From assembly GCA_902800045.1 (NCBI GenBank), contig CADCCZ010000005.1, positions 171,966-235,965 of the forward strand: DNA of 64,000 bases, given 5' to 3'. The notes below the pieces were generated by a model, which was not told the DNA's origin, searched no databases, and saw only the letters and a program-made list of their open reading frames with translations. Below, in pieces: positions 1 to 64,000 of this stretch; positions within the stretch are counted from its first letter, which is position 1; each line of letters begins with the position of its first letter. Origin of the DNA: an uncultured Bacteroidia bacterium. Its GTDB lineage: Bacteria > Bacteroidota > Bacteroidia > Bacteroidales > ML635J-15. Made by a program: the position numbers and the translations under genes.

Positions 1-2
1 CA

Positions 3-386
3 ATCACTGTTGATGGAGAAGAAGTCGAACTGCCCGAAATTTACCCTCTTATCTCATACACATATACATTCGAACCAGTAACGGCAAACCATACTCTTGT
101 CGTAACGTTCGTTTATGTGGATTCTTACGATTTGCTTGACAACGCAGGTTCAATTTCGGTTTATCCGAACCCGAACAACGGTACGTTCAACATCGATTTC
201 AGCAGCATTGAAGGCGACGCAACCTATCAGATCGTCAACGCTAGCGGAGCAGTTGTCGAAACTCACGACATCAACGTGATAAATGGTGCAACTACTAACT
301 TCAACCATAATCTTGCTGCAGGAACTTACTTTGTAAGAATCATCAACGGCGACAAGGTTTATGTTGAGCAAATTGTTGTTGAATAA
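3..386 (+). CDS. T9SS-sorted surface protein, C-terminal part only
   Basis: This reading frame is open from the window edge, so the 5' end lies outside. The visible 127 residues hold the end of a beta-rich repeat (FEPVTANHTL, similar to the divergent InlB-type repeats in the paralogs at 47 and 52 kb). A type IX secretion sorting domain follows, with SVYPNPNNGTFNIDFS and a C-terminus of GDKVYVEQIVVE. In the family this domain directs passage across the outer membrane and cell-surface attachment. The C-terminus is very similar to those of the genes ending at 2375, 52092 and 56618. Bases 33-99 are repeated exactly at 2025-2091 in the next gene. The nature of the missing N-terminal part is unknown but is probably adhesin-like, as in the paralogs. 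Confidence 0.85.
   Translation: MTVDGEEVELPEIYPLISYTYTFEPVTANHTLVVTFVYVDSYDLLDNAGSISVYPNPNNGTFNIDFSSIEGDATYQIVNASGAVVETHDINVINGATTNFNHNLAAGTYFVRIINGDKVYVEQIVVE
33..99 (+). repeat. 67-bp exact direct repeat, copy 1
   Basis: This tract is identical to 2025-2091 in the neighbouring paralog, while the sequence on both sides diverges. Here it is read in the frame giving PEIYPLIS, continuous with the rest of the gene. The exact identity inside otherwise clearly diverged coding sequence suggests recent recombination or gene conversion. Confidence 0.9.
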
Positions 387-443
387 TAATTAGCACAATC
401 TAAATTTTTTGTCTTTTTATTGTTATATAAATAACAAAAAAAT

Positions 444-451
444 TATATTTG
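444..451 (+). promoter_or_regulatory. Bacteroidetes -7 promoter box
   Basis: TATATTTG matches the TAnnTTTG consensus of the phylum's primary sigma factor. It lies 96 nt before the ATG at 548, which predicts a leader of about 90 nt, as for the paralogs at 47287 and 52332. Confidence 0.6.
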
Positions 452-503
452 CATCATATTTGGATGGTTTGTGTTAGGTGCATATATTTGAAATAAAAAT
501 TTT

Positions 504-547
504 TAAAGCCGAAGGCTCCAATGGTATATAACAGGAGATATATAACA
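504..547 (+). promoter_or_regulatory. Conserved 44-nt leader element of T9SS adhesin paralogs, copy 1
   Basis: This stretch aligns without gaps to 47243-47286 and 52288-52331, each ending at the base before the start codon. The conserved parts are TAAAGCCGA, then a variable block, then CC(A/G)ATGG(C/T)ATATAAC(A/T)GG. The inner ATG (521) is exactly 27 nt upstream of the signal-peptide ATG in all three. In this copy AGCC-GAA-GGCT could form a short hairpin. The function is unknown; a translational or RNA-based control element is an inference. Confidence 0.7.
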
Positions 548-2122
548 ATGAAAAAACTATTATTAAATTTACTCCTGTTGTTTGCAATGGCATTCGGGGC
601 AGTCGCTCAAACATGTCCAGGACCGATAAATGTGATGGTTAATAATGTTGAGGCTACTACAGCATCTGTTTCTTGGACACCGATAGGATCAGAAACATCT
701 TGGCAGATTTGTGTAAATGGTAACGAAGAAAACATTATCAATGTTACTGAAACCACATATCTTATTGCAAATCTTGACGATGAAACTGATTATACAGTAA
801 AGGTTCGTGCAAATTGCGGAGAAGAACAGAGCAGTTGGGAAGAAGTGTCATTCACCACTCTTTCATCATGTCCAGATCCTGAAAATTATGAAATTGAAGA
901 AATAACCAATGCTTCAGTAACCATAAGCTGGGATGGAACAGCCAACAGTTATGCGGTTCGCTACGCTCCCGCAAATATAGTGTTGTACGAGGACTTTGAA
1001 AACGGAATGCCCGCAGGCTGGACAACAGTTGATGCAGATGGCGATGGTCATAACTGGATTATTTCGAGCAATTTAACTTCTGGTTCCGCAAATGTATATG
1101 GACACAACGGCACAGGGAATGCGATTACATCACAGTCATACGATTACAATGATGGTGCCTTGCATCCTAACAACTGGTTGATTACTTCGGCTATTGAGTT
1201 GCCTTCTAATGCTAATATGATTGACCTTCAGTTCTACGCTTCGGCACAAGATATGGCGTTTCCAGCAGAACATTATGGTGTATATGTTTCAACAACGACA
1301 ACAGAACTTTCCGCTTTCACATTGTTGTGGGAAGAAACTATGGATTCTAATGGTGGAACTCATAGATATGTAGGAACATGGGGCGAGAAAAATACCGATC
1401 TTACCGCATACGCTGGACAGACTGTTTATATTGCATTGCGTCACTTCAATACATCCGATCAGTTCTATCTAAATGTTGATGAATTCGCTGTATATGCAGC
1501 AATGCCTGAGGATTGGACAGTAGTAAATACAACCGAAACATCAATTGAATTGACAGGTTTGAATGCCAATACCACTTACTTGTATCAGTTGAATAGTATT
1601 TGCAATAGAGATCATAACAATACATGGACTACAAGTACATTCACAACAGACCAGAATACTTACACAATCACAGCAAGAGCTAGTGAAGGTGGGTCAATCA
1701 CCCCCGAAGGTGTAGTCGTTGTAAATGCAAGTACAGATGCTACATTCACAATATTAGCAAACGAAGGCTACAGACTGGTTAGTGTAATAGTTGATGCAAA
1801 TACTGAAAATGAAGAAGATGTTACAGGACAATGTACAGGATCGCTTATTGAGCCTGCTTACACATTCACGAATGTAAATGCAAACCACACTATTGATGCA
1901 ACTTTCGAGGCAATACCTGCTACCACCTACACAATCACAGTCGAGGTTGAAGGTGTCGATTGGGATTGGGGGTGGTATTACGGACGAGTCACATACAATG
2001 GCGAATACGTTACCGCTCCTATCACCCGAAATTTACCCTCTTATCTCATACACATATACATTCGAACCAGTAACGGCAAACCATACTCTTGCAATAACAT
2101 TCGTTTTTGTAAGTTCGGCTGA
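548..2122 (+). CDS. T9SS adhesin-like protein (FN3, cleaved-adhesin), frame-disrupted at its 3' end
   Basis: Start chosen at 548, where a clean signal peptide begins (MKKLLLNLLLLFAMAFGAVAQ); an in-frame ATG at 521 adds nine residues and belongs to the conserved leader. Domains: fibronectin type III (about 25-108), a cleaved-adhesin/choice-of-anchor J domain (about 147-316; EDFENGMPAGW, then GEKNTDLTAYAGQTVY) like those of Porphyromonas gingipain adhesins, and InlB-like repeats from about 376. At base 2025 the frame shifts relative to the paralogs. The protein then runs through about 32 residues of foreign frame and stops at 2122. It therefore lacks the T9SS sorting domain, which survives in another frame to 2375. 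The product may reach the periplasm but would not be expected to reach the surface. Confidence 0.75.
   Translation: MKKLLLNLLLLFAMAFGAVAQTCPGPINVMVNNVEATTASVSWTPIGSETSWQICVNGNEENIINVTETTYLIANLDDETDYTVKVRANCGEEQSSWEEVSFTTLSSCPDPENYEIEEITNASVTISWDGTANSYAVRYAPANIVLYEDFENGMPAGWTTVDADGDGHNWIISSNLTSGSANVYGHNGTGNAITSQSYDYNDGALHPNNWLITSAIELPSNANMIDLQFYASAQDMAFPAEHYGVYVSTTTTELSAFTLLWEETMDSNGGTHRYVGTWGEKNTDLTAYAGQTVYIALRHFNTSDQFYLNVDEFAVYAAMPEDWTVVNTTETSIELTGLNANTTYLYQLNSICNRDHNNTWTTSTFTTDQNTYTITARASEGGSITPEGVVVVNASTDATFTILANEGYRLVSVIVDANTENEEDVTGQCTGSLIEPAYTFTNVNANHTIDATFEAIPATTYTITVEVEGVDWDWGWYYGRVTYNGEYVTAPITRNLPSYLIHIYIRTSNGKPYSCNNIRFCKFG
2025..2091 (+). repeat. 67-bp exact direct repeat, copy 2
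   Basis: Identical to 33-99. The repeat begins exactly at the point where the host gene changes frame, which marks it as the recombination or misassembly junction. Confidence 0.9.
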
Positions 2123-2375
2123 TTTGCTTGATGATAGTTCAATGGCAATCTACCCGAATCCGAACAACGGTATGTTCAGCATCGACTTCAGCAACATTGA
2201 GGGTGATGCAACCTACCAGATTATCAATGCAAACGGTGCAGTAGTTGAAACTCGCGACATCAATGTAACTAATGGTGAAAACAAGATGTTCAACCATAAC
2301 CTCTCCGCTGGCACATATTTCATAAGAATCATCAACGGCGACAAGGTTTATATTGAGCAAATTGTTGTTGAATAA
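2025..2375 (+). pseudogene. Detached T9SS sorting domain of the preceding gene
   Basis: In this frame the sequence continues the preceding gene: PEIYPLISYTYTFEPVTANH, then MAIYPNPNNGMFSIDFSN, ending GDKVYIEQIVVE. It has no credible start of its own and no signal peptide. Compared with the paralog at 52332, the EGATP-type stretch of a few dozen codons that should precede it is missing. The break therefore looks like an out-of-frame deletion or recombination rather than a one-base error. An assembly artefact at the repeat cannot be excluded. Confidence 0.75.
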
Positions 2376-2393
2376 TATATCAATAGCGGATAC

Positions 2394-2423
2394 AAAAGAC
2401 TGCTTTCGGGCAGTCTTTTTTTT
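2394..2423 (+). terminator. Rho-independent terminator
   Basis: AAAAGACTGC pairs with GCAGTCTTTT across a short loop (TTTCGG) and is followed by a T-run. It lies just after the T9SS gene remnant and before the cysS promoter. Confidence 0.9.
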
Positions 2424-2460
2424 ATTCAGGCAACCGAATATCAGTTGACAATTTTTTATT

Positions 2461-2468
2461 TAACTTTG
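2461..2468 (+). promoter_or_regulatory. -7 promoter box of cysS
   Basis: TAACTTTG fits TAnnTTTG. A TTGACA at 2444 is near the expected -33 spacing. The box is 31 nt from the cysS ATG. Confidence 0.65.
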
Positions 2469-2491
2469 CGCAAAATTTAAAATTTACAGTC

Positions 2492-3982
2492 ATGGAAGGA
2501 AAACTTTACCTATATAACACTCTTTCGAGAATGAAGGAGGTATTCAAGCCAATAAAACCGCCATTCGTTGGAATGTATGTCTGCGGTCCTACAGTTTACG
2601 GCGATGCACATCTGGGACACGCACGTCCAGCTATCACTTTCGACCTTTTGTTCCGCACGCTCATGGCTTTGGGCTACAAGGTTCGCTATGTGCGCAACAT
2701 CACCGATGTTGGTCACCTCGAACACGATGCCGATGAAGGCGAGGACAAGATTGCAAAGAAGGCTCGTCTCGAACAGCTTGAGCCAATGGAAGTTGCACAG
2801 TACTACACCAACCGCTACCATCACGCAATGGAGAAGTTGAATGTGCTTCCGCCGAGCATCGAGCCGCACGCATCAGGACATATACCCGAGCAAATCAAGT
2901 TTGTGGAAAAGATTCTCGAAGCTGGCTATGCCTACGTAAGCGAAGGCTCGGTTTACTTCGATGTGGAAAAGTACAACAAGGATTTCCATTACGGCAAACT
3001 TTCGGGTCGCAACATCGAAGAACTTCTCGAAACCACCCGCGAACTCGACGGTCAGAGCGAAAAGCGCCGCAGCGTGGACTTTGCATTGTGGAAAAAGGCA
3101 GCCCCAGAACACATCATGCGCTGGGAATCGCCGTGGAGCGACGGTTTCCCCGGCTGGCACATGGAATGCTCGGCAATGGGTACCAAGTACTTGGGCGAAG
3201 AATTCGACATACACGGCGGCGGCATGGACTTGATGTTCCCCCACCACGAATGCGAAATTGCACAATCGACAGCAGCACTCGGACACGAGTCGGTACACTA
3301 CTGGGTTCACAACAACATGATTACCATCGACGGACAGAAGATGGGCAAGTCGTTGGGCAACTTCATCACGCTTGATGAATTTTTCAACGGTACATCGCAC
3401 AAGAATGCCGAAGGCAAAGAACTGATAGAGAAGGCTTATTCGCCAATGACAATCAGATTCTTCATACTTCAGGCACATTACCGCGGCACACTCGATTTCT
3501 CGAACGAAGCACTGCAGTCGGCAGAAAAAGGCCTTGCTAGGCTTATGGAAGCATACGCACGTCTCGGAAAACTTACCGCATCGGACACATCAACTGTGGA
3601 CGTCAAGGACTTGCGCAAGAAGTGCGAAGAAGCACTACTCGACGACCTCAATACCCCAATCGTTATTTCGCACCTCTTCGATGCCACAAAGGCAATAAAC
3701 ACAGTTGCCGACGGCAAGGGCACAATCTCGAAGGAAGACCTTGAGGAACTGCGCAGCACGTTCAAGCTGTTTGTAGAAGACATTCTCGGTCTACAAGTTG
3801 CCGAAAGTGGCGACAACGGCAAATTAGACGCCTACAAGAAAGCCGTCGACCTGCTCCTGAACATCCGCCTCGAAGCCAAGCAGAACAAGGATTGGGCTAC
3901 CAGCGACAAGATTCGCAATGAGCTCACCGCCTTGGGCTTCAACATAAAGGACAAGAAGGACGGATTCGAATGGGATTTGTAG
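2492..3982 (+). CDS. cysS: Cysteine--tRNA ligase
   Basis: Class I aminoacyl-tRNA synthetase that charges tRNA-Cys in the cytoplasm. The 496 residues match the family over full length. The HIGH signature is HLGH at 40-43, just after C31, a likely zinc ligand. WHMECSA (about 222-228) and FPHHECE supply the other zinc-site residues. The KMSKS loop is KMGKS at 283-287. The gene stands alone with its own promoter. It is followed by a GGCT-rich repeat region rather than a clean terminator. Confidence 0.97.
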
Positions 3983-4080
3983 GAGGCAAACAGGCTAAAA
4001 GGCTAGCAGGCTCGCAGGCTAACAGTCCAGCTGGCGAAAAAGCTAGCAGACCAAAAGCGACGCACTGCAAGCCTACAAAA
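3983..4080. repeat. GGCT-rich intergenic repeat region
   Basis: Beginning right after the cysS stop codon, units such as CAGGCTAAAAGGCTAGCAGG follow each other with 7-8 nt spacing. Similar GGCT, CTGCAAG and TTAGCC strings occur after other genes (7501, 18485, 24406, 29027, 29737, 37095). No protein-coding signal is seen. Confidence 0.6.
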
Positions 4081-4123
4081 CACAAACAAACGCCTAAGGA
4101 ACAAAATAAATTTAAAATTATAC

Positions 4124-4143
4124 GGACGCAATTCGTTGCGTCC
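4124..4143. repeat. Dispersed GACGCAA/TTGCGTC palindrome
   Basis: GGACGCAA and TTGCGTCC form an 8-bp stem around TTCG. It belongs to a family of intergenic palindromes seen also at 14351, 25677, 25765, 32579 and 52148. It sits 20 nt before the next start codon. Confidence 0.75.
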
Positions 4144-4163
4144 CTTTCAAAAAAATAAATAAT

Positions 4164-7100
4164 ATGAAGAAATTTATACCTATCGTTTTACTCGCACTTT
4201 TATGCAATATTGCTTTCGCACAGCAAGACACCACAGCCATTTTCAAGAAGTTTCAGGAACAAATGAACGATGCCGATTACCAAGGATTGTTCGGCGATTT
4301 CGATGAAGCTGTAAAATTGTACGACAAGGCAATCGCCACCGCCAAGAGCGTCAACAACGGTTACAATATGCATTATGTTGATGCATTACTCTCTGTAGGC
4401 GATATGTTTTACTTTGTAGGCGATAACCATACTGCATTGAAATACTTTTTGCCGGCATTGGAAGTTATTGAAAAACTTCTAGGGAAAGACGATCCCAAAT
4501 ATGCCGAAACCCTGTTTAGTATCGGATACTCATACTATCATGACAAGGACAACCAAACTGCCTTGAAATATTACATGGAGTTGCTGGATATATATAAGAA
4601 AAACATCGGCACAAAGACTTATGAGTATTCTGAGACATTACACTCCATTGGCTTATTATATGTCCAAATGGAAAATTACAAGGAAGCATTGCCTTATTTT
4701 TTGCAGTATGCTAGCATTCAGAAGAAAACTCTTGGCAAAAAAGGATCAACAATAGAACAGATATTTAATAGTCAGGAGTTGAAAGAATATTTACAATCCG
4801 ACACCGACACCCCTCCACAAGATCCTGATTATGCATCAACATTAGACGAAATCGGTTATATATACGAAGCTTTGGGCGACTATAGAAACGCAATGAAATT
4901 CTATAAGCAATCGATGGATATAAGGAAAAAAGTATTGGGAGTTGACAATCCTAACTACGCAACGTCAATTATCAATATATGTTATGTATATTACAATTTA
5001 GGCGACTGGCAAACGGCATTGAAGTATTTGTTGCAAGTAAAAAAGATGATGGAAAAGGATTTACGAGAAAGAGACCCCCAATACGCTGCCCTACATAGTG
5101 ATATAGGTTCGGCATATAGAGAAGCCGGCGACTTCCAGAATGCATTGAAATACACTATGAAATCGTTAGAAATAAGGCAACAGATACTCGATTACCATAT
5201 AGCCATTAAACATCCGGATGTAACGCTTGGAGACTCGTATCGCGATGCAATTTCAAGGGTGTACAACAATCTTGGCATAATATACAGTGGCATGGGCGAC
5301 TACAAGACAGCCTTCAAATATTATTCGCTGGCGCTGGAAATCATGAAACAGAAATCGATTCAAACAGATGAAGATATTAGCTATGCGACCTCGGTTGACA
5401 ATTTAGGCGGCTGCTACCAAAATCTGGAAGACTATAAGAATGCGATAGTATGCTATAAAAAGGCTATGGAAATCAGAAAGCGACTTCAAGGCGAGGAACA
5501 TCCCGACTATGCATATTCGCTAAGCCATATCGGAACCATTTACAGGTTAATGAAAGATTACCAAAACGCCTTGAAATATCATACCCAGGCACTGGAAATA
5601 AGGAAAAAAGTATTTGGCACAAAACATCCCGACTATTCTTCGTCACTAGCACATTTGGGTAACATTTACGACGATATGGGCGACTACCAGAATGCACTGA
5701 AATACCATAAGCAAGCTATGGAAATATACAAGAAGGTTTATGGTGAAAAACATACCTATTATGCTGTTTCGCTCAGCAATATCGGCTTCGTTTACAACAA
5801 TATGGGCGACTACCAGAATGCAATAAAGACAAACAAGCTCGCTACCGAAATTCACAAGGACAACCTGATAAGGAACTTTTCGTTCATGACCGCACACGAA
5901 CGCGAAGCATACTGGGACGAAATGAACGACCTTTTCACACGAAATATCCAATATATGTCGCATCTGCCTAATGATACGATGGCAACAACGACAGCATACA
6001 ACACCGAAATCATCGCAAAAGGTCTTCTGCTTGCTTCCGAAATAAACATCGCCAACGTAATAATGGAGAGTGGCAACCAGTCGCTTATTGACGAGTTCGA
6101 AAACCTAAAAGACATGCACCTCCAGCTCAACAAGGAACTGGAACGTCCAGTTGACGAACGTGTTTACAACTGCGATTCGCTCGAAGACGAAATCAAGAAA
6201 ATAGAAAGGCATGTCATGGAATCGTGCAAGGAGTTCGGTGACGTAACCAATTTCCTGAAAATCGACTGGAAAACAATACAGAACTCGATGAAGAATAACG
6301 ATGTCGCAATAGAATTCGCCAACTATAAGGAAAGCGATACTACAAAATTTGTCGCACTTGTGCTTACAAAAGGTATGAATGCTCCAGTATGCGTTCCACT
6401 GTTCACAGAGAATGATATTAAGAAACTGCAACGTGGCGTAGCCCCATCAAAGCAGGAAGAACAAAAAGAAGATGAAAATCGCGGTGCATTCGGAATTTCG
6501 TCGAAACGACAGGGGATCTACGAATCTACAGGACTTTACAATATACTTTGGAAGCCATTGGAGAAATACTTCCCAGAAAATCCGCGTATCTACTTTGCTC
6601 CGGCTGGAATGTTGCATCAGGTGGCAATTGAGTATGCTCCAACAGGAGACGGCAAGCTAATTTCCGACAAATACGAAATATATCGTGTATCATCGACACG
6701 TTTCCTTGCATTAGACTATATGCCAAAGCAGATGAAAAGCACAGTCCTGTATGGTGGCGTTTACTACGATAGCGACACTACCACAATGAAAAAGGAAAGC
6801 AAACGCTACTCTACACGCAATACTGGCTATTCGTCGTTTGCCGCCTTTAACGCAGGCGAAGAACGAGGAAGCCTCAACTATCTGCCTGGCACCAAGACCG
6901 AAGTCGAAGACATCATAGGAAAACTGAAGAAGAACAAGATAAAGACTACCCTCTACGAAGGCTCGCAAGCCAACGAAGAATCGTTCAAGGCTCTGTCGGG
7001 TAGCGACATAACAACTCTTCATATTGCAACCCATGGTTTCTTCCTGCCAACCGACGAGAAGTTGCCGGGCGACCAGGCATTAATTCAGTCGGGACTATTG

Positions 7101-7499
7101 CTGTCGGGTGCAAATTTTGCTTGGCAAAACATGCCACTTCCAGAAGGCATCGAAGACGGTATTTTGACAGCCAAGGAAATCAGCTTTATGGACTTGCGCA
7201 AGACCGACCTGGTTGTTCTTTCGGCTTGTCAGACAGCCCTGGGTGAAATCACTGGTGAAGGTGTATTTGGTTTGCAGCGTGGCTTCAAGAAGGCAGGTGC
7301 ACGCACAATTATAATGAGCCTCTGGCCTGTGGATGACAATGCTACCCTACTGATGATGACGGAGTTCTACAACAACCTAACATCTGGCATGTCGAAACGA
7401 GAAGCCTTCCTTGCAGCACAAAACAAGGTTAAGAAAACTAAGGGTTTTGAAAATTCAAGGTATTGGGCAGCGTTCATAATGCTGGATGGAAACGAATAA
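4164..7499 (+). CDS. Exported tetratricopeptide-repeat protein with CHAT peptidase domain
   Basis: 1111 residues. A signal peptide (MKKFIPIVLLALLCNIAFAQ) is followed by a long run of TPRs (about 40-570) of the kinesin-light-chain type, with recurring units like GDYQNALKYHKQAMEIYKK. A linker and a C-terminal CHAT domain (about 785-1108) follow. CHAT is a caspase-like fold (clan CD). The expected dyad is present: H957 in LHIATHGFF and C1022 in VLSACQTALGE. This supports an active cysteine peptidase, although substrate and partner are unknown. The signal peptide places it outside the cytoplasm, whereas the best-studied CHAT proteins act in the cytosol. It is transcribed alone and followed by a terminator. 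Confidence 0.9.
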   Translation: MKKFIPIVLLALLCNIAFAQQDTTAIFKKFQEQMNDADYQGLFGDFDEAVKLYDKAIATAKSVNNGYNMHYVDALLSVGDMFYFVGDNHTALKYFLPALEVIEKLLGKDDPKYAETLFSIGYSYYHDKDNQTALKYYMELLDIYKKNIGTKTYEYSETLHSIGLLYVQMENYKEALPYFLQYASIQKKTLGKKGSTIEQIFNSQELKEYLQSDTDTPPQDPDYASTLDEIGYIYEALGDYRNAMKFYKQSMDIRKKVLGVDNPNYATSIINICYVYYNLGDWQTALKYLLQVKKMMEKDLRERDPQYAALHSDIGSAYREAGDFQNALKYTMKSLEIRQQILDYHIAIKHPDVTLGDSYRDAISRVYNNLGIIYSGMGDYKTAFKYYSLALEIMKQKSIQTDEDISYATSVDNLGGCYQNLEDYKNAIVCYKKAMEIRKRLQGEEHPDYAYSLSHIGTIYRLMKDYQNALKYHTQALEIRKKVFGTKHPDYSSSLAHLGNIYDDMGDYQNALKYHKQAMEIYKKVYGEKHTYYAVSLSNIGFVYNNMGDYQNAIKTNKLATEIHKDNLIRNFSFMTAHEREAYWDEMNDLFTRNIQYMSHLPNDTMATTTAYNTEIIAKGLLLASEINIANVIMESGNQSLIDEFENLKDMHLQLNKELERPVDERVYNCDSLEDEIKKIERHVMESCKEFGDVTNFLKIDWKTIQNSMKNNDVAIEFANYKESDTTKFVALVLTKGMNAPVCVPLFTENDIKKLQRGVAPSKQEEQKEDENRGAFGISSKRQGIYESTGLYNILWKPLEKYFPENPRIYFAPAGMLHQVAIEYAPTGDGKLISDKYEIYRVSSTRFLALDYMPKQMKSTVLYGGVYYDSDTTTMKKESKRYSTRNTGYSSFAAFNAGEERGSLNYLPGTKTEVEDIIGKLKKNKIKTTLYEGSQANEESFKALSGSDITTLHIATHGFFLPTDEKLPGDQALIQSGLLLSGANFAWQNMPLPEGIEDGILTAKEISFMDLRKTDLVVLSACQTALGEITGEGVFGLQRGFKKAGARTIIMSLWPVDDNATLLMMTEFYNNLTSGMSKREAFLAAQNKVKKTKGFENSRYWAAFIMLDGNE

Positions 7500-7505
7500 G
7501 GGGCT

Positions 7506-7565
7506 AAAGGCAAACAGGCTGACGGGCAAGCAGGCAATTCGACTGCAAGCCTGTTAGCCTTTTTC
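7506..7565 (+). terminator. Terminator-like hairpin built from GGCT repeats
   Basis: Bases 7506-7520 and 7548-7562 pair over 15 bp with one mismatch (AAAGGC.AACAGGCT with AGCCTGTTAGCCTTT) and lead into a T-run. This copy suggests that the GGCT repeat family can serve as terminators. Confidence 0.6.
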
Positions 7566-7646
7566 CTGCAAACCTTTGACAATCAAACCATAAAAAAAGT
7601 TTTCAAAAAACAGCAAAATCGTATTTTATTTTTAAAGAAAATGCAA

Positions 7647-7654
7647 TAAATTTG
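7647..7654 (+). promoter_or_regulatory. -7 promoter box of the zapB-like/zapA pair
   Basis: TAAATTTG fits TAnnTTTG and lies 24 nt before the ATG at 7678. Confidence 0.6.
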
Positions 7655-7677
7655 CAGATTGAAAAATTTGGTCTGAA

Positions 7678-7977
7678 ATGGGAGATATTGAATATAGGAC
7701 GCAACTCGAAAATCTTAGTTCCAAAGTGGATAAGATTGTGGCATTCAGCAATTCCCTCATCGAAGAAAATGCCAGATTGAAGAAAGAGATTGGGAACTTG
7801 AATACAGAACTTAATATAAAGAAGGAAAAATTAATTGAAGTAGAAAAAAGATACAATGATTTGAAGCTGGCACAAGCCTTCAGCAGTCCTGTATCGGACG
7901 GCAACAAGGAAGCCAAGCAGAAGATCAACAAAATAATACGGGAAATAGATAGCTGCATTACTCTTTTGAAAAAGTAA
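7678..7977 (+). CDS. Small coiled-coil protein, possibly ZapB-like division factor
   Basis: 99 residues, almost wholly a heptad coiled coil (about 5-65, rich in Leu, Glu and Lys) with a basic C-terminal helix. No signal peptide is seen. It sits 7 nt before zapA, and in Bacteroidetes a short coiled-coil gene commonly precedes zapA. A role as a partner at the division ring is inferred from position and shape, not from a specific motif. Confidence 0.6.
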   Translation: MGDIEYRTQLENLSSKVDKIVAFSNSLIEENARLKKEIGNLNTELNIKKEKLIEVEKRYNDLKLAQAFSSPVSDGNKEAKQKINKIIREIDSCITLLKK

Positions 7978-7984
7978 GTAGAAT

Positions 7985-8341
7985 ATGGAATACAACTCAG
8001 AAATAACGACAAGGACAATAAGCCTATACATAGACGGCAGAAACTACAAGTTAAGCATCCCAAAGGATGACGAAAAAAAGGAAATGCTACTCAGACAGTC
8101 GGCTGAAGTCATGAATTCGTTAATCGAACAAAAAAGAAAAAGTTCCGCAGGAGTCCTCACCGACGACCGCGACATAGTTGTATGGGCACTATTGAATTTT
8201 GTATATAAGACTTTAGGCAACGAAATCAACACCTCCAAGAAAAACGAACAATTGGAGAACTCTATAATAGAGCTAAAAAACTTGAATTTTAGGCTGGAAG
8301 AAATTATCGATTCATTCAACAAGCTGAACATCAAAGAGTAA
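7985..8341 (+). CDS. zapA: Cell division protein ZapA
   Basis: 118 residues. The N-terminal part (SLYIDGRNYKLSIPKDDE) is the ZapA beta-hairpin head with its usual reference to monomer and dimer contacts. The C-terminal half is a long coiled coil. ZapA binds and bundles FtsZ at mid-cell. The gene is translationally close to the upstream coiled-coil gene and is followed by a 6S-like RNA and rny, an arrangement that matches other Bacteroidetes as far as I know it. Confidence 0.88.
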   Translation: MEYNSEITTRTISLYIDGRNYKLSIPKDDEKKEMLLRQSAEVMNSLIEQKRKSSAGVLTDDRDIVVWALLNFVYKTLGNEINTSKKNEQLENSIIELKNLNFRLEEIIDSFNKLNIKE

Positions 8342-8386
8342 ACGTTCTTTAAAATATTATTCGTGGTTTTTTAATATTACCCGTAT

Positions 8387-8562
8387 AAGTCTTTAAGAGG
8401 CTGAAAAACTTAACATTTAAAAATAATTGGAGCAACTCTCTGATTATGTACGACAGGCCTTATGGCTAGCAATAGCCAGTTGCTTTGCAACCGTTGGAAG
8501 CCGGAAGTAGTTTGGAGGCTCCGCCCATACGTATCTAGGGTTTTTTTCACGGTTAAAGACTT
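8387..8562 (+). ncRNA. ssrS: 6S RNA candidate (SsrS)
   Basis: This non-coding interval of about 250 nt lies between zapA and rny. Its ends, 8387-8396 and 8553-8562, are perfectly complementary over 10 nt (AAGTCTTTAA with TTAAAGACTT), enclosing about 176 nt, a typical 6S size. Further internal pairing is visible (GGAGGCTCC, TGGCTAGCAATAGCCA). A GC-poor T-rich run follows at 8563-8582. 6S RNA imitates an open promoter and binds RNA polymerase in stationary phase. The identity rests on location, size and closing stem; a covariance-model search would decide it. Confidence 0.62.
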
Positions 8563-8596
8563 TGCGGGTTTTTTGTTTTATTTTTAAATTATATAT

Positions 8597-10141
8597 ATGG
8601 ACACATTAACTATTGGAATTATCATCGGTGTTGTAGCATTCGCAGTCGGAATTGCGATATCGTTCTTTCTTTGGGACCACATTCTTGTGAAGAAAAAGAA
8701 CAAGATCGTAAACGAAGCAAAGTCGGAAGCTGAAGTAATTAAGAAGGAAAAAGAACTCGCTGCAAAGGAAAAATTTCTGCAACTGAAAGCCGAAAACGAC
8801 AAGAACTTCAACGAAAAGAACCAAAAAATAGCAGTTGCCGAAAATAGAATCAAGCAGAAGGAAGCCAACATAACCGCCAAACTTGAAGAACTGCAACGTT
8901 CGAAGAAAGAAAACGACAACCTCAGAGAAAACCTCAACAAACAAATAGAACTGGCTGAAAAGAAAGCCGAAGAACTTGACAAGGTACATAAGGCTCAGGT
9001 TGAGAAACTCGAAAGTCTGTCGGGAATTTCATCGGAACAGGCAAAGAAAGAACTCATCGAATCGATGCAGGAAAATGCTAAGGCCGAAGCTATTACACTC
9101 ATAAACGACATTATCGACGAGGCCAAGATGACAGCCAACAAGGAGGCTAAGCGCATCATCCTCGAAACAATACAGCGTGTCGCTACCGAAACTGCTATCG
9201 AGAACGCAGTTACAGTATTCCACATCGAAAGCGACGAACTGAAAGGCCGTATCATCGGTCGCGAAGGCCGTAACATCAGAGCTTTGGAAGCTGCAACAGG
9301 CGTTGAAATCGTTGTCGACGACACACCAGAAGCAATACTTCTTTCGGCATTCGACCCAGTACGCCGCGAAATCGCAAGACTTTCGTTGCATCAATTAGTT
9401 ACCGATGGTAGAATCCACCCCGCACGTATCGAGGAAGTGGTAAACAAGACCACCAAGCAGATAGAGGAAGAAATCATCGAAGTTGGTAAGCGCACATCGA
9501 TAGACCTCGGCGTACACAACCTGCATCCAGAACTTATCCGCCTCATCGGTAAGATGAAATACCGTTCGTCGTACGGACAGAACCTATTGCAACACTCGCG
9601 CGAAGTTGCTAACCTCTGTGCAATCATGGCAGCAGAACTCGGACTTAACACCAAGTTGGCTAAGCGCGCTGGTCTGCTCCACGATATTGGCAAGGTTTCG
9701 GACGAAGAACCGGAACTTCCACACGCAATTTACGGCATGAAGTTGGCAGAAAAGTACAAGGAAAAACCAGAGGTTTGCAATGCAATCGGTGCTCACCACG
9801 ACGAAACCGAGATGACAAGCCTCATCGCTCCTATAGTACAGATTTGCGATGCTATTTCAGGTGCTCGCCCAGGTGCTCGCCGCGAAATCGTCGAATCGTA
9901 CATCAAGCGTCTGAAAGACCTCGAAAACCTTGCCCTCTCCTACCCGAGCGTTGTAAAGACATACGCAATTCAGGCAGGTCGCGAGCTTAGGGTTATCGTA
10001 GGCAGCGAAAAGATTACTGATGCCGAATCGGAACAGCTGAGCCTCGAAATTGCAAGACGCGTTCAGGACGAAATGACATATCCTGGACAGGTAAAGATTA
10101 CTGTTATCAGGGAAACAAGATCTGTAAACTATGCAAAGTAA
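8597..10141 (+). CDS. rny: Ribonuclease Y
   Basis: 514 residues. An N-terminal membrane helix (about 5-25), a long charged coiled coil (35-150), a KH RNA-binding domain (about 205-270; [19 protein letters not shown]) and an HD metal-dependent hydrolase domain with LLHDIGK (H362, D363) appear in the order of the family. RNase Y is the membrane-anchored endonuclease that starts mRNA decay in many bacteria lacking RNase E. It follows the 6S-like RNA and overlaps the next gene by 11 nt. Confidence 0.96.
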
Positions 10142-11123
10142 CGGCATATTGCACGATTCTAAAGTATTGGTTACCGGTGGAGCTGGATTCATCGGTTCCA
10201 ATATTGTTGAACGCCTGCTGACTCAGGACAACAAGGTCGTCTGCCTCGACAATTTCTCGACAGGCAAGCGCGAAAATGTTGAACCATTCTTGCACGACAG
10301 CAACTTCACGCTCATCGAAGGCGACATACGCGACTTGGAAACTTGCCGTAAGGCTTGCGAAGGCATCGAAATTGTGCTTCACGAAGCTGCACTTGGTTCG
10401 GTGCCCCGTAGCATCAACGACCCGATAACGACCAATGCTGTCAACATCGGCGGATTTCTCAACATGATTGTTGCTGCAAGAGATGCAAAGGTAAAACGCT
10501 TTGTATATGCTGCTAGTTCATCGACCTACGGAGATTCGAAGACATTGCCGAAAGTCGAGGAAAATATTGGCAAACCGCTGTCGCCATACGCAATAACAAA
10601 ATATGTAGATGAACTATATGCAGGCATTTTCGGAAGTCTTTATGGTATGAGTACGGTTGGCTTGCGCTATTTCAACGTATTTGGCAAACGTCAGGATCCC
10701 GAAAGTGCGTATGCTGCAGTTTTTCCAAAATTCATAAAGGCATTGATAAACCACAAGTCGCCAGTAATTTATGGCGATGGCGAGCAGTCGAGAGACTTTA
10801 CTTACATTGACAATGTAATACAAGCCAACGAACTCGCAGCAACGACAACAAATCCAGAAGCCGAAAATGCTGTTTTCAATGTTGCATTCGGCGAAAGCAA
10901 TTCGCTCAACGACCTCACCAACGAGTTAGTTGCTTACCTTATAGAATTTGACCACGAAATTGCAAATGTGAAGATTGAGCACGGCCCCGAAAGGCTTGGC
11001 GACATCCGCGATTCGTTGGCGTCCATTGAAAAAGCAAAACGAGTACTCGGGTACAATCCGCATTACGATGTCCACGAAGGACTGAAACATGCAATAAAAT
11101 GGTATTACGAATATCTGAAATAA
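10131..11123 (+). CDS. NAD-dependent sugar-nucleotide epimerase (WbpP/UDP-GlcNAc 4-epimerase-like)
   Basis: 330-residue extended short-chain dehydrogenase. The Rossmann motif is GGAGFIGS at 16-23, and the catalytic Tyr-Lys pair is Y153 and K157 in [14 protein letters not shown] and [14 protein letters not shown] are strongly reminiscent of WbpP/TviC-type UDP-N-acetylhexosamine 4-epimerases, which make precursors for surface polysaccharide. Substrate cannot be fixed from sequence alone; UDP-Glc/GlcA epimerase is an alternative. The start overlaps rny by 11 nt, suggesting translational coupling. A terminator follows at once. Confidence 0.88.
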
Positions 11124-11150
11124 AAAAAAGCCCCGATTTGGGGCTTTTTT
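11124..11150. terminator. Bidirectional terminator between convergent genes
   Basis: AAAGCCCC pairs with GGGGCTTT around GATTT, flanked by A-run and T-run. It can end both the epimerase transcript and the minus-strand operon that ends at 11163. Confidence 0.9.
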
Positions 11151-11162
11151 GTTTTTCTTGAA

Positions 11163-12026
11163 TTAAGGCTTCTTTACTACAGTCTTTCCTGATCCCGAAC
11201 TTGAGCTACTCGAACTTGAGCTTCCCGAAGATGTTGTTGCTGGCTTGCCGACTGTTGGTGTGCCAGTCTTTGTTGCAGTACTGCCAGAACTCGAAGAAGT
11301 TGACGTACTAGTTGATGAACCTGAGCCACCAAATACTCTCTGAAGCAAAGAAGTTGTACGAGCCGATGTCTTGGTGCGAATTTCCTTCTCTTCCTTGGCC
11401 ATAATCTTGAAAATACCATCTACGGTACGTTCGGTGACATACTGTGTGAGGTCGGTATTTACCTGCGAGCCACCAGTTAATGCCATTAATGCATTGTATT
11501 TGGTTGCCAATGGAGTCCAGTACGAAGCCAACTTAATCTTTTCGTTCGACTTTGCCACAACAGATGTAACTTTGGATGTAATAGCCGACAAAGTGGTCTT
11601 CTTCATGTACTGCGTAGCTGCATCGTCGTTACCTCTAATTATACCAAGTGCATCGTTTATGGTCATCTGCGTAATGGCCGTCTTGAAAATTTCCTTGACA
11701 CCCGAAGCAGCGTCCTCTGCCGAACGATTCAACTTTTCTGTAAACTGATTAACCTGATTGGAAAAGCCAACTTGTTTCAATTTTTCCTCAACATTCTTAA
11801 GTGCTGGAGGGAAAGGAATCTTAACTTCCCCATTCTGGAAAAAGCCATTGGTTACGCCAAGTTTTGCCAATGAATTATCGGCACTTGTCTGCAAAAGTTC
11901 CTTTACAGCCTTACCCAATTCGGTCTGCGACATCGAACCTAGGGTAGTATTGCCAGTTGTCGAAAGCAACATATCGCAACCACAGAAGCAAGCTGCCATC
12001 ATTAATATCACAAATATTCTTTTCAT
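11163..12026 (-). CDS. DUF4197 lipoprotein with Ser/Gly-rich tail
   Basis: 287 residues. The N-terminus is a lipoprotein signal with several cysteines (CFCGCDML). The main body (about 35-235) matches DUF4197, a helical family of unknown function found in Bacteroidetes and Proteobacteria. A tail of about 50 residues is almost only Ser, Thr and Gly, ending KTVVKKP. This low-complexity tail is not part of the family and could vary by strand slippage. It is the last gene of the SDR-cstA-DUF4197 run, 17 nt after cstA. Confidence 0.8.
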   Translation of the reverse strand: MKRIFVILMMAACFCGCDMLLSTTGNTTLGSMSQTELGKAVKELLQTSADNSLAKLGVTNGFFQNGEVKIPFPPALKNVEEKLKQVGFSNQVNQFTEKLNRSAEDAASGVKEIFKTAITQMTINDALGIIRGNDDAATQYMKKTTLSAITSKVTSVVAKSNEKIKLASYWTPLATKYNALMALTGGSQVNTDLTQYVTERTVDGIFKIMAKEEKEIRTKTSARTTSLLQRVFGGSGSSTSTSTSSSSGSTATKTGTPTVGKPATTSSGSSSSSSSSSGSGKTVVKKP

Positions 12027-12043
12027 ATCTTAAGTTTTTAAAA

Positions 12044-13495
12044 TTAATCTTCTTTTACTACCGATTTTGCTGCACGGAAATGCTTCCACAGGAAAAATCC
12101 GACACAAGACGCTAATGTCACCGCTCCGCCAATCGAATACGAAATTGCCTTTCCTAATCCAAAACCTTCCTTTTCGGCAATGAAAATGAAAGTCGAGCAA
12201 ACCATTGTCATAAACAAGGCAGGAATCAAGGTTATCCAGTAGAATTTCTTCTTTATTGCCAAATAAACCGTTATTGCCCAAAGCGTAAACACGGACAAAA
12301 CCTGATTTGCCCACGCGAAGTAACGCCATATTACTTCGAAACTTTTAGGCGATGCAAGGCTGTATATCAAAATTCCTGCAGTTACAGCAAACATTGGAAC
12401 AGCAATAATCAGCCTGTTGCGTATTGGCTTCTGGTCGGAATGCATAAAGTCGGCGATTATCAGTCGCGCCGAACGCAGAGCCGTGTCGCCAGAGGTAACA
12501 GCAGCACTTATAACGCCAAGTATGGTAATCACAGCAATCACAGGTGTAAACCATGTTTCAGCAATAAGACCGACCATTGCAGGACCGCTCTTGCCCATAG
12601 TGTCGATTCCGCTTTCGGGCGAGAAGAAATAGGCAGCGGCAGCAGCCCAAATGAGAGCCACAATACCTTCGGTAATCATTGCTCCGTAGAAAATAGGGCG
12701 ACCCTGCTTCTCGTTTACCATACAACGAGCCATAAGCGGCGACTGCGTAGCGTGGAAACCAGAAATAGCACCGCAGGCTATTGATATGAACATCATCGGG
12801 AAAATCGGATTTTTATCGGCATATGGATGCTGGTTCTCAAGTCCATCCCACAATTCGGGAATTGCAGGCTGATAGCAAATGAACGCCACAACTATCGCCA
12901 CCGCCATTCCAAGCAACAGAATACCGAAAATAGGATATATGCGTCCGATAACCTTGTCGATTGGCAACAAAGTGGCTATCAGATAGTAAACCAAAATTAT
13001 TCCCACCCAGATGTAGATGTTCCAGTTTGGAGTGAAATGCGTATTTAGCAAAGTTGCTGGCGTATTCACAAATACCACACCGACAAGAATCATCAGTATT
13101 ACCATAAAGCCGCGCATAAACTGCTTCACGCCTTTGCCGAGGTAGTCGCCGTGGATTTCGGGCAGACTGCAACCTTTGTTGCGCAGCGAAATCATTCCTG
13201 CAAAGAAATCGTGGACTGCACCAGCAAAAATACTTCCGAACACTATCCAAAGGAAAGATGCAGTACCGAACCTTGCACCCATAATGGCACCGCAGATTGG
13301 TCCAACTCCAGCAATGTTGAGGAATTGAATCATAAAGATTCGCCACGGTTTCATTGGGATGTAGTCAACGCCATCGGCCATACTGACGGCTGGCGTTACG
13401 CGGTTCTTGTCGATGCCGAAAATGCGCTCGGCCAACTTTCCGTAGAGGAAATAACCGACAATCAGCACCGCAATGGCTATAAAAAAGGTAATCAT
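12044..13495 (-). CDS. cstA: Carbon starvation protein A family transporter
   Basis: 483 residues with many membrane segments. GVGPICGAIMGARFG and GSIFAGAVHDFFAGMISLRN are hallmark CstA sequences. Members are linked to peptide or pyruvate uptake during carbon limitation. The protein is shorter than E. coli CstA (about 700 residues), as in other Bacteroidetes and Firmicutes. It lies 5 nt after the SDR gene and 17 nt before the DUF4197 gene, so the three are probably co-transcribed. Confidence 0.92.
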   Translation of the reverse strand: MITFFIAIAVLIVGYFLYGKLAERIFGIDKNRVTPAVSMADGVDYIPMKPWRIFMIQFLNIAGVGPICGAIMGARFGTASFLWIVFGSIFAGAVHDFFAGMISLRNKGCSLPEIHGDYLGKGVKQFMRGFMVILMILVGVVFVNTPATLLNTHFTPNWNIYIWVGIILVYYLIATLLPIDKVIGRIYPIFGILLLGMAVAIVVAFICYQPAIPELWDGLENQHPYADKNPIFPMMFISIACGAISGFHATQSPLMARCMVNEKQGRPIFYGAMITEGIVALIWAAAAAYFFSPESGIDTMGKSGPAMVGLIAETWFTPVIAVITILGVISAAVTSGDTALRSARLIIADFMHSDQKPIRNRLIIAVPMFAVTAGILIYSLASPKSFEVIWRYFAWANQVLSVFTLWAITVYLAIKKKFYWITLIPALFMTMVCSTFIFIAEKEGFGLGKAISYSIGGAVTLASCVGFFLWKHFRAAKSVVKED

Positions 13496-13500
13496 ACTAT

Positions 13501-14262
13501 TTATTTTTTACGGAAATTCACAGTTGAGTTTGCCTGAGCAGCCGGCATCACAATCATATCGTTGATGCAGACGTGTGCAGGACGGGTTACGATGTAGAGG
13601 ATGAAATCGGCAATGTCTTCGGCGTAAAGCGGAGTAAGTCCGTCGTAGGTATGGTCGGCGCGTTCCTTGTCGCCATGGAAACGAACGGTGGAGAATTCGG
13701 TATTGACCATTCCCGGCGAAACCTGCGAAACCTTCACGCCATACGGAAGCATATCGATGCGCATACCTTTTGTCAGTGCGTCAACTGCGTGTTTTGTAGC
13801 ACAATAGACATTCCCGTTCGCATAAACTTCCTTGCCTGCGATTGAATCTATGTTCACGATGTGACCCGACTTGCGTTCAATCATCATCGGCGAAACCTTA
13901 CGTGTAAGGTAAAGCAAACCTTTCACGTTGGTATCAATCATCTTTTCCCAGTCCTCGATGTCGCCGCTCTGAATCGGGTCAAGTCCCGATGCCAGACCTG
14001 CGTTATTGACCAAAACATCGATGTTTTTCCACTCTGCCGGCAACGAATCTATTGCCTCGCACACCTGTTTGTTGTCGCGAACGTCGAAATTGAGCGCATA
14101 AACCTTTGAATCGGTTGCACTTTCGATTTCTTTTTTCAATTCCACAAGTCTCTCGTTGCGACGACCGGTAATTATTACATTATAACCGTTTTTAGCTAAT
14201 ATTTCGGCAGTTGCCTTTCCAATTCCGGCGGTTGCGCCAGATACCAATGCTATCTTTTTCAT
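13501..14262 (-). CDS. Short-chain dehydrogenase/reductase (YdfG-like)
   Basis: 253 residues with the full classical SDR set: GATAGIG at 9-15 for NAD(P) binding, NNAG at 86-89, S140, Y153 and K157 (YCATK). R34-R35 after the second strand suggests preference for NADP. The C-terminal half resembles YdfG-type 3-hydroxy acid (serine/allo-threonine) dehydrogenases, which is the best functional guess. It is the first gene of an apparent operon with cstA. A near-consensus minus-strand -7 box (TATCTTTA) is at 14291-14298. Confidence 0.88.
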   Translation of the reverse strand: MKKIALVSGATAGIGKATAEILAKNGYNVIITGRRNERLVELKKEIESATDSKVYALNFDVRDNKQVCEAIDSLPAEWKNIDVLVNNAGLASGLDPIQSGDIEDWEKMIDTNVKGLLYLTRKVSPMMIERKSGHIVNIDSIAGKEVYANGNVYCATKHAVDALTKGMRIDMLPYGVKVSQVSPGMVNTEFSTVRFHGDKERADHTYDGLTPLYAEDIADFILYIVTRPAHVCINDMIVMPAAQANSTVNFRKK

Positions 14263-14350
14263 TGCAAAATCGTTTTTAGAAATTGAGATGTAAAGATAGA
14301 TAAAATTTTTGTCGGTACTACCACTTTTAACTGCTAACTTTTAATTTATT

Positions 14351-14370
14351 AGTCGTTGCTCGCAACGACT
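14351..14370. repeat. Dispersed palindrome (variant)
   Basis: AGTCGTTGC and GCAACGACT pair around TC. It abuts the stop codon of the minus-strand gene at 14371 and may end its transcript. It is a variant of the GACGCAA/TTGCGTC palindrome family. Confidence 0.65.
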
Positions 14371-15774
14371 CTACATCTCTTCCACCTCAAATATCTCGAA
14401 CCTGCTCTTTCCCTCCCAATACTTTTCTATTGCCAGACGACGGATTTCGCTCCAATAGACATCCGATTCCAAACCATGCTTCTGCACGAGGGCCATAACA
14501 TCGGAGGCTATTTCGCGCTTCACTTCATCTTTAACCTTGAAAAGCAGTTTACGACCGTTGTAATTCACAACTACCGATGGGGAGACATCCTTATCTGCCG
14601 AAATCGTTATCGCACCATAACCCAAAGTTGTCCCCGCTCCTATCTGCAAGCCATCGTTGAGACAACTTATTGGCGGTTCGGAGCCAGCATTCGACACAAT
14701 TGTAACCTCATCGAGACCAACGTGCAAATATTCCAAGATGCGAAGTCCCATCTTTGCACCGATTATGGAATAAATTCCCAAATGCGAGTGCATTTCCGAA
14801 GTCAGAAGCACCAATTTGTACTCGGTGTAGCCATATTTCTGTATCATTTGCTCGGCTATTGGCGCAACATCAGCCGACAGCAACGACTTATTTTTTGGCA
14901 TTTCGGTAATTATTATGCCCTTTTCTGTTTCGGTGGAATTCAGTACTCGCGTTGCTATTACATCGAAATATGAATCTGGCTTTGGAGTAAGCACCGAAAT
15001 GTTTTGGTTTGCCGTCTCGCTGAACAATTCCGGATAAAGGATATAGAACGGTAACAAATCGTCGTAAAAACGGACTGATGTAAACGTCTGACCCTGATAG
15101 TATTTAGCGAAAGTCTGTGCGTATGGAGTATTGATTTCGGGCAGCAGCGAGAGAAAATCGTCGGGATAGAACACTCTGCCTGCATCCAAAACCTTCAGTT
15201 TCAGCCCCGAAGCAAGAACTTTCTCGTATGCCGACTTGTCCATCTGGTAATTGTAACCACAGGGCTGACCATCATTTGTACTCGATGCCCAAAGCACGTA
15301 ACTGATTTTCGATGCAAGTTCCGGATGCTTGTCAACAAGGTCGGCAAGGTTCGTCAATGGTCCCATAGCAACATATATCACTGGCTTGCGACTGTTTGTA
15401 ATGGTCGTAAAAACGGCATCGGCACGAGGTTTTATGGTGAAATCCGTCCTATTTTTCCAAAAATCTATGGCTGGCGAACAATTTTTCTTGAAATTCTTGG
15501 CATCCAAGCCCTTTCCAAGCAATATTCCCTCGTGGTGAAGTTCGCCAAGCAGCGAAGCCAAACATTGCGAAGATGTTTCTGCATCGAGCACAGCACCGAC
15601 CGACTGCACAGCATCGATGTTGAAATCGCGCGATGCCATGAAATATGTCAAAGCACGGAAATCGTCCATACCACAGTCGGTGTCAATCACCACGTTGTAC
15701 TTTGCCCGCTGATGTGCAGAAGCCTCATCGACAGGTGCAAAAACCAGAAGCAATATTATCAAGCCAATAATCAT
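14371..15774 (-). CDS. Nucleoside hydrolase fused to a degenerate FmdE-like domain
   Basis: 467 residues with an N-terminal signal or anchor helix (1-20). Residues about 27-300 resemble inosine-uridine nucleoside hydrolases: the calcium-binding aspartate cluster is D31, D33, D37 and D38 in DTDCGMDD. VAMGPLTNLADLV is also typical of the family. Residues about 320-430 resemble FmdE (PF02663): MHSHLGIYSIIGAKMGL and CLNDGLQIGAGTTLGYGAI follow the FmdE pattern. However, the cysteines expected in HGHxCPG and in GCT are absent. The N-half may cleave exported ribosides or a related substrate; the C-half's role is unknown. The domain pairing is unusual in my experience. A database check of architecture would tell whether it is common in Bacteroidales. 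Confidence 0.8.
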   Translation of the reverse strand: MIIGLIILLLVFAPVDEASAHQRAKYNVVIDTDCGMDDFRALTYFMASRDFNIDAVQSVGAVLDAETSSQCLASLLGELHHEGILLGKGLDAKNFKKNCSPAIDFWKNRTDFTIKPRADAVFTTITNSRKPVIYVAMGPLTNLADLVDKHPELASKISYVLWASSTNDGQPCGYNYQMDKSAYEKVLASGLKLKVLDAGRVFYPDDFLSLLPEINTPYAQTFAKYYQGQTFTSVRFYDDLLPFYILYPELFSETANQNISVLTPKPDSYFDVIATRVLNSTETEKGIIITEMPKNKSLLSADVAPIAEQMIQKYGYTEYKLVLLTSEMHSHLGIYSIIGAKMGLRILEYLHVGLDEVTIVSNAGSEPPISCLNDGLQIGAGTTLGYGAITISADKDVSPSVVVNYNGRKLLFKVKDEVKREIASDVMALVQKHGLESDVYWSEIRRLAIEKYWEGKSRFEIFEVEEM

Positions 15775-15912
15775 GCGATAAATTTGGCGTAAAAATAAAT
15801 AATATTTGGGATTTACGAAGTATTATTAACTTCGTTATGCAAGGATATTAAAGCAAAGGAGGTCGCATAAAAATGCAACCTCCCTTTGTAACACCCTATA
15901 AATCAACATAAA

Positions 15913-16785
15913 TTACTTTACAAGTTTGCAGACTGGGCGAACTGACATACCAAAGTAACGTTCAACGCTACTTGCACCGCAATCGTCAGTAATAGAGGTA
16001 AGCGCCCAAGCAGCCTCGGTATGATCTGAATCGAGCGAAGATGACCAATAATAACCGTATTCGCCAATTCCATCGAGGATATCATCAAGACGTGCACCAG
16101 ATGCGGGAAGGAAGAGGCTATTTCCGTTAGTTGCTGTAAACAAACGTCCTACCACCCCGTTTTGAGCAGTCCATTCGTTTGTGCAATTGCTAAACAATTC
16201 TACAAATTCATCCTTAGTCGGCATACGCCATCCGTTACCCCAGATTGCTGCTGCAGCATCGGCACTTGCCGGAAGTGTTGCAGGAGAATCGGAATAGGTA
16301 TAATTAGCATTGTCATAGACTTCTTTTGTAGCAGTTTCGCCCCACGCATAGTAGTTTCCATTACCTTCGGGAGTATCGGCACCTACATTGCAAGTAGCCC
16401 ATAAAGTTCCGCTCGGCAAACCAAGGTCGACGTATGCATGTCCGCCCAAAGGAGCTGAGGGATCGCCACCAGAAGCTGCATTTTCGGTCCACTGCGCATA
16501 GAGCGTCATGTCGGAAACTACAGTTATAGCTTCTTCGTCACGATACGAGGTGCCTGTTCCAGCCTGAATTGTGTTCCACCCTGCAAAGGTATAGCCTTCG
16601 CGAGCAAAAGCATTCTTTGTAAGAGGCTGCTGTTCACCTTCGGTAAATGTTTGCGATACCATTGTACCAGTTCCACCATTTGCGTCGAAAGTAACCGTAT
16701 AGGTTTCTTTCTTGTCGCATCCACTAATTGCTATCAATCCCATAACAGATACAATAGCAAAGACTAAGAAATATACTTTTTTCAT
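15913..16785 (-). CDS. Lipoprotein with InlB-type repeat and Fib_succ_major domain
   Basis: 290 residues from the ATG at 16785. A longer frame from 16887 exists, but the -7 box at 16856-16863 and the signal MKKVYFLVF favour the shorter start. The lipobox is ISGC. Residues about 27-95 form one Listeria-Bacteroides (Flg_new) repeat, with TVTFDANGGTG and GYTFAGWNT. Residues about 105-290 match the Fibrobacter succinogenes major paralogous domain (AYVDLGLPSGTLWATCNVGA, WRMPTKDEF, YYWSSS, SVRPV). Such proteins are surface-exposed and of unknown function. Confidence 0.88.
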   Translation of the reverse strand: MKKVYFLVFAIVSVMGLIAISGCDKKETYTVTFDANGGTGTMVSQTFTEGEQQPLTKNAFAREGYTFAGWNTIQAGTGTSYRDEEAITVVSDMTLYAQWTENAASGGDPSAPLGGHAYVDLGLPSGTLWATCNVGADTPEGNGNYYAWGETATKEVYDNANYTYSDSPATLPASADAAAAIWGNGWRMPTKDEFVELFSNCTNEWTAQNGVVGRLFTATNGNSLFLPASGARLDDILDGIGEYGYYWSSSLDSDHTEAAWALTSITDDCGASSVERYFGMSVRPVCKLVK

Positions 16786-16855
16786 GATATAATTATTTAA
16801 AACACTAACATTCAATAAATTACAAAACACTAACACGCCCAACAGCGACAATAGC

Positions 16856-16863
16856 AAAGTTAA
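16856..16863 (-). promoter_or_regulatory. -7 promoter box (minus strand) for the Fib_succ_major lipoprotein
   Basis: Reads TAACTTTG on the minus strand. It is 70 nt upstream of the chosen start at 16785 and downstream of the longer alternative start. Confidence 0.5.
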
Positions 16864-16950
16864 ATAATTTATGACAATTGACAACAAAATAATTTTTAAA
16901 GTCTAGATTTTTTCGAAACATCAAATCTTTGATTTGTTGCAAACATTCAC

Positions 16951-16958
16951 TATCTTTG
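16951..16958 (+). promoter_or_regulatory. -7 promoter box of mgtE
   Basis: TATCTTTG is a full match to TAnnTTTG, 19 nt before the ATG at 16978. Transcription would start a few bases before that ATG, so the TTG at 16969 is less likely as start. Confidence 0.7.
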
Positions 16959-16977
16959 CGCACAAATTTTGCGGGAG

Positions 16978-18336
16978 ATGGCAGTCGAAATAAAAAAAGA
17001 ATTCTTAGACGAACTTACCGAAGTCATACAAAATCGTGACTCGGCAAGAGCTGCGGAGATGATACAGGATATGCACCCTGCCGACATCGCCGAATACTTC
17101 GAGGAAATCGACCTCGACGACTGCACCTTTTTGTTCATGCTGCTCGATGCCGAGACCAAAGCCGATGTGCTTGTTGAACTCGAGGATGACGAGCGTGAAA
17201 AACTTCTCGAAACAATCCCAAGCGATGTCATTGGTGAACAGCTCATCGACAAGATGGAATCGGATGATGCTGCCGACATTCTTGGTGACTTGGACGACGA
17301 TGTGCAGGAGGAAATTCTTTCGCACGTCAAGGACGTTGACCAGGCTGGCGACATTGTTGACCTGTTGAGCTACGACGAAGATACCGCCGGTGGTATCATG
17401 GCTAAGGAGCTTGTGTCGATAAACGAGAACCTTACCGTGAAGCAAGCTCTCGGCGAAATGCGTGACCAAGCCGAATTGATTGACGAAATATACTACCTGT
17501 ATGTAGTTGACGACAATAATATCTTCAAAGGTACGGTTTCGTTGAAATCTTTGCTGTTCAGTTCCACCAACCAGAAGATTATCAACATATTGGAGGAGGA
17601 TACCGTCTCGGTAAAGACTGACGACAAAGCCGAAGAGGTCGCAAAAATCATGGAAAAGTACGACTTGGTGGCAATTCCAGTTGTCGATAGCATTGGTCGT
17701 CTGATGGGACGAATCACCATCGACGATGTTGTAGATGTCATCCGCGAAAATGCCGAAGAGGACTACCAGTTGAGCGCAGGTATTACCAAAGATGTCAACT
17801 TCTCGGACAGCGTATTCAAGCAGACGAAATCGCGTATACCGTGGTTGTTGATAGGAATGCTCGGCGGTGTTTTGTCGTCACAGATAATCGGTGTATTCGA
17901 CGAGGAAATGGCATCGTACACCTCGCTTGCAATGTTCCTTCCGCTTATCGCCGCTATGGGCGGAAACGCTGGTGTTCAGTCGTCGGCTATCGTTGTACAA
18001 GGTCTCGCCAGCGGCGACCTCGACATACACTCAACAGGCAAAAAGCTTTTCAAGGAATTCCGCATCGGCGCCTGCAACGGACTGATATGCGGAGGTTTGA
18101 TTTTCGCATACAACTTCTTCTTCTCCGACAGCTTTGCCCTTACTTTGTCGGTTAGCGTGGCTTTACTTTCGGTAATCGTGTTCGCAACCGTACTTGGCAC
18201 ACTTATTCCACTGTTGCTCAACAAGATGAAAGTTGACCCCGCCATCGCTACAGGACCATTTATCACCACTTTCAACGATATTATGGGTCTTATAATCTAT
18301 TTGCTCATTGCAAAGCAGATGTTCGCAATATTCTAG
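16978..18336 (+). CDS. mgtE: Magnesium transporter MgtE
   Basis: 452 residues. Domains in order: the MgtE N-terminal superhelical domain (about 5-125; acidic, magnesium sensing), paired CBS domains (about 130-255), a connecting plug helix, and five membrane helices (about 280-450). The conserved pore motif GGNAGVQSS is present, as is GPFITTFNDIMG. MgtE is a homodimeric Mg2+ channel closed by Mg2+ bound to the cytosolic domains. The ATG at 16978 is preferred over the TTG at 16969. The stop codon directly borders a mini-hairpin repeat array. Confidence 0.95.
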   Translation: MAVEIKKEFLDELTEVIQNRDSARAAEMIQDMHPADIAEYFEEIDLDDCTFLFMLLDAETKADVLVELEDDEREKLLETIPSDVIGEQLIDKMESDDAADILGDLDDDVQEEILSHVKDVDQAGDIVDLLSYDEDTAGGIMAKELVSINENLTVKQALGEMRDQAELIDEIYYLYVVDDNNIFKGTVSLKSLLFSSTNQKIINILEEDTVSVKTDDKAEEVAKIMEKYDLVAIPVVDSIGRLMGRITIDDVVDVIRENAEEDYQLSAGITKDVNFSDSVFKQTKSRIPWLLIGMLGGVLSSQIIGVFDEEMASYTSLAMFLPLIAAMGGNAGVQSSAIVVQGLASGDLDIHSTGKKLFKEFRIGACNGLICGGLIFAYNFFFSDSFALTLSVSVALLSVIVFATVLGTLIPLLLNKMKVDPAIATGPFITTFNDIMGLIIYLLIAKQMFAIF

Positions 18337-18431
18337 GCTGACGCCTGTTTCAATGCCTTCGGCGTTTCTAAGTTTCAATGGCTACGCCGTTTCTAGGTTT
18401 CTTGGGCTAAAGCCCGTTTCTGGGTTTCAGG
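18337..18431 (-). repeat. Mini-hairpin repeat array (reverse orientation)
   Basis: Read on the minus strand this is a series of AGAAAC or TTGAAAC spacers with small inverted repeats: GGGCTTTAGCCC, GGCGTAGCC, GCCGAAGGC and GGCGTCAGCC. It belongs to the family at 26.7, 29.2 and 29.8 kb. It begins at the base after the mgtE stop codon. Confidence 0.75.
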
Positions 18432-18484
18432 GGTGAGGCGCTAAATGTCTTAAATATCAGAGGCAAAACATTTCGTGGACATCA

Positions 18485-18524
18485 CGACTGTTAGGCTGTC
18501 AGACTGCAAGACTGTTAGCCGTTT
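18485..18524. repeat. CTGTTAGGCTG / ACTGCAAG intergenic repeat
   Basis: Short strings ACTGTTAGGCTGTCAGACTG, ACTGCAAGACTG and TTAGCC, as seen downstream of other genes in the window (7541, 24475, 37109). It lies between convergent mgtE and the Sel1 gene. Confidence 0.5.
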
Positions 18525-19058
18525 TCACTCAAACATTTTCAGCATTCCGATTGCATCGGCATTGCCCTGCGCCGCCGACTTGCGCCACAATTCCATAGCC
18601 TTTTCGAAATTGCGTTCCACGCCATGACCATTGTAATAACAAATCCCTAAATCGAACTGGGCATACATATTTCCTTGTTCGGCAGCCGATTTCCACCAAT
18701 GTGCAGCCTCATCGTAATTTTTTTCCACAACCTCTCCCTCGTAATAGCAGGCTCCCATCCTATTTTGCGCCTCGACATTACCACTTTCGGCACACTTGCG
18801 CCACATTTCCACAGCGGTATTTACGTTTCGCTCTACCCCCTGACCATAATAATAACAATTTGCCAAAGCATATTGAGCCGAAACATTTCCTTCGTCGGCA
18901 GCTTTTTTGTAAAAGACAATGGCTTTCTTGTAATTCTGCTCCTTATACAACTGCTCCGCCCTATCAAAATCGGAATCATCCGTTTGCGCAAATACACCCG
19001 TCACCAGCAACACAAAAATTGCCGTCAAAACCAATTTTACAAAACTACTCGCCTTCAT
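18525..19058 (-). CDS. Exported Sel1-repeat protein
   Basis: 177 residues from the ATG at 19058; an ATG three codons earlier (19067) is also possible. The signal peptide ends near VFAQ. It is followed by four or so Sel1-like repeats (about 40-175) of the form AQYALANCYYYGQGVERN. Sel1 repeats are TPR-like helical pairs that mediate protein contacts. The start overlaps the end of the glycosyltransferase gene by 14 nt, so the two are probably translated in a coupled way. Partner unknown. Confidence 0.85.
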   Translation of the reverse strand: MKASSFVKLVLTAIFVLLVTGVFAQTDDSDFDRAEQLYKEQNYKKAIVFYKKAADEGNVSAQYALANCYYYGQGVERNVNTAVEMWRKCAESGNVEAQNRMGACYYEGEVVEKNYDEAAHWWKSAAEQGNMYAQFDLGICYYNGHGVERNFEKAMELWRKSAAQGNADAIGMLKMFE

Positions 19059-20130
19059 AAATTCCACGCAAAATTTTCTGTTCGTTTTCCCAATTCAAAA
19101 CCTTAGCAGCCACAATGCAATTATTATGATATTCAATTAATTTGCCCGGATTTTCCAACATTTCTGAAACCAAGTTTGCAAGACTTTCAGCATCGTGTTC
19201 TGCAAAAATCTCACCAACTGCATATTCATCGACTACAGCTCGCATCTCGGGAAGATTGGAGCAAACGACTGGCGTTCCAGCCTGAATGTAGTCGAAAACC
19301 TTGTTGGGAAGTGCATACTTATAATTCAAGCTTGTGCCCTGCTCCACCGAGAAACCAATCTTTGCCCGCGAAGTTAACTTGTGCAATTCATCGAAACGCA
19401 AATTGCCTGTAAAAACAACCCTGTCCGAGAAGTTCAAATTGGAAGCTAACTTCTTGAGTTCCGCATCCATATAGCCCTTGCCAGCAATGTACAACTTGTA
19501 GTCGGGAAAAAGCTTCATCATTTCAATCAGCAACTCGATTCCGCGCCCCATATTGAGTGCACCTTGATACAGAAGGATGTTTTCGCGAGTGTCGTATGGC
19601 TGCATATCCTTGACTATAGGCAGATTACGCACAACTTTCATATTAAGGTCATACTTTCCGTTGTAATAATCGGCAATAGAATGGCAAACCGTATATGTTG
19701 CCACCGGACGATGAATGCACTTCCTTTCAATCCACAGCCACACTTTTTTCTTAAAGCCTGCATTCTGGAGTTCTGGCACCTCGGTAAAAAGTTCGTGAGT
19801 ATCGTAGTAAAGTTTTCTTCGCTTCAACTTGGATGCCATCGCATTGGCTAGCAAGGTATCGAGGTCGTTGGCGAGAAGTGCATCGCAACCATGGAACAGC
19901 AGATAGAAAAAAAGCCTCATGTTGAAGCAGGCATAAAACAGCATTCCTTTGTTGAACAGCAAACGGAAACGCTTTACCTTGTACCTTCGCGGCTCAAGTT
20001 CTGCCGACGACTTCAGCCTACGGCACAGCACCACCACATCGAACCCCATGTCGCACAAGGTGTTGCACACGCGGTTCACGCGCTGGTCGTTTGTCATGTC
20101 GTTGGTTACCGATACAAAAATGCGTTTCAT
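19045..20130 (-). CDS. GT4-family glycosyltransferase
   Basis: 361 residues. GT-B fold with an N-terminal acceptor half (FVSVTNDMTNDQRVNRVCNT) and a C-terminal nucleotide-sugar half carrying GRGIELLIEMM, RVVFTG and the PNKVFDYIQAGTPVVCS signature, in which the Glu-x7-Glu pattern typical of GT4 is only partly kept. It probably adds a sugar to a surface glycan or lipid. No polysaccharide cluster surrounds it. It overlaps the Sel1 gene at its 3' end. Confidence 0.87.
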   Translation of the reverse strand: MKRIFVSVTNDMTNDQRVNRVCNTLCDMGFDVVVLCRRLKSSAELEPRRYKVKRFRLLFNKGMLFYACFNMRLFFYLLFHGCDALLANDLDTLLANAMASKLKRRKLYYDTHELFTEVPELQNAGFKKKVWLWIERKCIHRPVATYTVCHSIADYYNGKYDLNMKVVRNLPIVKDMQPYDTRENILLYQGALNMGRGIELLIEMMKLFPDYKLYIAGKGYMDAELKKLASNLNFSDRVVFTGNLRFDELHKLTSRAKIGFSVEQGTSLNYKYALPNKVFDYIQAGTPVVCSNLPEMRAVVDEYAVGEIFAEHDAESLANLVSEMLENPGKLIEYHNNCIVAAKVLNWENEQKILRGIYEGE

Positions 20131-20149
20131 ACCTTTAAGAAAAACTTGT

Positions 20150-20157
20150 CAAAGGTA
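20150..20157 (-). promoter_or_regulatory. -7 promoter box (minus strand) for the glycosyltransferase
   Basis: Reads TACCTTTG on the minus strand, 19 nt before the ATG at 20130. Confidence 0.6.
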
Positions 20158-20185
20158 CGAATTATTTTGCAAAAGCAGAAACACC

Positions 20186-20800
20186 CTAGTTTTTAGGTTT
20201 TTCTTTCAGTATGTAATATCTTGTGATTTTGGGATTTCCCAATATGTCGGACGGATAAATAACCATTTCCTTTGCCAACGGGAACTTATGGCAACGACCT
20301 TGCGCCACATCGATTCCTTGGCTTTCGAACGACAACTGTACAAGCTGGGAGCAGTACAATTTTGTCGTATCCGTCATAAGATAGTCGTTGTCGAAGAGAA
20401 TTTTCTTCTTCCACCATCGTATAGCTTCCTGCGCCACCTTTTCGAGCACTTCGGGAGTAGTGTCGTAGCGAGCGAAACATCCGGCACAAGCCCTGTCGGG
20501 AGCAAAGAACAAGTCGAGGTCGTCCATCTTCAGATACTGGATACCACCCGTTTCGTTTTCTTCGCCGGGAACGGCATGCACAATCTTCCACTTGCCCTCG
20601 TACTTTACCAGCATTCCCGAGTGCGAGTATATCCCGTTCTTGTCGGCAATCTCCACCACATAGCTCGAAACACTAGTGCCTCCGCGGAAAGCAATGTCAC
20701 CTTCCTGCAGTTTTGATTCGTCAATAAAAAATTCTGCACCGGATTGACATCCGATGCAGAAAATTAATAGTACTAAAATGAATATAAGTGATTTATTCAT
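20186..20800 (-). CDS. YiiX/YebB-like permuted NlpC/P60 amidase, lipoprotein
   Basis: 204 residues. Lipoprotein signal with lipobox FCIGC. The body matches the permuted papain-like YiiX group (DUF830): LQEGDIAFRGG, YSHSGMLV carrying the catalytic His, and LYCSQLVQLSFE carrying the catalytic Cys. Such enzymes are thought to cleave peptidoglycan peptides or act on lipids. Its ATG shares one base with the stop of the DUF4878 gene upstream (TAATG), so the two form an operon. Confidence 0.87.
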   Translation of the reverse strand: MNKSLIFILVLLIFCIGCQSGAEFFIDESKLQEGDIAFRGGTSVSSYVVEIADKNGIYSHSGMLVKYEGKWKIVHAVPGEENETGGIQYLKMDDLDLFFAPDRACAGCFARYDTTPEVLEKVAQEAIRWWKKKILFDNDYLMTDTTKLYCSQLVQLSFESQGIDVAQGRCHKFPLAKEMVIYPSDILGNPKITRYYILKEKPKN

Positions 20801-21198
20801 TATTTAACAAACCACTTGTCACCGATCTTCTTCAAGTCATGCGACTTTTCTTCTTCTTCACCATTTCCGTAAGTGATCTTTACGTCAATAGTTGCATCTT
20901 CGCCGTTGATAGCTTCGTTGCTGATAGCAAATTCCTTCATGCCACCCTTTTCGTCCATAGCTGACTGAATCTTACCTGCTGTCATATCAAGCATAGCGTC
21001 GAGAGATTCCTTTTCGTCCTTTGACATTTCCTTGTTGTAATCGTAAGTGCTCTGAACAGCGCCCTTGAAATCACCCTTCTTCAACAATTCGTAGTAAGCC
21101 TGTGTTGCTTCAGTTGGAGTTGCAGCACCCTTCTTTGCACATGATGACATTCCGAAAGCCATAGCAATAACTGCCAATACAATAACTAATTTCTTCAT
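20800..21198 (-). CDS. DUF4878 lipoprotein
   Basis: 132 residues. Signal peptide with lipobox MSSC at about 17-20. The body (about 28-132) is a small cystatin/NTF2-like alpha-beta fold as in DUF4878 (PTEATQAYYELLKKGDFKGA, ending KIGDKWFVK). Function unknown. First gene of a two-gene operon with the YiiX-like amidase. A minus-strand -7 box lies 36 nt upstream. Confidence 0.85.
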   Translation of the reverse strand: MKKLVIVLAVIAMAFGMSSCAKKGAATPTEATQAYYELLKKGDFKGAVQSTYDYNKEMSKDEKESLDAMLDMTAGKIQSAMDEKGGMKEFAISNEAINGEDATIDVKITYGNGEEEEKSHDLKKIGDKWFVK

Positions 21199-21233
21199 AT
21201 TATTACGTTTTTAAAATGTTTAATAATTTATCG

Positions 21234-21241
21234 CAAAGATA
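21234..21241 (-). promoter_or_regulatory. -7 promoter box (minus strand) for the DUF4878 operon
   Basis: Reads TATCTTTG on the minus strand. Confidence 0.65.
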
Positions 21242-21382
21242 ACATATAGAAACGAACGCACAAAACATTTTCATGATTTTTTTTCATCTAAAAAATTGCC
21301 GATTTTAGTGCGAAAAACAGCAGAACACATTTGGCTGTGGATAAAAAATATATAGGGAAACAATCGCAATCGTTTTCATTAT

Positions 21383-21390
21383 TACCTTTG
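21383..21390 (+). promoter_or_regulatory. -7 promoter box of murB
   Basis: TACCTTTG, 17 nt before the ATG at 21407. Confidence 0.7.
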
Positions 21391-21406
21391 CAGTAAAATT
21401 TTCGCG

Positions 21407-22423
21407 ATGACACTTGAAAACGACTACAACTTAAAGAACCTCAACACTTTCGGAATAGAAGCAAAATGCAAGACATTCTTCGAATACAGCACCGACGAGG
21501 AATTGTTCGACTTCATCAGACTTCACAAAAACGACAGCGACTTCAAGTTTTTTGTACTTGGCGGAGGCAGCAACGTTTTGTTTACCAAAGACTTCGACGG
21601 CACAATAATACATCCAGCCACCAAAGGCAGAAAAATCGTTTACGAAACAGCCGACAACATTTTCGTCGAGGCGCAGGCTGGAGAAATTTGGGACGAGTTT
21701 GTGGAATGGTGCATCGAAAACAAAGCCTACGGACTCGAAAATCTGTCGTACATCCCTGGAAATGTAGGCGCAAGTGCCGTTCAGAACATCGGCGCATACG
21801 GAGCCGAGGCTCGCCAATTCATACATCGCGTGAAATTCTTGCACCTCGACTCTGGCGACATACAATACATGAGCAACGAGGCCTGCTGCTTCGGCTACCG
21901 CGAAAGCATCTTCAAGCACCTGCTGAAAGGAAAGGCGATAATTCTGTCGGTAGTTTACAAGCTCAGCAAACACCCGGCCATCAACCGCTCGTATGCCGAT
22001 GTCGAAAAATATCTGACCGACAACAAGATAACTAATCCATCGCCAGCCGACATACGCTCCGCAATAATCGACATTCGCCGCAAAAAACTTCCCGAAGTCT
22101 CGGAAACTGGCAGTGCAGGAAGTTTCTTCAAGAATCCCGTTGTCGATGCCGAAACATTCAAGGCATTGCAGGAAAAATTCCCCGAAATAAAATATTTTGC
22201 CGCTGGCTCAAACTTCAAGCTGGCTGCCGGTTGGCTCATCGACCAATGCGGACTGAAAGGCTTCCTGCACAAGGGCGCAGCTGTTCATAAGAATCAGGCA
22301 CTCATACTCATAAATGCTGGAAACGCCACAGGAAACGACGTGGTGGAGCTTTCCAAAATCGTGCAGGACAAAGTCTTCGAGAAATTCGGCACAAAACTTG
22401 AACCTGAAGCAATAATAATTTAA
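21407..22423 (+). CDS. murB: UDP-N-acetylenolpyruvoylglucosamine reductase
   Basis: 338 residues, type I MurB (the form with the extra loop, as in E. coli). It reduces UDP-GlcNAc-enolpyruvate to UDP-MurNAc with NADPH and FAD in early peptidoglycan synthesis. Motifs: NTFGIEA, GGGSNVLFT (FAD binding), SYIPGNVGASAVQNIGAYG and GSAGSFFKNP with the catalytic Ser. It heads an operon with mltG (10-nt gap) and the GH114-like gene. Confidence 0.96.
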   Translation: MTLENDYNLKNLNTFGIEAKCKTFFEYSTDEELFDFIRLHKNDSDFKFFVLGGGSNVLFTKDFDGTIIHPATKGRKIVYETADNIFVEAQAGEIWDEFVEWCIENKAYGLENLSYIPGNVGASAVQNIGAYGAEARQFIHRVKFLHLDSGDIQYMSNEACCFGYRESIFKHLLKGKAIILSVVYKLSKHPAINRSYADVEKYLTDNKITNPSPADIRSAIIDIRRKKLPEVSETGSAGSFFKNPVVDAETFKALQEKFPEIKYFAAGSNFKLAAGWLIDQCGLKGFLHKGAAVHKNQALILINAGNATGNDVVELSKIVQDKVFEKFGTKLEPEAIII

Positions 22424-22433
22424 CGTTACAACA

Positions 22434-23456
22434 ATGAAAAAGGTAATCATAGCTCTCTTATTCATACTGCTTATTGCGGGAGCATTCGTCGCATACAAGG
22501 CATACAACTATGCGTACGCACCAAATGTTACAGCCGATAGCAACACCTATATATATATTCCGACTGGCACAGACTACAATGGGTTGCTGGAAATCTTGAA
22601 ATCTTCGGGCAATGTAACCGACATGGATGCGTTCGAAAAGGTTGCCGACTTCAAGAAACTCGACCAGAAAGTTCTTCCCGGCAAGTACAAGCTCGAAAAC
22701 GGAATGTCGAACAACGAACTCGTGAACATGCTCCGCAGCGGACGGCAGACTCCTGTGAAAGTAACTTTCATAAGCCTGCGCACTCTCGACATTCTTGCAG
22801 GAAAGGCTGCCGTGAACATCGAAGCCGACTCCGCCGACATTGCCGCACTGCTCAAGGACGAGGAAACCGCCAAGAAATACGGATTCAACAAGCAGACCTT
22901 CTGCTCGATGTTCATTCCAAACACCTACGAGTTCTGGTGGAACACTTCTGCCGAGGAATTTGTGCAGCGCATGGCCGACGAGTACAAAAAATTCTGGAAC
23001 GACGATCGCAAGGCAAAGGCAAACGAACTGGGACTTTCACAGTCGCAAGTGTCCACTCTGGCATCTATAGTGGAAAGCGAGACTCAGAAAAACGACGAAA
23101 AAGCCCGTATTGCAGGCGTTTACATCAACCGTCTGAAAAAGGACTGGCTTCTGCAAGCTGACCCAACGGTTGTATTTGCTGCTGGCGACTTCACAATCAA
23201 ACGAATCCTGAACAAGCACCTAGAAATCAATTCGCCATACAATACCTATAAATATAAAGGGCTACCTCCCGGACCGATTTGCATTCCTTCGACAACATCG
23301 ATTGATGCAGTGCTGAATTACGAACATCACAACTACATGTACTTCTGCGCCAAGGAGGATTTCTCTGGTTATCACAATTTTGCAACGACAAATGCCCAGC
23401 ACGAAGCCAATGCCCGCCGCTACCACGACGCACTACGTAAAGCTGGGATAAGATAA
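22434..23456 (+). CDS. mltG: Endolytic murein transglycosylase MltG
   Basis: 340 residues. An N-terminal membrane anchor (about 4-22), a LysM-like segment (about 40-105), then the YceG/MltG catalytic domain. The catalytic glutamate is E214 in SIVESETQ, followed by ARIAGVYINRLK and LQADPTVVFA, both hallmark strings. It cuts nascent glycan strands and so ends their synthesis. It lies between murB and the GH114-like gene with gaps of 10 and 2 nt. Confidence 0.95.
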   Translation: MKKVIIALLFILLIAGAFVAYKAYNYAYAPNVTADSNTYIYIPTGTDYNGLLEILKSSGNVTDMDAFEKVADFKKLDQKVLPGKYKLENGMSNNELVNMLRSGRQTPVKVTFISLRTLDILAGKAAVNIEADSADIAALLKDEETAKKYGFNKQTFCSMFIPNTYEFWWNTSAEEFVQRMADEYKKFWNDDRKAKANELGLSQSQVSTLASIVESETQKNDEKARIAGVYINRLKKDWLLQADPTVVFAAGDFTIKRILNKHLEINSPYNTYKYKGLPPGPICIPSTTSIDAVLNYEHHNYMYFCAKEDFSGYHNFATTNAQHEANARRYHDALRKAGIR

Positions 23457-23458
23457 TT

Positions 23459-24409
23459 ATGAGAAACTTCTTCCTCGCAATTATCGTCTTGGCAATCACA
23501 GCATTGTCATTATCCTGCCATAAAGACAAAAGCATTGACTACCGACAGGAAATGCGGGACTTTGTAGTGAAAATAAGCGAGAAGGCAAAATCGCAGAATC
23601 CTGCATTTCAGATAATTGCGCAAAATGGCGTAGAATTAATAAGTACCAACGAAAAATCCGACGGTCAACTCGCTAGCGAGTACATTTCGGCAATCGACGG
23701 ACAAGGACAGGAAGATTTGTTTTTCGGCTATGCAAAAGACGACAAGGCAACACCGCACAAAACAACCGAATATCTGAAATCGTACTTGTCGCGACTCCGT
23801 GAGGCGGGGAAAACCATACTAACAACCGACTACTGCTCGTCTGCCGAAAACATTGCATCGTCGCAACAGCAAAACCAGTCGTTAGGCTTCGTTTCGTTTC
23901 AGGCCACAAGCCGTAATCTGGATATAATTCCCGAAACGCCTATCCAAAACGAGAACTCCGACAACATAACAAATCTTGGACAAGCCAAAAACTTCCTATA
24001 CCTAATCAATCCCGAAAACTACCCTACAAAACATGATTTCATTGAAGCTGTCTGCGCCACAAACTACGACCTGGTAATCATGGACTTATTCTTAAACGAA
24101 GAAGAATTTTCCGCAGATGAAATCGAACAGCTTCGCAAAAAGGCAAACGGAGGGAAACGCATGGTGATAGCCTATATGTCGATTGGCGAAGCCGAAGACT
24201 ACCGCTACTACTGGCAAGCTGAATGGAAACGTGGAAATCCGTCGTGGCTCGACAAGGAAAACCCGAAATGGAAAGGCAACTACAAGGTAAAATACTGGAA
24301 TGCGGAATGGCAAGCGATTATTTTCGATTACCTCTCACGAATAACCAATGCTGGCTTCGACGGAGTTTACCTAGATATTATCGATGCGTTTGAATACTAT
24401 GAAGGCTAA
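23459..24409 (+). CDS. GH114/TM1410-like glycosidase, lipoprotein
   Basis: 316 residues. Signal with lipobox LSLSC. The fold is a TIM barrel of the TM1410/GH114 (endo-alpha-1,4-polygalactosaminidase-like) group: YDLVIMDLF, MVIAYMSIGEAEDYRYYW, WKGNYKVKYWNAEWQ and GFDGVYLDIIDAFEYYE hold the acidic residues that are catalytic in the family. A role in cutting an amino-sugar polymer is inferred. Its place 2 nt after mltG suggests that its substrate may be an envelope glycan. Confidence 0.83.
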   Translation: MRNFFLAIIVLAITALSLSCHKDKSIDYRQEMRDFVVKISEKAKSQNPAFQIIAQNGVELISTNEKSDGQLASEYISAIDGQGQEDLFFGYAKDDKATPHKTTEYLKSYLSRLREAGKTILTTDYCSSAENIASSQQQNQSLGFVSFQATSRNLDIIPETPIQNENSDNITNLGQAKNFLYLINPENYPTKHDFIEAVCATNYDLVIMDLFLNEEEFSADEIEQLRKKANGGKRMVIAYMSIGEAEDYRYYWQAEWKRGNPSWLDKENPKWKGNYKVKYWNAEWQAIIFDYLSRITNAGFDGVYLDIIDAFEYYEG

Positions 24410-24513
24410 AAGGCTAGAAGGCTGAAAGGCGAAATGAAGACCAGTCTAGCGGAAGACCAGTCGGTCTGTCGGAAAGACTGCAAGACTGCAAGCCTGTGAG
24501 ACTGCAAGCCTGC
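24406..24513. repeat. GGCT/ACTGCAAG repeat region between convergent genes
   Basis: Strings such as GGCTAAAAGGCTAGAAGGCT and repeated GACTGCAAGCCTG fill the whole gap between the GH114-like gene and the SPOR protein gene. No gene seen. Confidence 0.6.
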
Positions 24514-24514
24514 T

Positions 24515-25591
24515 CTACATCTTCATCACCCACAACGAGTCGTTGCCAGTCTGCTCCTTGAGTGCCTGAAGTTCGGCGCAAGCATCGGCTGTAGTAGCAA
24601 ATCCCTTTACGCTGACCTTGTACAACCCTTTGTTCAACGGTAATATCTGTGGAGAAAGACCTCTAGACGACAAATCCTTGTAAACATTTTCGGCATTGCT
24701 GTAATTGGCGAAGCAACCTGCAATGATATGAACCTTATATTCGGTAGCATTAACAGCCTCAACAACAGGAGTTTCAACGTTTGCAACAACAGGCTCTTCT
24801 GCGGCAACTTCTTCGGTTGTTATCTCTTCATCAGCAAGAACTTCTTCTGATGCCAAATCCTGTGATTCTGTTTCTTCTGCAACAACATCCTGAGCCTCAG
24901 CAAAATCGGCAGTTTGTTCATCAGCAATTACCTCTTCGGTTGCTTCTGCCACCTGCTCATTGTTTGCGCTAACGCCAAAACCAGCAAGCATTGTATTATC
25001 GTCGCCATTGCCAAACAACCTGTCGAACCAGCCCATATACAGCGACATGCAGACAAGTCCTGCAATTACTGCCGCAGCCGACAGCGACCATGCGATAGCC
25101 CTACCCCTGCGGTTCTTCTTTCCGTTCTTGTCGGGAGTACCTTTTATTATTGCGCTTTCGATGCGCGGCTTAGTTGCCGAATGAAGCATCGGGAAATTGA
25201 AAGTGGACAAACCAAACGATTCGTCGAGCAGATTGCTTGCGTTCGACACAAAAACTAGATTTCCTGTCCTGCGCGAAAACTCACCTATCCCATCAAACGA
25301 AACTGTATTGCCATCAGCCAGTTGCCTATTCAAATCGGCAACGAACGACTTTACTGCCATATCGGCTTCTGTCCACGAAATATTCTCGGATTGCGACAAA
25401 TAGTTCACCAACAAGCCATCGCTCAACGAAAGGTTTTCGTTGAACGCAACCTTGCGGCATGGCGGACAAAATTCCTGTTTCGAGAAATCAACATTGGCCG
25501 AAAAACGATTCATGACAAAACCGCCAAACTCAGGAATTATCACACAGTCGTTTTCACAAACCAACTGATATATAGCATCATAAAGATTCAT
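24515..25591 (-). CDS. HU-CCDC81 and SPOR domain protein
   Basis: 358 residues. Residues 1-130 form the paired prokaryotic CCDC81/HU-like domain (IYQLVCENDCVIIPEFGGFV). A membrane helix lies at about 165-185, followed by a Glu/Ala-rich linker. The SPOR domain (about 285-355; YKVHIIAGCFANYSNAENVY) binds denuded peptidoglycan at division sites. The protein therefore has an HU-like cytosolic part and a periplasmic septum-binding part. Its exact role is unknown; a link between division site and cytoplasmic partner is inferred. Confidence 0.9.
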   Translation of the reverse strand: MNLYDAIYQLVCENDCVIIPEFGGFVMNRFSANVDFSKQEFCPPCRKVAFNENLSLSDGLLVNYLSQSENISWTEADMAVKSFVADLNRQLADGNTVSFDGIGEFSRRTGNLVFVSNASNLLDESFGLSTFNFPMLHSATKPRIESAIIKGTPDKNGKKNRRGRAIAWSLSAAAVIAGLVCMSLYMGWFDRLFGNGDDNTMLAGFGVSANNEQVAEATEEVIADEQTADFAEAQDVVAEETESQDLASEEVLADEEITTEEVAAEEPVVANVETPVVEAVNATEYKVHIIAGCFANYSNAENVYKDLSSRGLSPQILPLNKGLYKVSVKGFATTADACAELQALKEQTGNDSLWVMKM

Positions 25592-25613
25592 AAATTCAAA
25601 ATCAAATCCGATA

Positions 25614-25621
25614 CAAAATTA
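25614..25621 (-). promoter_or_regulatory. -7 promoter box (minus strand) for the HU/SPOR gene
   Basis: Reads TAATTTTG on the minus strand, 22 nt before the ATG at 25591. Confidence 0.5.
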
Positions 25622-25676
25622 ATAATTTTCGGATAAACCAACTAATATTTTTTATGCAACTTTACATTCCAATATA

Positions 25677-25696
25677 AGACGTTGCACGCAACGTCT
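25677..25696. repeat. Dispersed palindrome (variant)
   Basis: AGACGTTGC and GCAACGTCT pair around AC, followed by CTAC, as in other family members. Confidence 0.7.
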
Positions 25697-25764
25697 CTAC
25701 AGAATTCTAATTTCTGAATCTCTAAATTCAGATATTCAAAACAACATATCTCATCCGATTGTAC

Positions 25765-25784
25765 AGACGCAAAATTTTGCGTCT
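25765..25784. repeat. Dispersed GACGCAA/TTGCGTC palindrome
   Basis: Perfect 20-nt palindrome, AGACGCAAAA with TTTTGCGTCT, preceded by GTAC and followed by CTA. It lies 10 nt after the AMP nucleosidase stop codon (minus strand). Confidence 0.8.
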
Positions 25785-25794
25785 CTATCAATCC

Positions 25795-26565
25795 CTAAAA
25801 CTTCAAATGCTTTACCGACGAACCGCCCCTCTTGATAATCCTCAACGAATCTATACCTATTTTTAAATGGTCGTGAACAAACTGCTCGGTAACCTTCTTG
25901 TCGCTCGCCTCGGTTTTTACACCCGACGACACCATAGGCTGGTCGCTTACAAGCAACAAGGCACCGCACGGAATCTCGTTTGCAAAGCCAACAATGAAAA
26001 TCGTTGCCGTCTCCATATCCACAGCCATTGCACGCGTTTTTATAAGGTATTTCTTGAAACGCTCGTCGTACTCCCACACGCGGCGGTTGGTGGTGAACAC
26101 CGTTCCCGTCCAGTAGTCGTGACCGTTGTCGCGGATAGATGTAGAAACGGCTCGCTGCAACATAAACGCCGGCAGTGCAGGCACCTCGGGCGGCAGGTAG
26201 TCGTTCGACGTACCTTCGCTACGGATGGCGGCAATCGGTAGAATCAAATCGCCGAGCTTGTTCTTTGCCTTCAACCCGCCGCATTTGCCAAGAAACAGCA
26301 CAGCCTTTGGCGAAACTGCACTCAGCAAATCCATGATTATCGCGGCATTAGGACTTCCCATACCAAAATTTATTATTGTTATGCCATCAACTGTGGCACT
26401 AGGCATATTGCGGTCGAGCCCATCTACCGGAACATTGTTCCACTCGGCAAACAAATCAACATACAACTGGAAGTTCGTGAGAAGTATATACTCACCGAAA
26501 CTTTCCAACGTTTTCCCCGTATATCTTGGTAGCCAGTCGCTTACAATTTCTTCTTTCGTTTTCAT
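25795..26565 (-). CDS. amn: AMP nucleosidase (short Bacteroidetes type)
   Basis: 256 residues from the ATG at 26565. A longer frame to 26616 starts upstream of the -7 box and is rejected. The protein is of the nucleoside phosphorylase fold: NFGMGSPNAAIIMDLL, FLGKCGGLK, AVDMETATIFIVGFA and LLVSDQPM. These match the AMP nucleosidase branch, which splits AMP into adenine and ribose 5-phosphate. A uridine-phosphorylase-like activity is the main alternative. Confidence 0.85.
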   Translation of the reverse strand: MKTKEEIVSDWLPRYTGKTLESFGEYILLTNFQLYVDLFAEWNNVPVDGLDRNMPSATVDGITIINFGMGSPNAAIIMDLLSAVSPKAVLFLGKCGGLKAKNKLGDLILPIAAIRSEGTSNDYLPPEVPALPAFMLQRAVSTSIRDNGHDYWTGTVFTTNRRVWEYDERFKKYLIKTRAMAVDMETATIFIVGFANEIPCGALLLVSDQPMVSSGVKTEASDKKVTEQFVHDHLKIGIDSLRIIKRGGSSVKHLKF

Positions 26566-26581
26566 ATTCAAAAACTTTTTA

Positions 26582-26589
26582 CAAAGATA
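26582..26589 (-). promoter_or_regulatory. -7 promoter box (minus strand) for amn
   Basis: Reads TATCTTTG on the minus strand, 16 nt from the chosen ATG. It fixes the start at 26565. Confidence 0.65.
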
Positions 26590-26707
26590 CAATAATATTT
26601 TAGATTGACGACACAATTGACGATTTTTTGAACAAAAACGCCACGCACAACGTTTCTATATTGTTATGTCGCGGCATGCCACGACGCAACAGCAGAAACA
26701 GCATAGC

Positions 26708-26953
26708 GACAAACGCCGCAGGCATTTAAACGGCGAAGCCATTGAAACAGCGAAGCGAGAAACGGCGTAGCCATTGAAACGGCGTAGCCATTGAAACGGC
26801 GTAGCCATTGAAACGTGCGAAGCCATTGAAACGTGCGAAGCACATAGAACGGCGAAGCCATAGAAACAGCGAAGCGAGAAACGGCGTAGCCATTGAAACG
26901 GCGAAGCCATAGAAACGGCTTTAGCCACACAAACAGCGAAACCCCTATCCCTC
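26708..26953 (+). repeat. Mini-hairpin repeat array, about 14 units
   Basis: Tandem units of 16-18 nt of the form AAAC, then a small inverted repeat, then ATTG or ATAG. The cores are GGCGTAGCC (four or more), GGCGAAGCC, GCCGCAGGC, GTGCGAAGCAC and AGCGAAGCG; most contain GCGNAGC. The array fills the middle of the 489-nt gap between amn and the gene at 27055. The frames that run through it are repetitive and not credible as genes. Confidence 0.85.
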
Positions 26954-27054
26954 AACACATTAACACCCTCCGTTTAAAATTTATTCACACAAAAACTTTT
27001 TAATTCAAAAATTTGTTAGACCTTTGCGCCTTGAAATTTTAAAAGGCATACATA

Positions 27055-29013
27055 ATGAGAATAAAGAATTTCACAATTTTCACTGCAATTATTGCAATTT
27101 TTGCTTTAACAACCCCTCAAAACACATACTCACAGGTATATCAATTCGAAAACCCAGGTTTCGAACAATGGGACAACAATAGTGCCACTGAAGAACCTAC
27201 TGGCTGGAACTCGTATCCGTCGGCAAACTGCACAATGTGGGTAGGATGTAGCAGCGCAAAAGCAAGAAGACACGAACGTTCGAACAACGTTCGCCCTGGT
27301 TCGACCGGACAATATTCGTGCCGCATATACTCGACCAGCGTGCTCGGTGTCGTTGCAAACGGAGCCCTTACAAGCGGCCAAATGCAACTTGCTTCTCTTA
27401 ACACAAGCAGTTCCGAAAACGGAAACAGAACTTTGAAAGATAACAATGATTTCAACCACCGTCTGAATGCAAAGCCAGATTCAATAGTTTTCTGGGCAAA
27501 GGTTAACAACGCTAGCAACGCTTCTGAAGCATGCTGCCACCTTTACATTCACGACAATTATAACCTACAGGACCCACTGGCAGGAAATCAGGCTGGATAC
27601 GAATCACATATTGTAGGTAAAGTTCCATCGTACAACTTCACCAATGTTACAGGTGGTGTATCTGTTGACAACAGCGGATGGCGCCGCCATTCATCTCCTA
27701 TATATTACGATGGATGCCCATCGAACGACCCGCAGTTTGTACTTGTAACATTCTCAACCAACTACCAGGCAATGGCTGGTAGCGCTGGCGACGAACTCTT
27801 CATCGACGATATCGAGTTCATCTACAATGCAAACTTGTCATCGATAACCGTAAATGGCACACCTATTCCAAACTTTAACCAGAATACTACCGAATATTAT
27901 GTTGACGTTGAATGCGGTGCCACAAACTACATTTCGGCAACTACCGCCTCGCCACGCGCTGCATACACAACATCACTTTCGGCAGACGGACTGACAGCTA
28001 CAATAAACGTAAGCCACGGCGACAAGTCGAAGACATACACCGTTCACTACCACCCTGCAATGACAACCCAGATTGCCGACCAAATCTGCAAGGGTGACTC
28101 GTACAGCCAGAACGGATTCTCCTTGCCAACTCAGGATGCTGCTGGAGTTTTCAACTTCAACAACACCTACCAACTTGCAGGCGGATGCGACTCGGTTGTC
28201 GAACTTAGCCTTACTGTAAACCCGACATACAACACAAACGTCGACTTAACAATCTGCTCTACAGCTACATACGACTTCTACGGACAGATATTAGACCAGC
28301 CGGGACAATACTATAAGACATTAACCAGCCAGCAAGGATGCGACAGCATAATTACGCTAAACCTTAATGTTGACAGCTACTATCAGGTCAACCTTAGCGA
28401 GCACATCTGCGAAGGCGACATGTCGGCAACACCAGGATTCGAAGGCAGAATTGATGCAGGAATCGATACACTATTCCTTGTTGCAACCAACAACTGCGAC
28501 AGCCTTGTATTGTTTTACCTCGAAGTCGGCAGAATCGATAACGTAGAACTCCTCGACAGCGTCGAAGTCGATACCGAATACTCCAACTACGGATTCGATC
28601 TTGCCGCAATACACGACGACGGCGAATATACATTTACCAACACTCTGGTAAACAACGAAGGCTGCGACTCAATCGTAACCCTTACCCTCAAGGTTTTGCC
28701 TAAGCCTGTAATCCCAGAACCCGAAGTAGTTGAAACTCCCGACGAAATCAGCTTCGAAGTATTCCCCTCGCCAGCATCGGGACAAGTAACCGTAAGAGCC
28801 AACTACGACGTCGCTGGCGCTATGGACACTTACGAATACATGATCTACGACGAACTTGGCAACTTTATGGACAAGGGCTACATCAACAGCAAGGACACCG
28901 TTCTCGACATTTCAAAGTACTACAGCGGATATTACTACATTAAGGTACTTTACGGCAACACTTTGAAAGAACAGAAGAAACGCAAGGCCATAAAGTTTGT
29001 GGTTGCAAACTAA
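27055..29013 (+). CDS. T9SS-sorted protein with PCMD-like N-terminal domain
   Basis: 652 residues. Signal peptide to about residue 26 (TYSQ). Residues about 30-265 resemble the putative carbohydrate metabolism domain (PCMD): FENPGFEQWDN, then a WAKVNN-type beta-sandwich ending DELFIDDIEFIY. Three cysteine-containing repeats follow (about 340-565), each ending GCDSVVEL or GCDSIITL. The C-terminus (about 575-652; FEVFPSPASGQVTV, then YYSGYYYIKVLYG) is a T9SS sorting domain of another subtype than the 47-56 kb genes. It is probably a surface carbohydrate-binding or structural protein. A weak promoter-like GACCTTTG lies at 27019. Confidence 0.82.
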   Translation: MRIKNFTIFTAIIAIFALTTPQNTYSQVYQFENPGFEQWDNNSATEEPTGWNSYPSANCTMWVGCSSAKARRHERSNNVRPGSTGQYSCRIYSTSVLGVVANGALTSGQMQLASLNTSSSENGNRTLKDNNDFNHRLNAKPDSIVFWAKVNNASNASEACCHLYIHDNYNLQDPLAGNQAGYESHIVGKVPSYNFTNVTGGVSVDNSGWRRHSSPIYYDGCPSNDPQFVLVTFSTNYQAMAGSAGDELFIDDIEFIYNANLSSITVNGTPIPNFNQNTTEYYVDVECGATNYISATTASPRAAYTTSLSADGLTATINVSHGDKSKTYTVHYHPAMTTQIADQICKGDSYSQNGFSLPTQDAAGVFNFNNTYQLAGGCDSVVELSLTVNPTYNTNVDLTICSTATYDFYGQILDQPGQYYKTLTSQQGCDSIITLNLNVDSYYQVNLSEHICEGDMSATPGFEGRIDAGIDTLFLVATNNCDSLVLFYLEVGRIDNVELLDSVEVDTEYSNYGFDLAAIHDDGEYTFTNTLVNNEGCDSIVTLTLKVLPKPVIPEPEVVETPDEISFEVFPSPASGQVTVRANYDVAGAMDTYEYMIYDELGNFMDKGYINSKDTVLDISKYYSGYYYIKVLYGNTLKEQKKRKAIKFVVAN

Positions 29014-29058
29014 GAAGAAAAGACTTGCAGGCTAAAAGGCCTAAAGCCCTATCATATT

Positions 29059-29093
29059 CAAAAAGCGCAGAAACAGATTCTGCGCTTTTTTTG
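29059..29093 (+). terminator. Rho-independent terminator
   Basis: AAAAGCGCAGAA (29061-29072) pairs with TTCTGCGCTTTT (29078-29089), followed by more T. It ends the gene at 27055-29013. Confidence 0.92.
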
Positions 29094-29169
29094 CATCTTG
29101 ACAACCTTGAACCTTGAACTTAAAACAAACAGAACCTTTGTACAATCGTGCCACGGCGCGATTCTTTAA

Positions 29170-29340
29170 GAAACGGCGAAGCCTCAGAAACGTGAAACCC
29201 AGAAACGGGCGTAGCCCATCAAACGCCATAGGCATTCAAACCCAAAAACGGGCGAAGCCCATAGAAACGGCGCAGCCATCAAACGCCGAAGCCCTCAACG
29301 AAGTTAACCTTTAGCTCAGCGTAAGCTAAACCCAGAAACT
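29170..29340 (+). repeat. Mini-hairpin array left of rnpB
   Basis: Cores GGCGAAGCC, GGGCGTAGCCC, GCCATAGGC, GGGCGAAGCCC, GGCGCAGCC and AACGAAGTT are separated by AGAAAC or TCAAAC spacers. Bases 29202-29307 align with 29823-29927 on the other side of rnpB; the last 30 nt are identical. Confidence 0.85.
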
Positions 29341-29394
29341 TGAACTTTGAACATTAAACATTAAACTTTTAACTTTCAACTCCCAACTTTTAAC

Positions 29395-29402
29395 TATCTT
29401 TG
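29395..29402 (+). promoter_or_regulatory. -7 promoter box of rnpB
   Basis: TATCTTTG directly before the RNA; start of transcription would fall close to the first base of stem P1. Confidence 0.75.
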
Positions 29403-29404
29403 CG

Positions 29405-29731
29405 CCCGAGTAGGTCAGTCTATCGCGTTGCCGCAAGGTAATGAGGAAAGTCCGGACAGCACAGGGCATTGCGCTCCTGAAATAGGAGAAGTCTGCGAAG
29501 GTTTGGCCGCGGAGAAGAGAACGACTTCCTTGGCGACAAGGTAAAGGTGAGAAGGTGGAGTAAGAGCCCACCGGTGGCGGTGGCGACACCGTCAGCCGTC
29601 CGCCCCGCAAGCTGCAAGTTCATGTATATCGGCGCTACAGGGTCGCCCGCCCGAGCCGAGGGGTAGAATGCACAGATAAATGATAGACAGCATCACACGA
29701 TGCCACAGAATTCGGCTTACGGCCTACTCGC
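29405..29731 (+). ncRNA. rnpB: RNase P RNA (class A)
   Basis: The catalytic RNA that trims the 5' leader of tRNA precursors. The conserved GAGGAAAGTCCGGACA lies near the 5' end and ACAGAATTCGGCTTA near the 3' end. The terminal stem P1 is visible as CGAGTAGGTC (29407-29416) with GGCCTACTCG (29721-29730). The internal GGGTAGAATGCACAGATAAA region is also typical. A T-run follows at 29732. The gene is framed by two homologous mini-hairpin arrays. Confidence 0.97.
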
Positions 29732-29770
29732 TTTTTTGGGCTAAAAGGCTTGAAGGCTAAAAGCCAATTT

Positions 29771-29820
29771 CAAACAACCATCAAACAACCATCAAACAAC
29801 CTCAAACAACCTCAAACAAT
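29771..29820 (+). repeat. CAAACAAC tandem repeat
   Basis: Five units of 10-11 nt (TCAAACAACCA/TCAAACAACC) directly before the right-hand mini-hairpin array. The same motif occurs in reverse orientation as GTTGTTTGAA pairs at 37070-37091. Confidence 0.75.
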
Positions 29821-29821
29821 T

Positions 29822-29930
29822 AGAAACGGCGAAGCCATCAAACGCCGCAGGCATTCAAACCCAGAAACGGGCGAAGCCCACTCAAACGGCGTCAGCCATC
29901 AAACGCCGAAGCCCTCAACGAAGTTAAACG
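29822..29930 (+). repeat. Mini-hairpin array right of rnpB
   Basis: Cores GGCGAAGCC, GCCGCAGGC, GGGCGAAGCCC, GGCGTCAGCC and AACGAAGTT. It is a diverged direct copy of 29202-29307. Confidence 0.85.
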
Positions 29931-29991
29931 CCCTCCTTCTTTTGTTAATAACTTTTTTCAACTTTTATTGCTCTACTTATCAAAAAATATT

Positions 29992-29999
29992 TACCTTTG
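29992..29999 (+). promoter_or_regulatory. -7 promoter box
   Basis: TACCTTTG, 31 nt before the ATG at 30030. Confidence 0.65.
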
Positions 30000-30029
30000 C
30001 TCTCAAATAACATTTAAATTTTATCGAAC

Positions 30030-31703
30030 ATGAAAAAGTTTACATTTTTAATGATTGCAATCCTCGTAGCATCTATGAGTTTTGCACAACAACAGGTACA
30101 ATTGAGAAACAGAACTGCTATTGTTCCGTCTCATAAGTCTTTACAAACCTCATTACAAGCAAAGGCAACAAGAACTGTAATCTTTACTGAAGATTTTGAA
30201 AGCGGTATGCCAACAGGTTGGGCAACAGTAGATAGCGATGGTGACGGATTCAACTGGGAATCTCACATCAACACAGGATCGGGCAACTTTGAAGCACACT
30301 CAGGTGATGGTATTTTAACATCAGCAAGCTATGATAATGATAATGGCGTTGCTCTCACTCCCGACAACTGGGTTATCACTCCTGCTATTGAATTACCAGC
30401 AACAACTGATCCTATCATGTTGACATTCTATGTTTGCGGACAAGATGCTTCATATGCAGGAGAACATTATGGCGTATATATTTCGACAGGCGACAATCAA
30501 ACTGATTTAACTTCATTTGTTTGCCTTGGACAGGAAACTATAGACGCAAATGGTGGAAGCGGATTAACAAGAGAGTCTGGCGCATATGGTGAAAAGAACG
30601 TTGACCTCACTTCATACGCAAACCAAACAGTATACATTGCCTTCCGTCACTTCAACTGCACCGATATGTTCTACTTGAACCTTGACGATGTAAGCGTTAA
30701 CACACTTTCAGCATGTACAACTCCTATGAATCCAAACACTACTGACATCACTTACACAAGCGCAACATTAAATTGGACAGGTTTCTCAGATAGCTACAAT
30801 GTTCGTTATAGAGCATTAACTGCAACAATATATGAAAACTTTGAAAATGGTATTCCTGCAACATGGACAACTATTGATGCTGACGCTGATGGAAACAATT
30901 GGTTGGCTGTAAGTGAAATACCTACCGTATATACCTCTTATTCTCAGGTTCCTGCTTGGGCACATGAAGGTAACGATGCTGCAACAAGTCCTTCATACGC
31001 TAATGGTGCTGGCGCATTTTCAAGCGACCAGTGGCTCATTACACCTCAGGTTGACTTAGGTGGTTTGTTGATGTTTTATGCAACAAGTGCATATGCTGAC
31101 GAGTATGAAGTATTGCTATCAACTACAGGAACAGATATTTCTGACTTTACTACCACCCTCAAGACTATGACCGCTGCATCTACTACATGGGATGAAATCT
31201 CTATCGACTTGAGTTCTTATGCTGGACAGCAGGGCTACATTGCTATACATCATGTATTCGAAGATGGTTATTTCCTAATCATTGATGATTTCGGCATTTA
31301 TACTATTGGAGAATGGGTTGAAGCTAATGCAACAGAAGCTACTCTCGCTCTCAATAACCTAACTGATGGCACAACATATGAATGGCAGGTACGTGGCGTA
31401 TGCGAAGGCGACGAAACAACAGATTGGAGCGCTTCTGTATCATTCACAACTCCTATTTTAGTTTCTATCGATGCAGCAGAAGAAATCGCTAATATCGCTG
31501 TATATCCTAACCCAACTAAGGACATAGTAACTATCGCTAACGCTGAAGGTAAGAACATCGTTATCGTTAACTCTCTCGGTCAGGTTGTTGCTAACATCGA
31601 AAACGCTGCAGCTAACCAGACTATCGACGTTGCTAACTTCGCAAACGGAACCTACTTCGTAAAGGTTGACGCAGAAGTTGTAAAGCTCAACGTTGTAAAG
31701 TAG
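30030..31703 (+). CDS. T9SS-sorted protein with two cleaved-adhesin domains
   Basis: 557 residues. Signal peptide MKKFTFLMIAILVASMSFAQ. Two cleaved-adhesin/choice-of-anchor J domains lie at about 52-230 (EDFESGMPTGWATVDSDGDG, GEKNVDLTSYANQTVYIAFR) and 270-430 (ENFENGIPATW). They are joined and followed by FN3-like segments. The C-terminal sorting domain (about 485-557) carries IAVYPNPTKDIVTI and ends GTYFVKVDAEVVKLNVVK. Adhesin J domains bind cell-surface or matrix ligands in Porphyromonas. The leader element of the 47-52 kb paralogs is absent here. Confidence 0.87.
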   Translation: MKKFTFLMIAILVASMSFAQQQVQLRNRTAIVPSHKSLQTSLQAKATRTVIFTEDFESGMPTGWATVDSDGDGFNWESHINTGSGNFEAHSGDGILTSASYDNDNGVALTPDNWVITPAIELPATTDPIMLTFYVCGQDASYAGEHYGVYISTGDNQTDLTSFVCLGQETIDANGGSGLTRESGAYGEKNVDLTSYANQTVYIAFRHFNCTDMFYLNLDDVSVNTLSACTTPMNPNTTDITYTSATLNWTGFSDSYNVRYRALTATIYENFENGIPATWTTIDADADGNNWLAVSEIPTVYTSYSQVPAWAHEGNDAATSPSYANGAGAFSSDQWLITPQVDLGGLLMFYATSAYADEYEVLLSTTGTDISDFTTTLKTMTAASTTWDEISIDLSSYAGQQGYIAIHHVFEDGYFLIIDDFGIYTIGEWVEANATEATLALNNLTDGTTYEWQVRGVCEGDETTDWSASVSFTTPILVSIDAAEEIANIAVYPNPTKDIVTIANAEGKNIVIVNSLGQVVANIENAAANQTIDVANFANGTYFVKVDAEVVKLNVVK

Positions 31704-31730
31704 CCTCATACTATAAACTTTATAATTATT

Positions 31731-31764
31731 AAAAATCGCCATCCTTCGGGTGGCGATTTTTTTT
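31731..31764 (+). terminator. Rho-independent terminator
   Basis: AAATCGCCATCC and GGTGGCGATTT (one bulge) enclose TTCG, followed by a run of eight T. Confidence 0.92.
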
Positions 31765-31801
31765 GTTCTCTGCTAATTGTCAACCCTTAGCTCCACGAAG
31801 C

Positions 31802-31920
31802 TAATTGTCCATTGTCCATTGTCCATTGTCCATTGTCAATTGTCCATTGTTAATTGTCCATTGTTAATTGTCCATTGTCAATTGTCCATTGTCAATTGTC
31901 CATTGTTAATTGTCCATTGT
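31802..31920 (+). repeat. Heptamer tandem repeat, 17 units
   Basis: Seventeen consecutive 7-nt units (CCATTGT, CAATTGT or TAATTGT) with no interruption. The array ends 4 nt before the recR -7 box, so it fills the whole upstream promoter region and offers a TTG every 7 bp. Confidence 0.92.
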
Positions 31921-31924
31921 TAAT

Positions 31925-31932
31925 TATCTTTG
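31925..31932 (+). promoter_or_regulatory. -7 promoter box of recR
   Basis: TATCTTTG ends only 4 nt before the ATG at 31937, so the transcript should be leaderless or nearly so. The -33 TTG would be 31903-31905, inside the heptamer array, with 19 nt between TTG and the -7 box. Confidence 0.7.
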
Positions 31933-31936
31933 CCCC

Positions 31937-32533
31937 ATGCAAAACAAACTCATCGACGAATCGATTCAGCAGTTCATGACACTGCCAGGAATAGGCCGGA
32001 AGACCGCACAGCGCTTTGTACTTCACCTGCTGCGCAAGTCGCTCGAAGATGTCACCAACTTCACAGAAACAATACAGCGCATGAAGGAGAACATCAGGTT
32101 CTGCCACGTGTGTAACAACATTTCCGAAAACGACATCTGCGAAATCTGCGCCAATCCCAACCGCGACCATACAACCGTATGCGTTGTCGAAAACATCAAC
32201 GACGTGATGGCAATCGAAGCCACCGCTCAATACAACGGCACCTACCACGTGCTTGGCGGTGTAATTTCGCCAATGGACGGCATCAGCCCAACCGACCTTC
32301 ACATCGCCGACCTCGTAGAACGGGCTTCGTCGGGCGAAATCAACGAAATTATCCTCGCCCTACCAACCACCATGGAAGGCGAAACAACCAACTACTACAT
32401 AAACAAAAAACTACTGCCGACCAGCGTGAAGGTAACCGTTATAGCCAAGGGAATAGCCGTAGGCGAAGAACTGCAGTACACCGACGAAATCACACTGTCG
32501 CAGGCAATCAAAAACAGAAAACCATTCGAATAA
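31937..32533 (+). CDS. recR: Recombination protein RecR
   Basis: 198 residues from the ATG at 31937; an upstream in-frame start at 31910 lies before the promoter box and is rejected. The protein has the helix-hairpin-helix (LPGIGRKTAQRF), the four-cysteine zinc finger (CHVC, then CEIC) and the Toprim domain (VCVVENINDVMAIEATAQY, and YHVLGGVISPMDGI). RecR acts with RecO and RecF to load RecA at gaps. Confidence 0.96.
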   Translation: MQNKLIDESIQQFMTLPGIGRKTAQRFVLHLLRKSLEDVTNFTETIQRMKENIRFCHVCNNISENDICEICANPNRDHTTVCVVENINDVMAIEATAQYNGTYHVLGGVISPMDGISPTDLHIADLVERASSGEINEIILALPTTMEGETTNYYINKKLLPTSVKVTVIAKGIAVGEELQYTDEITLSQAIKNRKPFE

Positions 32534-32578
32534 AAGAGGCTGACAGGCGAAAGGAAGACGAAAAAAAGAAATCTGTAC

Positions 32579-32598
32579 AGACGCAATTTATTGCGTCT
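32579..32598. repeat. Dispersed GACGCAA/TTGCGTC palindrome
   Basis: AGACGCAAT and ATTGCGTCT around TT, preceded by GTAC. It lies 45 nt after the recR stop codon and may end that transcript. Confidence 0.75.
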
Positions 32599-32669
32599 CA
32601 TTATATACTGCAACGCATACGCAATTTTCTTTTTTTCTTAAAACCCATCTCGATTTCCAAATTAAATTT

Positions 32670-32677
32670 TATATTTG
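32670..32677 (+). promoter_or_regulatory. -7 promoter box
   Basis: TATATTTG, 41 nt before the ATG at 32718. Confidence 0.6.
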
Positions 32678-32717
32678 CAAATTGATATTTTATGTTTCAT
32701 CATCAAAATTGGCTCAA

Positions 32718-34703
32718 ATGAAAAACATACTGAAAATCACGGCAATAATAATAGCACTCGTAGTGCTGTCCGTCAACGCATTCTCGCAGAAAGGCAAAGA
32801 CAGAGCTGGACTCGACGCACAGTTCCTCGTTTCTTCGTACGAAATAACCGCCGGCGATTGCGTTTACTTCACCGACATGTCTACTGGGAACCCAACACAC
32901 TGGCAGTGGACTTTCGAAGGTGCACAAACCACAACATCGAACGAACAGCACCCACAAAATATATGCTACTACTACCCTGGCGTATACTCAGTAATCCTTG
33001 AAGTACAGAACGGAGCAATGGTCAACACCGAAGTCGTTACCGAATGTATAACCGTGCTTCCAAACACCGAAACGCCAATTGCCGATTTCACCGCCAACCT
33101 TACGACAATCCCCGAAAACAGCATAGTGCAGTTCACAAGCCTGTCGCAAAACGGACCGTTCGTAACATACCAGTGGTCGTTCGAAGGCGGTATGCCATCG
33201 ACATCGACTGATGAACGTCCCACGCCAATCACTTATCCACATGCTGGTCAGTACAACGTCGAACTTACCGTAACCGACATGAACGGCAATAGTGACACAG
33301 AAACTAAAAACTTCTATATCAACGTTGTTCCCGAAGCAACCACACGTCCCGAAGCCAACTTCATGGCCGACAGAACATATATTGCTCCCGGCGATGCCAT
33401 CAACTTCACCGACCGAAGCCTCGGAACTCCATATATCTGGCACTGGTTCTTCGAAGGCGCTGTGCCAACAACATCAAACGCACAAAACCCAACTGGAATT
33501 ATGTTCCCGATGCCAGGCACCTACGATGTTGAACTCGTTATCGAAAGCAACATGGGACTCGACACTCTGCGCCGCGAAAACTATATCACCGTTGCCAATA
33601 CCGACCCATGCGTGGCTATCCCCGAAGCCAACTTCAAGGCCTCGCCTCGCCTTATCCGCTCAGGAACAAGAGTTTACTTCGAAGACTTATCGACAAACAA
33701 CCCTACAGCATGGGCATGGGAATTCGAAGGAGGTTATCCAACCACCGCTGCAACTGCCAATATTATTAATGGTATCGAATACAACGCTGCAGGTTTCTAC
33801 GATGTATTTCACTCTGTTTCAAACGAATGCGGTGTAACATCGATTACAAAGGAAGACTACATAATGGTATTCTCTGGACCTGTTCCTCAATACTGCGACA
33901 CAATATCAAACATTCGTATAAACGAAATTCCTGGCAATCCGCAACCAGGTGGATCGTGGGGATTCATTGGCGGACACAACCAGCAGAGAATCAAATATTA
34001 CGCCGACAAATTCAACCAATACTCGTTCGAAAGAGTCGATGCAATAATAGTACCTGTATTTAAGTCGCAAGCAGGTTCTTACAGCTCGTATGTAACGTTC
34101 TACATCTGGGACGGAAACTCACAGACACCGGATTCAATCCTCGCACAAAAGAAAGTTTACCTGCGCGACATTCCCGAAAACTACAACTACGTTGTCGAAT
34201 TCGACGACCCTGTAACTGTTGACGGTCCATTCTTTGCAGGATACAAAATAAACTATACAGGAACTAACGCTAACGGCGAAGGCGACTGGTTTGTAGTAAG
34301 CATTGCCCCGAATAGAAGCGAACCAGGCTCCAACACCTTGTATGTTAAGAGCAGCGACGAATGGCTAACCGCTTTCGAAAAGTTCGGAATCAGAACTTCG
34401 ACAGCTATACGTCCCGTAACTTGCATCGTCGACATCGAGGACTATGCTGCCGACCACGATATAAGCATCTACCCTAACCCCGCCAGCAGCATTGTCAACA
34501 TCAACCTTGGCACTGTTGAATATGGCAAGGACATAACCATCGACATCTACGACATGCTCGGTCGCAAAGTCGCTACTCAAAACACCAACAGCAGCGAAGG
34601 CAGCATCGAGTTGAACGTAAGCGACTACAGCGAAGGCTTGTATTTCATAAAGATGAACATCGACGGACACAGCGTAACCGAAAAGGTTCTTATTGCAAGA
34701 TAA
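32718..34703 (+). CDS. T9SS-sorted PKD-domain protein
   Basis: 661 residues from the ATG at 32718, where the signal peptide MKNILKITAIIIALVVLSVNAFSQ begins (an upstream frame start at 32682 lies before it). Four PKD domains follow (about 30-390), each with a WxWxFEGxxPTT-like core and a PGxYxVxLxV strand. A beta-rich domain (about 410-570) and a T9SS sorting domain (about 585-661; ISIYPNPASSIVNIN, SEGLYFIKMNIDG) complete it. PKD domains are surface spacers or glycan-binding modules. The stop overlaps the rnhA start (TAATG). Confidence 0.87.
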   Translation: MKNILKITAIIIALVVLSVNAFSQKGKDRAGLDAQFLVSSYEITAGDCVYFTDMSTGNPTHWQWTFEGAQTTTSNEQHPQNICYYYPGVYSVILEVQNGAMVNTEVVTECITVLPNTETPIADFTANLTTIPENSIVQFTSLSQNGPFVTYQWSFEGGMPSTSTDERPTPITYPHAGQYNVELTVTDMNGNSDTETKNFYINVVPEATTRPEANFMADRTYIAPGDAINFTDRSLGTPYIWHWFFEGAVPTTSNAQNPTGIMFPMPGTYDVELVIESNMGLDTLRRENYITVANTDPCVAIPEANFKASPRLIRSGTRVYFEDLSTNNPTAWAWEFEGGYPTTAATANIINGIEYNAAGFYDVFHSVSNECGVTSITKEDYIMVFSGPVPQYCDTISNIRINEIPGNPQPGGSWGFIGGHNQQRIKYYADKFNQYSFERVDAIIVPVFKSQAGSYSSYVTFYIWDGNSQTPDSILAQKKVYLRDIPENYNYVVEFDDPVTVDGPFFAGYKINYTGTNANGEGDWFVVSIAPNRSEPGSNTLYVKSSDEWLTAFEKFGIRTSTAIRPVTCIVDIEDYAADHDISIYPNPASSIVNINLGTVEYGKDITIDIYDMLGRKVATQNTNSSEGSIELNVSDYSEGLYFIKMNIDGHSVTEKVLIAR

Positions 34704-35209
34704 TGGCAGAAGAAAAAACGGCTACACAACCGCCGACAATAACTATCTACACCGATGGCTCGTCGCGTGGAAATCCTGGTCCAGGCGGATACGGAATCGT
34801 ACTCATTAGTGGACCTCATTACAAAGAAGCATCTTGCGGATACCGTCGTACCACCAACAACCGAATGGAACTTCTTGGGGTAATTAAAGCTCTCGAAATG
34901 CTGAAAATTCCAAATTCCAACGTTACAATCTACACAGACTCAAAATATATATCCAACGCAGTAAATAAAAAATGGTTAGATAATTGGATAGAAATGGGAT
35001 TAAGTTATATTAAGAATCCTGATTTATGGTCTAGATATATTAAAATTGCTAAACAACACTGTGTAAAAATTATATGGGTAAAAGGCCACGCCGACAATCC
35101 ATATAACAACCGTTGTGACAAACTTGCTGTTGCTGCTGCTACTGGAGATAATCTGCTTATAGATGCATATTTCGAAAACACAGAAAATGGAGGAAAGCTA
35201 CCATTATAA
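34703..35209 (+). CDS. rnhA: Ribonuclease HI
   Basis: 168 residues. The catalytic acidic set is complete: D18 (YTDGSSRGNPG), E56 (NNRMELL), D79 (YTDSKY) and D139 (RCDKLA), with H129 in VKGHADNP. It degrades RNA in RNA-DNA hybrids. The start codon overlaps the PKD gene stop. The segment at about 34895-35165 is markedly A/T-rich (ATATTAAAATTGC and similar, many ATA/TTA/AAT codons) compared with both ends and with neighbouring core genes, which hints at a recombined or relaxed region. Confidence 0.94.
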   Translation: MAEEKTATQPPTITIYTDGSSRGNPGPGGYGIVLISGPHYKEASCGYRRTTNNRMELLGVIKALEMLKIPNSNVTIYTDSKYISNAVNKKWLDNWIEMGLSYIKNPDLWSRYIKIAKQHCVKIIWVKGHADNPYNNRCDKLAVAAATGDNLLIDAYFENTENGGKLPL

Positions 35210-35211
35210 AA

Positions 35212-36150
35212 ATGCAAACTCTCTGCGACATATTGCATATCGAACACCCAATCATAATGGCTCCGATGTTCCTCGTCAGCAACGAGGAAATGGTTGTCGC
35301 CGCCCTCGAATGCGGAATTACAGCGGCTATTCCAGCTGCCAACTACCGCAAAAAAGGAGAACTTGCGCACGCAATCGCCAGCATCAAGGAGAAAACTCAA
35401 AAGCCATTCGGCATCAACCTGGTCGTAAACAAGTCGAACACCCGATATAAGCAGCAACTTGCCGAAATCATTGAAGCAAAACCAGCATTTATCATCACAT
35501 CGCTCGGCAGTCCTAGACAAGCCATAGAAATGGCGCATGCAAACGGAATCAAGGTTTTCTGCGATGTGGTCGACTTGAAGTTTGCCCAGAAAGTCGAAAG
35601 TCTTGGTGCCGATGCAATTATCGCAGTCAACTCGCTTGCTGGCGGACATTCAGGAATGCTCACTCCCGACGAATTAATGCCCAACCTAGTCGACAACTGC
35701 CACATACCTATTATATATGCAGGAGGCATAGCCCGCAAGCAGGATGTTGACAAAGCATTGGGAATGGGTGCGGCAGGAGTTTCGGTCGGCACCATATTCA
35801 TTGCCAGCAACGAATGCAAGGTTTCGGACGAATACAAAAAGGCCGTCGTCGAATACGGAGCCAAAGACATTGTAATGACGCGCAAACTTTCGGGCAGTCC
35901 GACGGCAGTGATAAACACCCCCTACCTGCAACAGATTGGCAACAAGCCAAACATCTGGGAAAAGCTTATAAATAGCAATTCTGCTTTAAAGAAGTTTGCC
36001 AAGTCGGTAATGATGAAGGCCGGAATGAAAAAACTCTACGACTCAGCATTCAAGGCAACCTACAAGACAGTATGGTGCGCAGGTGTTGCAATAGAGCACG
36101 TACACGAAGTAAAGCCGATAAAGGAAATAATTGCTGGGCTTACGGAATAA
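35212..36150 (+). CDS. Nitronate monooxygenase-like flavoprotein
   Basis: 312 residues. FMN-binding TIM barrel of the nitronate monooxygenase/FabK group: HPIIMAPMFLVSNEE, AVNSLAGGHSG, IYAGGIA and GMGAAGVSVGTIF. Members oxidise nitronates or reduce enoyl-ACP; the sequence does not decide, and FabK-like use is possible. It lies 3 nt after rnhA, so the PKD gene, rnhA and this gene may share a transcript. Confidence 0.85.
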   Translation: MQTLCDILHIEHPIIMAPMFLVSNEEMVVAALECGITAAIPAANYRKKGELAHAIASIKEKTQKPFGINLVVNKSNTRYKQQLAEIIEAKPAFIITSLGSPRQAIEMAHANGIKVFCDVVDLKFAQKVESLGADAIIAVNSLAGGHSGMLTPDELMPNLVDNCHIPIIYAGGIARKQDVDKALGMGAAGVSVGTIFIASNECKVSDEYKKAVVEYGAKDIVMTRKLSGSPTAVINTPYLQQIGNKPNIWEKLINSNSALKKFAKSVMMKAGMKKLYDSAFKATYKTVWCAGVAIEHVHEVKPIKEIIAGLTE

Positions 36151-36185
36151 TCAAAAATCGTAAATCGTACTTCGTAAATATTTCT

Positions 36186-36193
36186 TACTTTTG
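36186..36193 (+). promoter_or_regulatory. -7 promoter box of cdaA
   Basis: TACTTTTG, 19 nt before the GTG at 36212. Confidence 0.6.
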
Positions 36194-36211
36194 CGCCATA
36201 ATATATAATAG

Positions 36212-37054
36212 GTGTTATTGTCGCTGATACATATTACCATCATTGATGTTATCGACATTCTCATTGTCGCATTCCTGCTGTACAAGCTCTACCAGATGAT
36301 TAAAGGTACGGCAGCCATGAAGATTTTCTTCGGAATTGCCATTGTATATCTTGTGTGGCTGATTGTAAAAGCCCTCAAGATGGAACTTGTGGAATCGATT
36401 ATGGGACAGGTAATTGGCGTCGGTGTCATTGCGCTGATTGTGGTTTTCCAGCAGGAAGTCAGACAGTTCCTACTTATGCTTGGCGACAAATATTTCAAGC
36501 GTGGCTTTCTTGTCGGCAAGGTGAAACTGCGCAACGACTTTTCGCTCGAAGCTGTCGAAAGCATAGTGCAGGCATGTATGGAAATGTCGGAAAGCAAAAC
36601 TGGTGCTCTTATCGTAATAACTCGCGAAACATCGCTGCAAACCATCATCCAGACAGGCGAAACCGTAAATGCTGACATCAACACTCAGCTAATCAAGGCT
36701 ATATTCTACAAAAATGCCCCACTCCACGACGGAGCAATGATAATTGAGAAAAACAGAATTGTAGCCGCAAAGTGCATTCTGCCAGTATCACAAAACCCCA
36801 ACCTGCCAAACGAATACGGTCTGCGCCACCGCTCGGGACTCGGCATTTCCGAGACCTCCGACGCATTGGTAATCATCGTGTCGGAACAGTCGGGCAACAT
36901 TTCAATAGCCCAGAATGCACAAATTCACAAGGCATCGGGACGCGACTACCTGAAAAAAGCAATCCTCGCCTACCTGCGCCAGAAATCCGACAGCAAAAAG
37001 GAACACAAAGCAGAGAAAGAAGCCAACAAGGCTGTTGAAGATTCAAAGATTTAA
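36212..37054 (+). CDS. cdaA: Diadenylate cyclase CdaA
   Basis: 280 residues, GTG start. Three membrane helices (about 5-85) precede a DAC (DisA_N) domain (about 95-245). The signature motifs are DGA at 173-175 (LHDGAMII) and RHRS at 205-208 (LRHRSGLGISE). It makes cyclic di-AMP, which controls osmolyte transport and envelope stress. The usual partner genes (ybbR or glmM) are not adjacent. The tail is Lys/Glu-rich. Confidence 0.95.
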   Translation: MLLSLIHITIIDVIDILIVAFLLYKLYQMIKGTAAMKIFFGIAIVYLVWLIVKALKMELVESIMGQVIGVGVIALIVVFQQEVRQFLLMLGDKYFKRGFLVGKVKLRNDFSLEAVESIVQACMEMSESKTGALIVITRETSLQTIIQTGETVNADINTQLIKAIFYKNAPLHDGAMIIEKNRIVAAKCILPVSQNPNLPNEYGLRHRSGLGISETSDALVIIVSEQSGNISIAQNAQIHKASGRDYLKKAILAYLRQKSDSKKEHKAEKEANKAVEDSKI

Positions 37055-37067
37055 ATTCGCTAAGCTA

Positions 37068-37133
37068 AAGGTTGTTTGAAGTTGTTTGAATTGGCTGTTA
37101 GCCAGTTAGACTGTTAGCCTGTTAGCCTTCCCC
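37068..37133. repeat. Mixed GTTGTTTGAA and TTAGCC repeats
   Basis: Two GTTGTTTGAA units (reverse complement of the motif at 29771) are followed by GGCTGTTAGCCAGTTAGACT and TTAGCCTGTTAGCC strings like those at 7551. It lies after cdaA, and a GGCTGTTAGCC inverted repeat may end transcription. Confidence 0.6.
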
Positions 37134-37214
37134 CATTAACAAAACTTTAACCACAGAAAACGTTTCCACTATGTAAAAGTTTTCTAATTTCGCGCCGATT
37201 TTAATTGGATTTTT

Positions 37215-37844
37215 ATGATTGAAAAGGAAACCATATTGGAAGAAGTCGCGAAGATGTTCAACGCCAACGGTATCAAGTCGGTAACTATGGACAGCATATC
37301 GATGGACATGAAAATATCGAAGCGTACTCTCTACGAAATTTTCAAGGACAAAGACGACCTTGTGATGCAGGTAATGCAACACGAGATGAAAAAGGCCGAC
37401 GAGAAAATCAAAAAAATCATTGCCGAAAGCGACAATGTGCTCGATGCTATCTTCAGCATTGCCGAGGAGAAGGTACAAGCCAGCGCAAAATCGAAGACTA
37501 ACCCCAAGACATTGGAGGATTTGATAAAATACCACCCAGCAATATACTCGTCCGCCTATAAGAAAATCAGAGAAGAAACCTATACCACAATATTCAAGCT
37601 TATTGAACGTGGCAAAATAGAAAACTACTTCAAAAAGGACGTTGACACCGACATTCTGATTTTCACACTCCAGAAACTTGTCGAAATCTACGAAAACGAG
37701 CAGGAATTTGTCAAGAGCAAGCCGCCGGTAGCTTTCCATCACACACTTACAATTCCTATTCTGCTCGGAATATCAACCCCTCAGGGTCAGGAAATAATTA
37801 ACGAAAAGGTAAAGAAACTCATAAAAAGCAAAGATAACAAATGA
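37215..37844 (+). CDS. TetR-family transcriptional regulator of the efflux operon
   Basis: 209 residues. The N-terminal helix-turn-helix (about 8-55; VTMDSISMDMKISKRTLYEI) is of TetR type, and the helical C-terminal half would bind ligand and dimerise. It stands directly upstream of the TolC-MFP-RND genes and overlaps the TolC gene by 4 nt (ATGA), so it is first in the operon and probably autoregulates it. A palindromic AAACGTTT at 37158-37165 sits near the expected -33 region of a weak promoter (TAATTTCG, 37185-37192) and is a candidate operator. Confidence 0.86.
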   Translation: MIEKETILEEVAKMFNANGIKSVTMDSISMDMKISKRTLYEIFKDKDDLVMQVMQHEMKKADEKIKKIIAESDNVLDAIFSIAEEKVQASAKSKTNPKTLEDLIKYHPAIYSSAYKKIREETYTTIFKLIERGKIENYFKKDVDTDILIFTLQKLVEIYENEQEFVKSKPPVAFHHTLTIPILLGISTPQGQEIINEKVKKLIKSKDNK

Positions 37845-39139
37845 GAAGAATTGCATTAATTACAACCGCAGTGCTTATGCTGCTGTCGGCTGCACATTCA
37901 TTTGCACAAAACGAAGACGGAGCGTTATCAATTTCGCTTAAATCGGCTCAGGACTATGCCGTTGAGCACAACAAGACACTGAAAAACTCGAGTCTCGACA
38001 TCCGCAAGACCGAAGCTGCAAAATGGGGCGCAATTGCCTCGATGCTTCCTCAGGTAAGCGCAAGCCTCGGATACTCAAACTATTGCGGATACGAAATGAA
38101 TCTCGGTCCAATGTCGATGTCGATGCCAGCAACTGGAACTCTCGGCATAACCGCTTCAGTTGCACTCACAGGACAGCAAATCATTGGCATACAAATGGCC
38201 GAAATGTCGAAGAGCCTAGCCGACATCACAAACCAGCAGTCCGAAGACGAAATACGCTACCAAGTGGCAAAGATATACATGTCGATCCTGGTGATGCAAA
38301 ACACCACTGAATTGCTCGAACGCAGCCTCGAAAACCTTGAATCGCTGCAACAGACAACACAAAATGCCGTTGATGTAGGCGCTGCCGAACAGACCGATGC
38401 AGACAAGCTGATGGTTCAGGTATTGTCGCTCCGCACAAGCATAAGCTCGACAAACAGGTCGCTCGAAATGCTCGAAAACTCAATGCGTCTGCAACTTGGC
38501 TGCGGTGTAAACACAAAACTCACTCTCACCCAGACTGTTGACGACATTCTGAAGCCAGAAGCAATTCTCGCTCTGCAAAACGAAACCTTCAATGTGGAGA
38601 ACAACTACAACTACCAGTTGCTACAAGAGAACTCCAAACTGCTCAAAAAGCAGATTGACCTCAAGATAATGGGCTATGTCCCGACATTGAGCGCATACTA
38701 CCAGTATTCAGGCAGAACATATTTCGGAAAGAAGGAAGGCTTCAACATGACACCACCGAACCTCATCGGTCTGACATTGAACATTCCTATCTGGAGCAGC
38801 GGAAAGACCTGGTCGGATGTAAAGCAAGCCAAAATTGAATACGACAAATTCCAGAACACCATCGAAACAACCCGCGATGCCCTGTTGGTTCAGGAACGCC
38901 AGTTGCGCTACAATGTGACATCAAACTACGAAACCTACGAGGCCCAGAAACTTAACCTCGAAGTCACCGAGCGCGTATTTACCAATGTTTCGAACAAGTT
39001 TGAACACGGAATGGCATCGAGCCTCGAGCTCACAACCGCAAGCAGCGACATTATCTCGGCACAGAGCAACTACATTTCGGCCGTGCTGAACCTCGTGAAC
39101 GCACAAATAGAATTTGAACAACTGTTGAATAGAAAATAA
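37841..39139 (+). CDS. TolC-family outer membrane efflux channel
   Basis: 432 residues. Signal peptide ends near HSFAQ. Two OEP repeats of long helices and short strands cover about 30-430: NKTLKNSSLDIRKTEAAK, LNIPIWSSG, GMASSLELTTASSDIISAQ. It forms the outer membrane exit duct for the RND pump encoded just downstream. Overlaps the TetR gene by 4 nt. Confidence 0.92.
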   Translation: MRRIALITTAVLMLLSAAHSFAQNEDGALSISLKSAQDYAVEHNKTLKNSSLDIRKTEAAKWGAIASMLPQVSASLGYSNYCGYEMNLGPMSMSMPATGTLGITASVALTGQQIIGIQMAEMSKSLADITNQQSEDEIRYQVAKIYMSILVMQNTTELLERSLENLESLQQTTQNAVDVGAAEQTDADKLMVQVLSLRTSISSTNRSLEMLENSMRLQLGCGVNTKLTLTQTVDDILKPEAILALQNETFNVENNYNYQLLQENSKLLKKQIDLKIMGYVPTLSAYYQYSGRTYFGKKEGFNMTPPNLIGLTLNIPIWSSGKTWSDVKQAKIEYDKFQNTIETTRDALLVQERQLRYNVTSNYETYEAQKLNLEVTERVFTNVSNKFEHGMASSLELTTASSDIISAQSNYISAVLNLVNAQIEFEQLLNRK

Positions 39140-39148
39140 GTCAAAACA

Positions 39149-40177
39149 ATGAATATAAAGAATTTAATCGGTGTTGCCATAATTTCGGCATTAGTGCTGG
39201 CAACAGGTTGCAAGGGAAAGAAAGAAGAAGACAAGACGGTAACCGTCGAAAAGGAAAGGGAAGAACTAGTATCGGTACAGCCTCTCACAAAGGAAACCAT
39301 ATCGAAGAGCATCAGCATCTCAGCAGTTCTGCAGCCATACGAAACAATGAACATTTCGCCATCGGTCACAGGCATCATCAAGAAAATAAATGTTGATGTG
39401 GCTTCGCGCGTAGGCAAAGGCCAGACTTTGGTAGTGATGGACGAAACCCAGTTGAAAACCACTCGCTTGCAGTTTGCAAACCTCGAAACCGAGATGAACC
39501 GCGTCGAGGCTTTGCTCAAGAGCGGAAGCGTTTCGCAGCAGACATACGACCAGACAAAGGTGCAGTACGACCTCACAAAGGAAAACCTTGAGTTCCTCGA
39601 GAAAAACACCTACGTCAAGGCAGACTTTTCGGGTGTAATTTCGGCAAAGAACTTCGAAAACGGTGAACTTTACAGCGGAATGCCAATTCTGACACTCATC
39701 CAAATAAACACCTTGAAGTCGATCGTTAACATCCCTGAGGCCTACTTCCCAATGATAAAGGCAGGAACTAAGGTTCAGCTTACCTCCGACATCTACAAGG
39801 GACGCACTTTCGAGGGTACAATCGAAATCATCTACCCTACCATCGACCCCAATACACATACCTTCCAGGCAAAGGTTAGAATTCCGAACGCAAAGGAGGA
39901 ACTTCGCCCAGGTATGTACATGAGCGTAAACATCGACCTCAACAACATCGAAGCAATAATCGTTCCATACCAGTCGGTTCTGAAACTGCAGGGTGCAAAC
40001 GAAAGGTATGTATTCATCAACAACGACGGATATGCAAAGCGTGTTGTTGTTGAAATGGGCAAGCGTTTCGACGACAAGATTGAAATCATATCGAACGACA
40101 TTAAGGAAGGCGACGAACTTGTTGTTGTCGGTCAGGCAAAACTCGTCGATGGCGTAAAACTGAATATTTCAAAGTAA
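39149..40177 (+). CDS. RND efflux periplasmic adaptor (membrane fusion protein)
   Basis: 342 residues. Lipoprotein signal with C21 (LATGC). A barrel-sandwich (lipoyl) domain with a helical hairpin (about 60-165; GIIKKINVDVASRVGKGQTL) and beta-barrel and membrane-proximal domains (about 170-340; AKVRIPNAKEELRPGMYMSV) fit the AcrA type. It bridges the pump and the TolC channel. Gaps of 9 and 18 nt to its neighbours. Confidence 0.93.
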   Translation: MNIKNLIGVAIISALVLATGCKGKKEEDKTVTVEKEREELVSVQPLTKETISKSISISAVLQPYETMNISPSVTGIIKKINVDVASRVGKGQTLVVMDETQLKTTRLQFANLETEMNRVEALLKSGSVSQQTYDQTKVQYDLTKENLEFLEKNTYVKADFSGVISAKNFENGELYSGMPILTLIQINTLKSIVNIPEAYFPMIKAGTKVQLTSDIYKGRTFEGTIEIIYPTIDPNTHTFQAKVRIPNAKEELRPGMYMSVNIDLNNIEAIIVPYQSVLKLQGANERYVFINNDGYAKRVVVEMGKRFDDKIEIISNDIKEGDELVVVGQAKLVDGVKLNISK

Positions 40178-40195
40178 AGCAGAAAGGACAACACG

Positions 40196-43100
40196 ATGAG
40201 TATCTACAAAAAAGCTATACTAAAGCCTATCACTACGGGACTTGTCTTTGTAGCCGTAATCGTGATGGGTCTGTTCTCGCTGTCGCGACTGCCAATCGAC
40301 CAGTTTCCACAGATGGACCCACCGTATGTGACCATCATGACCACATATCCGGGTGCTAATGCCAGCGAAATCGAAACCAACATAAGCAAGATTCTTGAAA
40401 ATGCACTTAACTCCGTAGATGGACTTAAGAACTTGTTCTCGACATCAAAGGATAATCTTTCCATAGTAACACTCGAATTCGAATGGGGCACCAACATCGA
40501 CGATGTGATGAACGACATCCGCTCCTATGTCGATTTGGTTTACGACAACCTGCCTGACGGTGTAAGCCGACCGATGATTCTGAAATTGAACTCGAGTTCT
40601 ATGCCAATCATGCAGCTCGGTTTCACTGCCGAGGAAAGCTATGCCGGTCTAGCCAAGATATTGGACGACAATGTAGTAAACACCTTGAACCGTATCGACG
40701 GAATCGGTAACATATCACTTTCGGGTGCTCCAGACCGCTACATTTATGTTGACCTCGACCCCAACCAGCTCGATGCATACAACCTATCGGTTGAAGCTGT
40801 CGGAAACGCAATTTCGGCCAACAACCTGAACCTTGCGTCGGGAACCGTGAAGATGGGAAAGGAACAGTACCAGCTTCGCGTTGAAAGCGAATACATCGAA
40901 AGTTCCGAAATCAACAGCATTGTCGTTACCACTACTCCCGACGGCAAACAGGTGTTTGTTCGCGACCTTGCAACAGTCCGCGATACCATCAAGGACTTGT
41001 CGCTCGACGAACGAATCAGCATCCTCGAAAACGGACAGGACATTCTCGGTAAGGAAGGCGTTCGCCTGCAAATCAGCAAGCAGACTGGCGCAAACACCGT
41101 GGAAATATGTAAGAAGGTAAACGAGGAAATGGAAAAGATTATGAAAATCTTGCCTCCCGACATCAAATGTACTGTAATCCGCGATGGTTCAATCGAAATC
41201 AAGAATGCAATCTTCGGTCTTGCCGACTCAATATTCTACGCTTTGCTGTTCGTTGTACTTGTTGTGCTCGTATTCCTCGGCAACTGGCGTTCTACATTGA
41301 TTATCAGCTTGACAATTCCTATTTCGCTTATCGTATCGTTCATCTACCTGCTTATGTCCGACAGCTCGCTCAACATCGTTTCGCTTGCGTCGCTTACTAT
41401 AGCAATAGGTATGGTGGTGGACGATGCTATCGTTGTACTTGAAAACATTACCAAGCACATCGAACGAGGCTCGAGCCCACGCGAAGCCGCAATATACGCG
41501 ACCAACGAGGTCTGGGTTTCGGTTATCGCTACGACACTTGTAATTGTTGCCGTATTCGTTCCGCTTACAATGCTTTCGGGTATGGCAGGCATCATGTTCA
41601 AGGAATTGGGCTGGATTGTAACAATAGTTGTATGTACATCAACGGCAACAGCTATCACACTTATCCCTATGCTCTGCTCCAAGATGCTGAAGGCTAACAA
41701 GTTCTTCGTAAACAAGGAGGAAGAAAAGGAATATCTTGCAAAGCAGAAGAAGAAAATTTTCTCGCACAAGAATACAATTGGTAAGGTTTTCGACAAGATT
41801 GACCTATGGTATGCGAAACTGCTTCGCGTATGCCTCAACCACAAGCTTATCACCATGCTCATTGCTCTTGCAATATTCGTAGTTTCGCTAATCCCGTTCA
41901 CCAACGGCACCATCGGAACCGACTTTATGCAGCAACAGGACAATGGCAACATGTCAATCAAGATTGAACTTCAGCGCGGTACCAGAATCGAGGAAACCCT
42001 CAAGACCGCAAGAAGGCTCGAGTGCCGCATCCACGAACTTATCCCCGAAACAAAGGTTATCTCAACCTCGGCAGGTTCGAACGACGAATCAAGTATTTCG
42101 GCATTGTTCTCGGGAACAACCAACAATAAGATTAACATGACCGTCCGTACCTCGAAGAAGTATGAGCGTAAGCGCACAATCTTCGAAATGGCAGAAATTG
42201 TCCGCGAAGAACTCAAGACCTACCCCGAAATCATTAACTACTCGGTATCGACAAGCGGACAAGGCGGCGGCGGAATGGGCAGCAACAATGTTTCGGTTGA
42301 AATCTACGGCTACGACTTCGACGAGACCAATATCCTTGCAACCGAGCTGAAACGCAAGTTCAAGGAATTGCCTTCGGCACGCGATGTTACCATCAGCCGC
42401 GAGGAAGACCGCGCCGAGCTTCAGATAAACTTCGACAAGGAAAAACTTGCACGCCACGGACTTAGCACCTCACAAGCAGCAATGTATGTAAGATACCGCG
42501 TCAATGGTATGACTGCTGGATTCTTGAAAGAAGACGGCGAGGAATACGACATTGTTGTCCGCCTGAAGGAAGAGTTCCGCAACAGTCTCACCGACATCGA
42601 GGAACTTACCATAATGAGTCCAAGAGGCGAAAAAATCAAACTGAGCGAACTTGCCGAAATAAACGAATACTGGTGTCCGCCTAACATCGAGCGCAAGAAC
42701 CGCCAGCGTTACCTCACCGTAAGCGTAACTCCTTACAATGCTTCGTTGGGCGACCTTGCAAAGGATATTCAGGGCGTTATCGACCAGACAAATATTCCGC
42801 TTGGCATCTCTACCCGACTTGGCGGTTCGTACGAGAACCAGCAGGATACCTTCAAGGATATGATTACCCTGGCATTGCTCATCATGATGTTGGTTTACAT
42901 TGTAATGGCATCGCAGTTCGAGTCGTTCTCCAAGCCGTTCATCATAATGATGTCAATCCCGTTCGCAATTACCGGTACTATCCTCGCACTTCTAGTTACA
43001 GGTGCAACCCTCGACATGATGGGCGCATTAGGCTTGATACTTCTTATAGGTATCGTTGTTAAGAATGGTATCGTGCTCGTCGATTACATCAACCTTATGC

Positions 43101-43477
43101 GCGACCGTGGCTACGAACTAAAAGAAGCAATTGCACTTTCGGGACAGTCGCGTCTGCGTCCTGTACTTATGACGGCGTTCACCACAATCCTCGGTATGGT
43201 GCCAATGGCAATGAGTACCAGCGAAGGCTCCGAGTTGTGGCAAGGCATGGGTATCGTCGTAATCGGCGGTCTTACCGTTTCGACCTTCGTAACCTTGATT
43301 GTCGTTCCGGTGCTTTACGCAATCTTCTCGCGCAAGGGCGAACGCGACGACCAGGCTAAGCTCCGCAAGACATTCGTATTCATGGACATAAACAATGCCG
43401 ACTACGAATACCTTGACAAGGAAGAAGAAAACATGGAGGTTGTAATTAATCAGAATGAAGAACCTAAAAACGATTAG
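40196..43477 (+). CDS. RND-family multidrug efflux permease
   Basis: 1093 residues, AcrB/MexB (HAE1-like) fold with twelve membrane helices and two large periplasmic loops. Starts KAILKPITTGLVFVAVIVMG. DRYIYVDLDP, GMVVDDAIVVLEN (the acidic proton-relay pair in TM4), the HAE1-type TRLGGSYENQ and GIVVKNGIVLVDYINLMRDRG are family hallmarks. It exports toxic compounds using proton flow. Substrate range unknown. The C-terminal extension of about 40 residues is acidic and cytosolic. Confidence 0.95.
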   Translation: MSIYKKAILKPITTGLVFVAVIVMGLFSLSRLPIDQFPQMDPPYVTIMTTYPGANASEIETNISKILENALNSVDGLKNLFSTSKDNLSIVTLEFEWGTNIDDVMNDIRSYVDLVYDNLPDGVSRPMILKLNSSSMPIMQLGFTAEESYAGLAKILDDNVVNTLNRIDGIGNISLSGAPDRYIYVDLDPNQLDAYNLSVEAVGNAISANNLNLASGTVKMGKEQYQLRVESEYIESSEINSIVVTTTPDGKQVFVRDLATVRDTIKDLSLDERISILENGQDILGKEGVRLQISKQTGANTVEICKKVNEEMEKIMKILPPDIKCTVIRDGSIEIKNAIFGLADSIFYALLFVVLVVLVFLGNWRSTLIISLTIPISLIVSFIYLLMSDSSLNIVSLASLTIAIGMVVDDAIVVLENITKHIERGSSPREAAIYATNEVWVSVIATTLVIVAVFVPLTMLSGMAGIMFKELGWIVTIVVCTSTATAITLIPMLCSKMLKANKFFVNKEEEKEYLAKQKKKIFSHKNTIGKVFDKIDLWYAKLLRVCLNHKLITMLIALAIFVVSLIPFTNGTIGTDFMQQQDNGNMSIKIELQRGTRIEETLKTARRLECRIHELIPETKVISTSAGSNDESSISALFSGTTNNKINMTVRTSKKYERKRTIFEMAEIVREELKTYPEIINYSVSTSGQGGGGMGSNNVSVEIYGYDFDETNILATELKRKFKELPSARDVTISREEDRAELQINFDKEKLARHGLSTSQAAMYVRYRVNGMTAGFLKEDGEEYDIVVRLKEEFRNSLTDIEELTIMSPRGEKIKLSELAEINEYWCPPNIERKNRQRYLTVSVTPYNASLGDLAKDIQGVIDQTNIPLGISTRLGGSYENQQDTFKDMITLALLIMMLVYIVMASQFESFSKPFIIMMSIPFAITGTILALLVTGATLDMMGALGLILLIGIVVKNGIVLVDYINLMRDRGYELKEAIALSGQSRLRPVLMTAFTTILGMVPMAMSTSEGSELWQGMGIVVIGGLTVSTFVTLIVVPVLYAIFSRKGERDDQAKLRKTFVFMDINNADYEYLDKEEENMEVVINQNEEPKND

Positions 43478-43479
43478 CA

Positions 43480-43773
43480 ATGAAATCAGTATTCATAGTA
43501 TATAACCAAGCAAACACCGAGCGTGTTGAATATATTCTTGATGCGCTGAACATCAGAGGTTTCACATATTGGGAGAATGTGCAGGGACGAGGCACAAAGA
43601 TAGGCGAGCCCCGCCGTGGCACTCACACCTGGCCGGAAATGAATTCAGCCATTATGACCGTTGTCCCCGACGAGAAAGTTCCCGAACTTCTCGAAACAGT
43701 AAAGAAACTCGACAACAGAAATCGTGAAGTCGGCGTAAAGGCTTTTGTGTGGAACATAGAACAAATGATTTGA
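43480..43773 (+). CDS. PG0541-family transporter-associated protein
   Basis: 97 residues, no signal peptide. It begins 2 nt after the RND permease stop codon and matches the small PG0541-type proteins that end many Bacteroidetes RND operons. The length, KSVFIVYNQANTERV start and mixed alpha/beta pattern suggest a P-II/CutA-like ferredoxin fold. A regulatory or assembly role beside the pump is an inference from position. Confidence 0.8.
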   Translation: MKSVFIVYNQANTERVEYILDALNIRGFTYWENVQGRGTKIGEPRRGTHTWPEMNSAIMTVVPDEKVPELLETVKKLDNRNREVGVKAFVWNIEQMI

Positions 43774-43803
43774 TTTAGGCAAAGGAAAACAGAATTCATA
43801 ACG

Positions 43804-43833
43804 AAAAAAGCGGAGAAAATTCTCCGCTTTTTT
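43804..43833 (+). terminator. Terminator between the efflux operon and valS
   Basis: AAAAAGCGGAG pairs with CTCCGCTTTTT across a short A/T loop. The symmetrical A-run and T-run mean that it can serve both convergent transcripts. Confidence 0.92.
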
Positions 43834-43853
43834 CTATTTATGCATAATAATTA

Positions 43854-46475
43854 TTATTCCAAGCCAGCAATCTGCTCCTTCAGAATCTTAATCTTTGTTT
43901 CGGCATCACTCTGTTTCTTGCGTTCCTTGTCGATTACAGCCGCAGGTGCGTGGCTTACGAAATTCTCGTTCGAGAGCTTCTTCATTACCGATTCAAGGAA
44001 ACTTTCGGCGTATGCAAGTTCTTCACGCAACTTCTTCAATTCCTCGTCCTTGTTAATCAGGTTGCCAACAGGAATGAAATATTCGTTCTTGTTAACGATG
44101 AAACCTGCTGCCATCGGAAGTTTTTCGGCAATGGTGTCAATCTTTTCCATATTGCAGAGCTTCATAATAACGCAGTCGAGTGCATCGTAGTACTTTTCGT
44201 GCTTGATGACCGACATTGTAAGCTTTTCCTTCTGCGGAATGTTCTTTTCCTTCCTTACAGTACGGATGTTTGCAACGACTTCCTTGGTAAGTTCAAAGCC
44301 AGCAAGCATGTCGGCATCGACATGCATTGCCTTTGGCAAATTTGCAACAACAATGCTCTCGCCTTCCTTGCGTTCGGCTATCGACTGCCAGATTTCCTCG
44401 GTAATGAACGGCATGAACGGATGCAACAGAAGAACCAGTTTCTCGAAGAAACCTATTGTCGCATCGTAGGTCGTACGGTCGATTGGCTGTCCGTAAGCCG
44501 GCTTGATAAGTTCAAGGTACCATGCCGAAAATTCGTCCCAGAACAACTTGTAAACTCTCATCAAGGCTTCCGAAATACGGTACTTCGAGAAATCTTCGTC
44601 GAGGTCGGCAATGGTTTCGCTCAGCTTCGAGTTGAACCAGTCGACAGCAACCTTTGCTTCGGCAGGCTGTTCAATATCGGCGACATTCCAGCCCTTTACA
44701 AGACGCAAAGCGTTCCAAATCTTGTTGTTGAAGTTACGACCTTGTTCGCACAAAGCCTCGTCGAAAAGAATATCATTTCCTGCAGGTGCCGACAACATCA
44801 TACCCATACGAACGCCATCGGTGCCGTACTTGTTCATAAGTTCAATCGGGTCAGGCGAATTACCGAGCGACTTCGACATCTTACGTCCAATCTTGTCGCG
44901 AACGATACCGGTGAAATATACATTCTTGAACGGCATCTGACCTTTGTATTCGTAACCAGCCATAATCATCCTTGCCACCCAGAAGAAAATAATATCGGGA
45001 GCAGTTACAAGGTCCGAAGTTGGGTAGTAATATTTGATTTCCTCGTTGTCGGGATTGTTGATGCCGTCGAAAAGCGAAATAGGCCACAGCCACGATGAGA
45101 ACCAAGTGTCCAAGCAATCGCTATCCTGACGCAAATCGTTCATTGTAAGGTTGTTGTCACCAGTCTTTTCCTTTGCTCTCTGAAGTGCGAGTTCGGGAGT
45201 TTCGGCAACAACATAACCGCCCTTGGGCAGGAAGTATGCCGGAATCTGATGTCCCCACCACAACTGACGGCTGATGCACCAGTCCTTAAGGTTTTCCATC
45301 CAATGACGGTAGGTATTCTTGTATTTTGCAGGATAGAACTTAATGTCGTCGTTCATAACAGCATCGAGGGCAGGTTTTGCAAGGTCTTGCATCTTGAGGA
45401 ACCACTGCATCGAAAGCTTTGGCTCGATAGCGACATTTGTACGCTCCGAGTAGCCAACCTTATTTGTGTAGTTTTCAACCTTTTCGAGAAGTCCAGCATT
45501 CTGCAGGTCGATTTCGATCTGCTTGCGGACTGCAAAACGGTCCATGCCAACATACAATCCAGCGGCTTCGCTCAAAGTACCGTCATCGTTGAAGATGTCG
45601 ATGCTTTCGAGGTTGTATTTTTCGCCAAGCATGTAGTCGTTGACATCGTGTGCAGGCGTAACCTTCAAGCAACCAGTACCAAATTCTATGTCAACATATT
45701 CGTCCTCGATTACAGGAATTACACGGTTTACGAGAGGAACAATTACCTTCTTGCCTTTCAGGTGGGTATTTTTCGGATCGTTGGGGTTGATACACATTGC
45801 GGTATCGCCCATTATTGTTTCTGGACGAGTGGTTGCAACGATAGCGTAACCATCCTCACCTTCAATTTTGTAGCGCAGGTAGTAAAGTTTTCCGTTCTGT
45901 TCCTTGTAAACTACTTCCTCGTCGGACAGAGCCGTCTTTGCCTGCGGGTCCCAGTTGACCATACGAACTCCACGGTAAATCAGTCCCTTGTCGTAAAGGT
46001 CGCAGAAAACCTTGATAACGCTCTTCGAGCGCTTTTCGTCCATTGTGAAGGCTGTACGGTCCCAGTCGCACGAAGCGCCGAGCTTGCGAAGTTGCTGAAG
46101 GATGATTCCTCCGTGTTCGTGAGTCCAGTCCCAAGCGTGCTTGAGGAATTCGTCGCGGCTGAGGTCGGTTTTCTTTATGCCCTGCTGAGCAAGCTTGTTG
46201 ACAACCTTTGCTTCGGTTGCAATGGATGCGTGGTCGGTACCGGGCACCCAGATTGCATTCTTTCCCGACATACGTGCACGGCGGACAAGAATATCCTGAA
46301 TAGTATTGTTGAGCATGTGTCCCATGTGGAGGATTCCCGTTACATTTGGCGGGGGAATTACAACAACATAGGGTTCACGGTTATCGGGTTCCGAATGGAA
46401 GAACTTATGTTCTGTCCAGTAGTCGTACCATTTCTTTTCAATCTCTTGCGGTTCGTATTTGGCTGATAATTCCAT
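43854..46475 (-). CDS. valS: Valine--tRNA ligase
   Basis: 873 residues, class I synthetase. HIGH motif HMGH at 50-53 ([12 protein letters not shown]), editing (CP1) domain in the middle ([12 protein letters not shown]), KMSKS at 532-536 ([14 protein letters not shown]), anticodon-binding domain and a C-terminal coiled-coil arm. It charges tRNA-Val and clears mischarged Thr. Long open frames on the plus strand across this gene (43950-45098 and 45249-46466) are antisense shadows. Confidence 0.97.
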
Positions 46476-46502
46476 ATTGAAATATTTACAATTTTAAGGG
46501 TG

Positions 46503-46510
46503 CAAATTTA
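46503..46510 (-). promoter_or_regulatory. -7 promoter box (minus strand) for valS
   Basis: Reads TAAATTTG on the minus strand, 27 nt before the valS ATG. Confidence 0.55.
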
Positions 46511-46552
46511 ATGTTTTTAAAGGTTATTCGGAATAATTTTTTTGAAATGAAA

Positions 46553-46596
46553 AATACCCTGTTGAGCCGTGGCTCGCCGCGGCACCACAGGGTATT
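46553..46596 (-). terminator. Terminator for the Cys-rich gene
   Basis: Outer 10-bp stem AATACCCTGT with ACAGGGTATT, inner stem GCCGTGG with CCGCGGC (one wobble), and a T-run on the minus strand. It separates the gene at 46611 from the valS promoter. Confidence 0.85.
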
Positions 46597-46610
46597 AAAA
46601 TATCAACATT

Positions 46611-47012
46611 TTAGAATTTCGGGCATTCCCATTTCAAATTCTCAACGCAAGGGTCGCATCCCAAATTGAGGGCAAGCCCAATACATTGCGCATTTTTCCC
46701 TTTTTTGATGTGAGAATATGCAAGATCTATGGTTTCCGAAACCTGGTTGCCGTTGGCATCAACACCTTCTACCACAACCTCGTAGTAATCCACGAAATTG
46801 GTGTAACGGTACGAAACCGACGTAATCTTCACATATTGCTTTGCATCGTAACCGTCGGCACAACAACCGCAATACAAAAGAACATACTTCTGCTTCTTGA
46901 GAAGCTTCACTGCTTCTTGTGCATCCTGCTCAGAAATGTACTCCAACTGGTCGGCAAATGCAGCCATCGAAAGGCAAACAATAGCAATAATTAACAAAAT
47001 CAATCTTTTCAT
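46611..47012 (-). CDS. Small exported Cys-rich protein, unknown
   Basis: 133 residues. Signal peptide MKRLILLIIAIVCLSMAAFA. The mature part has six cysteines: a CGCC cluster (about 48-51; VLLYCGCCADG), then QCIG, CDPC and WECP near the C-terminus. No known family is recognised. The pattern could be metal binding or disulphide stabilisation. Single-gene unit with its own promoter and terminator. Confidence 0.8.
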   Translation of the reverse strand: MKRLILLIIAIVCLSMAAFADQLEYISEQDAQEAVKLLKKQKYVLLYCGCCADGYDAKQYVKITSVSYRYTNFVDYYEVVVEGVDANGNQVSETIDLAYSHIKKGKNAQCIGLALNLGCDPCVENLKWECPKF

Positions 47013-47036
47013 ATCAAAACATTATTTAATTTTTCA

Positions 47037-47044
47037 CAAAAGTA
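47037..47044 (-). promoter_or_regulatory. -7 promoter box (minus strand) for the Cys-rich gene
   Basis: Reads TACTTTTG on the minus strand, 24 nt before the ATG at 47012. Confidence 0.6.
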
Positions 47045-47176
47045 ATCAATCTGCTCGAGACGACAAAAAAAACAACATCTGCCAGCATAAATTTCTTTGA
47101 ATTCGCCAATCTTTAAATCCTTGAATTTTTGTATAATATTTTTCCTCTATTTAATTATACGTATAAAAAAAACACT

Positions 47177-47184
47177 TACCTTTG
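47177..47184 (+). promoter_or_regulatory. -7 promoter box of the 47287 gene
   Basis: TACCTTTG, 102 nt before the ATG. It predicts a leader of about 96 nt that includes the conserved 44-nt element. Confidence 0.65.
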
Positions 47185-47242
47185 TGCGCTTGCTTCAAGA
47201 TTGTATTTGAGGTAATTAAGTTAAATTTTGATTGTTTGATTT

Positions 47243-47286
47243 TAAAGCCGAGGAATCCAATGGCATATAACAGGATATGATTAAAA
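47243..47286 (+). promoter_or_regulatory. Conserved 44-nt leader element, copy 2 (with short uORF)
   Basis: Ungapped match to 504-547 and 52288-52331. Here the inner ATG at 47260 opens a reading frame of six codons (MAYNRI) closed by TGA at 47278-47280, 6 nt before the gene's ATG. The stop shows that the inner ATG is not the start of the exported protein. Confidence 0.75.
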
Positions 47287-50200
47287 ATGAGGAAATTATT
47301 ATTAAATTTTCTACTATTGTTTACAATAGTAATTGGAGCGGTCGCTCAGACAGAAGTGACGATTGGCAATGGTACAGAATCGTCTTATAAATTGCCAACA
47401 AACATGTACTACAATTATTCACTTACACAGCAGATTTTCACAGCTGAAGAAATCGGTATGGCAGGGGCAATTACCTCTATCAGTTTCTTTTATGATTACA
47501 CATATTATTTCGACCTGCCAGGAATCAAGGTGTACATGATGAATATTGATAAAAGTTCATTCGAATCTGATGACGATATTGTTGATATGACTGGAACTAC
47601 ATTGGTATACGAAGGCAATGTCAGTGCAACAGGCAGGGGCTGGATAACCATTACGCTTGATGACGAATTCGATTATAATGGCACAGAAAACCTTTTGGTT
47701 TGTGTGTATGATCCCGTATATGATTATCCTGGTTCGAGTTATACATATAGATACACCGAAACTACCGATTATATGTCAATTAGCTATTACAGCGATTATA
47801 TTTGCCCAGATATTGATGATTTGACATCATATTCTGGAAATACTGATATATATAATTTTCGTAGTAACATTAGGTTGACTATTATTCCTAATGCTAGTAT
47901 TTCATGCCAGAGAGTAAATAGCCTCGCAGCAAGCAATATTACTACCTCGACTGCCGATGTTTCGTGGTTGCCTGGCGGCAGCGAAACATCCTGGGTGCTC
48001 AAGTATGGCGTTCAAGGCTTTGATGTTGAAACCGAAGGTTCTACCGTAGAACTTACAAGTACAAACTATACAATAAACGGTCTTGCAGATAATACTCCAT
48101 ATGATGTATTTGTAAAGGCAGTATGCAGTAACGATAACGAAAGCAGATGGAAAAGGATAACATTCCGTACAGAATGTGGCGCTATTGTTTCTTTCCCATG
48201 GAGTGAGGATTTTAACACCTACGATGATGGCCCTTTTTCTGTCCCATGCTGGGAAAACGAACACTTAGAAGGCTATGGTTCTGATATTTTCTGGATATAT
48301 CCGTATGGTAATGAATCGAATAATACAGGACTAATTTATCTGCCCGATATGACAAGCGGGACATTGACCAAGCTGGTTCTGCCGGAAATGACAATACCCG
48401 ACGAAGGCATTTACAAATTCTCAATTGATGTGTTGCGTAATTCTAATAGTTATGCAGATGAAGGCATACGAATTTTTGCAAGTACAGATGGCGAAATAGA
48501 AGGCGCGACAGAGCTGGGATTCGTATCGCGTGACTATACACAGTCCGATGGCGGCGTGGTGACAGAGGAAGATAATTACGGGTGGTACACATACGCGTTC
48601 ACAATTCCTTTCTCTGGAACATGCTATATGATATTGAGAGGAGAAAGCCAGGATGGAAGTAGCACATATATGGATAATTTTGTTGTTCGTGAAGCTTATA
48701 GCGAAGCCGAGATTCTTACATTTACATTACCAACCCAGATGTCAGAAGCTACAATCAATAGCGGAAACGGAACTATTGCAGTATCGGTTGCAAATTCGAC
48801 CGACATGGATGCACTTGTTCCGGAAATTACAATTTCTGATTTTGCAGAAATCAGCGATCCGACAATCACGGGCGAAGGAAATGTACGTACTTTTGCATAC
48901 ACAGTTACCGCTGAAGCAGGAAATACCAAGGATTGGACGATTACCGTTACGAGAGCTCCTGTAAGCCACAACGCTTTCATTACCGGATTTACATTCTATG
49001 GTCAGAAGGAAGGAACAGAGGCTACAATCGTTAGCGACACTGAAAACGGCATTTATACCGTAAATGCAGTTGCAGAATGGTATCTTGAACTTTATGACAT
49101 TGCGCCAACAGTAACAGTTTCAGTTGCTGCGACTATGACCCCTGAAAGCGAGACATCTCATGATTTCACAAATCCGGTTAACTATACGGTAACTGCAGAA
49201 GATGGAGAAACTACTCACACTTACTCAGTTACAATAGTAAACGACCCCGACGCTTGTATAACCCCATGGAATATATATGTTTCAAATATTACGACCAATT
49301 CTGCAAGCGTGGAGTGGGAACAAACATATACCGAAACTTCGTATCGCATAAAAGTGTCAACCGAAATCATGCGCGACATGACATTAACCGCCGATGTATT
49401 TGATGGAATTGTTGATACTACAACCATGGACATTGAAGGTTTGACACCAGGTACATTGTATTATGTATATATCCAGTCGAACTGCGAAAATGCCGAGGAT
49501 TGGGAATACATATATTTTATGACAGCATGCGAACCAATCTCCGTATTGCCGTATGAAGACGGTTTTGAAAATTCTACTCAATATATGACTCCTACTTGCT
49601 GGACAAAAGTCGGCCAAGGATCTGTTTTTGTTAATGAATATGATTATTATGCAAATACAGGTACAAATTATTTGAGATTTGGCGATGCAACAAACGGTAA
49701 TATAATTGCAATGCCACAATTTGAAACGAATGGGTCAGCGATATTGCTGGATTTCTATACAAGACCTGAGAGCTATACAAATTCAAATTGTGGTACTTTT
49801 GAGGTAGGATATATCACCGATCTTGACGATGCAGCTACATTTACAGCATTAGAAACATATTCATACGACGATTGGTCAATTTCCCAATATGAGAGAAAGA
49901 TTGTAAATATGTCATCAGTTCCTGCTGGCAGTTATTTTGCATTCAACCATAAGGCTAATTCTTATAGCTGGCGTTGGTATATTGACGATGTTGTTGTACG
50001 TTATGTTTCCAATGAGGCCGAAATCGTTGACTTCGACTTCCCGAGCCGCATGTCTGCTCCTGTAATCGACACAGCAAATGCAACCATTGCAGTTGTTGCT
50101 TCGTATCAGGCAGACTTTGACAATCTTGAAGAAACTGTTATTGTATCGGACTATGCTACATACGTAGAAAACACAGCAACGATTGAAGGAACAACAAAGA

Positions 50201-52092
50201 CTTTCACTTATACAGTTACTGCAGAAGACGAAACAACAACCAAGGACTGGACCGTAACCGTAACCAAGGCCGAAAGTGCAAGCACTGCAAACGATATTCT
50301 TTCGTTCACATTCTATGGTCAGCATGGCGAATCGACTATTGATACAACAGCTAAGACCGTTACAGCATACGCAGAATGGTATATCGACCTTGATGATTAT
50401 ATTAGTCCAGAAATAATCGTTTCGCCAATGGCTACTATTACTCCAGGAAGCGGTGCTGCACTGATATTCAACGTGCCCGTACAATATACAGTTTTGGCAG
50501 AAGACGGCGAAAGTAATGCAACATGGACGGTTACTATAACTACCGATCCGAATGCATGTGTAAATCCATTTTATTTGAATGTATACAGCATTGGGGAGAC
50601 AACTGCAACTTTGCAATGGGAGCAGGCATTTAACGAAACTTCGTACCTTGTAAAGATTTCTACCACCGAAATGGACGACATGACAGCAACTGCCGATGTT
50701 TTTGATGGCGAAGTTGCTCTTGCTGGCGATGAGATTGAGCTTGATCTTACCGAGCTGGCAGCATCAACTTCATACTATGTATATGTACAGTCTAACTGTG
50801 GTACAGACGAATGGGTAGAAACTTTCTTCATGACAGAATGCGATGGTTCTGCACATTCGCTCCCATTTGTCGAAACATTCGATGAAACATCGGCTACCAG
50901 ACAGTGCTGGAATATTATTGATGCTAATCATGATTATTACACATGGTATTATGATGCCGATTATTTTTATGGCGAAGAAGTAGCTATATATAGTTATTCC
51001 TCTAATAATAATGCTAACGACTGGTTGATCTCGCCAAAACTTGCCATTGTTGAAGGTGCGAACTTGACATTTGAATACTGGTGCGATCGGGATTATCCAG
51101 AAAGGTTCTCTGTTTATGTAATGGATAATCCTACTAACTATGCATCGGCAACTCAGGTTCTTTCTACACAAATAGCAAACAGCTCATTTATTTCTACTAT
51201 TCCGAGCATCAATCTAACAGCATACGCCGGACAGGAAATCTATATAGGCATCAAGTGTGAATCTGAAGCAGATCAAGAGTCCTTGTTTATCGACAACTTC
51301 AAGGTTGAAGTAATAACACACACAATCACTCTTACTGTTGGTGAACATGGTTCTGTTACTCCTAGTGGTGAAAATGGTGTGGTTACCGTAGGTGATGGTG
51401 GAAATGCAGAATTTACTATCACTCCCGATGCTGACTACAGAATCGCCAGCGTAATGGTTGACGGAACAAATAATGTTACCGAAAATGTTGTTGCAGGTGA
51501 TGGCGTATTCTTCTACACATTAGAAAATGTAACAGAAGACCATGCTATTAATGTAACATTCGAAGAAATACCTACCTACACAATCACTGTTAATGCAGGT
51601 GAAAATGGTAATGTATATTATAACGATGCTTTGGTTTCTGCTCCTATCGTAGTAAATGAAGGTGCAACTCCAGAATTTGAAATCACTCCTGCTTCAGGCT
51701 ATCAGATTGATGTCCTCACTGTAGGTGGAAATACAGTAGAACTTACGCAGCAACAGTTGGGTGGACTTACCTACACATTCGAACCTGTAATGGCAGACAT
51801 CACTCTCACAGTAACATTTGTTGAGTCTGGTGCAGTTGATATGATTGAAGCTGGTTCGATGGCTATCTACCCGAACCCGAACAACGGTATGTTCAGCATC
51901 GACTTCAGCAACATCGAAGGTGATGCAACCTATGAGATTATCGACGTTCGCGGTGCTGTTGTCGAAACTCGCAACATTAACGTGATGAACGGTGCAACAA
52001 TGAACTTCAACCACAACCTCGATGCTGGTACTTACTTCGTAAGAATCATCAGCGGCGACAAGGTTTACGTTGGTCAGATTGTTGTTGAATAA
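47287..52092 (+). CDS. Giant T9SS-sorted adhesin-like protein (FN3, DUF5018-like, anchor domains)
   Basis: 1601 residues. Signal peptide MRKLLLNFLLLFTIVIGAVAQ. A beta-rich N-domain (about 22-200) is followed by FN3 (205-295) and a cleaved-adhesin-like domain (298-470). Two similar blocks follow (about 475-905 and 910-1345), each made of two DUF5018-like domains, an FN3 domain and an anchor-type jelly roll; compare NETSYLVKISTTEMDDMTAT with TETSYRIKVSTEIMRDMTLT. InlB-like repeats lie at about 1350-1515. The T9SS sorting domain (1525-1601) carries MAIYPNPNNGMFSIDFSNIE and ends GQIVVE. It is probably an elongated surface adhesin. Confidence 0.87.
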   Translation: MRKLLLNFLLLFTIVIGAVAQTEVTIGNGTESSYKLPTNMYYNYSLTQQIFTAEEIGMAGAITSISFFYDYTYYFDLPGIKVYMMNIDKSSFESDDDIVDMTGTTLVYEGNVSATGRGWITITLDDEFDYNGTENLLVCVYDPVYDYPGSSYTYRYTETTDYMSISYYSDYICPDIDDLTSYSGNTDIYNFRSNIRLTIIPNASISCQRVNSLAASNITTSTADVSWLPGGSETSWVLKYGVQGFDVETEGSTVELTSTNYTINGLADNTPYDVFVKAVCSNDNESRWKRITFRTECGAIVSFPWSEDFNTYDDGPFSVPCWENEHLEGYGSDIFWIYPYGNESNNTGLIYLPDMTSGTLTKLVLPEMTIPDEGIYKFSIDVLRNSNSYADEGIRIFASTDGEIEGATELGFVSRDYTQSDGGVVTEEDNYGWYTYAFTIPFSGTCYMILRGESQDGSSTYMDNFVVREAYSEAEILTFTLPTQMSEATINSGNGTIAVSVANSTDMDALVPEITISDFAEISDPTITGEGNVRTFAYTVTAEAGNTKDWTITVTRAPVSHNAFITGFTFYGQKEGTEATIVSDTENGIYTVNAVAEWYLELYDIAPTVTVSVAATMTPESETSHDFTNPVNYTVTAEDGETTHTYSVTIVNDPDACITPWNIYVSNITTNSASVEWEQTYTETSYRIKVSTEIMRDMTLTADVFDGIVDTTTMDIEGLTPGTLYYVYIQSNCENAEDWEYIYFMTACEPISVLPYEDGFENSTQYMTPTCWTKVGQGSVFVNEYDYYANTGTNYLRFGDATNGNIIAMPQFETNGSAILLDFYTRPESYTNSNCGTFEVGYITDLDDAATFTALETYSYDDWSISQYERKIVNMSSVPAGSYFAFNHKANSYSWRWYIDDVVVRYVSNEAEIVDFDFPSRMSAPVIDTANATIAVVASYQADFDNLEETVIVSDYATYVENTATIEGTTKTFTYTVTAEDETTTKDWTVTVTKAESASTANDILSFTFYGQHGESTIDTTAKTVTAYAEWYIDLDDYISPEIIVSPMATITPGSGAALIFNVPVQYTVLAEDGESNATWTVTITTDPNACVNPFYLNVYSIGETTATLQWEQAFNETSYLVKISTTEMDDMTATADVFDGEVALAGDEIELDLTELAASTSYYVYVQSNCGTDEWVETFFMTECDGSAHSLPFVETFDETSATRQCWNIIDANHDYYTWYYDADYFYGEEVAIYSYSSNNNANDWLISPKLAIVEGANLTFEYWCDRDYPERFSVYVMDNPTNYASATQVLSTQIANSSFISTIPSINLTAYAGQEIYIGIKCESEADQESLFIDNFKVEVITHTITLTVGEHGSVTPSGENGVVTVGDGGNAEFTITPDADYRIASVMVDGTNNVTENVVAGDGVFFYTLENVTEDHAINVTFEEIPTYTITVNAGENGNVYYNDALVSAPIVVNEGATPEFEITPASGYQIDVLTVGGNTVELTQQQLGGLTYTFEPVMADITLTVTFVESGAVDMIEAGSMAIYPNPNNGMFSIDFSNIEGDATYEIIDVRGAVVETRNINVMNGATMNFNHNLDAGTYFVRIISGDKVYVGQIVVE

Positions 52093-52114
52093 TCAAAAAC
52101 ACATCGTAAATAGC

Positions 52115-52142
52115 AAAGGCTGCCTAACGGCGGCCTTTTTTT
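52115..52142 (+). terminator. Rho-independent terminator
   Basis: AAAGGCTGCC pairs with GGCGGCCTTT (one wobble) around TAAC, then a T-run. Ends the 47287 gene. Confidence 0.88.
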
Positions 52143-52147
52143 GTTAT

Positions 52148-52175
52148 GTAGAGACGTAATGCATTACGTCTCTAC
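52148..52175. repeat. Dispersed palindrome, longest copy (28 nt, perfect)
   Basis: GTAGAGACGTAATG followed directly by its exact complement CATTACGTCTCTAC. It has the same outer AGACG/CGTCT and CTAC parts as the copies at 4124, 25677, 25765 and 32579. Confidence 0.85.
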
Positions 52176-52219
52176 AATAAAATATGCACATATTCCTTTT
52201 TTTTGTTACAAATAAACAT

Positions 52220-52227
52220 TATTTTTG
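52220..52227 (+). promoter_or_regulatory. -7 promoter box of the 52332 gene
   Basis: TATTTTTG, 104 nt before the ATG, giving a leader length close to those of the paralogs. Confidence 0.55.
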
Positions 52228-52231
52228 CGCA

Positions 52232-52268
52232 GACTAAAAAATATATATGAGGAAAATATTTTTTAGTC
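52232..52268 (+). promoter_or_regulatory. Leader stem-loop
   Basis: Perfect 13-bp inverted repeat, GACTAAAAAATAT (52232-52244) with ATATTTTTTAGTC (52256-52268), around an 11-nt loop. It would sit at the very 5' end of the transcript. It is not present in the other two leaders. Confidence 0.6.
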
Positions 52269-52287
52269 GTAACTAAATTGGAATTCG

Positions 52288-52331
52288 TAAAGCCGAAGCC
52301 CCCGATGGCATATAACTGGTGGCATAAAAAA
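52288..52331 (+). promoter_or_regulatory. Conserved 44-nt leader element, copy 3
   Basis: Ungapped match to 504-547 and 47243-47286. The inner ATG at 52305 is in frame with the gene and would add MAYNWWHKK before the signal peptide. The start at 52332 is preferred by comparison with the copy at 47243, where that frame is closed. Confidence 0.72.
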
Positions 52332-55300
52332 ATGAGGAAGCTGATATTAAATATCATATTGTTGCTTGCAATGGCAATGGGAGCTGTCGCACAGGAAACC
52401 TTGACGGTTTACGATGGAACGGAGACAAATGGCTATGTGCCTGTTTATGGTTTTTACTGCGATGCCTACTTGAAAGCTGAATTTGTTATCCCGTCTTCAG
52501 ACTTGGACGAAATGAACGGTGGAACTATTTCAGGAATGGAGTTCTATTTGAGCTCTCCAGCAGCGGAGGCATGGACAGGTACTTTTCAGGTGTTTTTAAA
52601 AGAAGTAGATGCAACTACGCTAAGTGCATATAGTGGCACTGAAAATGCAACTATTGTTTATACAGGAACACTTGATGGTACAGGAAGTACAATGACTGTT
52701 GATTTTTCCGAGAATTATGTTTATCAGGGAGGCAATTTGTTGGTTGGTTTTTATCAAACAGCAACGGGAAATTATAAGAGTGTTTCTTTTGGGGGAACAA
52801 CAGTTGATGGATCTAGCATACAGGGATATTCTTATTCCTCATTGGAAGGCGTGGCACCTAATCAAAGAAACTTTATCCCCAAGACAACTTTTACATACGA
52901 AGTATCATGTACAAAGCCTACAGAGCTTGCTGTAAGCAATGTGGGTTACACTAGCGCAACACTATCATGGACTGCTGGTGGAGAAGAGACTGCATGGGTT
53001 CTAAAGTACGGTCTTTCTGGTTTTAATGTCGCAACTGAAGGCACATCGGTTGAACTCACAGGACCAACATATAGTTTAACAGGACTTGCCGATAATACTT
53101 CATACGATGTTTATGTAAAGGCTGTATGTGGTGATGGCGACGAAAGCATTTGGCAAAAGACTACTTTTAGAACTTTAAGTTGTTTAGTTACAACATTCCC
53201 ATGGATAGAGAATTTTGATTCTTATGAATCTGGTAATTTTACAAAGTCATGTTGGGTAAATGAACATATCTCCGGTTCTGGAGATCAGATTTTCAAAGTA
53301 TCAAGCCATCGGTTGATGTTGCCCGATATGTCAGTAGGGACTCTTACAAAACTTGTTCTACCTGAAATGGATCTAGGCGGAATTGCACATAAGTTTGTTT
53401 TAGATGTGCAGCGCAGCAATAGTACATATAACTCATATTATTCTTACGAAGGTATTAGGATTTTTACAAGTGTTGATGGACAAATCGAAGGTGCTACTGA
53501 ATTGGCTTTTATTCCTCGTCAATACAATGAAGCAAATGGAGAAATCCCTGCTGAAGCTGAGGTCGGTTGGTATACCTACGAGTTGAGTATTCCTATTTAT
53601 ACTGGTCCATGTTACATTATTTTACGAGGGGAAAGCCAGTATTGTACGTCTACCTATATGGATAATTTTAAGGTAATAGGTGCCGGACTATGTGATAAAC
53701 CTACCGATTTGACTGTTTCCAATGTAACAGATCGTACCGCTGTTGTTTCGTGGACACCAGGTGCAGACGAAACTTCTTGGCAGATTTGTATAAACGACGA
53801 TGTGGATAATCTGATAGATGTAAATACAACCTCTTATGTGTTGAGCGGTTTGGACGGGGCTACTGTTTATTCTGTAAAAGTGCGTTCTGTTTGTGGCGGC
53901 TCCAATGGCATGAGTGAATGGTCCGATGATGTCTCTTTTGAAACTTATGAGGATTTGTGCAAAATACGTTTCGAACTTACCGACTCCTATGGTGATAGTT
54001 GGAATGGAGCTGCTATTAGTATTACAAATGTTGCAACGGGAGAGGTTTTGGGATCCGTGACCAACCAGAACCTAAACGGCACTTCTGGCTCTGGTGAGAA
54101 TGAGGTGAATGTTGTTGATTTTTCAGTTCAAAATGGTACGGAAATAGCTTTTGGCTGGATATCTGGCAGTTATGATAGTGAATGTTCTTATGTCGTATAC
54201 GGAACAAACGACGAGGAGATTTTTTCGGGTACAAATGCAATGTCTTCTCCTGTAACATATATTGTAAGCTGCTCGTATTGTAGAGTCCCTGCAGATTTGC
54301 AGGCAAACGATGTGTCGGAAAACACTGCGACTATTAGTTGGACTGGTCATAACGAAAGTTATGAAATAAGATACAGAAGAGAAATATCAGAGCCCCAGCA
54401 GGTTATATTCTCTGAGGGATTCGAAAATGGCATTCCGGAAGGATGGACAAATATTGACTCAGACGGTGACGGATACACTTGGGGGGAGACTTCCGGTGGT
54501 TATGGTGGAAGTGATTGTATTACTTCTGGAAGTTACGATTTTTCGGCTGGAGCTCTTAGTCCAGACAACTGGATAATAACTCCTGCTGTCGCATTGCCGC
54601 AGGGAGTAGAAAACATTAATCTTAAGTTTTATGCAAATGCTCAGGATTCTGAGTTTGCCGAAGATCACTATGGAGTTTATATTTCGACAACTACGGTTGA
54701 TACGGCTGCATTCACATTGCTGTGGGAGGAAAATATGACTGCCGAGGGCGGTTCTCACAGAGGAGTTCCTGGCGCATGGGGCGAAAAGAATACCGATCTT
54801 ACCGCATACGCAGGGCGGACCGTATATATCGCAATCCGCCATTTCAATTGCTATGATATGTTCTTCTTGAATATTGACGAATTCAGTATAAATGTAGAAT
54901 ATAATAGTGTATGGACTGTGCTAACGGCAACGGATACTCTTGTTGACTTGGCTGAATTGACACCAGGAGCTACCTACGAATATCAGGTTAACGGAATTTG
55001 TGGCAATATCAACGACAACTGGTCAGAAATAAACACATTTACTACTGTCGCAGAATGCCCGCAACCGTCAAATCTCAATGTGGTAACTACAGTTAACACT
55101 GCTAGTATAACATGGACAGGAGCCAGCGACAGCTATGTCTTGCGTTACAAAGATTCCAGAACACAGACTTTGTTGTCGGAAAGTTTCGAAAACGGCATTT
55201 CGGACGAATGGACTGTTGTCGATGCCGACGGCGACGGATTCTCATGGGGACTGTCGTCGGAGTTGATGTCGGGTTATGTGGCACATAGCGGTAGCGATAT

Positions 55301-56618
55301 GCTCTCTTCGCAAAGTTTCGATTTTACCGCAGGTACGCTTACTCCCGACAACTGGCTTATTACTCCTGCTGTCACATTGCCCGAAAATGCCGAAAGCATC
55401 AATTTCAGATTCTATGTGAATGTTCAGGACGTTGCTTATCCTAGCGAACATTATGGCGTTTACATTTCAACCACCACTGCCGACCTCGATGCTTTCACAT
55501 TGCTGTGGGAGGAGGATCTGAATGCTGCTGGCGGTACACATAGAACCCAGGGTGCATGGGGCGAAAAGAACACAGACCTTAGCGCATATGCCGGACAGAC
55601 GGTTTATGTTGCAATACGCCATTTCAATAGTTCAAATATGTTCTATTTCAATTTGGATGATATTGCGGTTGTGGCTACAATAGAAACTCTCGATTGGACA
55701 GAGGTGACTTCTGCCACTTCGCCCTTCGAATTGACAGGTTTGCCTTCGAATACTACATATTACTATCAGATTAATGGCGTATGTGGTGGCAACGACGACA
55801 ATTGGACCGCTGTAAACACATTTTCCACTTTGCCGTTTGGTTACACCATCACAGCAACTGCTGGCGCAGGAGGAACCATCACTCCGTCGGGAGACGTGAC
55901 CGTTTACGAAACTACAAGCCAGTCGTTTACAATTACAGCCAACGCCGAATATCGTCTAGCAAGTGTCATGGTCGACGGTGCTGAGGCAATTGACCAGCTT
56001 GTCGATGGCGTTTACACATTCACAAACGTAAATGCAAACCACACCATTGCTGCAACTTTCGAAGCAATACCTACCTATACTATTACAATTATAAAGGAGG
56101 AACAAGGCTCTGTAACTTATAATGGAACTGAACTTCAAGACAATGAAACGGTTACGGTACAAGAAGGAGCAACTCCATCATTCGAAATAAGCGGTTATAC
56201 TACAACAAATGGAGACAGGTATATTATAGGAACACTTACTATTGATGACGAAGAAGTTGAGGTAAGCGGAGAATTTCCCGAAAACCAATCTTTCACATAT
56301 ACATTCGAGCCTGTAAATGCAAACCACACTCTTGCTGTAACATTCGTCTTTATAAGTTCGGTTAATATGTCCGAAGCTGGGTCTATGGTAGTTTATCCGA
56401 ATCCCAATAATGGTACTTTCAGCATCGACTGCAGCAATATTGAAGGAGATGCAACCTACCAGCTCATCGACGCTCGCGGTGCAGTTGTCGAAACTCGTGA
56501 AATCAACGTGATGAACGGCGCAACCATGAATTTCAACCACAATCTACGTGCTGGCACTTACTTCGTAAGAATCATCAGCGGCGACAAGGTTTACGTTGGG
56601 CAGATTGTTGTTGAATAA
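52332..56618 (+). CDS. Giant T9SS-sorted adhesin-like protein with cleaved-adhesin domains
   Basis: 1428 residues from the ATG at 52332 (signal peptide MRKLILNIILLLAMAMGAVAQ). An upstream in-frame ATG at 52278 precedes the leader element and is rejected. N-domain like the paralog's (about 22-190), FN3 (193-283), a jelly-roll domain (290-450), FN3 (453-538), and two cleaved-adhesin J domains (about 690-856 and 944-1116; EGFENGIPEGW, ESFENGISDEW, both with GEKNTDL.AYAG). InlB-like repeats (1169-1340) and the T9SS sorting domain (1349-1428; ending GDKVYVGQIVVE) complete it. It is probably a surface adhesin or haemagglutinin-like protein. It follows its paralog in the same direction. Confidence 0.88.
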   Translation: MRKLILNIILLLAMAMGAVAQETLTVYDGTETNGYVPVYGFYCDAYLKAEFVIPSSDLDEMNGGTISGMEFYLSSPAAEAWTGTFQVFLKEVDATTLSAYSGTENATIVYTGTLDGTGSTMTVDFSENYVYQGGNLLVGFYQTATGNYKSVSFGGTTVDGSSIQGYSYSSLEGVAPNQRNFIPKTTFTYEVSCTKPTELAVSNVGYTSATLSWTAGGEETAWVLKYGLSGFNVATEGTSVELTGPTYSLTGLADNTSYDVYVKAVCGDGDESIWQKTTFRTLSCLVTTFPWIENFDSYESGNFTKSCWVNEHISGSGDQIFKVSSHRLMLPDMSVGTLTKLVLPEMDLGGIAHKFVLDVQRSNSTYNSYYSYEGIRIFTSVDGQIEGATELAFIPRQYNEANGEIPAEAEVGWYTYELSIPIYTGPCYIILRGESQYCTSTYMDNFKVIGAGLCDKPTDLTVSNVTDRTAVVSWTPGADETSWQICINDDVDNLIDVNTTSYVLSGLDGATVYSVKVRSVCGGSNGMSEWSDDVSFETYEDLCKIRFELTDSYGDSWNGAAISITNVATGEVLGSVTNQNLNGTSGSGENEVNVVDFSVQNGTEIAFGWISGSYDSECSYVVYGTNDEEIFSGTNAMSSPVTYIVSCSYCRVPADLQANDVSENTATISWTGHNESYEIRYRREISEPQQVIFSEGFENGIPEGWTNIDSDGDGYTWGETSGGYGGSDCITSGSYDFSAGALSPDNWIITPAVALPQGVENINLKFYANAQDSEFAEDHYGVYISTTTVDTAAFTLLWEENMTAEGGSHRGVPGAWGEKNTDLTAYAGRTVYIAIRHFNCYDMFFLNIDEFSINVEYNSVWTVLTATDTLVDLAELTPGATYEYQVNGICGNINDNWSEINTFTTVAECPQPSNLNVVTTVNTASITWTGASDSYVLRYKDSRTQTLLSESFENGISDEWTVVDADGDGFSWGLSSELMSGYVAHSGSDMLSSQSFDFTAGTLTPDNWLITPAVTLPENAESINFRFYVNVQDVAYPSEHYGVYISTTTADLDAFTLLWEEDLNAAGGTHRTQGAWGEKNTDLSAYAGQTVYVAIRHFNSSNMFYFNLDDIAVVATIETLDWTEVTSATSPFELTGLPSNTTYYYQINGVCGGNDDNWTAVNTFSTLPFGYTITATAGAGGTITPSGDVTVYETTSQSFTITANAEYRLASVMVDGAEAIDQLVDGVYTFTNVNANHTIAATFEAIPTYTITIIKEEQGSVTYNGTELQDNETVTVQEGATPSFEISGYTTTNGDRYIIGTLTIDDEEVEVSGEFPENQSFTYTFEPVNANHTLAVTFVFISSVNMSEAGSMVVYPNPNNGTFSIDCSNIEGDATYQLIDARGAVVETREINVMNGATMNFNHNLRAGTYFVRIISGDKVYVGQIVVE

Positions 56619-56639
56619 TTTATGCAACACAAAATAGAT

Positions 56640-56666
56640 AAGGTCGCTTTCGGGCGACCTTTTTTT
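56640..56666 (+). terminator. Rho-independent terminator
   Basis: AAGGTCGC pairs with GCGACCTT around TTTCGG, then a T-run. Confidence 0.9.
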
Positions 56667-56754
56667 GCGCCGCAGCCACAGAACGGCGTATGTCCCGGTA
56701 AAGACATACCATAGCGCTATTCAACAAAAAAACTCATCGCAACGATTTTTGCAA

Positions 56755-56762
56755 TATCTTTG
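56755..56762 (+). promoter_or_regulatory. -7 promoter box of the DUF486 gene
   Basis: TATCTTTG, 21 nt before the ATG at 56783. Confidence 0.7.
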
Positions 56763-56782
56763 CACGATTTTTCATTTTAACG

Positions 56783-57268
56783 ATGACACAAAGGAAACGA
56801 AATATGACAACAGCCGGAATATTTACGATATTACTATTGCTAGTATCCAACATATTTATGACATTCGCGTGGTACGGCAACCTGAAATTGCAGCAGATGG
56901 ACATTTCCACCTCGTGGCCGCTGATACTGATAATATTATGTTCGTGGGGGCTTGCTTTCTTCGAATACTGCGCAATGATTCCCGCCAACCGCCTAGGTTC
57001 ACAAATCAATGGTGGACCTTTCTCGCTTATGCAGCTAAAAATCATACAGGAAGCCATTTCGCTAACGGTTTTCACGGCTATTGTCGCATTGGTTTTCAAG
57101 GGAGAACCTATAAAATGGAATCACCTTGTGGCATTCGGCTTTATAATATTAGCGGTATTCTTCGCTTTTCTCAACACTGGCGACAAAAACAAACCGGCAA
57201 AGGACGGCACCGAAATAACCACGACGACCGAAAATCCTCATTCGCCCGACAGCGAAACCAAACTTTGA
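56783..57268 (+). CDS. DMT-superfamily membrane protein (DUF486)
   Basis: 161 residues (a second ATG at 56804 is possible). Four membrane helices in about residues 8-135, with NIFMTFAWYGNLK, AFFEYCAMIPANRLG and LMQLKIIQEAISLTVF, which match DUF486, a small drug/metabolite-transporter-like family of unknown substrate. A polar Thr/Glu-rich tail follows. Single-gene unit. Confidence 0.9.
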   Translation: MTQRKRNMTTAGIFTILLLLVSNIFMTFAWYGNLKLQQMDISTSWPLILIILCSWGLAFFEYCAMIPANRLGSQINGGPFSLMQLKIIQEAISLTVFTAIVALVFKGEPIKWNHLVAFGFIILAVFFAFLNTGDKNKPAKDGTEITTTTENPHSPDSETKL

Positions 57269-57391
57269 ACAGGCAAAAAGCCATTCACAGCCCGAAAAAT
57301 ATCGGTGCTGATTATTAGCGACATACAAAAAAGTTATGAACAAGTTGGAAAATCTGTCTGCCAAAACAGCGGCTATTTCACCAATAAATAT

Positions 57392-57399
57392 TACTTTTG
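57392..57399 (+). promoter_or_regulatory. -7 promoter box of parA
   Basis: TACTTTTG, 25 nt before the ATG at 57425. Confidence 0.6.
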
Positions 57400-57424
57400 A
57401 CATTTGAATTTATAACGAAACAAA

Positions 57425-58201
57425 ATGGGTAAGATAATAGCATTAGCCAATCAGAAAGGTGGAGTTGGGAAGACCACCACAGCCATAAACCTCGCAGCAA
57501 GCCTCGTAGCTCTTGAGTACAAGGTGCTGCTCGTCGATGCCGACCCGCAGGCAAACACCACATCGGGACTTGGTTTTGATGTAAAGAACATTCGCACAGG
57601 TCTTTACGACTGTCTCGTAAAGGATGAAGATCCTGAAAAAGTAATACTTACATCCGAAGAACTGGATGGTTTGTCGGTACTTCCAACAAACATCGACCTT
57701 GTTGGTGCCGAAATCGAAATGCTCGATATGCCAAACCGAGAATACATATTAAAGAATGTTCTTGACAAAATTCGCGACAAGTACGATTTCATCCTCATCG
57801 ACTGCTCGCCATCGCTCGGAATAATTGTAATCAACGCACTTACTGCATCCGACTCTGTACTTATTCCTGTACAATGCGAGTACTTCGCCCTCGAAGGTCT
57901 TGGCAAACTGTTAAATACAATACGCATAGTCCAGAGCAACACAAACCCCGATCTCGACATCGAAGGCTTTGTTATGACAATGTACGACAAGCGCGTGAAG
58001 ATTTCTGAACAGGTGCTCGACGAGGTAAGACATCATTTCGACGATATGGTTTTCAATACGATAATACACAGAAATGTAAAACTAAGCGAAGCTCCAAGCT
58101 ACGGACAGTCGATTGTGGAATACGATGTTAGCTCTACTGGTGCAATAAACTACATGAACCTCGCAAAGGAACTTCTGCAACGTAACAATATGACTAAGTA
58201 A
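57425..58201 (+). CDS. parA: Chromosome partitioning ATPase ParA (Soj)
   Basis: 258 residues. Deviant Walker A KGGVGKTT at 11-18, LLVDADPQANTTSGLG, and LIDCSPSLG (Walker B). It forms DNA-bound dimers with ATP and moves ParB-parS complexes, so separating chromosome origins. No N-terminal DNA-binding extension, which fits the chromosomal type. The parB gene starts 1 nt after its stop codon. I did not find a clear parS site in the window. Confidence 0.96.
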   Translation: MGKIIALANQKGGVGKTTTAINLAASLVALEYKVLLVDADPQANTTSGLGFDVKNIRTGLYDCLVKDEDPEKVILTSEELDGLSVLPTNIDLVGAEIEMLDMPNREYILKNVLDKIRDKYDFILIDCSPSLGIIVINALTASDSVLIPVQCEYFALEGLGKLLNTIRIVQSNTNPDLDIEGFVMTMYDKRVKISEQVLDEVRHHFDDMVFNTIIHRNVKLSEAPSYGQSIVEYDVSSTGAINYMNLAKELLQRNNMTK

Positions 58202-58202
58202 T

Positions 58203-59105
58203 ATGACAGACAAGAAAGATACAAAGAAAAATAAGAAAAGCGGTCTCGGACGTGGACTTGGTTCTCTAATTGACACCGATGCATCAGCCATAAGGAACAA
58301 GGCTACACAACAGAACGAAATCGCAATAGACTCAATCGAAGTCAACCCTTTCCAGCCGCGAAAGGACTTTGATGAAACCGCCTTGCAGGAATTAGCCGAC
58401 TCGATAAAGGAACTCGGTGTCATTCAGGCAATTTCGGTAAAGGATATGGGCAACGGCAAGTACCAGCTCATTTCGGGCGAACGTCGTCTGCGTGCATCCA
58501 AGATGGCCGGACTGAAAAAGATTCCAGCATACATCAGAACCGATGTCACCGACCAGTCGATGCTCGAAATGGCATTGGTTGAGAACATTCAGCGTGAAGA
58601 CCTCAACGCTATAGAGGTTGCCCTCACCTACCAGCAGCTTATCGACGAATGCCACATGACTCAGGAACAGCTCAGCACTCGCGTCGGAAAATCGCGTTCG
58701 GCAATTGCCAACTTCCTGCGCCTGCTTAACCTTCCTCCAAAAATCCAGACTGGCATCCGCGACGAGAAAATCTCTATGGGACACGCACGTGCACTGCTCG
58801 GCGCAAAGGACGAGGAAACAATGCTCATGATCTACGACCAAATACTGAAATACGACTTCTCGGTACGCAAGGTCGAGGAAATCATAAAGGAATACTCTGG
58901 CGGAAAAGCAGAAAAAAAGGAGAAGAAGAAAGTGCTTGCCACCAGCGAAGACTATGCATTGCTTCAGAAAGGACTTTCGAACTGCTTTGCAACCGATGTA
59001 GAACTTAAGCGCAATGCAAAGGGCAAAGGCAAGATAGTAATCCCATTCAAGAACGACAGCGAATTCGAACGCATAATTTCAATCCTTGACAAACTAAACT
59101 CTTAG
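58203..59105 (+). CDS. parB: Chromosome partitioning protein ParB
   Basis: 300 residues. N-terminal CTPase (ParB/Srx) domain (about 38-130) with the GERRLRASKMAGL motif, central helix-turn-helix DNA-binding domain (about 135-225; TQEQLSTRVGKSRSAIANFL) and a C-terminal dimerisation part (about 235-300). It binds parS and spreads as a CTP-dependent clamp. Operon with parA. Confidence 0.96.
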   Translation: MTDKKDTKKNKKSGLGRGLGSLIDTDASAIRNKATQQNEIAIDSIEVNPFQPRKDFDETALQELADSIKELGVIQAISVKDMGNGKYQLISGERRLRASKMAGLKKIPAYIRTDVTDQSMLEMALVENIQREDLNAIEVALTYQQLIDECHMTQEQLSTRVGKSRSAIANFLRLLNLPPKIQTGIRDEKISMGHARALLGAKDEETMLMIYDQILKYDFSVRKVEEIIKEYSGGKAEKKEKKKVLATSEDYALLQKGLSNCFATDVELKRNAKGKGKIVIPFKNDSEFERIISILDKLNS

Positions 59106-59115
59106 CAATAGGAAA

Positions 59116-59667
59116 TTGAAAATTGCGAAAAAAATATTATTCACTATCGGTTTGATTATCTTTGCATTAAGCACAAATGCACAAATTGACACAATAAGCA
59201 GGGAGCAAGCCAAAGAGAAGGAAAAATTCCATTCTCCCAAGACAGCTACGCTTCTGGCATTAATCCCCAGCGCAGGTCAGGCGTACAACCGCAAATATTG
59301 GAAAATGCCAATAGTATACGCCACAATGGGTACCTGCATTTACTTTGCTATCAGCAACCAGCAGCAGTTCAGTAGGTTCAAGAAGGCCTACATGCAACGC
59401 GACAATGGCGAACACGACGAATTCTACGGCATACTTTCGAAGGAAGCCCTAATGAACAACATGGACCGCAACCGAAAAATACGCGATTATACAATCGCTG
59501 GCGCTGTTCTGTTCTATGCCTTGCAAATTGTCGATGCTAACGTCGACGCTCACCTGTTTTATTTCGATGTTGGCGACGACCTGTCGGCCAACTTCTATCC
59601 TCAAACTTTTAACTCCTTCTACACCAGAACGCCTATACTTGGTGTAGGTTGCACCCTAAAATTCTAA
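59116..59667 (+). CDS. DUF5683 membrane protein
   Basis: 183 residues, TTG start at 59116; an in-frame stop lies upstream and no ATG fits. Signal peptide to about residue 22 (LSTNAQ). Body matches DUF5683: LIPSAGQAYNRKYWKMPIVYA, with membrane segments near 55-75 and 125-145. The parA-parB-DUF5683-transglycosylase order is conserved in many Bacteroidetes. Function unknown. Confidence 0.83.
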   Translation: MKIAKKILFTIGLIIFALSTNAQIDTISREQAKEKEKFHSPKTATLLALIPSAGQAYNRKYWKMPIVYATMGTCIYFAISNQQQFSRFKKAYMQRDNGEHDEFYGILSKEALMNNMDRNRKIRDYTIAGAVLFYALQIVDANVDAHLFYFDVGDDLSANFYPQTFNSFYTRTPILGVGCTLKF

Positions 59668-59670
59668 ACC

Positions 59671-61155
59671 ATGAAAAAAATATTTATCATATTCCTCATA
59701 TTATTGACAACTGGACTGCTTCGGGCTCAGAACACCGACACAACAGGAGACAACAGCAGGAAAAAGACTTTCGACATGGTTGACAGCCTCGAGGTATTCC
59801 TAAAGCAATGGTACTACTACACTGGACGCGACACCGTCTGCTACCTCGAAGACAACGACAGATATTATTTCGACACCGACCTGCCCGACTCTATTTTTAA
59901 GGAACGAGTAGAAAAAATAGCCACTCCTATAAACGTAGTTTACAACGCAAATGTCCAGAAATATATCGACAAGTATGTAAAACGCGGACACAGACTGGCG
60001 CCCAAACTGCTTGGACTTTCGCACCAGTATTTCCCGATGTTCGAGGAAAAACTCGATGCTTACGGCATTCCTCTGGAACTAAAATACTTGGCTGTAATCG
60101 AATCAGCCCTCAACCCGAAAGCTAAATCACCAGCAGGAGCAGTAGGCCTATGGCAATTCATGTACAAGACTGGCCTTAATATGGGACTTGAAATCACTTC
60201 GTACATCGACGAAAGAATGGACCCCGAGAAATCAACCGATGCAGCCTGCCGTTACCTTAAATTATTATACACCACATACAATGACTGGACTTTGGCTCTG
60301 GCGGCCTACAATGCAGGTCCTGGCAGAATCAATGGTGCAATGAAACGTTCAGGCAAATCGACATACTGGGAAATTTACCCTTATCTGCCCGAAGAAACGC
60401 GCAACTACGTGCCTGGCTTCATCGCTATGATGTATATGTTCGAATACCACAAGTTGCACAATTTTAAACCAGAAAAGATTGATTTCTACGAAGATGTCGA
60501 TACTGTAATGATAAAACAGCAGATGCATTTCGCACAGCTCGACTCAGTTCTCGGAATACCTGTCGAAGAAACTCGCGAACTCAATCCGCAGTACAAGCTC
60601 GACATCGTACCAGCAACAGCACAATACTATCCACTAAAGATGCAACGCAAATACATCAGCAAGTTCATGGAACTCGAAGACTCGATTTATCATTTCCAGG
60701 ATTCGTTGATGTTCAACAAGCAGAAAATCACCCAGGCAATCGCCGACAGCAAATATGGTGTTCCTTCGGGACAACCAGCAGGCACAAACGCAACAATATA
60801 CACGGTAAAGTCGGGCGACGTGCTCGGAAGCATTGCAAAACGATATGGCACGACGGTTGCCAACATCAAGAGCTGGAACGGCTTGTATAGCGACAGACTG
60901 CAGATTGGTCAGAAACTGAAAATATATACCAAGGGCGCACCAAAGACCACTACCCCGACAACTGCAAGTTCGGGAAGCACCACACCGCAGAAACTCGACC
61001 CCGCATACGAATATTATACTGTACAGCAAGGCGATACCCCAGCAAAAATCGCAGCTAAGTACAACGGAGTTTCGGCAAGCGACATTATCAGCCTTAATGG
61101 TGTCGACCCATCAAAATTAAGAGTTGGACAAAAACTAAAGATAAGGAAAAAGTAA
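59671..61155 (+). CDS. Membrane-bound lytic transglycosylase with two LysM domains (MltD-like)
   Basis: 494 residues. Signal peptide to about residue 19. The SLT catalytic domain (about 115-270) contains LAVIESALNPKAKSPAGAVG with the catalytic Glu, GLWQFM, and ALAAYNAGPGRI. Two LysM domains (about 370-416 and 446-493; YTVKSGDVLGSIAKRYGTT and YTVQQGDTPAKIAAKYNG) bind peptidoglycan and are joined by a Thr/Ser/Pro linker. It cuts the glycan backbone of murein. Gap of 3 nt to DUF5683 and 1 nt to ddl. Confidence 0.94.
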   Translation: MKKIFIIFLILLTTGLLRAQNTDTTGDNSRKKTFDMVDSLEVFLKQWYYYTGRDTVCYLEDNDRYYFDTDLPDSIFKERVEKIATPINVVYNANVQKYIDKYVKRGHRLAPKLLGLSHQYFPMFEEKLDAYGIPLELKYLAVIESALNPKAKSPAGAVGLWQFMYKTGLNMGLEITSYIDERMDPEKSTDAACRYLKLLYTTYNDWTLALAAYNAGPGRINGAMKRSGKSTYWEIYPYLPEETRNYVPGFIAMMYMFEYHKLHNFKPEKIDFYEDVDTVMIKQQMHFAQLDSVLGIPVEETRELNPQYKLDIVPATAQYYPLKMQRKYISKFMELEDSIYHFQDSLMFNKQKITQAIADSKYGVPSGQPAGTNATIYTVKSGDVLGSIAKRYGTTVANIKSWNGLYSDRLQIGQKLKIYTKGAPKTTTPTTASSGSTTPQKLDPAYEYYTVQQGDTPAKIAAKYNGVSASDIISLNGVDPSKLRVGQKLKIRKK

Positions 61156-61156
61156 A

Positions 61157-62128
61157 ATGAAAAACATTGCAGTATTGGCAGGAGGCTACACTTCGGAACG
61201 ACAGATAAGCCTCAATTCGGGAAACCAGATTCTTGAAAACATCGACAGGAATCTCTACAACGCCTACCTCATAGATGTAAGGAAAGACGGTTTCTTCTGC
61301 ATTTTCAACGGGAAGGAATACAGCGTTGACCTTAATAAGTTTGCCGTAGAAATCGAAGGCAAACCGACAAAATTCGAGTATGCCTACCTTGCTCTCCACG
61401 GTTCACCCGGCGAAGACGGTAAAGTTCAGGCTTGGCTCGATATGCTTGGTATCCCCTACTCCGCCTGCGATGTTTTCTCGTCGATGATAACTTTCAACAA
61501 GATTGCCGCAAAGAAAATGCTTGCCGACGAGGGCATTGCAATGGCAAAGATGGCAATAATCCGTGGCGAAAATCCTTTCGATGTTGACGAAATCATAGAA
61601 AAGGTCGGTCTGCCTTGCTTCGTAAAACCAGCAACTGCTGGTTCAAGCTTCGGTGTTACAAAGGTTTACGAAAAGGACAAGTTCATCGATGCAATAAACC
61701 TTGCACGTACCGAAGACACAAACATTATAGTCGAGGAATACATCAAGGGAACCGAAGTTTCGTGCGGCGTACTCAAGACTGCCGACTACGAGCAGGTTTT
61801 CCCCGTAACAGAAATCTCGACCAAGAACGACTATTTCGATACCGAAGCAAAATACACTCCAGGTGTCACCAACGAAATAACCCCTGCCCGCATCAGCGAC
61901 GACGAAACACGCAAGGTGCAGGAAGCCGTATCGCGCATATACGACATTATCGGTTGCAGCGGAATCGTTCGTATCGACTTCATTATCAAGGAAGGAACAC
62001 CGTATTTCATCGAGGTTAACTCCATTCCGGGTATGAGCGCCGAAAGCATTGTGCCTAAGCAGATTCGCACCATGGGCAAAAACATGACAGAAATACTCAA
62101 TAAGGTAATAGCAGAAAAGTTGAAATAA
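61157..62128 (+). CDS. ddl: D-alanine--D-alanine ligase
   Basis: 323 residues, ATP-grasp enzyme that makes the D-Ala-D-Ala end of peptidoglycan precursors. GGYTSERQISLNSG at the N-terminus, LHGSPGEDGKVQ, CFVKPATAGSSFGVTKV, VEEYIKGTEVSCGV and FIEVNSIPGMS are the family motifs. It follows the transglycosylase gene by 1 nt, keeping murein genes together. Confidence 0.95.
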   Translation: MKNIAVLAGGYTSERQISLNSGNQILENIDRNLYNAYLIDVRKDGFFCIFNGKEYSVDLNKFAVEIEGKPTKFEYAYLALHGSPGEDGKVQAWLDMLGIPYSACDVFSSMITFNKIAAKKMLADEGIAMAKMAIIRGENPFDVDEIIEKVGLPCFVKPATAGSSFGVTKVYEKDKFIDAINLARTEDTNIIVEEYIKGTEVSCGVLKTADYEQVFPVTEISTKNDYFDTEAKYTPGVTNEITPARISDDETRKVQEAVSRIYDIIGCSGIVRIDFIIKEGTPYFIEVNSIPGMSAESIVPKQIRTMGKNMTEILNKVIAEKLK

Positions 62129-62130
62129 TT

Positions 62131-62880
62131 ATGGTAAAGGAAATTTTCGACCACGTATCGGTAAGGGAATACGCCGACAAGGAGATTCCCGAAAGCGTTC
62201 TGAACAAGGTTCTCGAAGCCGCATCAAGGGCATCGAACACTGGCAACATGCAGATTTACAGCATCGTTGTCAACACCGACAAGGAAATGATAGAAAAGTT
62301 GGCGCCAACGCACTTCTGCCAGCCTGCAATAACCAACGCAAAGGCTGTACTTACATTTTGCGCCGACATCAACCGCTTTAAAATCTGGTGCGAAAATCGG
62401 AATGCCAAGGCTGGATTCGACAATTTCCTAACTTTTATGACGGCTGCTACCGATGCAATAATTGCAGCGCAGAATGCTTGTCTCGAAGCCGAAAGCAACG
62501 GATTGGGTATCTGCTATTTAGGTACGGTAATCTACAATGCCGACAAGATTATTGAGATTTTGAAACTTCCGAAGGGCGTTGTTCCTGTTGCTACAGTAAC
62601 AATGGGCTACCCAAAACAGCAACTGCCACTTACCGAACGACTTCCGCTTGAAGCTATAGTTCATCACGAGACTTATCACAACTTCAGTGCAAGCGACATC
62701 GACAGGATTTACGCAGAAACAGAAAAACTCGAATCGAATAAAAAATTCGTTGCCGAGAACAATAAACAGACGCTTGCTCAAGTTTTTGCAGAAGTAAGAT
62801 ACACAAAGGAAGGCAATGAACAGGCATCGAAATGTCTGCTCGAAGTATTGAAGAAACAAGGATTTTTGCCCAATGAATAA
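62131..62880 (+). CDS. Nitroreductase-family flavoprotein (NfsA/FRP-like)
   Basis: 249 residues. FMN-binding nitroreductase fold: VREYADKEIPESVLNKVLEA and RASNTGNMQIY at the N-terminus, then GLGICYLGTVIYN and TMGYPKQQ. The length and C-terminal extension fit the NADPH-dependent NfsA/FRP branch. Natural substrate unknown. It overlaps the next gene by 8 nt. Confidence 0.88.
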   Translation: MVKEIFDHVSVREYADKEIPESVLNKVLEAASRASNTGNMQIYSIVVNTDKEMIEKLAPTHFCQPAITNAKAVLTFCADINRFKIWCENRNAKAGFDNFLTFMTAATDAIIAAQNACLEAESNGLGICYLGTVIYNADKIIEILKLPKGVVPVATVTMGYPKQQLPLTERLPLEAIVHHETYHNFSASDIDRIYAETEKLESNKKFVAENNKQTLAQVFAEVRYTKEGNEQASKCLLEVLKKQGFLPNE

Positions 62881-63529
62881 AAAACTGATACTTACCATAT
62901 TATTCGCGCTATGCACAATGGTGATTGTCGCACAGACCGACAACACGACTCCTCGTGCCACAAGGGAAAAGACAAAGTACGAAAAGATGTTCGGCGAGGT
63001 TCAGTATGGAGAAAAAATATACAAGAAAGGTAGCAACTGGCTAACATTCGGTTTGGGGGCAAGCTACAAGATAAACTACGAACCCACTTACGAAAAAGGG
63101 CTAAATAGGACTGCAGCGCTAGCCTACCATTTCCGCTACAAAGCCATGTACTTCAATGTTGGATGGCATTTCTCCGGCGAATACTACTTCATCGAATACT
63201 GGTACAACCAGAACCTGAAATCACGCGCTACGCACCAACTCAACGACTTTCATGCTGGCGCCGGACTACGATTCGAAGACAGATGGTACAACTTTGCATT
63301 TTTCATTGGTCCGGCATGGGCAATAGCAATGATTCCCAACCCCGACAATCCAAGCGGGTCCATTGTTAAACACACTGTAGGCGGACATGTGGAAGTTCAG
63401 ACAACATTCAAATTCCTATACGACCTCGGAATCGGCGTATCGCTGTTTGGTAGCTTCAACAAGTATTATCAGGTAATTGGCGCACAGGGACATTTCTACT
63501 TCTCAAGCGCATACAAGAGAAAATACTAA
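62873..63529 (+). CDS. Exported protein, probably outer-membrane beta-barrel, unknown
   Basis: 218 residues. Signal peptide to about residue 21 (VIVAQ). The mature part alternates aromatic and polar residues in short strands (WLTFGLGASYKINYEP, MYFNVGWHFSGEYYFIEYWY, ending HFYFSSAYKRKY), as in small outer-membrane barrels. No family recognised. It overlaps the nitroreductase gene by 8 nt. Confidence 0.75.
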   Translation: MNKKLILTILFALCTMVIVAQTDNTTPRATREKTKYEKMFGEVQYGEKIYKKGSNWLTFGLGASYKINYEPTYEKGLNRTAALAYHFRYKAMYFNVGWHFSGEYYFIEYWYNQNLKSRATHQLNDFHAGAGLRFEDRWYNFAFFIGPAWAIAMIPNPDNPSGSIVKHTVGGHVEVQTTFKFLYDLGIGVSLFGSFNKYYQVIGAQGHFYFSSAYKRKY

Positions 63530-63598
63530 AAGTATATACGATTCTATTTCAAAAAACTTAGAAACCCAGAAACTTAGAAACAAAAAAACAATAACACT

Positions 63599-64000
63599 AT
63601 GACTTACATCAAGGATTATATCAAGGAAAACAGAGAAAGGTTCTTTGAGGAACTTTTCGGTTTGATTCGCATTCCGTCAATAAGCTCGGAAGCATCGCAC
63701 AAGTCGGACATGATAAAGTGTGCAGAACACTGGAAATACTTGCTCAAGCAGGCTGGTGCCGACAAGGCAGAAGTTATGCCAACCAAGGGCAACCCAATAG
63801 TATACGGTGAAAAAATCATCGACCCGTCGAAGCCAACAGTTATAGTTTACGGACACTACGATGTTATGCCGGTTGACCCGATAGAACTCTGGAAGACAGA
63901 ACCTTTCGAGCCAGTTATTAAAGAAGGTAAGATCTGGGCTCGCGGTGCCGACGACGACAAGGGTCAGAGCTTTATGCATGCAAAGGCATTCGAACTTATG
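63599..64000 (+). CDS. M20-family dipeptidase, N-terminal part
   Basis: The first 134 residues are in the window; the frame is open at the right edge. It starts MTYIKDYIKENRERFFEELF and contains IRIPSISS, the metal-ligand motif VYGHYDVMPVDP and WARGADDDKGQ, all typical of M20 dipeptidases and carboxypeptidases with two zinc ions. Cytoplasmic (no signal peptide). The gap before it (63530-63598) holds AACTTAGAAACCCAGAAAC strings that resemble the spacers of the mini-hairpin arrays. Confidence 0.9.
   Translation, partial: MTYIKDYIKENRERFFEELFGLIRIPSISSEASHKSDMIKCAEHWKYLLKQAGADKAEVMPTKGNPIVYGEKIIDPSKPTVIVYGHYDVMPVDPIELWKTEPFEPVIKEGKIWARGADDDKGQSFMHAKAFELM

Follow-up and report, generated by a model that had tools for sequence, protein, structure and literature searches.

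AAAC-tagged arrays of GNA-loop mini-hairpins in a Bacteroidales clade: a putative family of ultra-short, REP-like non-coding elements

Short genomic hairpins and how the arrays compare

Among the known short extragenic palindromes are the REPs, which carry a GTAG or CGTC (GTAG/GTGG) tag and are associated with TnpA-REP/RAYT proteins (PMC3733652, PMC6006769). They are short, extragenic, clade-specific and present in many copies, and each hairpin has at its 5' foot an unpaired tetranucleotide that is constant. Their palindromes span 20-40 bp with stems of at least 7 bp, are arranged in inverted doublets (BIME/REPIN) and flank the cognate RAYT gene. At a much smaller scale, a GNA loop on a stem closed by C-G forms the extraordinarily stable DNA mini-hairpin d(GCGNAGC) (Hirao, Yoshizawa, as cited in PMC4686876), which is known from oligonucleotides, stability having been shown for GCGAAGC (PMC4686876). 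The d(cGNNAg) tetraloops likewise form stable DNA mini-hairpins (Nakano et al. 2002, as cited in PMC2984261). Perfect DNA hairpins are also made and kept by quasipalindrome or template-switch mutation (PMC8794818, PMC7202029), which is a mutation process rather than a repeat family and on its own leaves dispersal unexplained. Bacterial minisatellites (VNTRs) are tandem and vary in length among relatives, and CRISPR arrays combine repeats of 24-48 bp with unique, regular spacers and cas genes. Mobile hairpins of organelles are short, dispersed and intergenic, and differ in presence or absence among relatives; we know of no enzyme that acts on them. They include the mitochondrial double-hairpin elements (Paquin et al. 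2000, as cited in PMC7218506).

Here we describe arrays of mini-hairpins found in a 64,000-nucleotide stretch of DNA (the window, meaning the whole stretch that was analysed) and elsewhere in the same genome. Like REPs, these arrays consist of short, high-copy, extragenic and clade-specific hairpins, with a constant tetranucleotide 5' of the hairpin. However, the tag is AAAC, the stems are of 3-4 bp, the layout is one of head-to-tail arrays of many unlike units, and no cognate RAYT was found. As these four defining REP features fail, the arrays are REP-like in architecture and not canonical REPs. In loop, closing pair and stem length they match the d(GCGNAGC) and d(cGNNAg) mini-hairpins, which here form a genomic repeat family known from sequence. 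In contrast to organelle mobile hairpins, they are single mini-hairpins in tagged tandem arrays on a bacterial chromosome; unlike minisatellites, they have neighbours that are seldom identical and tend to differ in stem class, with units sharing fold more than sequence; and, as opposed to CRISPR arrays, their units are of 15-19 nt with recurring spacers of 3-5 nt. A literature search of open-access PMC found no prior description of these arrays. The largest inverted-repeat survey that we found, of 118,019 genomes, required arms of at least 10 bp (PMC13155455), so that this class of mini-hairpins is invisible to it. The arrays probably belong to the known short extragenic palindromes as a variant, with a mechanism that is open to test.

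Anatomy, location and enrichment of the arrays

The unit consists of AAAC, a mini-hairpin and a spacer of 3-5 nt (e.g. ATTG, ATTC, ATAG or ACAG), and is repeated head to tail on one strand; closely spaced arrays of opposite orientation are isolated and confined to few loci. The frequent 17-nt period corresponds to 8 nt of linker plus a 9-nt hairpin. The hairpin is optional, with hairpin-free tokens such as TTAG, CCAG and CTAG scattered among the hairpin units. Where present, it is 7-12 nt long, with a stem of 3-4 bp closed by C-G (226 of 230 hairpin units) and a loop of the form GNA (GAA, GCA, GTA) or GNNA (GTCA, GCCA, GTTA), TTTA being the exception to this rule. With such loops, C-G closure and at least two G-C pairs in the stem, the cores are of the d(cGNAg)/d(cGNNAg) type, in line with the d(GCGNAGC) hairpin that the first-pass annotation had named. 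The stem classes are discrete and few, namely GGC, GCC, GGGC and GTGC, each with complementary arms, along with an AGC class that pairs via GCGNAGC only. A table of 5' against 3' arms over the arrays of the genome is nearly diagonal, with few chimeras. Stem, loop and spacer combine almost freely, their pairwise associations being weak (~0.2 bits over the null), and hence the hairpin behaves as a module. As separate observations, GCC-stem units have three-base loops only, and GGA loops, though valid GNA loops, are nearly absent from units of this genome and its relatives: there are none among its own units, and GGA units were found in one relative.

The focal array comprises 15 AAAC-tagged units with the GNA strand as the plus strand; the divergent genes on its two sides encode AMP nucleosidase and a protein that carries a secretion sorting domain (Table 1). 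Its AAAC tokens begin at 26696, and Tandem Repeats Finder gives 12.4 copies of period 17 and a secondary period of 49; higher-order periods in the arrays are 49 and 75 nt. The unit with GCC-GCA-GGC recurs in the orthologous arrays of the relatives G266 and G265, and in that of G264 with one arm change, while the last complete hairpin, GGCTTTAGCC, lies in an end unit that is conserved across orthologous arrays. The first-pass annotation was right that an array exists here, but had placed it at 26708-26953; its units of 16-18 nt are tandemly repeated, but range from 15 to 19 nt; its inverted repeat was given as 9-11 nt, but some hairpins have just 7 nt (GCGAAGC); and its three-base GNA loop is joined by the four-base loops TTTA, GTCA, GCCA and GTTA. 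The related arrays that it had listed at 18337, 29170 and 29822 are real and all intergenic. The first begins at the stop codon of an mgtE-type gene; the second is missing from the same place in G256 and is shorter in G268.

Table 1. Arrays, hairpins and neighbouring features, with sites of a dispersed repeat that ends at arrays
Feature	Position	Strand	Basis
Focal array	26690..26942	+	sequence, TRF period 17, unit parsing
Hairpin GCC-GCA-GGC (GCC stem class)	26715..26723	+	sequence, orthologs
Hairpin GGC-GAA-GCC (GGC stem class)	26732..26740	+	core scan
Further GNA cores, focal array	26750, 26765, 26782, 26799, 26817, 26835, 26852, 26869, 26884, 26901	+	core scan
Hairpin GGC-TTTA-GCC (GGCTTTAGCC)	26917..26926	+	sequence, orthologs
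AMP nucleosidase, flanking gene	25795..26616	-	NCBIfam NF005500, 428 bits
Flanking gene, Por_Secre_tail secretion sorting domain	27055..29013	+	Pfam PF18962, barely over cut-off
Related array	18337..18432	-	sequence, ortholog panel
Related array, just upstream of rnpB	29170..29339	+	sequence, ortholog panel
rnpB, RNase P RNA class A; neighbour outside arrays	29407..29734	+	Rfam RF00010, 191.4 bits
Related array, 3' of rnpB and 5' of gene 30030-31703	29822..29929	+	sequence
CCTACCGAAGCATTGTCCCTAACGGGACAGGAGACAGATAATGCCAC-core repeat sites	G000:C4:280900-283100, G000:C1:1211404-1214416, L295, L298, L039

Going by crude ORF calls, a convergent gene at many loci has its stop codon right against the 3' end of the GNA strand, and genes that end toward the 5' side of an array usually have their stop ~45-250 nt away by heuristic gene calls. 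We treat this abutment as a lead. Across 20 sampled stretches the orientation of the GNA strand shows a weak opposition to the G-rich strand by GC skew, with too few loci for significance.

Other repeats occur in the same surroundings. Within the window, an intergenic tandem array of ATTGTCAATTGTCC lies at 31804-31925 (8.7 copies, 96% match), and tandem TCAAACAACCA lies at 29770-29819 (4.7 copies, 97% match), immediately before the array at 29822; the clade is rich in low-complexity intergenic arrays, including AAGGCTAACAGGC and TTGAACTTTGAAC words. A longer dispersed repeat with the core CCTACCGAAGCATTGTCCCTAACGGGACAGGAGACAGATAATGCCAC repeatedly ends exactly at an array start. At L039 and G000:C2:276800-278000 the loop of a GGCGTAGCC unit holds a longer hairpin-like element, CTTCGACTGTGCTCAGTACAA, flanked on either side by GTA, which looks like an insertion with duplication; elements of that kind at L055 look nested.

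The 13-mer AAACGGCGNAGCC has 100 matches in the 3.2-Mb genome, and its reversed-pattern control has none. Loops were counted in an unbiased 304-kb sample, made up of 240 kb of stretches at fixed intervals and the window, and selection by the AAACGGCGNAGCC pattern was thereby avoided. In this sample we observed 58 intergenic c(GNA)g hairpins with stems of at least 3 bp versus 6.0 in dinucleotide shuffles (9.7-fold), a count that the first-pass annotation had called for. GNA loops with another closing pair reached 1.4x over shuffles, the remaining loops ~1.05-1.10x, c(GNNA) loops 2.3x and c(TTTA) loops 4.6x, the last from small counts. The c(GAA)g, c(GCA)g and c(GTA)g hairpins are among the most over-represented combinations of loop and closing pair, with the largest ratios by far among the frequent ones. 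An array-free congener has 4 intergenic c(GNA)g hairpins against 2.4 expected (1.7-fold), and in the window their density per 10 kb is 36.8 between genes versus 3.1 within genes. Genome-wide, 73.7% of 312 array units (13-20 nt) have a perfect stem of at least 3 bp, as against 42.2% (sd 2.1) with 3' parts swapped among units of equal length and 11% with letters shuffled; the cores are thus far more palindromic than shuffled ones, and arrays lie on most contigs as well as in related species. The array pattern is thus not due to chance: it extends across the genome, is specific to certain loops and turns over between relatives. In some genomes the mirrored control hairpin CCGANGCGG is itself not rare (17 in G387, 11 in G453), and because of this we do not take phylum-wide totals as proof.

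The first-pass annotation had further noted that stem arms change together. Matched arms and the specificity of loop and closing pair bear this out, but in place of free covariation there are few discrete classes, and consequently few independent compensatory events within the clade. The same loops with other linkers and other stems in other lineages are stronger evidence than arm changes within the clade.

Distribution and turnover

Among 247 genomes of the order, strong enrichment of the 13-mer is confined to the genus of the genome under study. Within the genus 13 genomes have 32-120 copies, one has 7 and the other 12 have 0-2. Comparison at a shared gene gives 83-95% identity to this genome for the array-rich genomes found and ~65-69% for the poor ones, which is consistent with the carriers forming one clade. 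This clade belongs to the Bacteroidales, is mostly from the rumen and has dozens of intergenic arrays per genome. Similar arrays with different linkers occur in Litoribacter, in a Chitinophagales MAG and in genus g243, another Bacteroidota genus. Those of Litoribacter (genome G545, which we infer to be of this genus) have linkers that often end in TAANC, and include a GACTGC-GCA-GCAGTC hairpin; those of g243 have ACGGC, ACGC and ACC stems and a constant CTCGC linker. These analogous arrays in unrelated lineages suggest that the single-strand fold, and not the sequence, is what is kept. Pattern matches in MAGs of Bifidobacteriaceae, Chloroflexia, Oscillospiraceae and Synergistaceae look by eye like unrelated in-frame protein repeats. 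A Polyangiaceae match was set aside as a possible mis-binning, being at the very start of a contig with a spacer like that of the genus under study.

Array length varies between related species; the first-pass annotation had proposed such a comparison among strains. In the sister genome G266 the flanks are ~90-98% identical, yet orthologous arrays often share their ends only; inner units have been replaced, duplicated or lost in AAAC-bounded blocks, and a few loci are unchanged. The array at 18337 contains a 17-nt unit, GCCGAAGGCATTGAAAC, that is unlike its neighbours and has no counterpart in G266 or in the more distant G253. This would be a novel gain of a single unit, the sole polarised case, although the pattern could equally have come from two independent deletions between GAAAC repeats. 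At C3:113700 both arms of an orthologous unit have changed (AGC-GTAA-GCT here, GGC-GTAA-GCC in G266), where conversion is possible since both stem versions exist elsewhere, and at C1:824278 a TTTA loop stands against GCA in an otherwise identical orthologous unit.

Neighbouring units of the same stem class are fewer than expected in this genome (26 versus 47.6), in G266 (28 versus 51.2) and in other congeners (7 versus 14.2), and unit identity at lag 1 is 1.9% versus 1.15% for random pairs. Block duplications are present at lags 2-8, and point to ordinary recombination being also at work. Long exact matches between loci are barely above random reshuffling of units. The avoidance of same-class neighbours and the paucity of matches between loci speak against simple slippage by one unit, and also against the copying of blocks from locus to locus. 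Taken together, the turnover data argue that units are drawn from a common pool and added, and that blocks then recombine, even as the avoidance could be survivorship, with identical neighbours being deleted fast.

Possible origins of the arrays and their significance

The reading that we favour, tentatively and at somewhat short of an even chance, is that the arrays are a clade-specific family of ultra-short, REP-like non-coding elements that propagate via a single-strand hairpin. The unit of propagation would be one AAAC-tagged mini-hairpin, with a 3-4 bp stem, a c(GNA)g, c(GNNA)g or c(TTTA)g loop and a 3-5 nt spacer. Arrays would grow by single units or by small blocks bounded by AAAC, and recombination would duplicate or remove blocks of 2-8 units already present. 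The hairpin would be kept because it folds in a single-stranded DNA stage of propagation: copying would be restricted to loops stable on a 3-bp stem, and the two arms would travel as one module. This reading draws on an enrichment that is specific to loop and closing pair and absent from the array-free congener, on arms matched as modules around loops that are stable in DNA, on the gain of GCCGAAGGCATTGAAAC, the avoidance of same-class neighbours and the scarcity of copying between loci, and on the analogous arrays with other linkers elsewhere. The single-strand intermediate and the acting enzyme are what we infer; against the reading, no such enzyme was found and no Y1 class occurs in all carriers. 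Also weighing against it are the alternative explanations for the GCCGAAGGCATTGAAAC gain and for the avoidance, the block duplications, and the lack of excess stability when the whole array is folded with generic nearest-neighbour energies. The first-pass annotation had argued that selection or copying acts on the fold, and the data do suggest that a single-strand fold is kept, but not that a Y1 enzyme is the agent. A broader version, which we consider rather unlikely, is that of a general, undescribed class of selfish DNA of ~17 nt that has arisen repeatedly in Bacteroidota, its sole cross-lineage feature being the single-stranded c(GNA)g fold, in which a host DNA-processing activity would copy and insert hairpins singly after a short unpaired A-rich tag.

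Mutational maintenance is another explanation, though a doubtful one: the arrays would be minisatellites in which quasipalindrome template switching copies arm onto arm, leaving the fold a by-product with neither a mobile unit nor a function. Perfect hairpins are known products of template switching, which also repairs them (PMC8794818) and would account for the double-arm change at C3:113700. The terminal hairpin at 18337, AGGC-GTCA-GCCT, draws part of one arm from bases of the host stop codon, just as template switching would produce, and the block duplications and deletions between sister species fit this reading as well. Alone, however, it leaves unexplained the vocabulary of stems, loops and spacers common to unlinked loci, the constant AAAC tag and the novel unit between unlike neighbours, and the avoidance of same-class neighbours counts against it.

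A neutral origin, in which slippage and unequal recombination spread tandem repeats whose palindromes are incidental to one founder, appears improbable. The tandem layout, the periods of 49 and 75 nt, the variation in length between species and the many other low-complexity intergenic arrays of the genome are all as such repeats would have them. Nevertheless, several matched-arm stem classes under one loop rule, as seen in the arm table, strain this account, as do the loop- and closing-pair-specific enrichment, the analogous arrays elsewhere and the few identical neighbours.

Mobilisation as REPs by a RAYT, with AAAC in the role of the unpaired GTAG tetranucleotide, is very unlikely. The layout is the same, the genome does encode a RAYT (93.7 bits versus the NCBIfam cut-off of 80), and the ~250-aa RAYT class was seen in seven genomes, all of which carry arrays. 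However, G254 and G268, both array-rich and essentially complete, lack that class, and IS200-like TnpA is missing from G000 and G081. By presence/absence and clustering no Y1 cluster is common to all carriers, and the RAYT gene flanks fetched from seven genomes contain no AAAC units. Instead, GTAG/GTGG-type REP candidates occur at Y1 loci, on C6 and C1 here and at one Litoribacter Y1 locus. Thus, of the REP-associated (Y1) transposase suggested by the first-pass annotation as a partner, the gene exists, but neither a shared Y1 class nor flanking units do. The Y1 route is unlikely as the driver; an ancestral enzyme may have been lost.

The REP candidates at these Y1 loci merit a description of their own. 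At L337, in the Litoribacter-like genome, two GTAG-tagged REPs, GTAGTTCTCCCAGGTCTCTGACCTGGGAG and a near copy, lie by a 185-aa Y1 gene and are distinct from the mini-hairpin arrays of that genome. In G000 and G265 the RAYT reading frame itself contains a GTGG-tagged hairpin, GTGGTTCGCAGACTTCCAGTCTGCG (L070 near 1325, also L220), as described for TnpA-REP subclass 2.4.

Also very unlikely are RNA-level elements, i.e. 3'-UTR hairpins that stabilise or process mRNA: arrays at many loci do begin at a gene stop codon and the minus strand of the focal array as RNA folds better than shuffles (z -2.39), but the plus strand does no better than shuffles, the mRNA in the stop-codon arrangement carries the TNC strand and not the GNA one, the focal array lies between divergent genes, and the four-base loops (GTCA, GCCA, GTTA, TTTA) are almost never of the RNA-type GNRA. 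The loop types, and the strand of the abutting gene's mRNA opposite to the GNA strand, would favour a fold in DNA. Nearest-neighbour folding of the whole array gives no excess stability except for the RNA minus strand, though generic energy models may not credit the special stability of GNA loops.

If the arrays do propagate as tagged single-strand hairpins, they would be among the smallest palindromic genomic repeats with a signature of propagation through a DNA fold, and would represent a bulk natural occurrence of a hairpin known mainly from oligonucleotide chemistry. A loop-aware screen could reveal how widespread such arrays are, and the dozens of replicate arrays in each genome would offer a test of whether hairpin arms are kept up by copying, as in template switching, or by selection.
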